Virus record (IMG/VR): IMGVR_UViG_3300025869_000046
Coordinates: 1-34,039 of that record
From: a virus
Direction: 5' to 3' (one strand)
Length of the DNA: 34,039 bases
A model generated the notes under the pieces. That model had not been told where the DNA came from and did no database searches. It worked only from the letters and a program-made list of their open reading frames with translations. The translations under genes and the position numbers were made by a program. Positions 1-34,039 of the stretch are shown one piece after another (the stretch's first letter is position 1; each line of letters starts with the position of its first letter).

Positions 1-3000
1 AGCTTCATCAAGTAACTTAATATTTTCTTCTCTTAAAGAAATAAGTTGTTCGTCAACCTCTCTAGCTTCTTTTTCTGTTTCTTGTAATTTCTTTTCAGCT
101 TCAGCAAGTTGTAATATTTCAATACGTTGCTCCTCAATAGATTTGTTAGTACCTTTTAAGTCAGCAAGTTTTTCTTCAGCAACTTCTACATCTAAAGTAT
201 CTACAATTCCTGCCTCTGCAGCAAGTCTTAACTCTTCCAATTCTTTCTCAGCATTTGCAATAGCTTTTCTTTCAGAAGCAGTTTTCTTACCACTCATAGT
301 TCTCTTCATTTCATCTATTGCAACTTTTTGTTGAAGAATGTTCATTTCTTCAGACATAGTTATATTATTTTTTCTACCTTCAAGTTCTGCTTTTTGAAGA
401 GCTATTTGATTCTTTGTGATTCTTTCCTGTAAGGTTGCATTCTTTCTTCTAGTAGCCATAAGAGCTTGTTCAGATTTTTGAACAGTATAATTAGCAGCAG
501 TTAATGCTCTTTTACCAGCTGTAACTGCAAACATGGTTGTAAGTGCTCTTGTAAGTTCAGAAATACCTTCACTTGTTTCCATTAAAAGTAATTCTGTTTC
601 TTCGATTGCATTCTCTACAACACGAACAAGTTCTCCTGCAATTCCGTCTTCTTCATTTGAAATACCTAATGCAATACCTTGACCAATAGGTTCACCAAGC
701 TTTTCCATAGTTAATTTAGATGGAGAACCTTCTTTTATGTAATATGCTGTTGCGTCAATTGCACCTTTAACTGAACTAATTAATACTTTTTCTAATTCAG
801 CTTGTCTATTTTGAATACCTACAATAATACCTTCAGAAGCTGAGTCACCTAATCTAAGACCAGCATCTTGCATTCTCTCGATTTCTTCTTCACTTAAACC
901 TAATTTTTCAGCTTGGAAAGGTGCAATTCTATTCATTGAGGCTTCCATTGAGAATGCTGCAACTGGGTCTGATAATAAGTCAGTTAACATTTGTCTAGCA
1001 GCTAATCCTTGGTCAGCTAAGTTTTTAGCTAACATAGGAGCAATACTTGAAAGTCTTTTTATATCATTTTGGAAGTTTTTAAGTCTAGCTTCTTTTATAA
1101 CCATTTCGTTTAACATTTCATCAACACCTTTTCTAACTGTTATAGGTATTTCTGAAAATACACTTGCTAAAGTACCTGCTGACCTTTGAAGACTTTCATT
1201 AAGAGCTTTTTCAAATTTGCTCATTTGGAACTCAAGTATTCCTAATGAATTAGCACTTTGTTGAGCTTTCTGTATTTGTTGATTTTGATAAACTCTAGTA
1301 GCATTACTCACCATTTGAATAGCTCTTGCCCTATTTTTATGAGGGTCAACATCTTGCATAATTACACCATTAGCTTTTAAGAATTGCATTTGTTTAATTA
1401 AGCCTTCATTTTGCATTTGTATAAAAGTAGAATTTTGTGAAGCCAAGCTTGCAGCTTTTTTACCAGTTGCTTGAGACCTTAGAGTTTCTGCAAGAATTAT
1501 GTATGCAGATAAGTCATTTAACACTTTATCCATATCTACTGGGTTTTTATCTGCATCTAGGAAAGTATCAGCCGCTAGTACAGCTATTGGTTCCTGTGCT
1601 ACACTTGCAATATTTCCATACATATCTGTGTAGCCTTCTTCTATTGCTTGAAATACTCCAACACTTCCATCTTCCAATTCTTTAAAACTTAACCCAAATC
1701 TCTCAGTTAAACTACCAGAAATATTGTCAGATAATGCACCCTCACCACCTAGTATTGAACCTGAGAAAGTATCCTGAAAGTTCTTACCGAATACATCTCC
1801 AGTACCTTTTAAGAAATCTTCAAATTCATCTCCTGTTTGTCTTTGTATTTCTCTAAGTACATCAAATACTGCAATCTCTTGTTCTAATTCTTTTAACCTT
1901 GGGCTAGTTGCAGCTGTAGCTCCACCAGCTCTTAAACTATCTATTTCATCTTGGGTTTCTTCTAAATTTTGTAATGTTCTTAATAATGTTCTAGTAGTTG
2001 CATATTCAAAATCAGTTATCTGTTTTCCTACTTCGACAAAGAATTCATTCAAATCAAATGTATCACCTAATGCTCTATTTATACCTTCTAATCTTGCTTC
2101 AACGTTTACACCATCTTCTGTTGTTTCAAGTAATAAGGCTTTACCAATTTCTGCCATATTTTCTTCTATATTAAATTTAGCTTGATTAATACCTTCATCC
2201 ATATCAGATAATTGTTGTTGAAATGTTTTAATTAATGTTTGGTCTGGACTTCTCTTTTTCATTTCATTTGCTAAAGCATCTTCTATTAAACCTCTTTGCA
2301 GATTGCTAAATACTAATTCATCTTGTAGGTCTATAACACCTTTAATCTCATCACCAATTTCTCTAATAGCTGCAGATGTTTTTTTGGCATTTTCCCACAA
2401 CTTCATTAGATAACCCATAATTGCACCAAATGCAACCATTGCTCCAAGAGAAGCAAGCAAGGATACTGTTGCTGCTTTTAGACCAATCATGGCATTTGTT
2501 AAACCTTGAGTAGCAACTTTCATAGCAGTTGTTGAATTAGCAGATGCTACAACAGCTTGACTGTTAGCTAAAAGTTGTTTCCTACTCATAAATAATGTTC
2601 TTAAGAAAGATTTAAATACTCCTGCTGTTTTTTGGGTTTCATTACCAAATACAGTCATATTTCCACCAAGGACTTTTATGCTATTTCCTACGCTTCTAAA
2701 TGCAGTATCTGTTTTTGCAGGGTCTGGTCCCAATATTCCAGAACTTGCACCAACACTTTGTGTTACGAAGCCACCCTGTGCTGAAGTTGCTTGAAGTTCT
2801 CTTAATTCTCGTTCTTGTTCATTAATTTTTGCAGTTGTTTCAGTAAGAGAAGCTTGAGCTTTTTCAGCATCAGCTCTTTGTTGTGCTGTTACTTTACTTG
2901 ATGCATTTTCAACACCCTCATATTCATCGACTAAACCGTTTAAATCTTTTGCTAAAGCATCTATTTCAACACCATTTCCATCTATTTCCTTAATATTATC

Positions 3001-5136
3001 TTTTAATGTTTCACCTGTTTTTTCAACTGAATTTGTAAACTCATCAACATCATTTTTGGCATTTTGTACAGCCTGTGATTGTTTGGTATAGTCAGCAGTT
3101 CCTATTTCTTTTACACCTTTTAACTCAGTTTCAGCTGTAATTAATCTATTTTCAGCTTCAGCAAGGCTTTGTAATGCAACATTGTAGTCCACAGCAGATT
3201 TTTGTATTCTTTTAAAGCTCTGCTCATCGTCACCAAAATCTACTTTGCTTGATTCCTTTAGTGTGTCACTAATACCATCACTTATGTTTTTAATTTTATC
3301 TGGGTCTTTTTTCTTAGTAGCAGCTTCATCTTTTGATAATACATTTGCTTCTTCAGCAAAACCTAGTGCTTCTTGTTTTAATTCTGCTATTGAAGACTCT
3401 AAATCTTGTATTTTAATTAATTCACTAGATTGTTTTACAGTTTCTTGATTCATAGCCTGCAACAATCCCAATCTATTTTGCTCTGCACCACTTAATGATT
3501 TTTCTGTACCATCAGCTCCTAAAAATCTAACATCTTCAGGTGCTTGGTCTGTAAATCCACCTGTTTTATCCAACAAAGCTTGATTAGCTTGAGCATCAAA
3601 TACATCAACATCCATTACGTCTGCATTTTTTAATATGTTTTCAAAACCTCTAGTTTGTCTTCCCATTCCTGCTTGTTGAGCAAGAAAATCTTTTCTATTA
3701 AATGTTGAACCACCTCTACCTTGAATTTTTCTAGCTCTTCTTCTATGTAGTAATTCTTTTGGACCAGGTAAAGCATCACCAAGAAAACTAATACTTCCAT
3801 CGACACCAGTTCCCATAAGTCCACTACCTTGTGCAACTTGATTAAGTTGTAACATTTTTTTTCTGGCAACCATTACTCCATTTAAGGTAGTTGCCATAAG
3901 TGCAAATCCTGCAACTATTCTTTTTAACTCATCAGATGTTGTACCACCAGCAATTGTTGTCAATCCATCAATAACTTCATTAAGTGGTTCTAGTAATTGA
4001 TTACCAGTCTCTATACCTAAAGCTGTAATATTATTTCTCAGCATTCCTAATTGAGAAACAACTGTTTCATATCTTTTTTCTGCTTCTGTTTGTAAAGCAT
4101 TATTTAAAGCAAACTCTTCGTTAGCTGAACTTAAAGCATCTTTAACATCATCTGAAGCTAAAGCCATAGAACGTAAAGCTCTTAATGTTCTTTGCTGACC
4201 TAATCCTAATTCTTCTAATAATTGAACTGTATCTGCACCAGCATTACCAACTGCTTGTAATCCTTCTAAGAAAGCTACGAAAGCTTGTGCTGGAGATGCT
4301 TCCGCGAGGTTCCTAAACGTGTCTGATGTCATTCCTGCTACTTTTGCAAATAATGAAAGCTCCCTACCACCTTGTAGTACAGCAGTAGCCATAATGTCTA
4401 ATGACCTAGCAACCGCAGTAGAACCAGCTTGTGTTTGCTGACCAACTTGTTTTAATGCTGCTGCTAAAGCTAATGAGTCTGCTGCTGCATTTGAAGTAGG
4501 TGATTCAAGTAGCTCTAAAGCTGAAGCAATCTTCATTGCAGTATTCACTATTTCACCTTCAGTAGCTGCAAACTCGTTACCTAATCTAACAAGTACAGAA
4601 GCTAAGTTACCTAAATTTCTTTCAGGTAGTCTAGTGATAGCTGCAAGTCTTGACAAAGCAAAGGAAGCTTCCTCTGCTGACATTGTTGTTGCTACAGTAA
4701 GTTGTGATATAGTTTTTGTAAATTTTGTAATAGCACCAGCTGATATACCTAACTGACCACCAATTTCACCTATTCTTGCAAGTTCATTTGCAGCCATAGG
4801 TGTTGTTCTTGATATGTCAACTAAGGAATCAGCTAAAGCTCTAAAGTTTTCTTCTTGATTTTTTGCTGCAGTACCTGAGAAATTTAATGTTTTTCTAACA
4901 CCTGCAAATGAGTCTTGAAATTGTACTGCTGCTCTACCTGCGAATGAAAAAGCTGAAAAGGCTGCTGCACCAACTGCAGCGAATGCTGGTACGAAAGAAG
5001 TCATGGATGACGCTACTGTTGCGGTTTTACGCTGAAGGGTACTAAGCTCATTAGCTATACCTTTAGTTGCTTTTGATAGTGATGCGTTGTTTGCTTGAAA
5101 TTCAAGCATCACCTTTATCGATGCGTCTTTAGCCAT
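1..5136 (-). CDS. Tail tape measure protein (C-terminus beyond window)
   Basis: One open minus-strand frame runs from ATG at 5136 to the window edge: 1712 codons with no stop, so the protein is longer than this. The N-terminus (MAKDASIKVMLEFQANNASL) leads into a TP901-type tape-measure core: a hydrophobic stretch near residues 44-66, then GQLGISAGAITKFTKTISQL with the usual SAEEA pattern. The rest is Ala/Gln/Glu-rich and helical, with coiled-coil stretches and a second hydrophobic segment near residue 895 (LGAMVAFGAIMGYLM). Tape measures set tail length and help DNA or the tail tip cross the envelope. It lies directly after the tail chaperone pair, the standard siphovirus order, with 3 nt between the upstream stop and its start. 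A GGAT just before the ATG is a weak ribosome site, so coupling to the chaperone gene is likely. Confidence 0.93.
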   Translation of the reverse strand, partial: MAKDASIKVMLEFQANNASLSKATKGIANELSTLQRKTATVASSMTSFVPAFAAVGAAAFSAFSFAGRAAVQFQDSFAGVRKTLNFSGTAAKNQEENFRALADSLVDISRTTPMAANELARIGEIGGQLGISAGAITKFTKTISQLTVATTMSAEEASFALSRLAAITRLPERNLGNLASVLVRLGNEFAATEGEIVNTAMKIASALELLESPTSNAAADSLALAAALKQVGQQTQAGSTAVARSLDIMATAVLQGGRELSLFAKVAGMTSDTFRNLAEASPAQAFVAFLEGLQAVGNAGADTVQLLEELGLGQQRTLRALRSMALASDDVKDALSSANEEFALNNALQTEAEKRYETVVSQLGMLRNNITALGIETGNQLLEPLNEVIDGLTTIAGGTTSDELKRIVAGFALMATTLNGVMVARKKMLQLNQVAQGSGLMGTGVDGSISFLGDALPGPKELLHRRRARKIQGRGGSTFNRKDFLAQQAGMGRQTRGFENILKNADVMDVDVFDAQANQALLDKTGGFTDQAPEDVRFLGADGTEKSLSGAEQNRLGLLQAMNQETVKQSSELIKIQDLESSIAELKQEALGFAEEANVLSKDEAATKKKDPDKIKNISDGISDTLKESSKVDFGDDEQSFKRIQKSAVDYNVALQSLAEAENRLITAETELKGVKEIGTADYTKQSQAVQNAKNDVDEFTNSVEKTGETLKDNIKEIDGNGVEIDALAKDLNGLVDEYEGVENASSKVTAQQRADAEKAQASLTETTAKINEQERELRELQATSAQGGFVTQSVGASSGILGPDPAKTDTAFRSVGNSIKVLGGNMTVFGNETQKTAGVFKSFLRTLFMSRKQLLANSQAVVASANSTTAMKVATQGLTNAMIGLKAATVSLLASLGAMVAFGAIMGYLMKLWENAKKTSAAIREIGDEIKGVIDLQDELVFSNLQRGLIEDALANEMKKRSPDQTLIKTFQQQLSDMDEGINQAKFNIEENMAEIGKALLLETTEDGVNVEARLEGINRALGDTFDLNEFFVEVGKQITDFEYATTRTLLRTLQNLEETQDEIDSLRAGGATAATSPRLKELEQEIAVFDVLREIQRQTGDEFEDFLKGTGDVFGKNFQDTFSGSILGGEGALSDNISGSLTERFGLSFKELEDGSVGVFQAIEEGYTDMYGNIASVAQEPIAVLAADTFLDADKNPVDMDKVLNDLSAYIILAETLRSQATGKKAASLASQNSTFIQMQNEGLIKQMQFLKANGVIMQDVDPHKNRARAIQMVSNATRVYQNQQIQKAQQSANSLGILEFQMSKFEKALNESLQRSAGTLASVFSEIPITVRKGVDEMLNEMVIKEARLKNFQNDIKRLSSIAPMLAKNLADQGLAARQMLTDLLSDPVAAFSMEASMNRIAPFQAEKLGLSEEEIERMQDAGLRLGDSASEGIIVGIQNRQAELEKVLISSVKGAIDATAYYIKEGSPSKLTMEKLGEPIGQGIALGISNEEDGIAGELVRVVENAIEETELLLMETSEGISELTRALTTMFAVTAGKRALTAANYTVQKSEQALMATRRKNATLQERITKNQIALQKAELEGRKNNITMSEEMNILQQKVAIDEMKRTMSGKKTASERKAIANAEKELEELRLAAEAGIVDTLDVEVAEEKLADLKGTNKSIEEQRIEILQLAEAEKKLQETEKEAREVDEQLISLREENIKLLDEA

Positions 5137-5139
5137 ATC

Positions 5140-5457
5140 CTATCTACTTTTACCTTGTCCTTTGCTCTCCTTTACAAATTGGTCAATTGATAATTGCTTC
5201 CTTGGTCTATTACGTCCTTTGATTCTATCAAGTTCTGCTTTGTACCATCCCTTAGGTGGTGTAAGACCTGACTCTGATTTATATTTAGTTCCTTCTTGTG
5301 CAGCATTTAAAAATGGTGCGTAAAAAGATGAAGAATCTACAGGTAAATTAACAAGTAACAACATGAATCTTCTCCATGTCAGTATACCTGGGTCTTCTAC
5401 AAGATAGTGTCTTTGAAAATCTGCTTCAACTTGAGCCCACCGATAGATTATCTCCAT
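5140..5457 (-). CDS. Tail assembly chaperone, frameshift extension (GT-like)
   Basis: The 105-codon frame contains ILTWRRFMLLLVNLP, a pattern I recognise from the second reading frame of siphovirus tail chaperones, and lies directly upstream of the tape measure gene. The ATG at 5457 has no clear ribosome site. The frame is open upstream of it, through ATA ACT TTC GAG TCC, back to the slippery site at 5472-5478. It is therefore probably made mainly as the C-terminal half of a -1 frameshift fusion of 233 residues (123 + 5 + 105). The fusion and the short form together bind the tape measure protein and recruit major tail protein during tail assembly. Independent translation from the ATG cannot be excluded. 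Confidence 0.82.
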   Translation of the reverse strand: MEIIYRWAQVEADFQRHYLVEDPGILTWRRFMLLLVNLPVDSSSFYAPFLNAAQEGTKYKSESGLTPPKGWYKAELDRIKGRNRPRKQLSIDQFVKESKGQGKSR

Positions 5458-5468
5458 GGACTCGAAAG

Positions 5469-5840
5469 TTATTTTGGGCTGTCTTCGTCACCCTCTTCTG
5501 GTTCAACGTCTACTTCAGCATCGGTTTCTTGAACTACTTGATATTCTGCTAACAGGTATTGAAGTAACTCTTCTAATTGTTCCCATGTAGCACCTTCATC
5601 AAGTATGTCTTCCATAACTTCTTCACCTACAATAGATGAAAGCCATTCTGGAACAGCTGCTGTAGGCATTGCTCCTGTTTCGTCCATCCAACGCATTTGT
5701 GCTAAAACAGTTCTAGCAGGTAGTGCTGGGGGAAAGGTATATATATTACCGTTTAATTTAACCTGAATAGGTTCTTTTGCTTCTTCCTTCGACGCTTCGT
5801 CGAAGTCTTTGTATCTTTTGTCAGCCACGCCGACCTCCAA
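5469..5840 (-). CDS. Tail assembly chaperone, short form (G-like)
   Basis: This 123-residue acidic protein contains IQVKLNGNIYTFPPALPAR, the pattern seen near the start of many actinophage tail chaperones (short beta hairpin followed by FPPALPAR). The C-terminus is Glu/Asp-rich. It sits between the major tail protein and the tape measure protein, the conserved place for this gene. Its last codons are AGC CCA AAA TAA, so the heptamer C CCA AAA immediately precedes the stop; slipping by -1 joins it to the frame at 5140-5457. The ATG at 5840 follows a GGAGG (GATTGGAGGTCGGCGTGG region read in minus sense), although the internal ATG choice was not tested further. Confidence 0.85.
   Translation of the reverse strand: MEVGVADKRYKDFDEASKEEAKEPIQVKLNGNIYTFPPALPARTVLAQMRWMDETGAMPTAAVPEWLSSIVGEEVMEDILDEGATWEQLEELLQYLLAEYQVVQETDAEVDVEPEEGDEDSPK
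5472..5478 (-). promoter_or_regulatory. Programmed -1 frameshift slippery heptamer CCCAAAA
   Basis: Read on the minus strand the zero frame is AGC CCA AAA TAA. The heptamer C CCA AAA has the form X XXY YYZ, so both tRNAs can re-pair after slipping one base back (CCC AAA). The next codons are then ATA ACT TTC GAG TCC ATG, in frame with the downstream chaperone ORF. The stop codon directly after the heptamer may add a pause. Such sites are conserved between the two chaperone frames of long-tailed phages. Confidence 0.87.
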
Positions 5841-5872
5841 TCATTATCATTATTATTTAATTTTAACTATCT

Positions 5873-6520
5873 TTAGTTAATGTCGAATACGTCAGAGTCA
5901 TTTGTATTATCAATGATTCTGAATAATTCTGTGTACTGTGCTACGGATTTTGGTTTAAGTACTTTAAACTCAGTTGCAATAACAACCTTCTGAGGTGCTT
6001 TTTGATGAGCCATTGAGAAAGCTCCCACGTTTACTGCACGTGGAATTTCTACATGTCTATCTGCACCAGCAGGTCCATCAACAATTAACAATAATGATTT
6101 CTCATCAAAGTCATCTGTTGCTGGAGGCATAACAGCGTTATAACCAGATTGGTATCCGTTTGAACCATCACCAGTTGTGATTGTTCCACCACCAAGAGCT
6201 ACTTGTAAGTTAGCTTGTGAAGCTTGTGCAAGTTCACCAGTTAATCTAACTTCTTGAGCAGTCTTGAAGGTAGCAATTGGGTCTATTTCTTCTGCGACCA
6301 TGATATCTTCAAATGTTTTATCCATTTCAAGAGTCCAACCGTCTTCAGAATATCCAACGTCAACCCAGCTAGACGCAGGGTCAGACCATGCGGATGCACC
6401 GTCATCTGTTGGAAATGCTACGTAATCACCTGATGCATTACCATCATTAGCGATTGCTGCAACATAAAGTACACCAGTACCAACAATAACTTCGGATATT
6501 GTACCATTTGTGCTTGGCAT
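5873..6520 (-). CDS. Major tail protein (tail tube)
   Basis: The 215-residue protein lies directly upstream of the chaperone pair and downstream of the tail terminator, the conserved place of the tube protein. It is rich in Gly, Ala, Asp and beta-forming residues and has the common tube-protein layout: an N-terminal TGVLYVA segment, a WVDVGYSEDG turn, a long loop around GGGTITTGDGSNG, then IPRAVNVGAF and a final strand-rich region. It would polymerise into stacked hexameric rings that form the DNA conduit. No immunoglobulin-like tail domain is visible. The call rests on gene order plus composition, as I see no diagnostic catalytic motif. Confidence 0.8.
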   Translation of the reverse strand: MPSTNGTISEVIVGTGVLYVAAIANDGNASGDYVAFPTDDGASAWSDPASSWVDVGYSEDGWTLEMDKTFEDIMVAEEIDPIATFKTAQEVRLTGELAQASQANLQVALGGGTITTGDGSNGYQSGYNAVMPPATDDFDEKSLLLIVDGPAGADRHVEIPRAVNVGAFSMAHQKAPQKVVIATEFKVLKPKSVAQYTELFRIIDNTNDSDVFDIN

Positions 6521-6533
6521 AATTATCTCCTAA

Positions 6534-6845
6534 TTACTCTTCTTCTACTTCAGTATCTTGCAAGACACTGCCATCTAAGGCAAAGTCTTCAATATCTTTA
6601 CCCACATAGTCATCTGAAGCATCATTGTCTTCTTCTTCAGCGACTTCCTCGTCTGCAATAATTAATAAAGGATAACTGTCACCCTTAAGTGTCCAGTTTT
6701 TTTCCTTTAATCTATCCCAGTCTTTGGACTCTATCTCTACCCATTCGTTTTGACTGAACATAATGCCAGTCACAACATCTTTAGCTTTGTTCTGTGAGAA
6801 CAAAGGATGAATCTTTACTTTAACTTTGTGTTCTTTTCCAAACAT
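6534..6845 (-). CDS. Small acidic protein of the tail module, unknown function
   Basis: I do not recognise this 103-residue protein. The N-terminal half is basic and strand-like (KEHKVKVKIHPLF, EWVEIESKDWDRLKEKNW). The C-terminal third is strongly acidic (EEVAEEEDNDASDD, then DTEVEEE). It lies between tail terminator and major tail protein with gaps of 8 and 13 nt, so it is co-transcribed and probably a virion or assembly factor. Its two-part build, a small folded head plus a charged tail, mirrors the lysine-rich small protein at 12631-12912, but I see no sequence match between them. The ATG at 6845 follows GGAGAT in minus sense. Confidence 0.65.
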   Translation of the reverse strand: MFGKEHKVKVKIHPLFSQNKAKDVVTGIMFSQNEWVEIESKDWDRLKEKNWTLKGDSYPLLIIADEEVAEEEDNDASDDYVGKDIEDFALDGSVLQDTEVEEE

Positions 6846-6853
6846 AAAATCTC

Positions 6854-7336
6854 CTATACTGCTCTGTACATCATACTCAATGCTATTGAGTACCTACCTA
6901 GTCCAGTTGCAGTTTCTTCTACTCTGGTAGGCATCTGCATTATTTGAAACCCGTAAATCTTCGCTCTTAACGGAGTATCATCATCAGATGTTATATACCC
7001 ATTACTATAGTTGAAAGCTGACTGAATCACGGCATTTGCAAGCTCGTATGCTTTGCCGTAATCAGGAGTACCAGTGTTTGATGAGCCTCCCCATTTACCA
7101 GCGAAGCAATCCATAGGCATTAAAGCTGCTTGCATATGAACTTCTGACATTGGATTTACTAATTGACCACCAGCTCTATAAAGAGTTAAAAAAGGTAAAC
7201 TAGCTTCACGAGGTAGTCTTGTTGCTATATTATTACCAACAATATCAGTAATAGCAGATTGAGCCATTGCCCATTTACGTAATATAATTTCTGCGTCAGG
7301 TGGTGCTTTTTGACCTGTATCTAATGTATTCGGCAT
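6854..7336 (-). CDS. Tail terminator / tail completion protein
   Basis: The 160-residue protein contains ITDIVGNNIATRLPREASLP followed by FLTLYRAGG, the pattern seen near the N-terminus of minor tail or tail-terminator proteins of actinophages (a helix, then a strand of the form lP.ltl.r.GG). The C-terminus (GRYSIALSMMYRAV) ends in a beta strand as in that family. Terminators cap the tail tube and join it to the neck. It comes after the giant neck-position protein and before the tube protein, as expected. Tandem Pro residues (EASLPF) and the absence of transmembrane segments fit a structural role. Confidence 0.75.
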   Translation of the reverse strand: MPNTLDTGQKAPPDAEIILRKWAMAQSAITDIVGNNIATRLPREASLPFLTLYRAGGQLVNPMSEVHMQAALMPMDCFAGKWGGSSNTGTPDYGKAYELANAVIQSAFNYSNGYITSDDDTPLRAKIYGFQIMQMPTRVEETATGLGRYSIALSMMYRAV

Positions 7337-7355
7337 ATTTATATCTTAATATACC

Positions 7356-10300
7356 TTAAAGAAAAAACATATCTTTGATAACTTGTATCATATGCATTTC
7401 GTTACCAAAAAGACTGTGACTTGTATTTTTGAGTTCAGCTCTCATACGATTAATATGAGCTATATTTATTTCTCTATTTCTTCCTACAGTCAAATATCTA
7501 TCTCCAACAGATTTACCTTCTCTTACAGTGCTTTGTCCACTAGTTGTCATTCCATAACTTGAGTTTGGGTCAAATATGTCATTAATTTCTTTTATAACAT
7601 GGTCATTGTTTTCAAATATCAAAATAAAATGTAGCATAAGAAATTTATCGTCACTTGAAAATATTTGGTCTGATAAGTTTCTAACTGCACCTTTAAAAGC
7701 AGGAGAACCCTTTCCTTTTTTATCATGTAAAGATTGAAAACCAGCTCCACCTCCACCACCAATATTTCCAGTCTGTTTATGTGCAGGACCATGAACATTA
7801 ACATAACTTCTTAAAGCTTTGTATGCCCTAAGAACTTCTCCATCTTCTTGTACAGCATTAAAAGCACTAGTAATATCATCTGCATTTGATAAAAAATTAC
7901 CATCTCTTAAATTTTTCATAGCATTACCTTTTCCAGCACCTATTCCTATTACTCCTTTAACAGTTTTTGAATTAGCTAATCCACCTGGTACTCCTCCTAA
8001 ATTTTTTAATGCATCTTGTGAAGTAGGATTACCAAATAAGTTTGTTTTACCTTTATTTACATTACCACCAACACCTCTGACTTCATTTAAACCAGCATTG
8101 CCAGATATTTCTATGTTTCTTATGTCTCTAAAATTATCTATTTTTTCTGGTGGATTTAATATATCTTCTCTTGAAACAGGTTCTAATGTTGTAGCTTCAA
8201 GACTTACTCTTCTATATATTGGCTTACCAGAAGCAGATTTACCAACTAACTCCATTTTGAAACCTATTTGATTTTCAATAGCTCTTATTTTAATTTTTCC
8301 ATTATTAGTTATTTCAGAAAATAATTCATCAGCTAATCCTGGATTACTAGCCATCAAAGCATTATGATACTTAATATATTTAGACTTCATAATTACAGGA
8401 GCAAAAGGCATAAGGCTTCTACTTCTATTACCAGAACCTCTAATAACATTTTCTATTTGATTATTAATACTGTCTAATTTCTCTCTTACGACTGGATGAT
8501 TTGGACCTAAATTTCCCAGTACTTGGGCATAAGCTCTTTCTTGTACCACTGCATATCCTGATTGATACATATCTTCAATTTCTTCTTCTATTTCTATCTT
8601 GCGTCTTCTAAGTTCTTCACCCCCAAGTTTTTCTTTTTTGAGAGCACGTTTTTTAGCATCAACTTCTACTGCTAACCTTTTTTCCAGTTCTGTTTGACCA
8701 ATACTTAATGCCCTCATATACTCAGGAAATAATTCTTGTTGAGATTCAGCTAATGCTTGGTCTAATATATCTTCAGGTCTCCATACACCACCCTTAACCC
8801 TAAAATTCTGTCTTCTTAACTGAGTCGGGTCTAATTGTCTTCTATTACCAAATTCATTAGTTCCTAAATCATCACTTAAAATTTGAGTTTGCCTTCTTCT
8901 TGCGTCAGACTTAGTAAATGCTCTTGATAAATAATATTCATCTGATAAAGGCATATCTCCTGATACAGGTTTTAAATTATTTTTTAAATCTTCTCTTAAT
9001 TTATCAAAAGCATTTTTAAATTCTGGTGGATAATCTGATGGGTCTAATTTTCTTCTCACCACATTACCCTGTGAATCCATTACATCAATTGCGTTTTGAC
9101 CCTTAATAAATCTGTTATATGCACCTGCTTGAAATACATCATCTGACACTTTCATATCACCAAAATGAACTTTGTTACCATCACTAAGTCTTGGGTTTCT
9201 AGCGTCTTTTAAATCTCTTTTTAATATTTCTCTGACTCTATTGTCAACCATCATTGTGTATCCACCATTTTTAGCATTATTTTGGTTTTTATCCTTTTGA
9301 TAATTAGATATAGCTTTTGTTCTTCTTTGTCGGAGAGTGCCCATAACATCTCCTCTTCTCTTAGAAAATTTTAAGTCTGCTTCTATACCAAGTTTATTTG
9401 CAGCTGCTTGTGCTGCTTTATGAACAAACATACTTCTAGGATAAACAAACCTATCAGTTCTAGCTTGTAAACCTCTACTTCTATCTGTTGCAGGACCACC
9501 GTATTCTATTTGCTGTATATCTCTGATATTTTTATGAGATGCTAACTCAATACCATAAACTAAAAACCCACCTTTAGGATTTTTCTTATGCATATTTTTA
9601 GCATCCATTATTCTTAAACCTTTAACTATTTGTGGTCTTGATGCTATGTAATTATGTTCTTTAATATTATTTGATGAACGTACAGTTCTATAATTATTTT
9701 GGTCTATTTGTGAATCAATTTGACTGTATTCACCTGTTTTATCTTTTAAAGTACCACCAGTAACAACTTCAATTTTTTCTGCTCTTTTACCTTTTTGGTC
9801 ATACAATTGTTCCATCCTTGTTGTTTTAGTTGTTTTACCATATTTCAAAGCATCTGGACCCATTTGTATACTTGACCCGCCAAAAAAACTTTCAAATATT
9901 TGCATTGGACCCTCGTATAAATCAATTCCTAATGCTTCTGATAATACTGAAGCAACTTTTTCTTGTTGAGTAACTGAAATATCTTCATCAAATGCTGTGT
10001 GTGCTCCGTAACCCTCTTCAGTATATTCTGTACGTTCTTCAGTATTATATGCTCCTTTTTCCATTTCTCCTGTTACACTATATATGTCCTGTTTACCCTT
10101 CACAACTCTCGAACTATCTTTGCTAAACTTTTCATGTTTATTTAAAGAGTTAAAAATATTTTTATTCAAATCTTGATATTTAGCCATAATATCATCAGGG
10201 TCTCCACCTTGTTCCATAGCTTTTATTAAGTATGTCATCTCAGGAGCACTCATACCAGATTGAGACATTTTCTGTAAAACATCAGTTCTTTTACTTAAAT

Positions 10301-10967
10301 AAGCTTCTGTCTTACCTGACTCACCATCAGAAAATCCTGCTGCTTTATCAGTAGTACCAATTCTCCCATCTCTCATTACTTTATGTGCTTGTGTAGCAAA
10401 AGGGTCTGGTGCTCCTGTAATAGCTTCAGAGAGTGCCATACCTGCCCATGTAGGACCAGTGCTATCTGCTCCCTGCAATTCTTTTAATATACTCCTTTGT
10501 GTTTTTCCAACATTTTCAAACTTCATTTCAGTAGAAGTAAAATAATTCATAAAATTACCTAAAACTTTTCTTGAAAATTGACCACCCTTAACACGCATAA
10601 ACCTACCAAAAGGACCACCACCTTGCGGTAACATTTTACCTTGTACTTTACCAAAAGCTCTACCAGCTACAACCCAACCATAACGAGCAGCAATAGAACG
10701 CATTAGACTATCAGAAGTTACAAATGCAGATATAGTGTTTAAAGTTTGAAGAGCACTATAACTACCATCAGATAATTTATTAGCAAAATCTGTTTTCATT
10801 CCAAAGGATTTAGACCAGTTGTAATATCTAAGAGTTTTAAACATTGTAGCTTCAGTCTTACTAGATATAATAATATCTTTACGACCTTCTGAAACGTATT
10901 TTTTAGAAGTGGTTACTCTAGTTTCGCCAAACTGATTAGCAATTTTTTTGGTGCTTTGATTAGCCAT
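7356..10967 (-). CDS. 1203-aa protein at the neck position, unknown function
   Basis: I do not recognise this protein. It occupies the slot between head closure and tail terminator where siphoviruses usually encode an HK97 gp10-like neck protein of roughly 100-200 residues, yet it is 1203 residues long. Visible features: a basic N-terminus (MANQSTKKIANQFGETRVTT), Gly-rich turns near residues 110-130 (LPQGGGPFGRFMRVKGG), a charged helical or coiled-coil stretch near residues 755-800 (KKRALKKEKLGGEELRRRKI), and a GGGGGAGF turn in the last 200 residues. No signal peptide or clear membrane segment is seen. Its stop-start junction with head closure is TAATG (1-nt overlap), so it is translationally coupled to structural genes. 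It could be a virion component, perhaps internal or ejected; that is inference. Confidence 0.75.
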   Translation of the reverse strand: MANQSTKKIANQFGETRVTTSKKYVSEGRKDIIISSKTEATMFKTLRYYNWSKSFGMKTDFANKLSDGSYSALQTLNTISAFVTSDSLMRSIAARYGWVVAGRAFGKVQGKMLPQGGGPFGRFMRVKGGQFSRKVLGNFMNYFTSTEMKFENVGKTQRSILKELQGADSTGPTWAGMALSEAITGAPDPFATQAHKVMRDGRIGTTDKAAGFSDGESGKTEAYLSKRTDVLQKMSQSGMSAPEMTYLIKAMEQGGDPDDIMAKYQDLNKNIFNSLNKHEKFSKDSSRVVKGKQDIYSVTGEMEKGAYNTEERTEYTEEGYGAHTAFDEDISVTQQEKVASVLSEALGIDLYEGPMQIFESFFGGSSIQMGPDALKYGKTTKTTRMEQLYDQKGKRAEKIEVVTGGTLKDKTGEYSQIDSQIDQNNYRTVRSSNNIKEHNYIASRPQIVKGLRIMDAKNMHKKNPKGGFLVYGIELASHKNIRDIQQIEYGGPATDRSRGLQARTDRFVYPRSMFVHKAAQAAANKLGIEADLKFSKRRGDVMGTLRQRRTKAISNYQKDKNQNNAKNGGYTMMVDNRVREILKRDLKDARNPRLSDGNKVHFGDMKVSDDVFQAGAYNRFIKGQNAIDVMDSQGNVVRRKLDPSDYPPEFKNAFDKLREDLKNNLKPVSGDMPLSDEYYLSRAFTKSDARRRQTQILSDDLGTNEFGNRRQLDPTQLRRQNFRVKGGVWRPEDILDQALAESQQELFPEYMRALSIGQTELEKRLAVEVDAKKRALKKEKLGGEELRRRKIEIEEEIEDMYQSGYAVVQERAYAQVLGNLGPNHPVVREKLDSINNQIENVIRGSGNRSRSLMPFAPVIMKSKYIKYHNALMASNPGLADELFSEITNNGKIKIRAIENQIGFKMELVGKSASGKPIYRRVSLEATTLEPVSREDILNPPEKIDNFRDIRNIEISGNAGLNEVRGVGGNVNKGKTNLFGNPTSQDALKNLGGVPGGLANSKTVKGVIGIGAGKGNAMKNLRDGNFLSNADDITSAFNAVQEDGEVLRAYKALRSYVNVHGPAHKQTGNIGGGGGAGFQSLHDKKGKGSPAFKGAVRNLSDQIFSSDDKFLMLHFILIFENNDHVIKEINDIFDPNSSYGMTTSGQSTVREGKSVGDRYLTVGRNREINIAHINRMRAELKNTSHSLFGNEMHMIQVIKDMFFL

Positions 10968-11314
10968 TACTCGAAATAAGTTAAATCAGCTGTTACGGAA
11001 AATAATCTTCCTACTCTGTTGTGACTTTTTCTTAAACTGGTAATTTCAAAATATTTATTTTCTGAATTCCAATAAAGTCTATCAGAAGCTTTTAAGTCGA
11101 CAGTACCAGTAAAGTAACCTGTCCAATTTTCAATAACTGTATTCCTACCATCTCTATTTTCTGTTTCACTAAGAAACATTAACCTACAAGGTATATTAGT
11201 ACTTGAATCTGTCCATATATCTGAATCTAAACCACGAGTATCTATATTTGAACCTGTAGTTCTTTGAATAGTAACTCTATGTATTAATAAACGTTCGGGA
11301 TATGAGCCTGCCAT
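10967..11314 (-). CDS. Head closure / head-tail joining protein
   Basis: The 115-residue protein has the layout of the SPP1 gp16-like / Phage_H_T_join family: HRVTIQR near the N-terminus, a middle IPCRLMF strand, LKASDRLYWN and YFEITSLR strands, and a final strand (LFSVTADLTYFE). These small beta-barrel proteins plug the portal-adaptor channel after DNA packaging and form the tail docking site. It comes two genes after the adaptor, with an unusual zinc-ribbon gene between them. The stop overlaps the start of the following 1203-aa gene by one base (TAATG). Length fits the family. Confidence 0.82.
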   Translation of the reverse strand: MAGSYPERLLIHRVTIQRTTGSNIDTRGLDSDIWTDSSTNIPCRLMFLSETENRDGRNTVIENWTGYFTGTVDLKASDRLYWNSENKYFEITSLRKSHNRVGRLFSVTADLTYFE

Positions 11315-11338
11315 ACTATAAATCTAGCATCAACATTA

Positions 11339-11965
11339 TTAGATTATGTTATTTAGTCTTCTCTTGGTTCTACGTTCTTTTGATTGACAGTTCTTGCAAA
11401 ACAAAGAATATCCATCTTTCATAGCTCTATTTTTATTAAAGCCTTTAGTAGAGAGTGATTTCTTACACATAAAACAAGTTTTTCTTTTAATATCTTCATT
11501 CTCATCAATAACTTTTGACTGACAATCTTTACAATATCTGTTATATCCATCATTATATTTTTGACTTTTGTTAAAATTATTAACATTTAATATTAACTCA
11601 CACTTATAACATTTCTTTTCAGTTTTGTCAGATGACAAGTATTCTTCTCTAGCTAGGTCACATTCCTCTTTTATGCTTGGGTCTTTTATCATCCAACTTC
11701 TAAATCTGTCATATCCAATAGGTAGTCCAGAATATAAAGCTCTATTGGTCAAAGTTGATTCACCATTTTTTATTCTTTGAACAATTGTATTAACAATACG
11801 TGTATCTATTTCAGACATAGGGACTATACCTGCTTGTTCTTTGATTTGCCTTACTCTTTCTATTGAGACACCCCACTCCTTAGCCCAGTCTTTTAATTTA
11901 TAATGAGGTTTATCTTTAAAGAGTTGGTTTGCTTCTTCTATGGTAGGAGTAACCTTGTTTGGCAT
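11339..11965 (-). CDS. HTH protein with two zinc ribbons, possible homing-nuclease relative
   Basis: Residues about 22-46 (YKLKDWAKEWGVSIERVRQI) look like a helix-turn-helix. The C-terminal half has two copies of a zinc ribbon of the form CxxC-(22)-CxxC: Cys119/122/145/148 and Cys164/167/190/193, each with a DGY(N/S)xxCKxCQSK ending. Such ribbons are common in phage homing endonucleases and in their DNA-binding arms, but I see no HNH or GIY-YIG catalytic motif here. The gene interrupts the otherwise compact adaptor-closure pair and overlaps the adaptor stop by 1 nt (TAATG). It is probably a DNA-binding protein that entered as a mobile insertion and lost, or never had, a nuclease domain. A zinc-dependent structural role is less likely. 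Confidence 0.72.
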   Translation of the reverse strand: MPNKVTPTIEEANQLFKDKPHYKLKDWAKEWGVSIERVRQIKEQAGIVPMSEIDTRIVNTIVQRIKNGESTLTNRALYSGLPIGYDRFRSWMIKDPSIKEECDLAREEYLSSDKTEKKCYKCELILNVNNFNKSQKYNDGYNRYCKDCQSKVIDENEDIKRKTCFMCKKSLSTKGFNKNRAMKDGYSLFCKNCQSKERRTKRRLNNII

Positions 11966-12621
11966 TATACAAAATAAGACTTTCTATAGGGGGCTAGCAA
12001 ATTCATATCTGCATTGGTTAGAGGTGCTAAAGACAGTGCTTCAGTTCCTACTCCATAATCTGCTGAATAATCCCCTATTCTTTCTGACATTGCTAAATTA
12101 AAATTACCAGCAGTCGAAGAACCTTGTGCGGATATTTCTCCAGGTTCTTGTTGTGATGATACTGATAAAGTGTTTTCTAGTATTCTTGCAGCAGCTCTTG
12201 AAGAAACCATTTTTATTTGTATTGGTAAATCAGTTGATACTCCACCATTAAATGCTGTGTATCCAGATACATAAGTTACTACAATGTTCTGTTCTTTAGC
12301 ATAAGACCATCTCTTACCTAATCTTCTTAATCTGCCACTATCGTAAAAGACAAAATCACTCTCGTTACCTTCTGTCAAAGTAATACCATCTTCTACTACA
12401 GAAGTAATTGAATGAATTGGTAAGTGTCTTAAGAAAATTTCTTTAGTTTGGTCCCCTGTAAAGGTTTCTGTTTTAGTGCCATGTGCTAATGTATATCCAA
12501 CATATTGTTCAATAGCGGCATCAACAAATGGTATTAAATTGTTCGTTAAATGTGTCTCTATACTAGAGTCAAAATCTATTTGAGTATATGACTCGACATC
12601 AGCTGCCGTTGAGAAAGCCAT
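11965..12621 (-). CDS. Head-tail adaptor (connector) protein
   Basis: The 218-residue protein starts with a helical segment (ADVESYTQIDF, then LIPFVDAAIEQYVGYTL), followed by beta strands and a core AKEQNIVVTYVSGY that matches the V-Y-x-G-Y pattern of HK97 gp6 / SPP1 gp15-like adaptors. These form a dodecameric ring under the portal. A later helix (LPIQIKMVSSRAAARILENT) fits the long helix of this fold. The protein is longer than the compact HK97 gp6 because of a Ser/Gln-rich insertion (VSSQQEPGEISAQGSSTAG) and a C-terminal tail. The position right after the capsid genes and before head closure agrees. Confidence 0.83.
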   Translation of the reverse strand: MAFSTAADVESYTQIDFDSSIETHLTNNLIPFVDAAIEQYVGYTLAHGTKTETFTGDQTKEIFLRHLPIHSITSVVEDGITLTEGNESDFVFYDSGRLRRLGKRWSYAKEQNIVVTYVSGYTAFNGGVSTDLPIQIKMVSSRAAARILENTLSVSSQQEPGEISAQGSSTAGNFNLAMSERIGDYSADYGVGTEALSLAPLTNADMNLLAPYRKSYFV

Positions 12622-12630
12622 TTAGACCTC

Positions 12631-12912
12631 CTATTTGTCTTCGACGTCTTTTTTAACTGCTTTATCTTCTACGTCTGATTTTTTAACTGCTTTTTCAGCT
12701 GGAGCTTTTTTAGCTGGAGCTTTTTTAGCTGGAGCTTTTTTCTCAGCTTTAGCTTTCTTACCCCAACCTTGCTCTTTGAGCCATTCAGTAGGGTATTCTT
12801 TACCAGCTTTAGCAATTAGGTCTGCTTGAGAATATGGCACATCATTTGCGTCACCTTCCCATAGCTTTCCGTCAGGTAGCTTATAAATGTTCTTTTCTGG
12901 AATTGTATACAT
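12631..12912 (-). CDS. Small protein with Lys/Ala/Pro repeat tail, unknown function
   Basis: The first 50 residues look folded (YTIPEKNIYKLPDGKLWEGD, then DLIAKAGKEYPTEWLKEQGW). The rest is a low-complexity basic tail, (KKAPA) repeated three times, followed by two copies of a KAVKK...DVEDK pattern. The AKKAPAK type of tail resembles histone H1-like or mycobacterial HupB C-termini that bind nucleic acid, so a DNA- or capsid-interior-binding role is possible but unproven. It follows the capsid gene after a strong terminator and is followed by the adaptor with a 9-nt gap. The repeat DNA at 12697-12741 makes tail length prone to slippage. Confidence 0.65.
   Translation of the reverse strand: MYTIPEKNIYKLPDGKLWEGDANDVPYSQADLIAKAGKEYPTEWLKEQGWGKKAKAEKKAPAKKAPAKKAPAEKAVKKSDVEDKAVKKDVEDK
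12697..12741. repeat. Three tandem copies of a 15-bp coding repeat
   Basis: The plus-strand unit agctggagctttttt occurs three times back to back at 12697-12711, 12712-12726 and 12727-12741. On the minus strand it encodes the (KKAPA) repeats of the small basic-tail protein. The copies are identical, which suggests recent expansion or ongoing slippage. Confidence 0.95.
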
Positions 12913-12970
12913 AATGATTAATCCTAACTTATTAAACCAAATTATTTGGTATTATTTTCTCCTATATTGT

Positions 12971-13000
12971 TAAAAGAAAAGGGCTTCCGAAGAAGCCCTT
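12971..13000 (-). terminator. Rho-independent terminator after the major capsid gene
   Basis: In minus sense the arms AAGGGCTTC (13000-12992) and GAAGCCCTT (12987-12979) pair perfectly over 9 bp around a TTCG loop, giving a C(UUCG)G tetraloop in RNA. A TTTTCTTTT tract follows. It lies 26 nt after the capsid stop at 13026. It probably lowers transcription into the connector genes so that capsid protein is made in excess. Confidence 0.9.
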
Positions 13001-13025
13001 ATCTAAACTATCGTCTAAATCAAAC

Positions 13026-14273
13026 TTAGAAGTTTGTTATAGAACAGAAAGCTGTTGGTTTATAGACCACAAAGCCCATTCTCATGGTTAATCTGATAGC
13101 TAGTTGATTCTTCGCAAAGAAGTCACTATGGCTGTCAGATATAGCTAGGTCTACACCTTGCTTCATGACAATTTGAGCAGCATCGCCACCACCGAATTTA
13201 CCGACTAATGCGGTACCTTCTGCGATTGCTGTGCTTGGAACTACTTTAAGACCCCAGAGTCTTGCAGCAACGTCTCCACCAAAGCCACCAGCGGCGACTA
13301 TTAATGGGTTTTTGCTTGCATAACCAGCTGAGGATGTTCCTGCTTGGTCTGTTACTGCTGTAACGATTTGATACCAGTCACTTGGGTGCATAACAACTGC
13401 ATCAGGCTCTACGAAAGAGTCTTTTCTGATTTCAGTAATTGCTTGATACACTTGTCCAAGTCTGTTTAACTCTCCACTGAATGCAGAGTAGTCAAATGTG
13501 TTAATACCAGATTTTGATAATACACCAGTCAAGTTTGGAGCGGAACCATTACCGTTTAGTAATTGGTTGTCCATTCTTAATCTCATCATTGTGGTGAGAC
13601 GTGAATTAACATAACCTTGGATACCAGAAACGTCAGCCAACAATTCATCAGTTACAGGTAAGAAAGTAGCAATCTTGCGAATGCTTTCTGTTCTCTCTGT
13701 AAATGCCAATGCACCTTCGTTTGCAGAGGAGATGTCTCCTGCTTCTGCAATTTCACCTGCATTGTTTGTGAATGTTGTCTCTTCGAGATATACAAAAGCA
13801 TTTTGGTCTGTTTGAATTTGGTCAAACAATCCAATTATTGCATTTGGGTCTCTTAGAGCGGTCTCTAATATTCCAGGTGCTCTTAATGACTCTGGTGGAT
13901 AACCTGTGGTATTTAATGTTGTTTTAAATTCTGCTTGAGAATCTACGCCTTTAACACCATTGCTCATGTATTTTGCATAAGCATCAGTGTTTGTGAATTG
14001 CTCACCTATTGTTTTAACGCCAGCTGGAGCTTCTTCGGCTACAGGAAGTTCATTAACAACTTCGTTGCTAACTTCCATAGCTTTTTCATTAGCAGCTTTA
14101 GATTCTTCAATCTTTAGCTCGTCTAATGAACCAGCAAGTTCCTCATTAAGACCTTTAATTTTTTCTTTTTGGTCATGAGAGTACTTGCCTTCTTCAGCTG
14201 GAGCATCAAATACAGATTTAAGTTCTTCACGTGACTTAGCGATATTTTCTCTAAGCTCTTCTACTTTACTCAC
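13026..14273 (-). CDS. Major capsid protein, HK97 fold
   Basis: The 415-residue protein has the typical HK97-family build: an N-terminal charged coiled-coil delta domain (about residues 1-75, EELRENIAKSREELKSVF), then a linker, then the capsid core (residues about 100-415) with FLPVTDELLADVSGIQGYVNS, RLRMDNQLLNGNGS and a C-terminal LWGLKVVPSTAI strand followed by the A-domain end. The delta domain would act as scaffold and be removed by the protease encoded just upstream. The start is GTG at 14273, preceded by AGGAGA. A strong terminator follows the gene. Confidence 0.95.
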   Translation of the reverse strand: MSKVEELRENIAKSREELKSVFDAPAEEGKYSHDQKEKIKGLNEELAGSLDELKIEESKAANEKAMEVSNEVVNELPVAEEAPAGVKTIGEQFTNTDAYAKYMSNGVKGVDSQAEFKTTLNTTGYPPESLRAPGILETALRDPNAIIGLFDQIQTDQNAFVYLEETTFTNNAGEIAEAGDISSANEGALAFTERTESIRKIATFLPVTDELLADVSGIQGYVNSRLTTMMRLRMDNQLLNGNGSAPNLTGVLSKSGINTFDYSAFSGELNRLGQVYQAITEIRKDSFVEPDAVVMHPSDWYQIVTAVTDQAGTSSAGYASKNPLIVAAGGFGGDVAARLWGLKVVPSTAIAEGTALVGKFGGGDAAQIVMKQGVDLAISDSHSDFFAKNQLAIRLTMRMGFVVYKPTAFCSITNF

Positions 14274-14298
14274 TGTAATTATCTCCTATTAGATATTC

Positions 14299-15501
14299 TT
14301 ATACTTGTTCGTCGTCAGAAGCCTCAGCAACAACAGCATCAGCTATTAGTCTTTGAGATTCTGCCCACACTTCTTCATCAAGGTCTTCAGACTCAACTGA
14401 ATCAGTGTTATCTTCTGGAGTGTCTTCAGCAATCTCAGCTTCAACTTCTGGTTCAGCAGTAGGTTCCTCTACTACTTCTTCTTCTGTCTCTGGCTCTGCT
14501 TCAACAACGTCAGTTGAGTTATTTGCTTCATCAACAAATTCTTCAACTTCTTCAGATTGTTCTTCTTCTAAGTCAAGTTCTAAAGCACCTTCGGTTCCGA
14601 CATTATCAATAAATTGGTCCAATTCGGTCCAAGCTTCTTGTAAGTCGTCCTGAACTGTCCTGAGTGCTTCAGTAGCCTTAACGCCTATTTTCCTTCCATC
14701 TTTGGCACGTAACATCGCAATGGCGTTAGTTCGTGTCATCAAGTCTTTCAACGCAGCAAGCACGTCTTTGACTTCTTCTGAAAAAGGTTTTCCTTTTTCT
14801 GAAACTTCTTCATCATCAGACTTTTTCATATCTTTGGCACATTTACCAGTTTTGTTATAGTCACAATGTCCATAACTTTTTTCATCTGATGGATTATCTA
14901 CTAGAGGTGTTGAACAGTTGCAATCGCAACCTGATTTCTCTTCTTCAACTTCTTCCTCTGATTCTTCGTTTTCTAAAAATGTAGAATGTCCAAGTACACC
15001 TTTTTCAGAAGCCATTTCTTCTAATAGTTCTTTATTAGATTTAATAGCCATTGTGTATGTATCTTGATTAGCACCTACTAGAACAGGAGATACCTCATAG
15101 ACTGATAAGTCTTTTAAGTATCTTGCGTCAACATCCGTATCACCGCTCTTGAATTTACCTCTTTCTGAATCGTTAACTCTGTAACCAAAAGACCATTGTT
15201 GCAGGTCTCCCATAGCTTTAACTAAATTGTATGCTTCTTTACCAGATTCTGTGTCCATGAAAAATTCACCTTCAAAAGTAGCTTTATCGCCATCTTGTTT
15301 GATTGCACCTTTTCCAATTGGCATATCCCATTTATGAGCCCATACCATTGGAACTGAACCTGATTTAAATCCTGATTTTATAGCTTCTGGGACTACTACG
15401 TCTCCGTCACTATCTAATGTATTGAAAACTGAGAATACAGCAGAAACTTTACCTTCACCGTCCGCTTTAAATTCTAAGTCGATATTTTTAATTTCACTCA
15501 C
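14299..15501 (-). CDS. Prohead maturation protease with long acidic C-terminal region
   Basis: Residues 1-150 match the HK97 gp4 / U35 (S78) prohead protease: FSVFNTLDSDGDVV, His56 in VWAHKWD, Ser104 in WSFGYRV and Glu136 in YEVSPVLVGA form the expected triad. The remaining 250 residues are not part of the protease: a Cys-rich patch (GCDCNCS near 191-197, GHCDYNKTGKC near 211-221), a helix-rich segment, and a very acidic tail of Glu/Asp/Val runs. The tail may act as a scaffold that is digested during maturation. The start is GTG at 15501 with AGGAG upstream. Portal precedes and capsid follows, the normal order. Confidence 0.9.
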   Translation of the reverse strand: MSEIKNIDLEFKADGEGKVSAVFSVFNTLDSDGDVVVPEAIKSGFKSGSVPMVWAHKWDMPIGKGAIKQDGDKATFEGEFFMDTESGKEAYNLVKAMGDLQQWSFGYRVNDSERGKFKSGDTDVDARYLKDLSVYEVSPVLVGANQDTYTMAIKSNKELLEEMASEKGVLGHSTFLENEESEEEVEEEKSGCDCNCSTPLVDNPSDEKSYGHCDYNKTGKCAKDMKKSDDEEVSEKGKPFSEEVKDVLAALKDLMTRTNAIAMLRAKDGRKIGVKATEALRTVQDDLQEAWTELDQFIDNVGTEGALELDLEEEQSEEVEEFVDEANNSTDVVEAEPETEEEVVEEPTAEPEVEAEIAEDTPEDNTDSVESEDLDEEVWAESQRLIADAVVAEASDDEQV

Positions 15502-15587
15502 GAGTGTATCTCCTATATAAACTGTTAACAGATTTATTTAGGTGCATATATTAATAAATATAACAAATAGTTAAGAAGTGCGTGGTA

Positions 15588-18293
15588 TTATTTAGTAATG
15601 TCTTTAATAACTGTCAACTTAGAGATAGGCATAGTAACTTTTCTATCAGTCTTCTTATGGCTACCATCTTCCATTATTGCCCAAACTAACATAGTAGCTT
15701 CTGAGTCTTTTCCATTGACACTTGTTACGACACCATGAACTGTTGAAGGTGGGTCGGGGTCCTTATTGATTGACCAACTTACAGATTGTCCTACACGAAC
15801 AGAACTTGCTTTTGATTCATCATTGCCCTTTTTAGATGAGAGTGGGTGTGATGAAGGAAGTAAATCCTGGTCATAAGGTTTTCTTTTAAATCTTCCAGTT
15901 CTCAATGCATGAAGGAACCCGTTAACTCTGGCTACGCCCCACTGGTCGGCAGATGTAACATTACCTCTAACTGAACCAGGGCTTGTACGATAAGCACCTA
16001 CACCTCTACGAAACACAGAAATTAATGTTCTAAGATTAGCTTTGTGTTTTGGATTTTTTGAGTTGTGTTCTTCAACTTTATTACTTAGTGTTTTTCTGAT
16101 TCTAGCTGATACTGCTTTAGCAGCATTTTCATCAGCAATTTTATTAGCAAGTTCATAGGCTTCTTTTCGCCTTTCACGTACTACTTTTTTTTGGTCAGAA
16201 ATAACTTTTTTCATAGCAGGAACACCCATGTTAAGAACACCACCCCATTTAATAGCGGCAACAACACCAGCTAATCTGTTGTTGTTTTGATGTCTTCCCA
16301 TAAAACGTTCTCTTCTACGTACCCAGTTAAGTACTGATTCACTTCTATCACCAGATTGGTATTTACCCCATCTGTTAAAAGCATCATTACCTGTAAATGA
16401 GGTAGGAGGATTTCCTCCATTTCCACCTCGTCTCCATATTTCTGGGTAATTCTCTTTTAGGTTTTTTGCATAACCATAAGGAAACATTTTATATTTTGAA
16501 TTTGATATTCTTACAAGTTTATCGTCACCAGGACTTGGAAAGTTAGTTCTGTCTTTTTTAGGTTTTTCGTTTTTAATATTTTCTGGTTCCATTTCAAAGA
16601 TTTGTTCCATAACTACTTCAGCTTCTTCTGTAGAAACCTTTAATTCTTCTATAATACCATCTATAAAAGATTTTTTAGTATTTTCAAAACTCTCATGAGA
16701 ATTACAAGGCATGTAATAAGTTATACCTTCTATTTTATGAGTATGAGAACCTTCACAACCCATTTGTATTGCTCTTTCTTCAGCAGCTTCTCTAGTAGTA
16801 AACATGTCCATGTTTCTTGAAGGTGTCGTAGCAATAGTTTGTCTTGTTGTCTCTGGTGCGGCATCTACACTATCCATTTTGGAATCAAATATTTGTCTTA
16901 ACATTTTAGCTTCGTAACTTGCTTCTGATGAAGCAGCTTCTAACTTTGGTTCCTCGTCTGGTTCTTCTTTTGGTTCTTCTACTATTGGTTCAGAGCCATC
17001 AGCAGGTACTTGTAACATGTTTAATGGTCGTAAATATACTTCGTGCTTATCATCGACATCCAAACCAACTACTTTTCTAGCTTCACCGATTGTTATCCAA
17101 CCACCTGAAACACCCATGTTTACTCTTTTATAAAGAGCATCCATGTCAGTTTGTAAGGCACGTACATTCATAACGTCATAATCACACATTAAACTTGAGT
17201 CATTAAAATCTGGTATTAATAATTGATGTGTTAATTCATTAGCAACTGTTTTCCATAAAGGAACTAGTTTTTGTTCTGTAAAAAATTCTCTAAGTTCAGC
17301 AGTATTGTTGTAAGTAGCTGCGTCCAAACCAGCTCCGAGTCCAGCAAGAATTGCTGGTACACCTAAAACAGCAGAAACTCTTTCTTCTGGTAGTCTTCTA
17401 AGTTCTTGTAATTTCATTTGGTCTGGTGAAAAAGAAACAACTTCTACAGCCATTGAACCAGATAAAACCATTGGAGAACCTCTATTAGCTCCACCAAACT
17501 TTTGTTTGTATGATTGAGCAATAGCTTCTGCTTCTTCTCTAGTAGGACCACCCATTGCATCATTTCTAGGAGATAATACAACACCTGGAACTGCTAAATT
17601 AGTTAACAACGCAGATGCATACTGACCAGCAGCTTCATCACCAATTAATTCTCTTAAGATAGATTTGAGAGGAGCATGACCTCGTCTGTGGTCATTTGGG
17701 TCTATTCCCTGTCTAATATGAATAACATCTTCGTTTTTTATTTTCATAGGCTCACCAGAACTAGAACCGTGAGCAAAATATTCATAATGAGTAATTAGTT
17801 TACTTTCATTACCCCTAACAGATACAAGCTCAGGCATTAATGGAACTAATCCAACTACCTTACCTTGACTGTTTCTATTTTTATAAATAAAAGCATCACC
17901 ATGAGCACTTATTGAAATAACTATGTAATGAGATAAAAGACTTGCAGACATAAATTCATTTGGTCTTCTGTATAGTTCAGTAACAGGATGTTTATAATCT
18001 ACTTCTCTATCACCAAACTTCTGGTCTCTTTTAACAACTTGTAGCATTGGTTCAGCAAATGAAGTTGCAAGAACGTTTAGACAGGCGACAACTGCAGAGT
18101 TACCTGTACCGTCACCTATCTCTTTTAAATCTGCTGTTTCCCAAAAACCAGCACTTGAATTGTAACCAAAAATTGATGAATCTCTACTGCTAGATATACT
18201 TTGATTGTAACCAGCCATTTTACGAAGTGAAGCTTCGCTTGGTTTATTTAAGTATTCTGTTGCTCTTTGTAAAAAACTTTTATCTTCTGCCAT
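15588..18293 (-). CDS. Portal protein with multi-domain C-terminal extension
   Basis: Residues about 30-430 are an HK97-type portal (NSAVVACLNVLATSFAEPML, YKHPVTELYRRPNEFMS, DVIHIRQGIDPNDHRRGHAP, LGVPAILAGLGAGLDAATYN), the ring through which DNA is packaged. The protein continues for about 470 residues. A Cys/His patch near 510-530 (MGCEGSHTHKIEG, YYMPCNSHE) could bind metal. A helical domain near 615-700 contains WRRGGNGGNPP, then SVLNWVRRRERFMGRH. YDQDLLPSSHPLS lies near 805-820, and a small beta-barrel-like end (838-899, VRVGQSVSWSINKDPDPPS) resembles DUF2945/TUDOR-like domains. The extension probably works in capsid assembly. Stop of TerL and this ATG abut (TAAATG). Confidence 0.88.
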   Translation of the reverse strand: MAEDKSFLQRATEYLNKPSEASLRKMAGYNQSISSSRDSSIFGYNSSAGFWETADLKEIGDGTGNSAVVACLNVLATSFAEPMLQVVKRDQKFGDREVDYKHPVTELYRRPNEFMSASLLSHYIVISISAHGDAFIYKNRNSQGKVVGLVPLMPELVSVRGNESKLITHYEYFAHGSSSGEPMKIKNEDVIHIRQGIDPNDHRRGHAPLKSILRELIGDEAAGQYASALLTNLAVPGVVLSPRNDAMGGPTREEAEAIAQSYKQKFGGANRGSPMVLSGSMAVEVVSFSPDQMKLQELRRLPEERVSAVLGVPAILAGLGAGLDAATYNNTAELREFFTEQKLVPLWKTVANELTHQLLIPDFNDSSLMCDYDVMNVRALQTDMDALYKRVNMGVSGGWITIGEARKVVGLDVDDKHEVYLRPLNMLQVPADGSEPIVEEPKEEPDEEPKLEAASSEASYEAKMLRQIFDSKMDSVDAAPETTRQTIATTPSRNMDMFTTREAAEERAIQMGCEGSHTHKIEGITYYMPCNSHESFENTKKSFIDGIIEELKVSTEEAEVVMEQIFEMEPENIKNEKPKKDRTNFPSPGDDKLVRISNSKYKMFPYGYAKNLKENYPEIWRRGGNGGNPPTSFTGNDAFNRWGKYQSGDRSESVLNWVRRRERFMGRHQNNNRLAGVVAAIKWGGVLNMGVPAMKKVISDQKKVVRERRKEAYELANKIADENAAKAVSARIRKTLSNKVEEHNSKNPKHKANLRTLISVFRRGVGAYRTSPGSVRGNVTSADQWGVARVNGFLHALRTGRFKRKPYDQDLLPSSHPLSSKKGNDESKASSVRVGQSVSWSINKDPDPPSTVHGVVTSVNGKDSEATMLVWAIMEDGSHKKTDRKVTMPISKLTVIKDITK

Positions 18294-19508
18294 TTAATAT
18301 GCTACCCAGCTTCTCCTCTGTACTAGGCTTTGTGCTCCTAATACTAATGCGTCGACAATATCATCATGTCGACCAACGGGAAAGGTCATTAATTCTCTCT
18401 CTAGTTCTTCTAACCACGATGCATTACGACGAAATAGCACATCGCCTGACTCCATCCTAGCTGATAAAGGCAAAGCCTGTGTTATTTTATCTTTAGAAGT
18501 GTCCATTTCTCTAACTCTCATTCCAGTTCGTTGTGCTAGCTGTGTAAAGTTTTTTGTAAAGTTTTGTTTTTCCATACATACATGAGCCCACTTGTATTTA
18601 TTATATAACTGTTGAATAGTTGGAACAATATCTGGACCTTCTATTTTTACTCTTACCATATCTTCAACAAACAATTTCATGTCTGGTGAAATAGCACAAG
18701 ACAAAATTACTGTATAGTCTGATTCTGTTTTAGTAGTAACAGCTAAGTCAGCAGTTCCAAAGTGAACCATTTCTGCTGGATTCCATTGAGAGCCACCACC
18801 AATATATAATCTATCTTTTATGTCAAAGTATGTCATCCATTCTGGTTTTAACATTCCTTGACCAGCATCAACAAACTCTGCTAAATATTCTTGAGCAAAA
18901 ACAATAGAACCTACTTCATCTTTAGCAGAATCAATTTCATCATTATCTATCATAGGATTGTCGTATGTAGAAAATCTAAATCTTTCCCAATTAGGTGCTT
19001 TCTCAGCAGTTGTCCATAAATCGTAAAACCAATTATCCATACCCATTGGAGTGCTAATAAATAAAGCAGAACCTTTTCTTTCAGTAAGAGTAGGTCTTAA
19101 TACTTCTTGCCAAACATCTGGCTTAATAAAAGCAGCTTCGTCCATTACTAAAAAGTCCAAACCTTCACCCCTTAATCTTTGAGGGTTATCAGCAGACTTA
19201 CATGATATAGAGCCACCATTAGGAAAAATAACTTCCATGTTTGCTAAAGAAACTTTTGGTCTAATTTCTTCTGGAAAAGAATAAGCAGCATTTTCTAATG
19301 CTCTCCAACCTACTCTAGCAATTGCAAATGTAGGAGCTACCCACCATGCTCTACCACCATTTAAAGCTCTTTCCATACACATGTGGATTCCAAGTCTTGT
19401 TTTACCAAAACGTCTACCAGCACAAAGTATTTTCCACCTTGAATCTGAACTAGCTACTTCTTTTTGATTGTCATGAAGTCCTGGAAGTTCTGGTACGTAT
19501 ACAGGCAT
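18294..19508 (-). CDS. terL: Terminase large subunit
   Basis: The 404-residue packaging motor has both domains. ATPase: Walker A GRRFGKTR (31-38), Walker B DFLVMDEAA (118-126, catalytic Glu124), and coupling motif ISTP (151-154). RNase H-like nuclease: Asp254 in FGTADLAV, CMEKQNF (311-317) and the final acidic group in GRHDDIVDAL (379-388). It pulls DNA into proheads through the portal and cuts concatemers. It is followed directly by the portal gene and preceded by an HNH gene 1 nt upstream; TerS is about 3 kb away rather than adjacent. Confidence 0.96.
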   Translation of the reverse strand: MPVYVPELPGLHDNQKEVASSDSRWKILCAGRRFGKTRLGIHMCMERALNGGRAWWVAPTFAIARVGWRALENAAYSFPEEIRPKVSLANMEVIFPNGGSISCKSADNPQRLRGEGLDFLVMDEAAFIKPDVWQEVLRPTLTERKGSALFISTPMGMDNWFYDLWTTAEKAPNWERFRFSTYDNPMIDNDEIDSAKDEVGSIVFAQEYLAEFVDAGQGMLKPEWMTYFDIKDRLYIGGGSQWNPAEMVHFGTADLAVTTKTESDYTVILSCAISPDMKLFVEDMVRVKIEGPDIVPTIQQLYNKYKWAHVCMEKQNFTKNFTQLAQRTGMRVREMDTSKDKITQALPLSARMESGDVLFRRNASWLEELERELMTFPVGRHDDIVDALVLGAQSLVQRRSWVAY

Positions 19509-19509
19509 T

Positions 19510-19911
19510 TTATGGTTTAAATTTATATTTCATATTAAGGTAGCCAATTAACAATTCTCTATAAGCTCTTTTACTACCTTTAGTATCTCTACCATCATAA
19601 ATATCGTGATGATATTTACATAGTATGCAAACATTATCTAAATCATATTTCTTATCTGCACTTCTTCCACCCATTCCTATATCGAGTATATGTGCAAGTT
19701 CTAACCATTGTTTACTACCACAGTCTTCCCATTCACATGCATATTTAGCTCTTTGTAAAGCTTGTTGTCTTATTTTAGATAAACCACCTTCAGGTTTTAC
19801 TGCATTTTTCTTTTTACCTACACCACCACGCATACCTTTACCTTTTGTACGCATTTTAAATTCTTTGTGAGTTTCTTTATCGGGGTCCCAGAACTCATAG
19901 TTGTCTACCAT
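19510..19911 (-). CDS. HNH endonuclease
   Basis: The 133-residue protein has a basic N-terminus (KGKGMRGGVGKKKNAVK) and a complete zinc-associated HNH domain: Cys59 and Cys64, LAHILD (His74), LDNVCILCKYHHDIYDG with Asn93, Cys95, Cys98, His101/102. HNH proteins encoded next to TerL are known in HK97-like phages to assist cutting of packaging substrates, and that role is likely here given the 1-nt gap to terL. The start overlaps the upstream FmdB-like gene by 7 nt, so the genes are co-translated. A free-standing homing nuclease is the alternative. Confidence 0.92.
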   Translation of the reverse strand: MVDNYEFWDPDKETHKEFKMRTKGKGMRGGVGKKKNAVKPEGGLSKIRQQALQRAKYACEWEDCGSKQWLELAHILDIGMGGRSADKKYDLDNVCILCKYHHDIYDGRDTKGSKRAYRELLIGYLNMKYKFKP

Positions 19912-20150
19912 CTAAATTTCCTTTTCTTAGCTTTTTGATACTTCTGATAAGAAGTAGTTGTTAAATCACTTGGGTCTTTTTCCCATTCTACATCAACTGG
20001 AGTTTCAAACATGACATTACGAGAAATTTGTCTTTGAGTAGGACTTTCACATTTGGGACAATTTATTTTAGGTTCTTCTTTTATTCCGTAAGTAACTTCA
20101 AATAAAAATTCGCAAATATCCTTTATACATTTGTGTTCATATCTAGGCAT
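19905..20150 (-). CDS. FmdB-like zinc-ribbon protein
   Basis: The 81-residue protein begins MPRYEHKC and carries four cysteines in two pairs (Cys8/Cys13 and Cys31/Cys34, CPKC) with FLFEVTYGI between, the layout of the FmdB putative regulatory zinc ribbon family. The C-terminus is basic (QKYQKAKKRKFRW), suiting nucleic-acid or protein contact. Members are common in phages near terminase or tail genes, but their function is not established. The first pair is spaced CxxxxC rather than CxxC, so the zinc site may be atypical. It overlaps the HNH gene. Confidence 0.8.
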   Translation of the reverse strand: MPRYEHKCIKDICEFLFEVTYGIKEEPKINCPKCESPTQRQISRNVMFETPVDVEWEKDPSDLTTTSYQKYQKAKKRKFRW

Positions 20151-20155
20151 ACCAA

Positions 20156-20458
20156 TTAGGATAATTCAGTAGGGTCGTACATGCTGTATTTAACAGTGAT
20201 TTCTTCTCCAGATTCAATGTCTCTTAAAAAATATAAATATCTTACTCTTTGGACTTCTACAATTTTTGCATTAGGTTCTTCACTATGATTGATAAAACCA
20301 CCTAAAGGCGTTCTATATAATTTTGTAGTTATAGGGTCTTCTATGTGAGTAATACCAGCTTTAACACCTTTTTCTATTGTACCTGTTGAAAATAGTCCTA
20401 ATCCGTCAATGTTAGATTCATTAATGGTAAGAAATTCGGGTAAAGGTCTATATTTCAT
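20156..20458 (-). CDS. SET-domain protein, putative lysine methyltransferase
   Basis: In 100 residues the minimal SET fold motifs appear in order: GLGLFSTGTIEKG (19-31, SAM-binding start of the fold), GGFINHSEEPNAKI (53-66, the NHSxxPN pseudoknot motif) and a final YFLRDIESGEEITVKY (76-91, the GEEIT.dY motif with the catalytic-site Tyr). No pre- or post-SET cysteines are present. SET proteins transfer methyl groups from SAM to lysines; the target is unknown. It overlaps the upstream glycosyltransferase gene by 11 nt and precedes the FmdB-like and HNH genes, so it is made with late proteins and could modify virion or host proteins. Confidence 0.85.
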   Translation of the reverse strand: MKYRPLPEFLTINESNIDGLGLFSTGTIEKGVKAGITHIEDPITTKLYRTPLGGFINHSEEPNAKIVEVQRVRYLYFLRDIESGEEITVKYSMYDPTELS

Positions 20459-21431
20459 TATTAAACCAATCTGAAGGTATATGATAGTTATGTAAAGATT
20501 TCTCTTTAAAATCTACATTCATCCATTTTTCATATCTTTTTATAGTTTCTTGTAGTTTGGGGTCTTCATAGTATCTAATAAAGTTTTGCATTTCTTTTTG
20601 CTCTAACATATCTTTTTCTTCAGGACTAACAAAGTGATGCCAATAAGCCCTTCCTCCACCTTCAGAGCTTATCTCTGTGTTGTACATGTGACCAACAATC
20701 GGTTGTGTATTTGGATAAACAAGTTCCCAACCATCATTGAGCAATTTAAATGTTTTACACATATCTTCTTCCATCATCAGCATTTCTGGGTCTTCATCAT
20801 AAAGAAAGTTTTCACCACTAAAAGAAAAGTTGTAACTAAATTTACCAGTAGGGATTAACTTTCTTTTATCTTCAATAGTATCTTTTACCATCCAGGGTAA
20901 GCAATATTGCCAAATTGGTTGTGAAAGAAAAGGATAAAGTTCTAAGTCCCATTCTTCTTCCCATCCAATGTATGGATATAGATTCTTGTTATCTATTAAA
21001 ACTCTTTCTTCGTTTTTATAAGCATACTTAGAAGGATATGCAGTAATAATTGATTTCTTATTACCAGTCAAGTTAATAGCGTCTTCATAAAGCCAAGATA
21101 ATTTCTCATCCCAATTTTTAGAAAACTTAGTATGGCTATCAATAGAAAGAACGAAGTCTTCTCCATCATATAATTCAGAGACACCTTTCCTAGCCTTACC
21201 AGTACCAATCTTATCTAATCTATTATCTTCGTTTATATAATCAAAGTATCCTTTAATGTTTGCACCAAAGGTAGAGATAAGAGTTGAGAGTTTTTGTTCT
21301 TCTTCTGGTGATGATGATAAAAATCTAATTCCAAAATGTATGTCGTGTGATTTAGCATTTTCAAATGCATCAAAAACTGTAGGTAGTAATTCAGTATCGT
21401 GCATTGTTGGCATTGCTATAAATATTGACAT
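20448..21431 (-). CDS. GlcNAc-type glycosyltransferase (GT-A fold, PF11397-like)
   Basis: The 327-residue protein opens with IFIAMPTMHDTELLPTVFDA. It then has the family's GTGKARKGVSELYDGEDFVL (76-95) and SIDSHTKFSKNWDEKL (96-111), where DSH (98-100) replaces the usual DXD metal motif of GT-A enzymes. A later SGENFLYDEDPEM and MEEDMCKTFKLLNDGW match the acceptor half, and a distal PIVGHMYN His follows. The family includes Skp1 GlcNAc-transferases (GT60), and phage members are common. The sugar and acceptor cannot be read from sequence; phage DNA, virion protein or host surface glycan are all possible. It is the first gene of a tight late set including SET, FmdB, HNH and TerL. Confidence 0.87.
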   Translation of the reverse strand: MSIFIAMPTMHDTELLPTVFDAFENAKSHDIHFGIRFLSSSPEEEQKLSTLISTFGANIKGYFDYINEDNRLDKIGTGKARKGVSELYDGEDFVLSIDSHTKFSKNWDEKLSWLYEDAINLTGNKKSIITAYPSKYAYKNEERVLIDNKNLYPYIGWEEEWDLELYPFLSQPIWQYCLPWMVKDTIEDKRKLIPTGKFSYNFSFSGENFLYDEDPEMLMMEEDMCKTFKLLNDGWELVYPNTQPIVGHMYNTEISSEGGGRAYWHHFVSPEEKDMLEQKEMQNFIRYYEDPKLQETIKRYEKWMNVDFKEKSLHNYHIPSDWFNNEI

Positions 21432-21465
21432 ATAGTTATCCTAACAGATGTTTGTTTTAGATACA

Positions 21466-21514
21466 GCTCTCCTAAGAGAGCCGATGATGGGAGGAGGTCG
21501 GTGTGGATGCCGAC
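21466..21514 (-). other. Two adjacent hairpins between genes
   Basis: GCTCTC (21466-21471) pairs with GAGAGC (21476-21481) around a 4-nt loop, and GTCGG (21497-21501) pairs with CCGAC (21510-21514). CCGA at 21481-21484 could instead pair with TCGG at 21498-21501, so two folds compete. No T-run follows in minus sense. It lies between the 72-aa gene and the glycosyltransferase start and may be a processing or attenuation site. Confidence 0.5.
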
Positions 21515-21523
21515 AATTTAACT

Positions 21524-21742
21524 TTAGCTCTTAATAGAGAAACCTGTGGTATTTGACAATGCAGGGTAACTTGATAAAACAACAAAAGAAATTCTTTGAA
21601 CTGTTTCATTATGGGTCAATCCAACAGGAACTCTAAAAGTATCTACTACTTGTTTGTCTTTAATCATTTCAACACAAAGATTTTCTAAGTTATCTTTGAT
21701 TGGTTTCGTTTTAAATCTGATTCCGCCGAGAATATAGTTCAT
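21524..21742 (-). CDS. 72-aa protein of unknown function
   Basis: I do not recognise this protein (MNYILGGIRFKTKPIKDNLE...). It is a small mixed alpha/beta protein with no Cys pairs or membrane segment; the C-terminal part (RISFVVLSSYPALSNTT) looks strand-rich. In minus sense AAGG lies about 10 nt before the ATG at 21742, a plausible ribosome site. It is separated from the downstream glycosyltransferase gene by the double-hairpin spacer and from the divergent 47-aa gene by about 90 nt. Confidence 0.62.
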   Translation of the reverse strand: MNYILGGIRFKTKPIKDNLENLCVEMIKDKQVVDTFRVPVGLTHNETVQRISFVVLSSYPALSNTTGFSIKS

Positions 21743-21805
21743 AGTTTCTTTACCTTATCACACTGTTTTCATTTAACATGTTTTTAACATTTCTTACCAC
21801 ACTTT

Positions 21806-21821
21806 TAGAACAAATGTTCTA
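21806..21821. promoter_or_regulatory. SOS-box-like palindromic operator
   Basis: TAGAACAAATGTTCTA is a perfect 6+6 inverted repeat with a 4-nt spacer and contains GAAC-N4-GTTC, the core recognised by LexA of Gram-positive bacteria and actinobacteria. It overlaps a TAATAT -10-like hexamer (21820-21825) that lies 8 nt before the 47-aa gene's ATG. A phage repressor with a similar half-site is the alternative. Confidence 0.6.
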
Positions 21822-21833
21822 ATATTGAGAGCT

Positions 21834-21977
21834 ATGGATTACGTAATTGGATTTTTAATAGGATATACATTCAAAGAGATTGCTCTATTCCTTAATAGAT
21901 TAAGTAAGTGGGATTATGATAATCGTTTTGAATCTGATTATGAATTTCGTCCATTAACAGAAGACGACTTACCTTAA
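21834..21977 (+). CDS. 47-aa protein with hydrophobic N-terminus
   Basis: ATG at 21834 opens MDYVIGFLIGYTFKEIALFL, followed by a charged WDYDNRFESDYEF segment and the end TEDDLP. The first 20 residues are a likely membrane anchor or amphipathic helix and the rest is acidic and cytoplasmic-looking. The reading frame is the only plus-strand gene within the leftward block. It runs convergently into the WhiB gene, overlapping its last 9 nt. The -10-like TAATAT ends 8 nt before the ATG, so the message may be leaderless or nearly so; a weak GAGAG also precedes the ATG. The operator above suggests repressor or DNA-damage control. Function unknown. Confidence 0.7.
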   Translation: MDYVIGFLIGYTFKEIALFLNRLSKWDYDNRFESDYEFRPLTEDDLP

Positions 21978-22295
21978 TAAATCTCCTAAAGAAACATCAT
22001 CATCATCATTATCAACGATAGGTTTCATCTTACGTTCTTTACGAATAGCTCTACGTTCTCTTTCTGATTTTCCTCCCCAAATCCCAAAACGCTCTCCTCG
22101 TTCTAAAGCTTGTTCTAAGCAAGGCTCTATTACTGGACATTTGTTACATATCTCTTTTGCCTTTTTAGTAGAACTGCCTCGTTCTGGAAACCATTCATCA
22201 GCATTAAGTTCTGGGTGAACAACTGTGTTACAAGCAGCGTCTGAATACCACTCTGGAATTCCTAAGACATCTGCTAATAGGCTTACCTTATCCAT
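21969..22295 (-). CDS. WhiB-family Fe-S transcriptional regulator
   Basis: The 108-residue protein has all WhiB hallmarks: Cys22 in DAACNT, Cys50-x2-Cys53 in EICNKCPV, Cys59 in EPCLEQAL, and the GIWGG turn (71-75) followed by a basic tail (SERERRAIRKERKMK) for DNA binding. The four cysteines hold a [4Fe-4S] cluster; WhiB proteins bind the primary sigma factor region 4 and redirect transcription, and phage-encoded members can repress host WhiB genes. The DPELNADEWFPE-type loop is present as HPELNADEWFPERG. An extra acidic end (DNDDDDVSLGDLLR) follows the basic tail. Its presence is the best evidence for an actinobacterial host. Confidence 0.95.
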   Translation of the reverse strand: MDKVSLLADVLGIPEWYSDAACNTVVHPELNADEWFPERGSSTKKAKEICNKCPVIEPCLEQALERGERFGIWGGKSERERRAIRKERKMKPIVDNDDDDVSLGDLLR

Positions 22296-22470
22296 ATATA
22301 CATAACCTTAAACAAATCTATTAACTCTTAAAAGGTTTATTAAGAAAACTAAATGCAGATTGATATGATGTCTAATTTAGAGAAGGGGTAACAGGGGACA
22401 CAAGGGACACAACATGTGTGTATCTATGATATGACATTGAAACAAGAGATATTCGTAGAGGGTACTAAGC
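22296..22470. other. Spacer between WhiB and TerS with tandem 9-bp repeat
   Basis: This 175-nt stretch has no convincing gene. It contains GGGACACAA twice in tandem (22395-22403 and 22404-22412), directly followed by a CATGTGTG segment. A G-rich run lies just before. Being next to terS, it is a candidate packaging-recognition (cos or pac) region or terS-binding site, which is inference only. Confidence 0.4.
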
Positions 22471-22935
22471 CTAATCCCCGTAGGAAATTTCAAATTTAAT
22501 AGGCTCTCCACCTTCGCCACCTATCTCTACGCTCGACCTCTTACCCCATTTCTTAGGGAAACTTCGCTCTAGCCACCAAGCACTAGCTTGCCATACACCA
22601 TTATCGGAAGCCCTACGTATATTACGTATGTGAGCACCCTCAGCTTCGGCTCTTGCTTTTTTTACTGCCTCCGAAAACTCTGAATACAGGTCTATCACTT
22701 CACCCTCGACAGCTGCATCCCCTGGGACTATCTCGACATCATCCTCAGTGTTTGGTGGGTTTAACATCTTATTGTCTGCCTTTTCAATGACTTTATCGCC
22801 TCTTTTCATCCATTCATAGTAGGTTGAGGGCGAAATACCAACCATAGTGGCAGCGTCTTCCTGATAATAGCCGAGTTTAAGCCAGTTAGTAATGTCTTCT
22901 ATCAATTGTGGGGTTAATTTAGTAGGTCTAGCCAT
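22471..22935 (-). CDS. terS: Terminase small subunit
   Basis: From ATG at 22935 the protein begins MARPTKLTPQLIEDITNWLK and contains an N-terminal helix-turn-helix (YYQEDAATMVGISPSTYYEWMKRG). A central helical region (EFSEAVKKARAEAEGAHIRNIRRA) and WQASAWWLERSFPKKWGKR follow, the arrangement of HTH-type phage TerS proteins, which bind the packaging site and regulate TerL. A longer frame begins at 22989, but its first 18 residues (MLYIRLYPWF...) do not fit the family and a TATAAT lies inside them, so I chose 22935. TerS is separated from TerL by seven genes, an unusual distance. Confidence 0.85.
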   Translation of the reverse strand: MARPTKLTPQLIEDITNWLKLGYYQEDAATMVGISPSTYYEWMKRGDKVIEKADNKMLNPPNTEDDVEIVPGDAAVEGEVIDLYSEFSEAVKKARAEAEGAHIRNIRRASDNGVWQASAWWLERSFPKKWGKRSSVEIGGEGGEPIKFEISYGD

Positions 22936-22945
22936 CTTGAAAACC

Positions 22946-22951
22946 ATTATA
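22946..22951 (-). promoter_or_regulatory. -10 element TATAAT for a near-leaderless terS message
   Basis: In minus sense a perfect TATAAT ends 10 nt before the terS ATG. Transcription normally starts 6-8 nt after the hexamer, leaving a leader of only a few bases. No good -35 at 16-18 nt is seen, and no Shine-Dalgarno sequence fits. Leaderless messages are frequent in actinobacteria. It is probably the head of the leftward late operon. Confidence 0.55.
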
Positions 22952-23104
22952 TCAGGTTTAAACCAAGGATATAGCCTTATATAGAGCAAAGTGTATAGAT
23001 GGTCAGACTCGAAAACAAGAGATTTTTGTACGGGGTGCTTAGCGTTATTGTTGTGTTACAGTAGCGATTTCTAAGGTACCCCCTCTACCTTCACGAAATC
23101 AATA

Positions 23105-23134
23105 TTGACTCACAATTGGTTAAGACAGTACCAT
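23105..23134 (+). promoter_or_regulatory. Rightward sigma-70-like promoter
   Basis: TTGACT (23105-23110), an 18-nt spacer and TACCAT (23129-23134) form a reasonable -35/-10 pair. The start point would fall near 23141, about 11 nt before the AGGAGG of the first rightward gene. It would drive the whole plus-strand operon. Confidence 0.6.
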
Positions 23135-23149
23135 CAAACTGTCAGTACC
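23124..23149. promoter_or_regulatory. Operator-like inverted and direct repeats over the -10
   Basis: GACAGT (23124-23129) and ACTGTC (23138-23143) are a perfect 6-bp inverted repeat with an 8-nt spacer, covering the -10. CAGTACC occurs as a direct repeat at 23126-23132 and 23143-23149. The layout fits binding of a repressor dimer at the rightward promoter. Confidence 0.5.
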
Positions 23150-23163
23150 TTAGGAGGTATATA

Positions 23164-23553
23164 TTGCAGAATGCAATCACTGTGTTGTTGGACAGTATAA
23201 AAACCAACACTGTAGTTTCTTTTAGCTACAGCAACGAGATAATGCAAAAGCTTATCTCACTTGGTGCAACTGGGCACCACTCTAATGGAACTACTTATGA
23301 CATCAATGCTGGTGGCATAAGGGTTTCATATGATGACAGCTCTAAGAAGTGGTTCATCAGCTGTAAGTGCTCTAGTGAGTCTTACTTCAAAGATGGTAGT
23401 AACTATCTCTCTGAAGATAAGACTGCTGAGCTTGCAGAAAGGTGGATGGCTAAAGTGCAACTTGTACTACAAGTACAGGAGCACAAGCTTGAAACTGCTC
23501 ATGAAAACTGTATAACAGTTGAAGAGCAAGCTACGTCCTTAGACTGGGCGTAA
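23164..23553 (+). CDS. 129-aa protein of unknown function, first rightward gene
   Basis: I do not recognise this protein (MQNAITVLLDSIKTNTVVSF...). The start is TTG at 23164 because AGGAGG lies six bases before it; an upstream in-frame TTG at 23116 has no ribosome site and overlaps the promoter. It has a mixed alpha/beta N-terminal part with GATGHHSNGTTYDINAGGIR and strands (GIRVSYDD, KWFISCKCS), then a helix-rich C-terminal half (TAELAERWMAKVQLVLQVQE). Being first in the early operon, it is a candidate host-takeover or regulatory protein, but no motif supports a specific role. Confidence 0.75.
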   Translation: MQNAITVLLDSIKTNTVVSFSYSNEIMQKLISLGATGHHSNGTTYDINAGGIRVSYDDSSKKWFISCKCSSESYFKDGSNYLSEDKTAELAERWMAKVQLVLQVQEHKLETAHENCITVEEQATSLDWA

Positions 23554-23560
23554 CTACTTA

Positions 23561-23653
23561 GTGTGTCTGATTAGGCACACGACACCTAGGGGGATGACTA
23601 CCCTCTAGGTGCTTGAGCGTTCTTATGCTGAACAATAAGTAAGCATATACGCT
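23561..23653 (+). other. Intercistronic stem-loop pair before the membrane gene
   Basis: GTGTG/CACAC (23561-23565, 23576-23580) is followed by CACCTAG/CTAGGTG (23583-23589, 23605-23611) with an inner GGG/CCC. A nested stem follows: AGCGT/ACGCT (23616-23620, 23649-23653) enclosing TATGCT/AGCATA (23624-23629, 23642-23647). The ribosome site of the next gene starts four bases later. It has the two-hairpin build seen between the genes further right, without the same conserved flank. Confidence 0.72.
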
Positions 23654-23671
23654 TAGAAAGGAGAGATTAGA

Positions 23672-23929
23672 TTGGAAACAATCGTCGACTTCTATGTTGA
23701 GCTCGTTAACTTTACCGAGTCCAACGTCAATAGAATTGATACTCGAATTGACAATTTGTTTAGTATTACAGATGTTCTGTATAACATAACTTTTGGTTTG
23801 TTCGTGCTTGTATTAGTTCTAGCTTATAGCGTATATAAGATGAAGCTTAGAAACGATTCCTTACAAGAACAGATTTATTCTGTACATCGTAAGATTCGTG
23901 AAGAGCTTAATCCTTTTATATATAGTTAA
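23672..23929 (+). CDS. Small membrane protein with coiled-coil ends
   Basis: The start is TTG at 23672 with AAAGGAG eight bases upstream. The 85-residue protein has an N-terminal helical part (TIVDFYVELVNFTESNVNRI, then DTRIDNLFSITDVL), one transmembrane helix (ITFGLFVLVLVLAYSVY, about 38-55) and a charged C-terminal helix (KMKLRNDSLQEQIYSVHRKI). No signal peptidase site is obvious. It may anchor a complex at the inner membrane or act in superinfection exclusion; both are guesses. The protein ends in Ser (AGT TAA), as do most proteins of this operon. Confidence 0.72.
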   Translation: METIVDFYVELVNFTESNVNRIDTRIDNLFSITDVLYNITFGLFVLVLVLAYSVYKMKLRNDSLQEQIYSVHRKIREELNPFIYS

Positions 23930-24117
23930 TTAAGCATTTACTATCTAGTACTTGTATACGTATCTGAAATGTCTAGTCAGCTATAACGATACGTATTTCA
24001 AGTATAACCAGAGCAGGACTGGTATATAACCTGCATATCATAGAGCCACCCAAACACTAGCGGGTGGCTGAATGATATTAGTTGTCTGACTACATGGTCA
24101 GGCTGGTAATACCTTTA

Positions 24118-24159
24118 ACCCATGACGGTCTTCAATCAAGTTCGACTCTTGATATGGGT
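24118..24159 (+). ncRNA. tRNA-like minihelix (acceptor plus T-arm only)
   Basis: ACCCAT (24118-24123) pairs with ATGGGT (24154-24159), and ATCAAG (24135-24140) pairs with CTTGAT (24148-24153) around TTCGACT, a correct T-loop. The 3' strand is continuous over 12 nt, the same length as the acceptor/T-stem stack of tRNA. Only 11 nt replace the D and anticodon arms. The 3' end is ACA. Confidence 0.62.
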
Positions 24160-24599
24160 ACAGCGTCCATCCACTGCTTGCAGTGTGGTGGAGCGGGTCA
24201 TCTGTCTCAAAAAACAGAGAGGGTAACAACCTAGTAACTGCAGTAATGTAGTGAACAATTAGTTTATAGCGTGATAGTCTCACGTGGTTGATTCAAGAAC
24301 ATCCGCAGATGTTTAATTGAAAGGTTGAGAGAAGCCGTAGTAATCTTGAATCGTAAAGCTCCAAACTTCCACTAATAGACTATACATGTATTGCGTCCTA
24401 ATCTATTGGACTGACGCCCCAAGCTGGTTACTGTAGAGTGCCAGTGGTTGGAAAACCTACAGTGTGTGTGGCTCTATCTCCTTAGAGCGTGACACATTGG
24501 GAGACACCCTCCCAGATATCAAGTCCCAAGCTTGATATCAAACAACCTAGATGAATCTTGCCGAGAGGGAAGTGTGCTGTTCAGTCAGCTTAGTCGAAG

Positions 24600-24620
24600 C
24601 CATACCCCCAGTATGGTTTT
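24600..24620 (+). terminator. Weak terminator-like hairpin
   Basis: CCATAC/GTATGG (24600-24605, 24611-24616) with a CCCCA loop is followed by four T. The stem is short and the T-run brief, so it may be part of the large RNA fold rather than a true terminator. Confidence 0.35.
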
Positions 24621-24738
24621 AGACCACCTACCCTCCGTCAAGCTCTTCACTAGTGACCTAGCTTGTCGTATAGCTTGTGCTACTTCAGTAATGGAGTAGC
24701 CGAAGGTATACAACAGTATATCAGATAAGGAGAATCAA

Positions 24739-24906
24739 ATGATTGCTTCTAAGCAAACATGCACTCAATGCAGAGATGAAAAACTAACTCTTAGACCAAG
24801 AGCTAAGTTTATCTGCAATGATTGTAAACAATCTCTTCACGATAAACAGTGGAGAGACTTACAAAAGATAAACAATGGAAACATTGTGGAAAGGAGAAAC
24901 ATATGA
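24739..24906 (+). CDS. 55-aa zinc-ribbon protein
   Basis: ATG at 24739 has AAGGAGAA upstream. The protein has two Cys pairs, CTQC (8-11) and CNDC (26-29), separated by 14 residues, and a basic C-terminal helix (QSLHDKQWRDLQKINNGN). This is a minimal zinc ribbon or knuckle, usually a nucleic-acid or protein-binding module. Its stop TGA overlaps the next ATG (ATGA), so the two genes are translationally coupled. Function unknown. Confidence 0.75.
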   Translation: MIASKQTCTQCRDEKLTLRPRAKFICNDCKQSLHDKQWRDLQKINNGNIVERRNI

Positions 24907-25091
24907 CGCCAACACATTGGATATATCCACTTATATCATTGGCATTCCTAGTAGGAATTGCTTTGACATTGATATCAGCATGGATATGGTTATATGCAAC
25001 TGAATATCTAATGGAGAAGTTCAACGTAACTGACCCGTTAGATAAGTACCAACCTTACAGGGAACTGTTTGGTAAGAAAGGTACTAACTAA
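24903..25091 (+). CDS. 62-aa membrane protein
   Basis: ATG at 24903 overlaps the upstream stop (ATGA) and has AAGGAGAA before it. A longer in-frame start at 24849 would add 18 residues that overlap the zinc-ribbon gene and lacks a ribosome site. The protein has one or two membrane segments (IYPLISLAFLVGIALTLISA, continuing to WIWLYATEYLM) and a polar end (DPLDKYQPYRELFGKKGTN). Short N-terminus and hydrophobic core suit an inner-membrane protein; holin-like build is possible but the early-operon location argues against lysis. Confidence 0.75.
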   Translation: MTPTHWIYPLISLAFLVGIALTLISAWIWLYATEYLMEKFNVTDPLDKYQPYRELFGKKGTN

Positions 25092-25147
25092 AAGCTGGGA
25101 GTAGTCGATGCCCAATACGAAAGTTCGACAGAATAGGAGACTGTATC

Positions 25148-25777
25148 ATGTCCCAAAAAGACAGTCCTAGGACACTGTTCCTAGATACAGAGACCACTGG
25201 CTCGTGGTTATTCGGGAATCCATTCTCGAAAGTAACTACGGCTGGAGACCCATACAAGTGGGATGACCTCACAGAAATAGCTATCTGCTCCGCAGATGGT
25301 GAAACTGTGTACAGGGAATATGTTTGTCCACCAAGCATATACTTAAAACAACTCACTAAGTGGTACCCCGAAGATAAGCCAATCAGTGCTAAAAACACAG
25401 ATTGCTCTGAGGCTATGATGGGTATCTCTCCTGCTCAGATGCTAAAGGAGCTTGCTCCGTTACTATCTGAAGCCAGAGTTGTGGTTCACAACTTAGACTT
25501 TGACCGAAAGGTTATTGAGGATAGTTGTGAGGTGTCCACTGGCGTACAGGCTTCACTTGCTGACCTGTTCCCTTCTACAGACTTTGTCTGTTCAAAGAAG
25601 AGAGCAGTGAGAGTGTATCCCAAGGCAGAGGTTCACTATCCAAATTGCGGGAAATTTTGTAAAGGTCACAGGTTGACCCATTTACATCACCAGCTCGGAT
25701 TTGGAGATTACGATGAGCATGACCCTTTAGCAGATGTGCAAGCATTGGCTAAGGTTTGGTCAGTGCTTGGTTCGTAA
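25148..25777 (+). CDS. DnaQ-like 3'-5' exonuclease (DEDDh)
   Basis: The 209-residue protein carries the exonuclease motifs in order: ExoI LFLDTETTG with Asp13 and Glu15, ExoII VHNLDFDRKVI with the second Asp near 117, and ExoIII HDPLADVQAL with His191 and Asp196. This is the DEDDh arrangement of proofreading and RNase T-like nucleases that remove nucleotides with two metal ions. An insertion rich in Cys and Tyr (YPNCGKFCKGHRLTHLHHQL) precedes motif III. A role in phage DNA replication, repair or host DNA/RNA degradation is likely; which one cannot be told. ATG 25148 has AGGAG upstream, and a terminator-like hairpin follows the gene. Confidence 0.92.
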   Translation: MSQKDSPRTLFLDTETTGSWLFGNPFSKVTTAGDPYKWDDLTEIAICSADGETVYREYVCPPSIYLKQLTKWYPEDKPISAKNTDCSEAMMGISPAQMLKELAPLLSEARVVVHNLDFDRKVIEDSCEVSTGVQASLADLFPSTDFVCSKKRAVRVYPKAEVHYPNCGKFCKGHRLTHLHHQLGFGDYDEHDPLADVQALAKVWSVLGS

Positions 25778-25797
25778 TCAACCACAGCCGAGGGGTT

Positions 25798-25845
25798 GGT
25801 TGGCTAGTTCAAGTGCTAGTCAACCATCCCTTGTGGGAATTTTTT
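25798..25845 (+). terminator. Terminator-like double hairpin after the exonuclease
   Basis: GGTTGGCTAG (25798-25807) pairs with CTAGTCAACC (25816-25825) with one G-U. A second short stem, TCCC/GGGA (25827-25830, 25835-25838), is followed by A and six T. The T-run after a GC stem fits intrinsic termination in the plus direction. Confidence 0.72.
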
Positions 25846-25860
25846 ACAACAAACAGTTAG

Positions 25861-26027
25861 CCTCTTGCGAGGTGCGGATTACTGAGAGCATGTTTAATGC
25901 CTTTCTCGTGCTCTGAGTACATCCTCATTTTAGGCTTTTCACCAACGTACGGAAATTCAAGACTTACCGTATCGGCGGGGGATAACTGTATCCAAACACA
26001 TTTTGGACCAGAACCCCCTGCTGATAC
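25861..26027 (+). other. Structured leader before the 40-aa gene
   Basis: This gene-free stretch (25846-26056) has CCTC/GAGG (25861-25872) and GAGCATG/CGTGCTC (25886-25892 region and its partner near 25906-25914). The longest fold is nested: GTATC/GATAC (25969-25973, 26023-26027), GGGGG/CCCCC (25977-25981, 26014-26018), TCCAAA/TTTGGA (25991-25996, 26002-26007). GGAT (25980-25983) can instead pair with ATCC (25990-25993), so a switch between two folds is possible. It ends 30 nt before the next start. Confidence 0.6.
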
Positions 26028-26056
26028 ATGTAGTAAGAAAAGAGAAAGGAGAGCGT

Positions 26057-26179
26057 ATGATGCCATTAAACATGTGGCAAATATGTGTGACAATGCTACA
26101 TATCACCAACGAACTAGGTGATGCAGTTGATTGCGAATGCTATGACCATTCAGGTATAGCTATATTCCAAGAAAGCTAG
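26057..26179 (+). CDS. 40-aa protein of unknown function
   Basis: ATG at 26057 follows AAAGGAGAG with good spacing. The protein begins MMPLNMWQICVTMLHITNEL and ends DHSGIAIFQES. The N-terminal half is a hydrophobic helix; Cys residues (Cys10, Cys26, Cys28) are present. The stop is AGC TAG, followed by a perfect 8-bp hairpin. It is too small to assign. Confidence 0.6.
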   Translation: MMPLNMWQICVTMLHITNELGDAVDCECYDHSGIAIFQES

Positions 26180-26183
26180 TAGG

Positions 26184-26224
26184 TAGATAATGCCCATGGG
26201 AAACTGTGGGCATTGACCTATCTA
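26184..26224 (+). repeat. Intercistronic hairpin (operon spacer)
   Basis: AATGCCCA (26189-26196) pairs perfectly with TGGGCATT (26207-26214). Outer bases TAGAT (26184-26188) can pair with ATCTA (26220-26224). It fills the gap between the 40-aa gene and the next gene's ribosome site, like the other spacers in this operon, but lacks the CTCGGA flank. Confidence 0.75.
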
Positions 26225-26242
26225 TGTTGATAGGAGAAGGAG

Positions 26243-26440
26243 ATGCATATGCAATGTATCAAAACACTTCCGTCTTCTAAGTCGGAGGAGTTACAGTGTA
26301 CATACCCACCTTATATCCAGAATCAATTGGATAAGAGGGAGGTCCTGTGTAGATTTCATGCGATGGATAAAGTCGTAAGAACTGCACATGAAACAAAGCA
26401 AACAGTTGAACAGACTGTAGCTGAGTTAAACATAAGCTAA
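26243..26440 (+). CDS. 63-65-aa protein of unknown function
   Basis: ATG at 26243 (or 26249) follows GGAGAAGGAG; spacing suits either start. The protein (MHMQCIKTLPSSKSEELQCT...) has four Cys and a C-terminal amphipathic helix (KVVRTAHETKQTVEQTVAEL). It ends LNIS with AGC TAA. Only 21 nt separate it from the next start, the shortest gap of this operon and the only one without a hairpin. Function unknown. Confidence 0.62.
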   Translation: MHMQCIKTLPSSKSEELQCTYPPYIQNQLDKREVLCRFHAMDKVVRTAHETKQTVEQTVAELNIS

Positions 26441-26461
26441 CTAAAAGAGAAAGGAGACTAT

Positions 26462-26533
26462 ATGCCAAGTATCGATACCAAAGATATAGTGCGTAATCCT
26501 AACGCATTAGAAGCTATGTACGATATAAGCTAA
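26462..26533 (+). CDS. 23-aa micropeptide
   Basis: ATG at 26462 has a strong AAAGGAG seven bases before it. The 23 codons encode MPSIDTKDIVRNPNALEAMY plus DIS. The peptide is polar with one short helix. The AGC TAA end belongs to the conserved spacer element that follows. Expression is supported by the ribosome site and the operon pattern; it may instead act as a leader or coupling ORF. Confidence 0.5.
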   Translation: MPSIDTKDIVRNPNALEAMYDIS

Positions 26534-26596
26534 TAGCTCGGACTCCATGGTGCAACTTGAACTGTGGAGTCTAAGGTATTAACACAAGGTTAGTAC
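26528..26596 (+). repeat. Two-hairpin intercistronic element, copy 1
   Basis: Begins AGCTAATAGCTCGGA, where AGC is the last codon and TAA the stop of the micropeptide. Stem 1: GGACTCCA (26540-26547) with TGGAGTCT (26565-26572). Outer TAATA (26531-26535) can pair with TATTA (26577-26581). Stem 2: GTATTAAC (26576-26583) with GTTAGTAC (26589-26596). The ribosome site follows. Confidence 0.85.
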
Positions 26597-26618
26597 GACT
26601 AAAAGAAGGAGGGCATTT

Positions 26619-26798
26619 ATGCCTAAATTAAAAGATACTACCAAGGTTATCTTGACAAAAGATACAAGAAACGAAATGGTAGAAACATGGAATGCATTCA
26701 ATTTGGATGTTACTCCAGAAGAAAAACGAGAACTTATGGGTCTTGTTTGGTTACCAGCCTATGTCAATTGTTTCTTTAAAGAAATGATAGATAGCTAA
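26619..26798 (+). CDS. 59-aa protein of unknown function
   Basis: ATG at 26619 follows GAAGGAGGG. The protein (MPKLKDTTKVILTKDTRNEM...) is helical with a hydrophobic C-terminal third (LMGLVWLPAYVNCFFKEM) that could contact membrane or a partner. It ends IDS (AGC TAA), leading straight into spacer copy 2. I see no known motif. Confidence 0.65.
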   Translation: MPKLKDTTKVILTKDTRNEMVETWNAFNLDVTPEEKRELMGLVWLPAYVNCFFKEMIDS

Positions 26799-26847
26799 TA
26801 GCTCGGACCCCATTAACAGTGGGGTCTAGGGTATTAACAATGATACC
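26793..26847 (+). repeat. Two-hairpin intercistronic element, copy 2
   Basis: AGCTAATAGCTCGGA start. Stem 1: GGACCCCA (26805-26812) with TGGGGTCT (26820-26827). Outer TAATA/TATTA. Stem 2: GGTAT (26830-26834) with ATACC (26843-26847). Nearly identical to copy 3 outside the stem 1 arms. Confidence 0.88.
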
Positions 26848-26866
26848 ACTAAACAAAGGAGACTAT

Positions 26867-27295
26867 ATGTCCAGATTGGGCAAGTTGCGACTCATTGTCG
26901 CGGAGTTCTTCGGTGTAACAGTTACAGGTTTAACTGATATACAGGAGAAGGTAAAAGATAAAGCACGACTAATTGACAAAGAAATTGACTTCATCTTGAA
27001 AGGTTGGATTAAGTTCCCTCCTTCAGATGACCATTTTACAATTGTCGATAAGGAAGAGCTAAGACCCTCTAATGAAATGATAAATATGTTTGTGATTCAG
27101 GATATTCTTGACGCAATACTTATGTTTGTTCCTAGAGCAAATGATATTGACAGAATATCGTTGACCATGTTAGCCATTATGGTTGGTGGTGACATGTCAT
27201 CAAGTGCATACATAGGAATGATTCCTTATGATGTTGAAGTTAATGTCATAGATGGGGAATGGGTGTCACCATTTTACCAAGGACTAACTAGCTAA
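26867..27295 (+). CDS. 142-aa protein of unknown function
   Basis: Start chosen at ATG 26867, seven bases after AAAGGAG; a longer frame from 26819 would run through the spacer hairpin. The protein (MSRLGKLRLIVAEFFGVTVT...) has an amphipathic N-terminus, a charged helical middle (KVKDKARLIDKEIDFILKGW) and a compact C-terminal half with DRISLTMLAIMVGGDMSS. It ends LTS (AGC TAA). No family recognised. It is one of the larger small genes in the operon. Confidence 0.72.
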   Translation: MSRLGKLRLIVAEFFGVTVTGLTDIQEKVKDKARLIDKEIDFILKGWIKFPPSDDHFTIVDKEELRPSNEMINMFVIQDILDAILMFVPRANDIDRISLTMLAIMVGGDMSSSAYIGMIPYDVEVNVIDGEWVSPFYQGLTS

Positions 27296-27346
27296 TAGCT
27301 CGGAGTTCATTTATGAGGTGAACTCTAGGGTATTAACAATGATACC
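27290..27346 (+). repeat. Two-hairpin intercistronic element, copy 3
   Basis: AGCTAATAGCTCGGA start. Stem 1: GGAGTTCA (27302-27309) with TGAACTCT (27319-27326); both arms differ from copy 2 and still pair. Stem 2: GGTAT (27329-27333) with ATACC (27342-27346). Confidence 0.88.
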
Positions 27347-27364
27347 ACTAAAGAAAGGAGAATA

Positions 27365-27559
27365 ATGGCTAGAGCATTAGAGCTGCTACTAAAAAGACAA
27401 GTAGTAAGTGAAAAGTTCTATAAGGAAACTTATGATGCACCTAATAATATTAAAAGAATTAGTGGTGCAGAACCAATGGATAATCAAAGTTGGGAGATAG
27501 GTTTCTACGAAGGACTGCAATATGCAATAGATATATTAAAGGAGGAAAAATCTAGCTAA
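27365..27559 (+). CDS. 64-aa protein of unknown function
   Basis: ATG at 27365 has AAAGGAG six bases upstream. The protein (MARALELLLKRQVVSEKFYK...) is predicted all-helical and soluble, with an N-terminal basic helix and a C-terminal helix WEIGFYEGLQYAIDILKEEK. Compact helical proteins of this size are common among phage host-takeover factors, but nothing specific is visible. It ends KSS (AGC TAA). Confidence 0.68.
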   Translation: MARALELLLKRQVVSEKFYKETYDAPNNIKRISGAEPMDNQSWEIGFYEGLQYAIDILKEEKSS

Positions 27560-27608
27560 TAGCTCGGAGCTCATTTACGTGAGCTCTAGGGTATTAGGAA
27601 AGTCCTAA
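27554..27608 (+). repeat. Two-hairpin intercistronic element, copy 4
   Basis: AGCTAATAGCTCGGA start. Stem 1: GGAGCTCA (27566-27573) with TGAGCTCT (27580-27587). Stem 2 is different in sequence from copies 2-3 but present: TTAGGA (27594-27599) with TCCTAA (27603-27608). Confidence 0.87.
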
Positions 27609-27630
27609 TTAGCCAATAAAAGGAGAATCT

Positions 27631-27858
27631 ATGATAAAGAGAACCCTAAGACAGAGACTCAGTCATGTAATTGATTGTCTCATCTGTTTAGTTACAGGTA
27701 GATATACTACCGAGTTTGCAGGAATCGAGATTGCTGTAAATGTATATGGAAAGTATCTATACGTTAACGCAGGTGTAATTCAAGAAGCACCAAAGTTCAT
27801 GATGTTCTATCCAGCGACTGACTGTTGTGATGATGTTATTGGGCACGACTTCTCATAG
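27631..27858 (+). CDS. 75-aa protein of unknown function
   Basis: ATG at 27631 follows AAAGGAGAATCT. The protein (MIKRTLRQRLSHVIDCLICL...) starts with a basic amphipathic helix, then strands FAGIEIAVNVYGKYLYVNAG and an FMMFYPATDCCDDVIGHDFS end with a CC pair. It could associate with the membrane through its N-terminus. It ends in Ser (TCA TAG). No family recognised. Confidence 0.66.
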   Translation: MIKRTLRQRLSHVIDCLICLVTGRYTTEFAGIEIAVNVYGKYLYVNAGVIQEAPKFMMFYPATDCCDDVIGHDFS

Positions 27859-27904
27859 CTTAAACAGCTCGGACCTCATTAACAGTGGGGTCTGTGAGAA
27901 TCAC
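27857..27904 (+). repeat. Two-hairpin intercistronic element, copy 5 (degenerate flank)
   Basis: AGCTTAAACAGCTCGGA replaces the usual AGCTAATAGCTCGGA. Stem 1: GGACCTCA (27871-27878) with TGGGGTCT (27886-27893), one G-U. Stem 2: GTGA (27894-27897) with TCAC (27901-27904) around GAA. The AGGGTATTA flank is missing. Confidence 0.8.
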
Positions 27905-27925
27905 TAAAAGATAAGGAGGTATACG

Positions 27926-28090
27926 TTGAAGCAAAAGCGAAACGTTGTCCTGTACCTCAGAATACATAAGATTGTACCCAAGCCATTGTGTACAGGCTTA
28001 TATATAGTTGAATCAAAAATTGCATTTAATGATGTAATGTATGCATTTAACTGTGGCAGATGTTCTGATGTGCATCTCATAGCTAGTTAA
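27926..28090 (+). CDS. 54-aa basic protein of unknown function
   Basis: The start is TTG at 27926, eight bases after AAGGAGG; no ATG is available. The protein (MKQKRNVVLYLRIHKIVPKP...) is basic at the N-terminus and contains a CGRC pair near the C-terminus (FNCGRCSDVH). It ends IAS (AGT TAA). Because start and Cys pair are weak evidence, the gene call relies on the strong ribosome site and the flanking spacer elements. Confidence 0.58.
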   Translation: MKQKRNVVLYLRIHKIVPKPLCTGLYIVESKIAFNDVMYAFNCGRCSDVHLIAS

Positions 28091-28136
28091 ATAGCTCGGA
28101 CCTACTACATGTAGTGGGTCTAGGGTGTTTAACACC
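28081..28136 (+). repeat. Two-hairpin intercistronic element, copy 6
   Basis: AGCTAGTTAAATAGCTCGGA start. Stem 1 is the longest of the set: GGACCTACTAC (28098-28108) with GTAGTGGGTCT (28111-28121). Stem 2: GGTGTT (28124-28129) with AACACC (28131-28136), a changed but paired version of GGTAT/ATACC. Confidence 0.86.
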
Positions 28137-28149
28137 AACATTATAAATA

Positions 28150-28212
28150 TTGAGTTGACGTAGCAGTATTGATAATGTAAAGTAAAAACTACAGATTGAG
28201 CGTCAACCTCAA
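28150..28212 (+). promoter_or_regulatory. Internal promoter inside an inverted repeat, upstream of amidoligase 1
   Basis: TTGACG (28155-28160), a 17-nt spacer and TAAAGT (28178-28183) form a sigma-70-like promoter. The -35 lies in the left arm of an inverted repeat, TTGAGTTGACG (28150-28160) with CGTCAACCTCAA (28201-28212, one bulge). The arms could form an RNA stem in read-through transcripts or bind a regulator. It may give the amidoligase genes their own control. Confidence 0.5.
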
Positions 28213-28239
28213 TCCGTATAACCAATAAAAGGAGAACTA

Positions 28240-30192
28240 TTGAAAGTAACAAACCTTCCCTTCGGGGAAATGGTTCGGCATTTCATTGATGCTTTTAATT
28301 CAGTTAACTTTGACGAGCATGAGGATTCAATCGGATGGTTGTTTCCAAATGACGGCATGGATACTTGGGAATTCCAAGGACTAACTGAAGAAACACAGTA
28401 TCAAATGTTCAGAGATAGAGTAAAAAGTATAATTACAGAGAAGCAATTCTCTAGTTTACATAGCTCTATTGGCATAAATAACGAGTACGTAAATGGTATA
28501 AGTTATCGTGACAAGTTATCTCAAATAGCCGAAGAAGTTATCAATAATACAAAGTGGGAAGTCGAGCATGCAGACGGAACTCTTAGAGTAAGATTCTTTG
28601 AGTTTGTCCCTTCACGTCCTGATATGAAACACTGGTTGTTTCTATCTTATGACGGGGAAGAGAATCGTTATGGCTCAGTGGCTACTCACTATCGTATCGA
28701 GCAACATAAGAACAAGTTGACGGCTGGTGTAAGCATAAGAGAGGAATCTCGTACAAGAAGGCAATGTCCTACCTGTAGAAGCGTATGCAATCCTAATACT
28801 GAAATGTTCACTGTTGAACAGAGTCATGGATACGGTAATGTCAGACCACATAAAGTATGTGTACTATGTACAGTATACTTTCATGACTTCTACGACTTAG
28901 CTACAGGCAGATTTAGATATGTCGGTAGTGATGTAGATGTAGTGGACTTTGACATTGACGATATCAGAACTCAAGATAGAAGAAATCTAAACAGATTCGA
29001 CTTGATTGATTTCATATCTGACAAAGTTGGTACCTTACCATTTATGCCTAATGTAAGGCATGAAGATTACAGTTATGAACTTAACTGGAGTTATTGGACA
29101 ACCAATACAAATGGTGAAGTAGTAGCCATGCCAAGTGACCGTTATGGTAATCATATACAACGTAACAGAGCACATGAATCTAAACAGTATGCCAAACAAG
29201 GTATGCCGTTAGGAATGGAGCTTGAAGTGCAGTATAGGAAAACAGAACATAACCTAAGCAAAGGTATATCTACTTTCCTTAATCCTCTACATAAGGACTT
29301 TCCTTATGGAAATGAGAGATTGAGAACTATCAACAATCAGTTAGCTGTCGGTACATACGACACCTCAACTGGTAGACATGGTATGGAATTCAAGTTCCAA
29401 CCTATGTCATGGGAGTTCTTGAAAGGATTGCCAGAAGAGTTCTTTGCTACACTGCAGGAAAACTTCAGAGGATATCACGCTAAACGTTGTGGTATTCATT
29501 TGAATATACCTAAGTCAGTGCTAAGCAGTGGACAGTACTGGTTCTTTATAGCATTTCACAATATGGCTATGTTTAACTTTGAACATACGCCAGAAGGTGA
29601 TTACCATAATTTGCTAGGTGACATCTACCAAAGAGTAGATGTTGAGTATGCAAAATGGATGTATCTTAGTGAACCAACATTCCATACAGAAACTAATCCT
29701 TGTTGTGAGGCTCATCCACAAGATGAGTTCACTAATCAACAAAGAGTAGCTTGTGCAACTGCTAGATACCTAAACAGGTATAGAAGTAGTCCACAAAGGA
29801 GTTGTTGGATTAACATAGAGAATCCAGGCAGACTAGAAGTAAGAGCCTTTTCTTCAAATACAATGAAGGATAGACTTATTAAAAACTTTCAGTTTATGGA
29901 AGCTCTATTACTTTATTCTGATGCTGTAACTTACAACTATCAATCAAGTGTGTCGGGCAATGGTATTGCTTTAAATATCTTAGACTCGCTCACTATTGAT
30001 GAGTTTCAGTTAGTAAGCAAAATGCTAGATGAAGACATGTTCCTTAGATGGTATGTAATGTCTGGACTTGACAACAAGTATCCAGAATTGACACGTTATC
30101 TAAACAGAACAGGTCATCTGAATAGAATACAAACACAGATTGTAGATACGTCAGACCATTCTGACTTACAAACTGTTGTTAACTATAGCTAA
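28240..30192 (+). CDS. Amidoligase-like protein 1 (COOH-NH2 ligase, GS fold) with N-terminal extension
   Basis: The start is TTG at 28240 after AAAGGAG. In the 650-residue protein the C-terminal half has the Amidoligase_2 (PF12224) pattern: GMPLGMELEVQYRK (321-334), GRHGMEFKFQPMSW (378-391), CGIHLNIPKS (417-426) and GRLEVRAFSSN (530-540). These correspond to the ExE metal site, the G.E...P loop, the H.H-like segment and the ExR site of glutamine-synthetase-like ligases. The usual HVH is here IHLN. The N-terminal 320 residues are unusual and hold a zinc-finger-like group (CPTCRSVC near 176-183, CVLC near 207-210). Such ligases use ATP to form amide or peptide bonds. Its neighbours encode a GATase and a second ligase. 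Confidence 0.82.
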   Translation: MKVTNLPFGEMVRHFIDAFNSVNFDEHEDSIGWLFPNDGMDTWEFQGLTEETQYQMFRDRVKSIITEKQFSSLHSSIGINNEYVNGISYRDKLSQIAEEVINNTKWEVEHADGTLRVRFFEFVPSRPDMKHWLFLSYDGEENRYGSVATHYRIEQHKNKLTAGVSIREESRTRRQCPTCRSVCNPNTEMFTVEQSHGYGNVRPHKVCVLCTVYFHDFYDLATGRFRYVGSDVDVVDFDIDDIRTQDRRNLNRFDLIDFISDKVGTLPFMPNVRHEDYSYELNWSYWTTNTNGEVVAMPSDRYGNHIQRNRAHESKQYAKQGMPLGMELEVQYRKTEHNLSKGISTFLNPLHKDFPYGNERLRTINNQLAVGTYDTSTGRHGMEFKFQPMSWEFLKGLPEEFFATLQENFRGYHAKRCGIHLNIPKSVLSSGQYWFFIAFHNMAMFNFEHTPEGDYHNLLGDIYQRVDVEYAKWMYLSEPTFHTETNPCCEAHPQDEFTNQQRVACATARYLNRYRSSPQRSCWINIENPGRLEVRAFSSNTMKDRLIKNFQFMEALLLYSDAVTYNYQSSVSGNGIALNILDSLTIDEFQLVSKMLDEDMFLRWYVMSGLDNKYPELTRYLNRTGHLNRIQTQIVDTSDHSDLQTVVNYS

Positions 30193-30285
30193 CTAGATAG
30201 CTTGAGCCCATCTGAAATATGGTGGGCTCTGTGGTATCTAATAGTAGATACTGGGTTAATAGTACGATACCCAAAAAATTCGTAC
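30187..30285 (+). repeat. Multi-hairpin intercistronic element, copy 7
   Basis: AGCTAACTAGATAGCTTGAGCC start (AGC TAA is the end of the upstream gene). Stem 1: GAGCCCA (30204-30210) with TGGGCTC (30223-30229). Stem 2: GTATCTA (30234-30240) with TAGATAC (30245-30251). A further stem is either GGGT/ACCC (30253-30256, 30269-30272) or GTACGA/TCGTAC (30262-30267, 30280-30285). Confidence 0.82.
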
Positions 30286-30306
30286 AGTAAATAAGGAGGT
30301 ACACAA

Positions 30307-31398
30307 TTGTGTATTATAGCTAGTGTTCCAGCAGGAGCACAAGTAACCGAAGCCCAACTTGATGAGATGTGGTCACGCAACTCTGATGGTGGTGGGATAG
30401 CATACTTTGACAATGGTCAAATTGTCACAGAAAAGTCTATGGATGCGAAAGTATTCATAGCTAGAGTTCTTGAAGTTCAAGAAAAGTATGGTAATAGAGA
30501 CATATTAGTTCATATGAGAATAGCAACTCATGGTTCTATATGCCTTGAAAACAACCACCCATTTCAAGTTAACAAGAATACAGTCATGGCACACAATGGT
30601 ATTTTGCCTGAGGCATTTATACCACCTGTCAAGTCTGACTTGTCTGATACAAGGTTCTTCATAGAATACTTTATGAAGCATATCCCTGTATCAAAACTTG
30701 ATGACCCTTACTTCTGTGACATGGTTGACGGTATGATTAACCAGGGTTACGGAAATAAGTTGGTGTTCATGACATCAGCTCCAACTAAGTACGATACTTA
30801 CATTATCGGTGATTATCACGGTACTTGGGACAAGGGTATATGGTTCTCCAATGATAGTTACAAATCACGTAAGTGGTTAGGAATCAATCATAACCAAGGA
30901 GGACTTACCAAAGTTGGTTCATCTCTAGTGTCTGATAATTGCGATATTATCAACATAGATGATGACTTCGACATGACCAATGATAACTCAATCAATGACT
31001 GGATGACATGGTATCCAGATGTTTGGAGAGAGTTTCAAGAGCTTGGTGTTGTCAGCTTGGAAGAGTTGACGACATCATTCCGAGTCAAGTTGACTTGGGA
31101 TGGTCTAGTTTGTACCGAATGTGGTAACAAGGTGGAAGGTGTTTACAGTAGATATTGTGAAATAGACTGTGAATCAATAGCTCCAGTTTTGGACTGGTGT
31201 TATGAAAACCTTAACATGGACGATAGAGACATAGACATGCTGATGCACGAGGAAATGTTAATACAGATTCCAAGTGCTGAGGTTATAGACCAACCTAAAT
31301 TGTTTGATAACAAGGAAGGCGTCTATAAGAATAGCAAAAAATCTAAGACTAAAAAGACTAACAAGTCTACTAAGTCTAAGAAAAAAGCTAACAAGTAA
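30307..31398 (+). CDS. Class II glutamine amidotransferase (GATase, Ntn hydrolase)
   Basis: The start is TTG at 30307 after AAGGAGG, giving MCII; removal of Met exposes Cys2, the nucleophile of class II GATases. Supporting motifs: NSDGGGIAYF (25-34), LVHMRIATHG (67-76), ENNHPFQ and VMAHNGIL (81-100, the Asn-Gly oxyanion pair) and SDTRFFIEYF (113-122). The enzyme frees ammonia from glutamine and passes it to a partner. A C-terminal zinc-ribbon-like group (Cys269/272/284/288) and a lysine-rich tail (339-363) are additions. It lies between the two amidoligase genes, so the ammonia or an amide product probably goes to them. Its substrate is unknown. Confidence 0.9.
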   Translation: MCIIASVPAGAQVTEAQLDEMWSRNSDGGGIAYFDNGQIVTEKSMDAKVFIARVLEVQEKYGNRDILVHMRIATHGSICLENNHPFQVNKNTVMAHNGILPEAFIPPVKSDLSDTRFFIEYFMKHIPVSKLDDPYFCDMVDGMINQGYGNKLVFMTSAPTKYDTYIIGDYHGTWDKGIWFSNDSYKSRKWLGINHNQGGLTKVGSSLVSDNCDIINIDDDFDMTNDNSINDWMTWYPDVWREFQELGVVSLEELTTSFRVKLTWDGLVCTECGNKVEGVYSRYCEIDCESIAPVLDWCYENLNMDDRDIDMLMHEEMLIQIPSAEVIDQPKLFDNKEGVYKNSKKSKTKKTNKSTKSKKKANK

Positions 31399-31403
31399 TA
31401 ACA

Positions 31404-31441
31404 GGTAATCAAGTCCTGCCCTACGGGGCAGGCAGATTATC
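31404..31441 (+). repeat. Intercistronic hairpin, copy 8 (variant)
   Basis: GGTAATC (31404-31410) with GATTATC (31435-31441) encloses CCTGCCC (31415-31421) and GGGCAGG (31426-31432) around a TACG loop, a stable C(UACG)G tetraloop. The two-part outer/inner stem matches the family, but the AGCTAATAGCTCGGA flank is absent; the upstream protein also ends in Lys rather than Ser. Confidence 0.82.
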
Positions 31442-31459
31442 AATACTAAAAGGAGAAAT

Positions 31460-32038
31460 ATGAGTAAAGCAATACCTAAGTTCCTTCATGAAACATTGAA
31501 GGATACTATAGGAAAACTTAAAAATATGATATTTGCTACATCTGATGTAGTCAACATACATATTACATTTGAGGCAGAATGGGACGAACGTTGGATTGTG
31601 TCACAAAGAAGAACCTACCGACACAGGGAGAGTGTTCAGTTATATGACATTCTCGAATATTGTGACAAGTATGGTGAGTGGTTGCAAGCTATGCAAAGTA
31701 ATGACACAAGTCAAGCAATGGATATTGCTGATGCGTGCATTGAAGAGTATGAAGACTATTTCCAAGATAATGCCAGAGATTATGGTGATATCATGGATGA
31801 GGAAAATTATGACGAAGATTTCGACGAAGTAATTGACTCAACTAATAATGTCTTCATACGTGGCACTTCTCAACCACCTTCCATTAGAAGCGAGTGGGAA
31901 AAGTTCAGCAGAGTAACGGATACGTCTGGTGAGGCTTGGTACCTACATCCTTTGAGATGGATATTTGGTCTCAGACCAACACCTCTGACTCCCCAACAAC
32001 AGAGTAACTGGTTGGATAATGAATCAGAATCAAGCTAA
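31460..32038 (+). CDS. 192-aa acidic protein of the amidoligase cluster, unknown function
   Basis: ATG at 31460 has AAAGGAG upstream. The first 80 residues look folded (helical MSKAIPKFLHETLKDTIGKL, strand VVNIHITFEAEWDERW). The middle is very acidic (DACIEEYEDYFQDNARDYGD, then DEENYDEDFDEVIDS). A polar Pro-rich end follows (LRPTPLTPQQQSNW). I do not recognise a family. Lying between GATase and amidoligase 2, it is a candidate substrate, carrier or scaffold for those enzymes, which is inference from position only. It ends ESS (AGC TAA). Confidence 0.68.
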   Translation: MSKAIPKFLHETLKDTIGKLKNMIFATSDVVNIHITFEAEWDERWIVSQRRTYRHRESVQLYDILEYCDKYGEWLQAMQSNDTSQAMDIADACIEEYEDYFQDNARDYGDIMDEENYDEDFDEVIDSTNNVFIRGTSQPPSIRSEWEKFSRVTDTSGEAWYLHPLRWIFGLRPTPLTPQQQSNWLDNESESS

Positions 32039-32120
32039 CTAGTAGCTTACCTCCCTCTACTTAATTGTGGGGGGAGACAGGTACTAGTACCCGTTAAGTA
32101 CTACGACGTTACTGTAGTAC
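32033..32120 (+). repeat. Two-hairpin intercistronic element, copy 9
   Basis: AGCTAACTAGTAGCTTACC start, with AGC TAA ending the upstream gene. Outer ACTAGTA (32038-32044) pairs with TACTAGT (32082-32088), enclosing CTCCC/GGGAG (32051-32055, 32072-32076). Stem 2: GTACTAC (32098-32104) with GTAGTAC (32114-32120). Flank diverged, build kept. Confidence 0.8.
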
Positions 32121-32141
32121 ATACTAAATAAAAGGAGAACT

Positions 32142-33176
32142 ATGTGTATTAGCAACTGTTTCAGTAACTTAGACGCTACTGTAACAAACTACTCGCATAA
32201 ACCAGAAGTTAGGTATATACATGCCAAACAATTCGACAGTGAAGAAATTTATTTCGAAGCTATCGATGGAGGCAAAACTGTAGACTACCTACCTTCTATT
32301 GTATCAGCAACTGACGGCTTTATTCCTATGGGAGTAGAGTTGGAAGTAGAACATCTCAGAGATAATGAGCATGGGATTGACAGACACGAAGCAACTGAAG
32401 ATTGTCTTTATGACTTTCATCGTTACTTGCCGTGTCTATTACATGACCGTGATAATGTTATCAAGCAATTAGTAATTGCAAAATCTGATGGTTCGCTGAA
32501 CCATGGTGTTGAGTTCGTTACTCAACCTTTGACATTGGTTGCACATCACCAATTAAATTGGGATGCAACTCAAAACAAAGGGTTCTATGCTTGGAACGCA
32601 AGTACTGCAGGAATGCATGTACATGTACCCAAGTCATATTTCACAACGACTCAAACATGGTTGTTGCTTAAGCTATATCAAAACCTTTGGGCTAATCAAA
32701 GTGATTGGTTCAATTGGATTGCTGGTAGAGGAGAAAACGAATGGGCAAAACGTAATTTGCCACATCGTAACGATGCTACCAACCATTTACTTGCTGTAGC
32801 TGCAACCAAGTATGATGACAGACGAGATAGGTATTCGGCTCTGAGTTTTCAGAACCCATACACTATTGAGCACAGATTCTTTCGTTCTAACATGAATGAA
32901 GATGGTCTCATGAGTAGACTGGAATATATCCAAGCTACTTACGACTTTGTTGTTGTGCTTAGCAGACTAGATAAAACTAGTATGTTTGATGCTATATCTA
33001 ATGGACTAGGTAAACAATTACATATGTTTATCTGTGCTAACTCTACTGAGTATCACACACTAGCCCATAGATTAATGAACACTAATAAGTTTGGTGTTCG
33101 CTCTGGATTCGTTTCCAGAAGTGAAGTAATACCTTCACTAATCAATGGCTTAGAACAAGCCAGAAAGGAGGCTTAA
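32142..33176 (+). CDS. Amidoligase-like protein 2 (COOH-NH2 ligase, GS fold)
   Basis: ATG at 32142 follows AAAGGAG. This 344-residue protein shows the Amidoligase_2 motifs cleanly: MGVELEVEHLRD (63-74), KSDGSLNHGVEFVTQP (114-129), TAGMHVHVPKS (155-165, with HVH) and TIEHRFFRSN (241-250). These residues build the ATP/metal and acid-binding site of the glutamine-synthetase-like fold, so activity is plausible. It is shorter than amidoligase 1 and lacks the zinc-finger N-terminus. Its own N-terminus begins MCISNC, but nothing else suggests an Ntn hydrolase. With the GATase and amidoligase 1 it forms a probable modification pathway acting on a peptide, the cell wall or a phage product. Confidence 0.88.
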   Translation: MCISNCFSNLDATVTNYSHKPEVRYIHAKQFDSEEIYFEAIDGGKTVDYLPSIVSATDGFIPMGVELEVEHLRDNEHGIDRHEATEDCLYDFHRYLPCLLHDRDNVIKQLVIAKSDGSLNHGVEFVTQPLTLVAHHQLNWDATQNKGFYAWNASTAGMHVHVPKSYFTTTQTWLLLKLYQNLWANQSDWFNWIAGRGENEWAKRNLPHRNDATNHLLAVAATKYDDRRDRYSALSFQNPYTIEHRFFRSNMNEDGLMSRLEYIQATYDFVVVLSRLDKTSMFDAISNGLGKQLHMFICANSTEYHTLAHRLMNTNKFGVRSGFVSRSEVIPSLINGLEQARKEA

Positions 33177-33314
33177 TTGTTAAGCCTGTTTTTGATTGGC
33201 GTTGTCATGCCTATCATTGTTATATACCTTATAGCATGGTTAAGGTCTGACGGTCCAAACCCTAACAAGGATGTACGAAAGTATTTCCCTGACCTTAGGG
33301 ACATGGACGAATAG
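33177..33314 (+). CDS. 45-aa membrane protein
   Basis: TTG at 33177 starts immediately after the amidoligase stop (TAATTG), with AAGGAGG inside the upstream gene five bases before it. The peptide begins with a hydrophobic stretch (LSLFLIGVVMPIIVIYLIAW, preceded by Met) long enough for one transmembrane helix, then a polar end (RSDGPNPNKDVRKYFPDLRD...). The N-out or N-in orientation is not clear. It probably works with the amidoligase cluster, being translationally coupled to it. No family recognised. Confidence 0.7.
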   Translation: MLSLFLIGVVMPIIVIYLIAWLRSDGPNPNKDVRKYFPDLRDMDE

Positions 33315-33322
33315 TCCAATCA

Positions 33323-33377
33323 GCAACCCGTAGCTAGTCGGTAGCATTGGGGGGTTCGATTCCCCCCACGGGTGCTA
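33323..33377 (+). ncRNA. tRNA-like element without an anticodon arm
   Basis: ACCCGT (33326-33331) pairs with ACGGGT (33368-33373). A D-arm-like GCT/AGC (33333-33335, 33343-33345) encloses AGTCGGT, a normal D-loop sequence. A T-arm follows with six G-C pairs (33349-33354, 33362-33367) and the correct loop TTCGATT. Only ATT separates D-arm and T-arm, so there is no anticodon arm. The 3' end reads GCTA rather than CCA. The 12-nt continuous acceptor/T strand equals a tRNA's. It could be a decayed tRNA, a tRNA mimic, or an attP-like tRNA fragment. Confidence 0.68.
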
Positions 33378-33499
33378 AGGAGAAGACCAAATATTGTAGA
33401 GGGAGAATAAAGGATATCCGAATCTACAATTCGGTTTAGACCCACTGTAATGGGAACGCCATACCCTACTAATATGTTTGTCAGGCATATGGGTAGCAC

Positions 33500-33716
33500 G
33501 ACGGGGGAGAGGTGTGTCCAAACTGGATTTCAAGTTTCACCGATTTTTCGCCATCAGGCACCCCTTCATGCTCTCTGGCTTCACTTAATGTTAAAATTTT
33601 ATACTATTATTTTAGGGTATTTCAGTCATAAAAGAGATTCAAGATATTTACCCAAGACTCTCGATGAAAATGAGGTTATATCTTTAGGGTTATTTTTCAG
33701 TAATATGATGTCGAAA
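33500..33716. repeat. Non-coding repeat copy A (two conserved ends)
   Basis: The left block starts GACGGGGGAGAGGTGTGTCC (33500 on) and is followed by AAAC and TGGA. The right block TTTTTCAGTAATATGATGTC ends near 33716. Copy B (33786-33877) has the same two blocks in the same order with a shorter middle. In the left block GGGG, GGTG and TCCA can pair with CCCC, CACC and TGGA downstream. Confidence 0.72.
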
Positions 33717-33785
33717 CTCGCTCCGAACCTGCCATAGCTGTGTTTCCACAATGTATTAAGATATAGATAAATCTATTAAGGGCAA

Positions 33786-33877
33786 GACGGGGGAGAAGTG
33801 TATTCAAAATGAGTTTGAGCATCAGATTTAACATCAACCTACTATATATAGTGTTTTTTCAGTAAAGTGATGTCGAA
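33786..33877. repeat. Non-coding repeat copy B (two conserved ends)
   Basis: Left block GACGGGGGAGAAGTGTATTC, then AAAATGAG; right block TTTTTTCAGTAAAGTGATGT ending in CGAA. Within the left block TTCAAA can pair with TTTGAG, a changed version of the TCCAAA/TTTGGA stem at 25991-26007. The copy lies inside the TATTAAGGG/CCCTTAATA inverted repeat. Confidence 0.72.
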
Positions 33878-34005
33878 TGTACAGAATTCTTCGAGACTAA
33901 GTTATCTCCCTTAATAAATCTATTTAGATATGTTCAAATGCTCGAAGCGATTCTCAGGGAAGAGGAGACGACGGAACGTCGAGTCAATGTTTATAGGGTT
34001 TAATG

Positions 34006-34035
34006 TTGACACGGCTGGAGCTAAAGTGTTAGTTT
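34006..34035 (+). promoter_or_regulatory. Sigma-70-like promoter at right edge
   Basis: TTGACA (34006-34011) is a perfect -35, followed by an 18-nt spacer and TAGTTT (34030-34035), a moderate -10. It would drive a plus-strand gene beyond the window. Confidence 0.5.
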
Positions 34036-34039
34036 AGAT

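Follow-up and report, generated by a model that had tools for sequence, protein, structure and literature searches.

A recurrent, covarying RNA hairpin between the genes of a reshuffled phage operon

The viral record IMGVR_UViG_3300025869_000046 contains a rightward operon in which the spacers between genes resemble one another, raising the question of what such a repeated intercistronic element does. The window analyzed here is the whole 34,039-nucleotide stretch (positions 1 to 34,039 of the record). The following genes are involved:

26619..26798, + strand: small cassette gene F5, 59 aa; its order differs between phages
26867..27295, + strand: small cassette gene F13, 142 aa
27365..27559, + strand: small cassette gene F14, 64 aa; 100% identical in L020, at a different place in the order
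27631..27858, + strand: small cassette gene F1, 75 aa
27926..28090, + strand: small cassette gene F15, 54 aa, TTG start
28240..30192, + strand: 650-aa protein related to the amidoligase-like protein at 32142 (24% over 237 aa)
30307..31398, + strand: protein with a class II glutamine amidotransferase (GATase) domain (PF13230, 8.8e-10)
32142..33176, + strand: amidoligase_2-like protein (PF12224, 3.9e-4, just under the cut-off)

Occurrence of the element

Each of the nine spacers from 26.5 to 32.1 kb contains a hairpin of about 21 paired positions. This confirms and enlarges the first-pass annotation, which had described a recurring element in nearly every gap of the operon and had listed its arms. 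Eight of the nine share one architecture; the ninth (31.4 kb) is similarly built without the conserved letters. Exact matches of AGCTAATAGCTCGGA occur four times in the 34-kb record, compared with none for the reversed control. With filters off, a covariance model assigns 56-68 bits to the spacers at 26524, 26789, 27286, 27550 and 28082, all of which are part of its seed, 24.5 bits to the spacer at 27855, and 22.4 bits to that at 30188; the spacer at 32033 scores 12.2 bits (E 1), next to 11.9 bits for the top minus-strand match. The spacers fold with greater stability than their dinucleotide-shuffled counterparts (z -1.8 to -5.0). The stop codon of the upstream gene begins 8 bases before CGGA in 24 of 31 copies, and the downstream starts mostly lie 58-71 bases after CGGA. 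None of the copies is followed by a U-tract and a terminator scan of the spacers yielded no site at any of them, so that the earlier statement that these are not terminators stands. In Rfam 15, no family reaches its gathering score in the window, and none matches the operon at E up to 1.

A covarying fold that encloses the stop codon

In the sense RNA, the arm L, consisting of the upstream stop codon and surrounding bases, pairs with the arm R to form a lower helix beneath the stem noticed initially (stem 1). The initial description as two stems therefore has to be amended: stem 1 is real but continues into a lower helix, overlooked at first, that includes the stop codons, and so makes up just the upper half of the whole hairpin; stem 2 is also real but is an alternative to that helix. 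The lower helix and the upper stem are separated by conserved G.G and C.A mismatches around a CU/GG step. The individual copies are as follows:

26528..26596, + strand: copy W1; lower helix TAATA/TATTA; upper stem GGACTCCA/TGGAGTCT; alternative stem 2 GTATTAAC/GTTAGTAC; 56 bits
26793..26847, + strand: copy W2; upper stem GGACCCCA/TGGGGTCT; stem 2 GGTATTA/TGATACC; internal mismatch zone near 26826-26831; 66 bits
27290..27346, + strand: copy W3; upper stem GGAGTTCA/TGAACTCT; stem 2 GGTATTA/TGATACC; 68 bits
27554..27609, + strand: copy W4; upper stem GGAGCTCA/TGAGCTCT; lower helix CTAATA/TATTAG; stem 2 ATTAGG/CCTAAT; 66 bits
27857..27904, + strand: copy W5, hybrid and degraded; upper stem GGACCTCA/TGGGGTCT; 24.5 bits
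28086..28136, + strand: copy W6; lower helix GTTAAATA/TGTTTAAC (8 bp); upper stem GGACCTAC/GTGGGTCT; alternative GGTGTT/AACACC; 56 bits
28155..28183, + strand: promoter-like TTGACG-17-TAAAGT in the W6 spacer; scan match not above chance
30190..30252, + strand: copy W7, diverged; lower helix TAGATA/TATCTA; upper stem GAGCCCA/TGGGCTC; stem 2 GGTATCTA/TAGATACT; 22 bits
31404..31441, + strand: spacer W8; two-part hairpin GGTAATC/GATTATC plus CCTGCCC/GGGGCAGG; z -5.0
32038..32091, + strand: copy W9, diverged; lower helix ACTAGTA/TACTAGT; upper stem CCTCCC/GGGGGG; alternative GGTACTAGTACC; 12 bits, E 1

The membership of spacer W8 in the family is uncertain, the conserved letters being absent. In W5, the lower right arm is missing and a small hairpin, GTGAGAATCAC, comes next; compared with relatives, the left half of this copy resembles the GGACCTAC allele and the right half the GGACCCC allele.

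The letters of the upper stem change freely, and pairing is always kept. In an alignment of 28 copies, the upper stem is paired in all 224 cells and the lower helix in 82%, with 59 cells altered on both sides; the covariation score is 0.430 against 0.171 after shuffling, and none of 500 shuffles reaches the observed value. Another 22 copies, which were outside model building and were aligned without structure (50 aligned copies in total), show 99.4% pairing in the upper stem and 87.5% in the lower helix, again with 0 of 500 shuffles reaching the observed value. Thus, the covariation of stem 1 proposed from this genome extends to copies from other phages, the claim of a selected RNA structure is borne out by independent copies, and the arms pair in the related phages, where unpaired arms would have spoken against selection. 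The upper stem is closed by a nearly invariant G-U pair, and U-G is frequent; given the orientation of the element, these pairs indicate that selection acts on the sense RNA because the opposite strand would have A.C mismatches. Around the C.A mismatch and the G-U pair, the letters UAGCUCGGA and UCUAGGG are nearly fixed across the 50 copies from two lineages.

One arm with two partners

The arm R pairs alternatively with a downstream arm, D, to form the short hairpin (stem 2) just before the ribosome site. Both pairings use R, so stem 2 and the lower helix are mutually exclusive. The pairing of R with D scores 13.8 against 11.0 after permuting across copies, and that of R with L 12.3 against 9.5, with 0 of 1000 permutations reaching the observed value in either case; shared ancestry is not removed by such permutations. 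Folded singly, some spacers have L:R as their lowest-energy structure and others R:D, and the Shine-Dalgarno sequence is left unpaired under both folds in most of the predictions.

Relatives and gene exchange

The covariance-model search suggested by the first-pass annotation was carried out and found the element beyond this genome, in at least 18 viral contigs of two phage lineages; among the window proteins tested, no kinship between these lineages was detected beyond a weak WhiB match. Twenty-five contigs contain the 15-mer, most of them probably by chance, and were kept only when pairing arms, several copies or the model supported them. The model had no match in 11 of the 25 records searched, some of which are fragments and some of which may hold diverged forms. 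A match in a Bdellovibrionales genome (L037) was dropped as apparent chance since it lacks properly formed paired arms. Searches with single proteins (amidoligase, GATase) retrieved close relatives only, and alignments of terminase and GATase gave a wider set. At the DNA level, neither the operon nor a single element had a match among sequenced phages, and the protein matches of the terminase and the amidoligase there are remote.

Between related phages, the order of the small genes and the order of the stem alleles vary, having been reshuffled at the element. Recombination boundaries had been offered as the alternative to RNA processing; the boundary role is supported, genes and stem alleles being reassorted, but the either/or is not, given that the RNA fold is kept alongside.

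Proposed processing and protection, and competing explanations

The anatomy of the element makes RNase III-type processing or stabilization plausible. The helix is intercistronic, contains internal mismatches, and spans 21.1 positions (sd 1.9, 40 copies); folding of the T7 sites R0.5 and R1 gives spans of 21-22. A helix of nearly two turns would suit RNase III, although this length is not specific to it. Stem 2 begins 0-2 bases past the internal mismatches, so that a predicted cut there would give a downstream message with a 5'-terminal hairpin. When RNA is folded from just after UCUA, 28 of 35 products are predicted to form a hairpin whose first pair is 0-2 bases in from the 5' end, the remainder being mostly cases in which the script misplaced the assumed cut; the same holds for 18 of 18 copies of the second lineage. 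No RNase III domain was found in the proteins of the phage record, so the enzyme would be that of the host, which may be actinobacterial, judging solely by a WhiB-like gene.

The reading that we favor, and to which we give about an even chance, is that of a connector at which the message undergoes RNase III-type processing and gains protection, and which also supplies homology for cassette exchange. After translation of the upstream gene, the long hairpin would form, and RNase III of the host, or a comparable endonuclease acting on double strands, would cut it at the internal mismatches. The upstream message would retain the upper stem to cap its 3' end, and R, now free, would refold with D into a 5'-terminal hairpin shielding the downstream message, so that one transcript would yield separately protected single-gene messages. 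Homologous recombination at the element would swap, insert or delete genes and leave the connectors intact; we propose such damage-free exchange because the letters beside the stem are identical in most copies. More tentatively, the element might belong to a new class of RNA, an intercistronic connector that refolds itself by means of three arms (L, R and D) and makes the phage operon a set of interchangeable gene cassettes: the cut in L:R would free R for the R:D cap, and each exchange would leave every gene with complete 3' and 5' end structures. This would be a clear natural case of message processing and gene exchange using one sequence, and would explain how small genes can be reshuffled in phages with their expression left intact. 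Because one arm has two partners, simple mutational tests are possible, and in actinobacterial expression constructs the element could be used to keep genes apart as a compact connector.

The alternating folds also fit an RNA switch that is never cut and that serves to insulate translation or to couple it. Here, a ribosome terminating in L would free R for D, and the change of fold would set reinitiation or the fold of the leader with no nuclease involved, in keeping with the fixed place of the stop codon within L, the mutual exclusion of L:R and R:D, and the alternation of the lowest-energy fold. However, the ribosome-binding site is mostly accessible in both predicted folds, and the near-constant two-turn length and the start of stem 2 at the mismatches are left unexplained; we consider such a switch unlikely. 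The nearly fixed letters raise a different issue. Known RNase III sites show little letter conservation; unlike them, the element keeps UAGCUCGGA and UCUAGGG, which hints at a more specific reader, although recent common ancestry or gene conversion could be another cause. A phage regulator, a cofactor of RNase E/J or a toxin-like endonuclease might read these letters, near-invariant as they are in both lineages, but no candidate protein was identified, and diverged copies (30190, 32038, and 11655 in L121) keep the fold without most of them; a site for a protein other than RNase III thus appears improbable.

Two further explanations start from the mobility of the genes. Gene and element together form cassettes that are inserted and permuted, and arms that vary with pairing kept are reminiscent of integron attC sites, as if a recombinase or a single-stranded DNA hairpin moved them and the structure were selected in DNA. 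This is very unlikely: the G-U pairs in the sense strand mean that the other strand pairs less well, the element is always sense-oriented and located at stop codons, no tyrosine integrase or resolvase was found in the record, which may be incomplete, and the ends of W6 (GTTAAAT...GTTTAAC) are in the reverse of the attC order. Cassettes in which each gene has its own terminator and promoter, like the T4 PeSLs, would account for the shuffling and for the promoter-like box in the W6 spacer (TTGACG-17-TANNNT), which is kept in two relatives as TTGACG-17-TAATAT and TTGACG-17-TACAGT. Against this stand the lack of U-tract and terminator call at every copy and the roughly 45 bases from stem to start in most spacers, with no convincing -35/-10 pair, so that this explanation is likewise very unlikely.

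Comparison with known systems

Several known classes were compared with the element and rejected. Intrinsic terminators would have a U-tract after the stem. The RYYYAAC ... GTTRRRY order of integron attC is not seen, the copies varying and having the opposite order where such letters occur; PF00589 (tyrosine integrase) has no match in the record, which is possibly incomplete. T4-type PeSLs are reported to be mobile regulatory cassettes of an early promoter and a terminator (Arbiol 2010, Comeau 2014), and resemble the element in being repeated stem-loops between small genes where shuffling is intense; here, a promoter-like box is kept in relatives in only one of nine spacers, with a scan match not above chance, and no copy has a terminator-like site. 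The SAS/ESAS of Cluster K mycobacteriophages, a repeated inverted repeat of unknown function before small non-structural genes of actinobacterial phages, is likewise similar. However, ESAS arms have a fixed consensus (17-bp inverted repeats), whereas those of the element covary, and the element begins at a stop codon; the 13-bp SAS box GGGATAGGAGCCC, which accompanies ESAS and lies at translation starts, was not found in the operon, and a single match with two mismatches lies outside it, at 11297.

The remaining parallels are with RNase III substrates. At the sites in T7 early mRNA (R0.3-R1.3, model R1.1), cleavage matures and protects the messages. Like these, the element lies between cistrons as a hairpin of roughly two helical turns interrupted by mismatches, found at several junctions of one operon, and, as in R1.1, a second hairpin directly follows the first. 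Unlike the T7 sites, it has freely changing arms next to nearly fixed flanking letters, stop codons inside the helix and a right arm with a second partner, and is reshuffled together with genes; its cleavage is a prediction. In the Staphylococcus aureus cspA leader, an RNase III cut produces a shorter 5' hairpin and the half-life rises from <2.5 to >16 min. The element shares with this leader a long hairpin whose cut product, here predicted, begins with a shorter 5' hairpin; it differs in being repeated and intercistronic, cspA having one leader with a longer, near-perfect helix (32 bp). The 5' stem-loop of mycobacterial DrrS provides a further precedent for a hairpin at the 5' end.

Copies of the intergenic element

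The window is a complete virus record of 34,039 bases (G+C content 36.7%) and contains these genes:

Leftward: head and packaging genes (terminase, prohead protease, HK97-type capsid)
20156-20458 (-): SET-domain protein of the leftward cluster (PF00856, 4.9e-9)
20448-21431 (-): GlcNAc-type glycosyltransferase adjoining the SET-domain protein (PF11397, 2.1e-12)
WhiB-like gene
Rightward operon (+): small unknown genes, then two amidoligase-like proteins, a class II glutamine amidotransferase and others

The amidoligase-like proteins and the amidotransferase lie at 28240-33176 in a single operon, possibly representing a nucleotide or peptide modification pathway, and the trio recurs in contigs L032-L035.

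The repeats and arms in the operon spacers (W1-W9, 26.5-32.1 kb) match the description in the first-pass annotation, which proposed a covarying two-hairpin element between the genes. The window record has four occurrences of the 15-mer AGCTAATAGCTCGGA (reversed control, 0), and all nine spacers are more stably folded than dinucleotide shuffles (z from -1.8 to -5.0). A covariance model seeded with 28 copies assigns 56-68 bits to five window spacers, by construction, because those five were in the model. Copies outside the seed score 24.5 bits (27857, degraded), 22.4 (30190, diverged) and 12.2 (32038, counted by its architecture and not by this score); the best minus-strand score over the whole record is 11.9 bits.

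Relatives were identified by pattern scans and by using alignments of the terminase and the amidotransferase as queries. At E up to 0.001, the model matched 14 of 25 records plus three others, and L125/L084 added one further match. The element is thus present in 18 or more viral contigs, of which a few are near-duplicates; single contigs hold up to seven copies. One group consists of window relatives, recognized by a terminase 70-100% identical where present, or by the amidotransferase. In the other (L016/L150, L036/L149, L017, L153 and L154), the tested window proteins had no matches, except for weak WhiB in some contigs.

The element is a standard module. In 24 of 31 copies, the upstream stop codon, often the tandem TAA TAG, starts exactly 8 bases ahead of CGGA, and the downstream start mostly lies 58-71 bases past CGGA. 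The final residue of the upstream protein is Ser in 18 copies, a frequency that reflects the extension of the element into the last codon. Rfam yielded no match to the element. Several known elements were considered and rejected: PeSL, given that there is no terminator at the element and a single promoter-like box; SAS/ESAS, given the missing box and the covarying arms; and attC, given the wrong order of the ends and the lack of an integrase in the record. A separate leader hairpin (28190-28218 (+), GATTGAG/CTCAATC) precedes the gene for a 650-aa protein; at the same site, L020 has another compensated stem, GTTTGAT/ATCAAAC.

A long hairpin and a competing fold

In the 28-copy alignment, the eight pairs of the upper stem are formed in 224 of 224 cells, with changes on both sides in five of the eight. 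This is the first covarying stem of the first-pass annotation, which was right that it always pairs and overlooked a lower helix beneath it, formed by arm L (typically GCTAATA, around the upstream stop codon) and arm R (typically TATTAAC, after AGGG). In the lower helix, 82% of the cells are paired, and six of the eight pairs vary on both sides; the covariation score is matched by 0 of 500 shuffles, a test in which shared ancestry remains, and sliding the partners abolishes the pairing. RNAalifold, unprompted, gives the same structure, with a C-G/U-G step flanked by conserved G.G and C.A mismatches. In an independent test on 22 MAFFT-aligned copies outside the model, 99.4% of the upper stem and 87.5% of the lower helix are paired (0 of 500 shuffles). 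These copies were retrieved with the model, which biases them towards its fold, but many have very dissimilar lower arms, such as GTCTGCA/TGCAGGC in L133, GTTGATA/TATCAAC in L153 and GTTAAATA/TGTTTAAC in the window. Here too, shuffling leaves shared ancestry in place.

In 49 of 50 copies, a G-U pair closes the upper stem, and U-G pairs are frequent at other positions; on the opposite strand, these positions would become A.C mismatches. The G-U pairs, together with the constant sense orientation of the element at gene ends, place selection on the messenger RNA fold rather than on duplex DNA.

The second stem of the first-pass annotation, just before the ribosome site, is real, except that its 5' arm is not a separate segment: it is arm R of the lower helix, paired with a downstream arm, D. 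We scored the best contiguous helix and permuted the partner arms among copies 1000 times. The mean score is 13.8 for R:D, compared to 11.0 with D permuted, and 12.3 for L:R, compared to 9.5; in both cases, none of the 1000 permutations reaches the observed value. R thus has two covarying partners, and the L:R and R:D folds are mutually exclusive. The predicted lowest-energy fold is the second stem in W1, W2, W3 and W7, and the lower helix in W4, W6 and W9.

If the RNA is taken to start right after UCUA, 28 of the 35 distinct products begin pairing 0-2 bases from their 5' end (in the remaining seven, the script mostly misplaced the cut position), and exactly one 5' base is unpaired in 18 of 18 second-lineage copies. 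A first pair within three bases combined with an energy of -4.5 or lower is found in 77% of the products vs 24% of random stretches from the same loci.

Exchange of genes and stem alleles

The order of the small genes varies among close relatives.

Order of small cassette gene families (F)
Window: F5, F13, F14, F1, F15
L031: F6, F13, F28, F1, F15
L020: F6, F14, F5, F1
L013: F6, F1, F5 and others

The stem alleles travel independently of both flanking genes: the GAGTTC allele has F13 or F6 upstream and F14 or F1 downstream, and the allele with the loop TTGTAATGA is found after at least three different genes. In L031, a gene together with an element is inserted at a place where the window has neither. 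In the second lineage, three phages each have a different gene after the one ending in EKKRAEL, and the MPFNWSV gene has three different predecessors. These sequences show gene exchange at the element. The W5 copy resembles a cross between two alleles. The simplest mechanism would be homologous recombination within the shared letters; the window record encodes no tyrosine integrase or resolvase.

A possible route of message processing

The covarying arms document the fold and its alternative pairing. We propose that the element works like the RNase III sites of T7. The long hairpin would close once the upstream gene has been translated, and RNase III or a similar enzyme would cut it at the internal mismatches; the upstream message would keep the upper stem, and R, refolded with D, would cap the downstream message. 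With a span of 21.1 positions (sd 1.9), the hairpin resembles the T7 sites R0.5 and R1 when these are folded likewise (21-22). The cutting, the enzyme and the protection of the messages are what we infer. Among the precedents, cleavage at T7 R1.1 matures and protects T7 messages (PMC8708148), and RNA is stabilised by a single break with a folded 3' end left behind, whereas a double break destabilises it (PMC6993053). For the 5' end, RNase III leaves a shorter hairpin on Staphylococcus aureus cspA, extending the half-life from <2.5 to >16 min (PMC3386247), and a 5' stem-loop stabilises the mycobacterial RNA DrrS, raising a reporter about three-fold (PMC5360333). There is no RNase III domain in the window record, and a host enzyme is therefore assumed. 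RNase III does not need the nearly invariant letters that flank the mismatches, and these leave room for another reader.

The record holds other elements:

24116-24160 (+): anticodon-less tRNA-like element, ACCCATGACGGTCTT...GTTCGACTCTTGATATGGGT
33322-33376 (+): tRNA-like fold directly after the last rightward-operon gene
33496-33530 and 33782-33816: direct repeat GACGGGGGAGA(G/A)GTGT(G/A)T(C/T)CAAA..

The fold at 33322-33376 has an acceptor helix, a small D-like arm and a T-arm (TTCGATT loop), and lacks the anticodon arm; ARAGORN called no tRNA there. It recurs after the last operon gene in L031, L038, L013/L119 and L120, with arms that vary between phages and still pair. The element at 24116-24160 is also found in L143, L041, L047, L048, L065, L084, L125 and L059. 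T-arm-like sites number up to about five per contig (L125/L084; 0 in shuffled loci), and L125 has sub-threshold matches to the Rfam tmRNA T-arm. This second tRNA-like element is possibly RNase P/Z punctuation. A related copy of the direct repeat lies at 25970, and similar sequence is kept in relatives.
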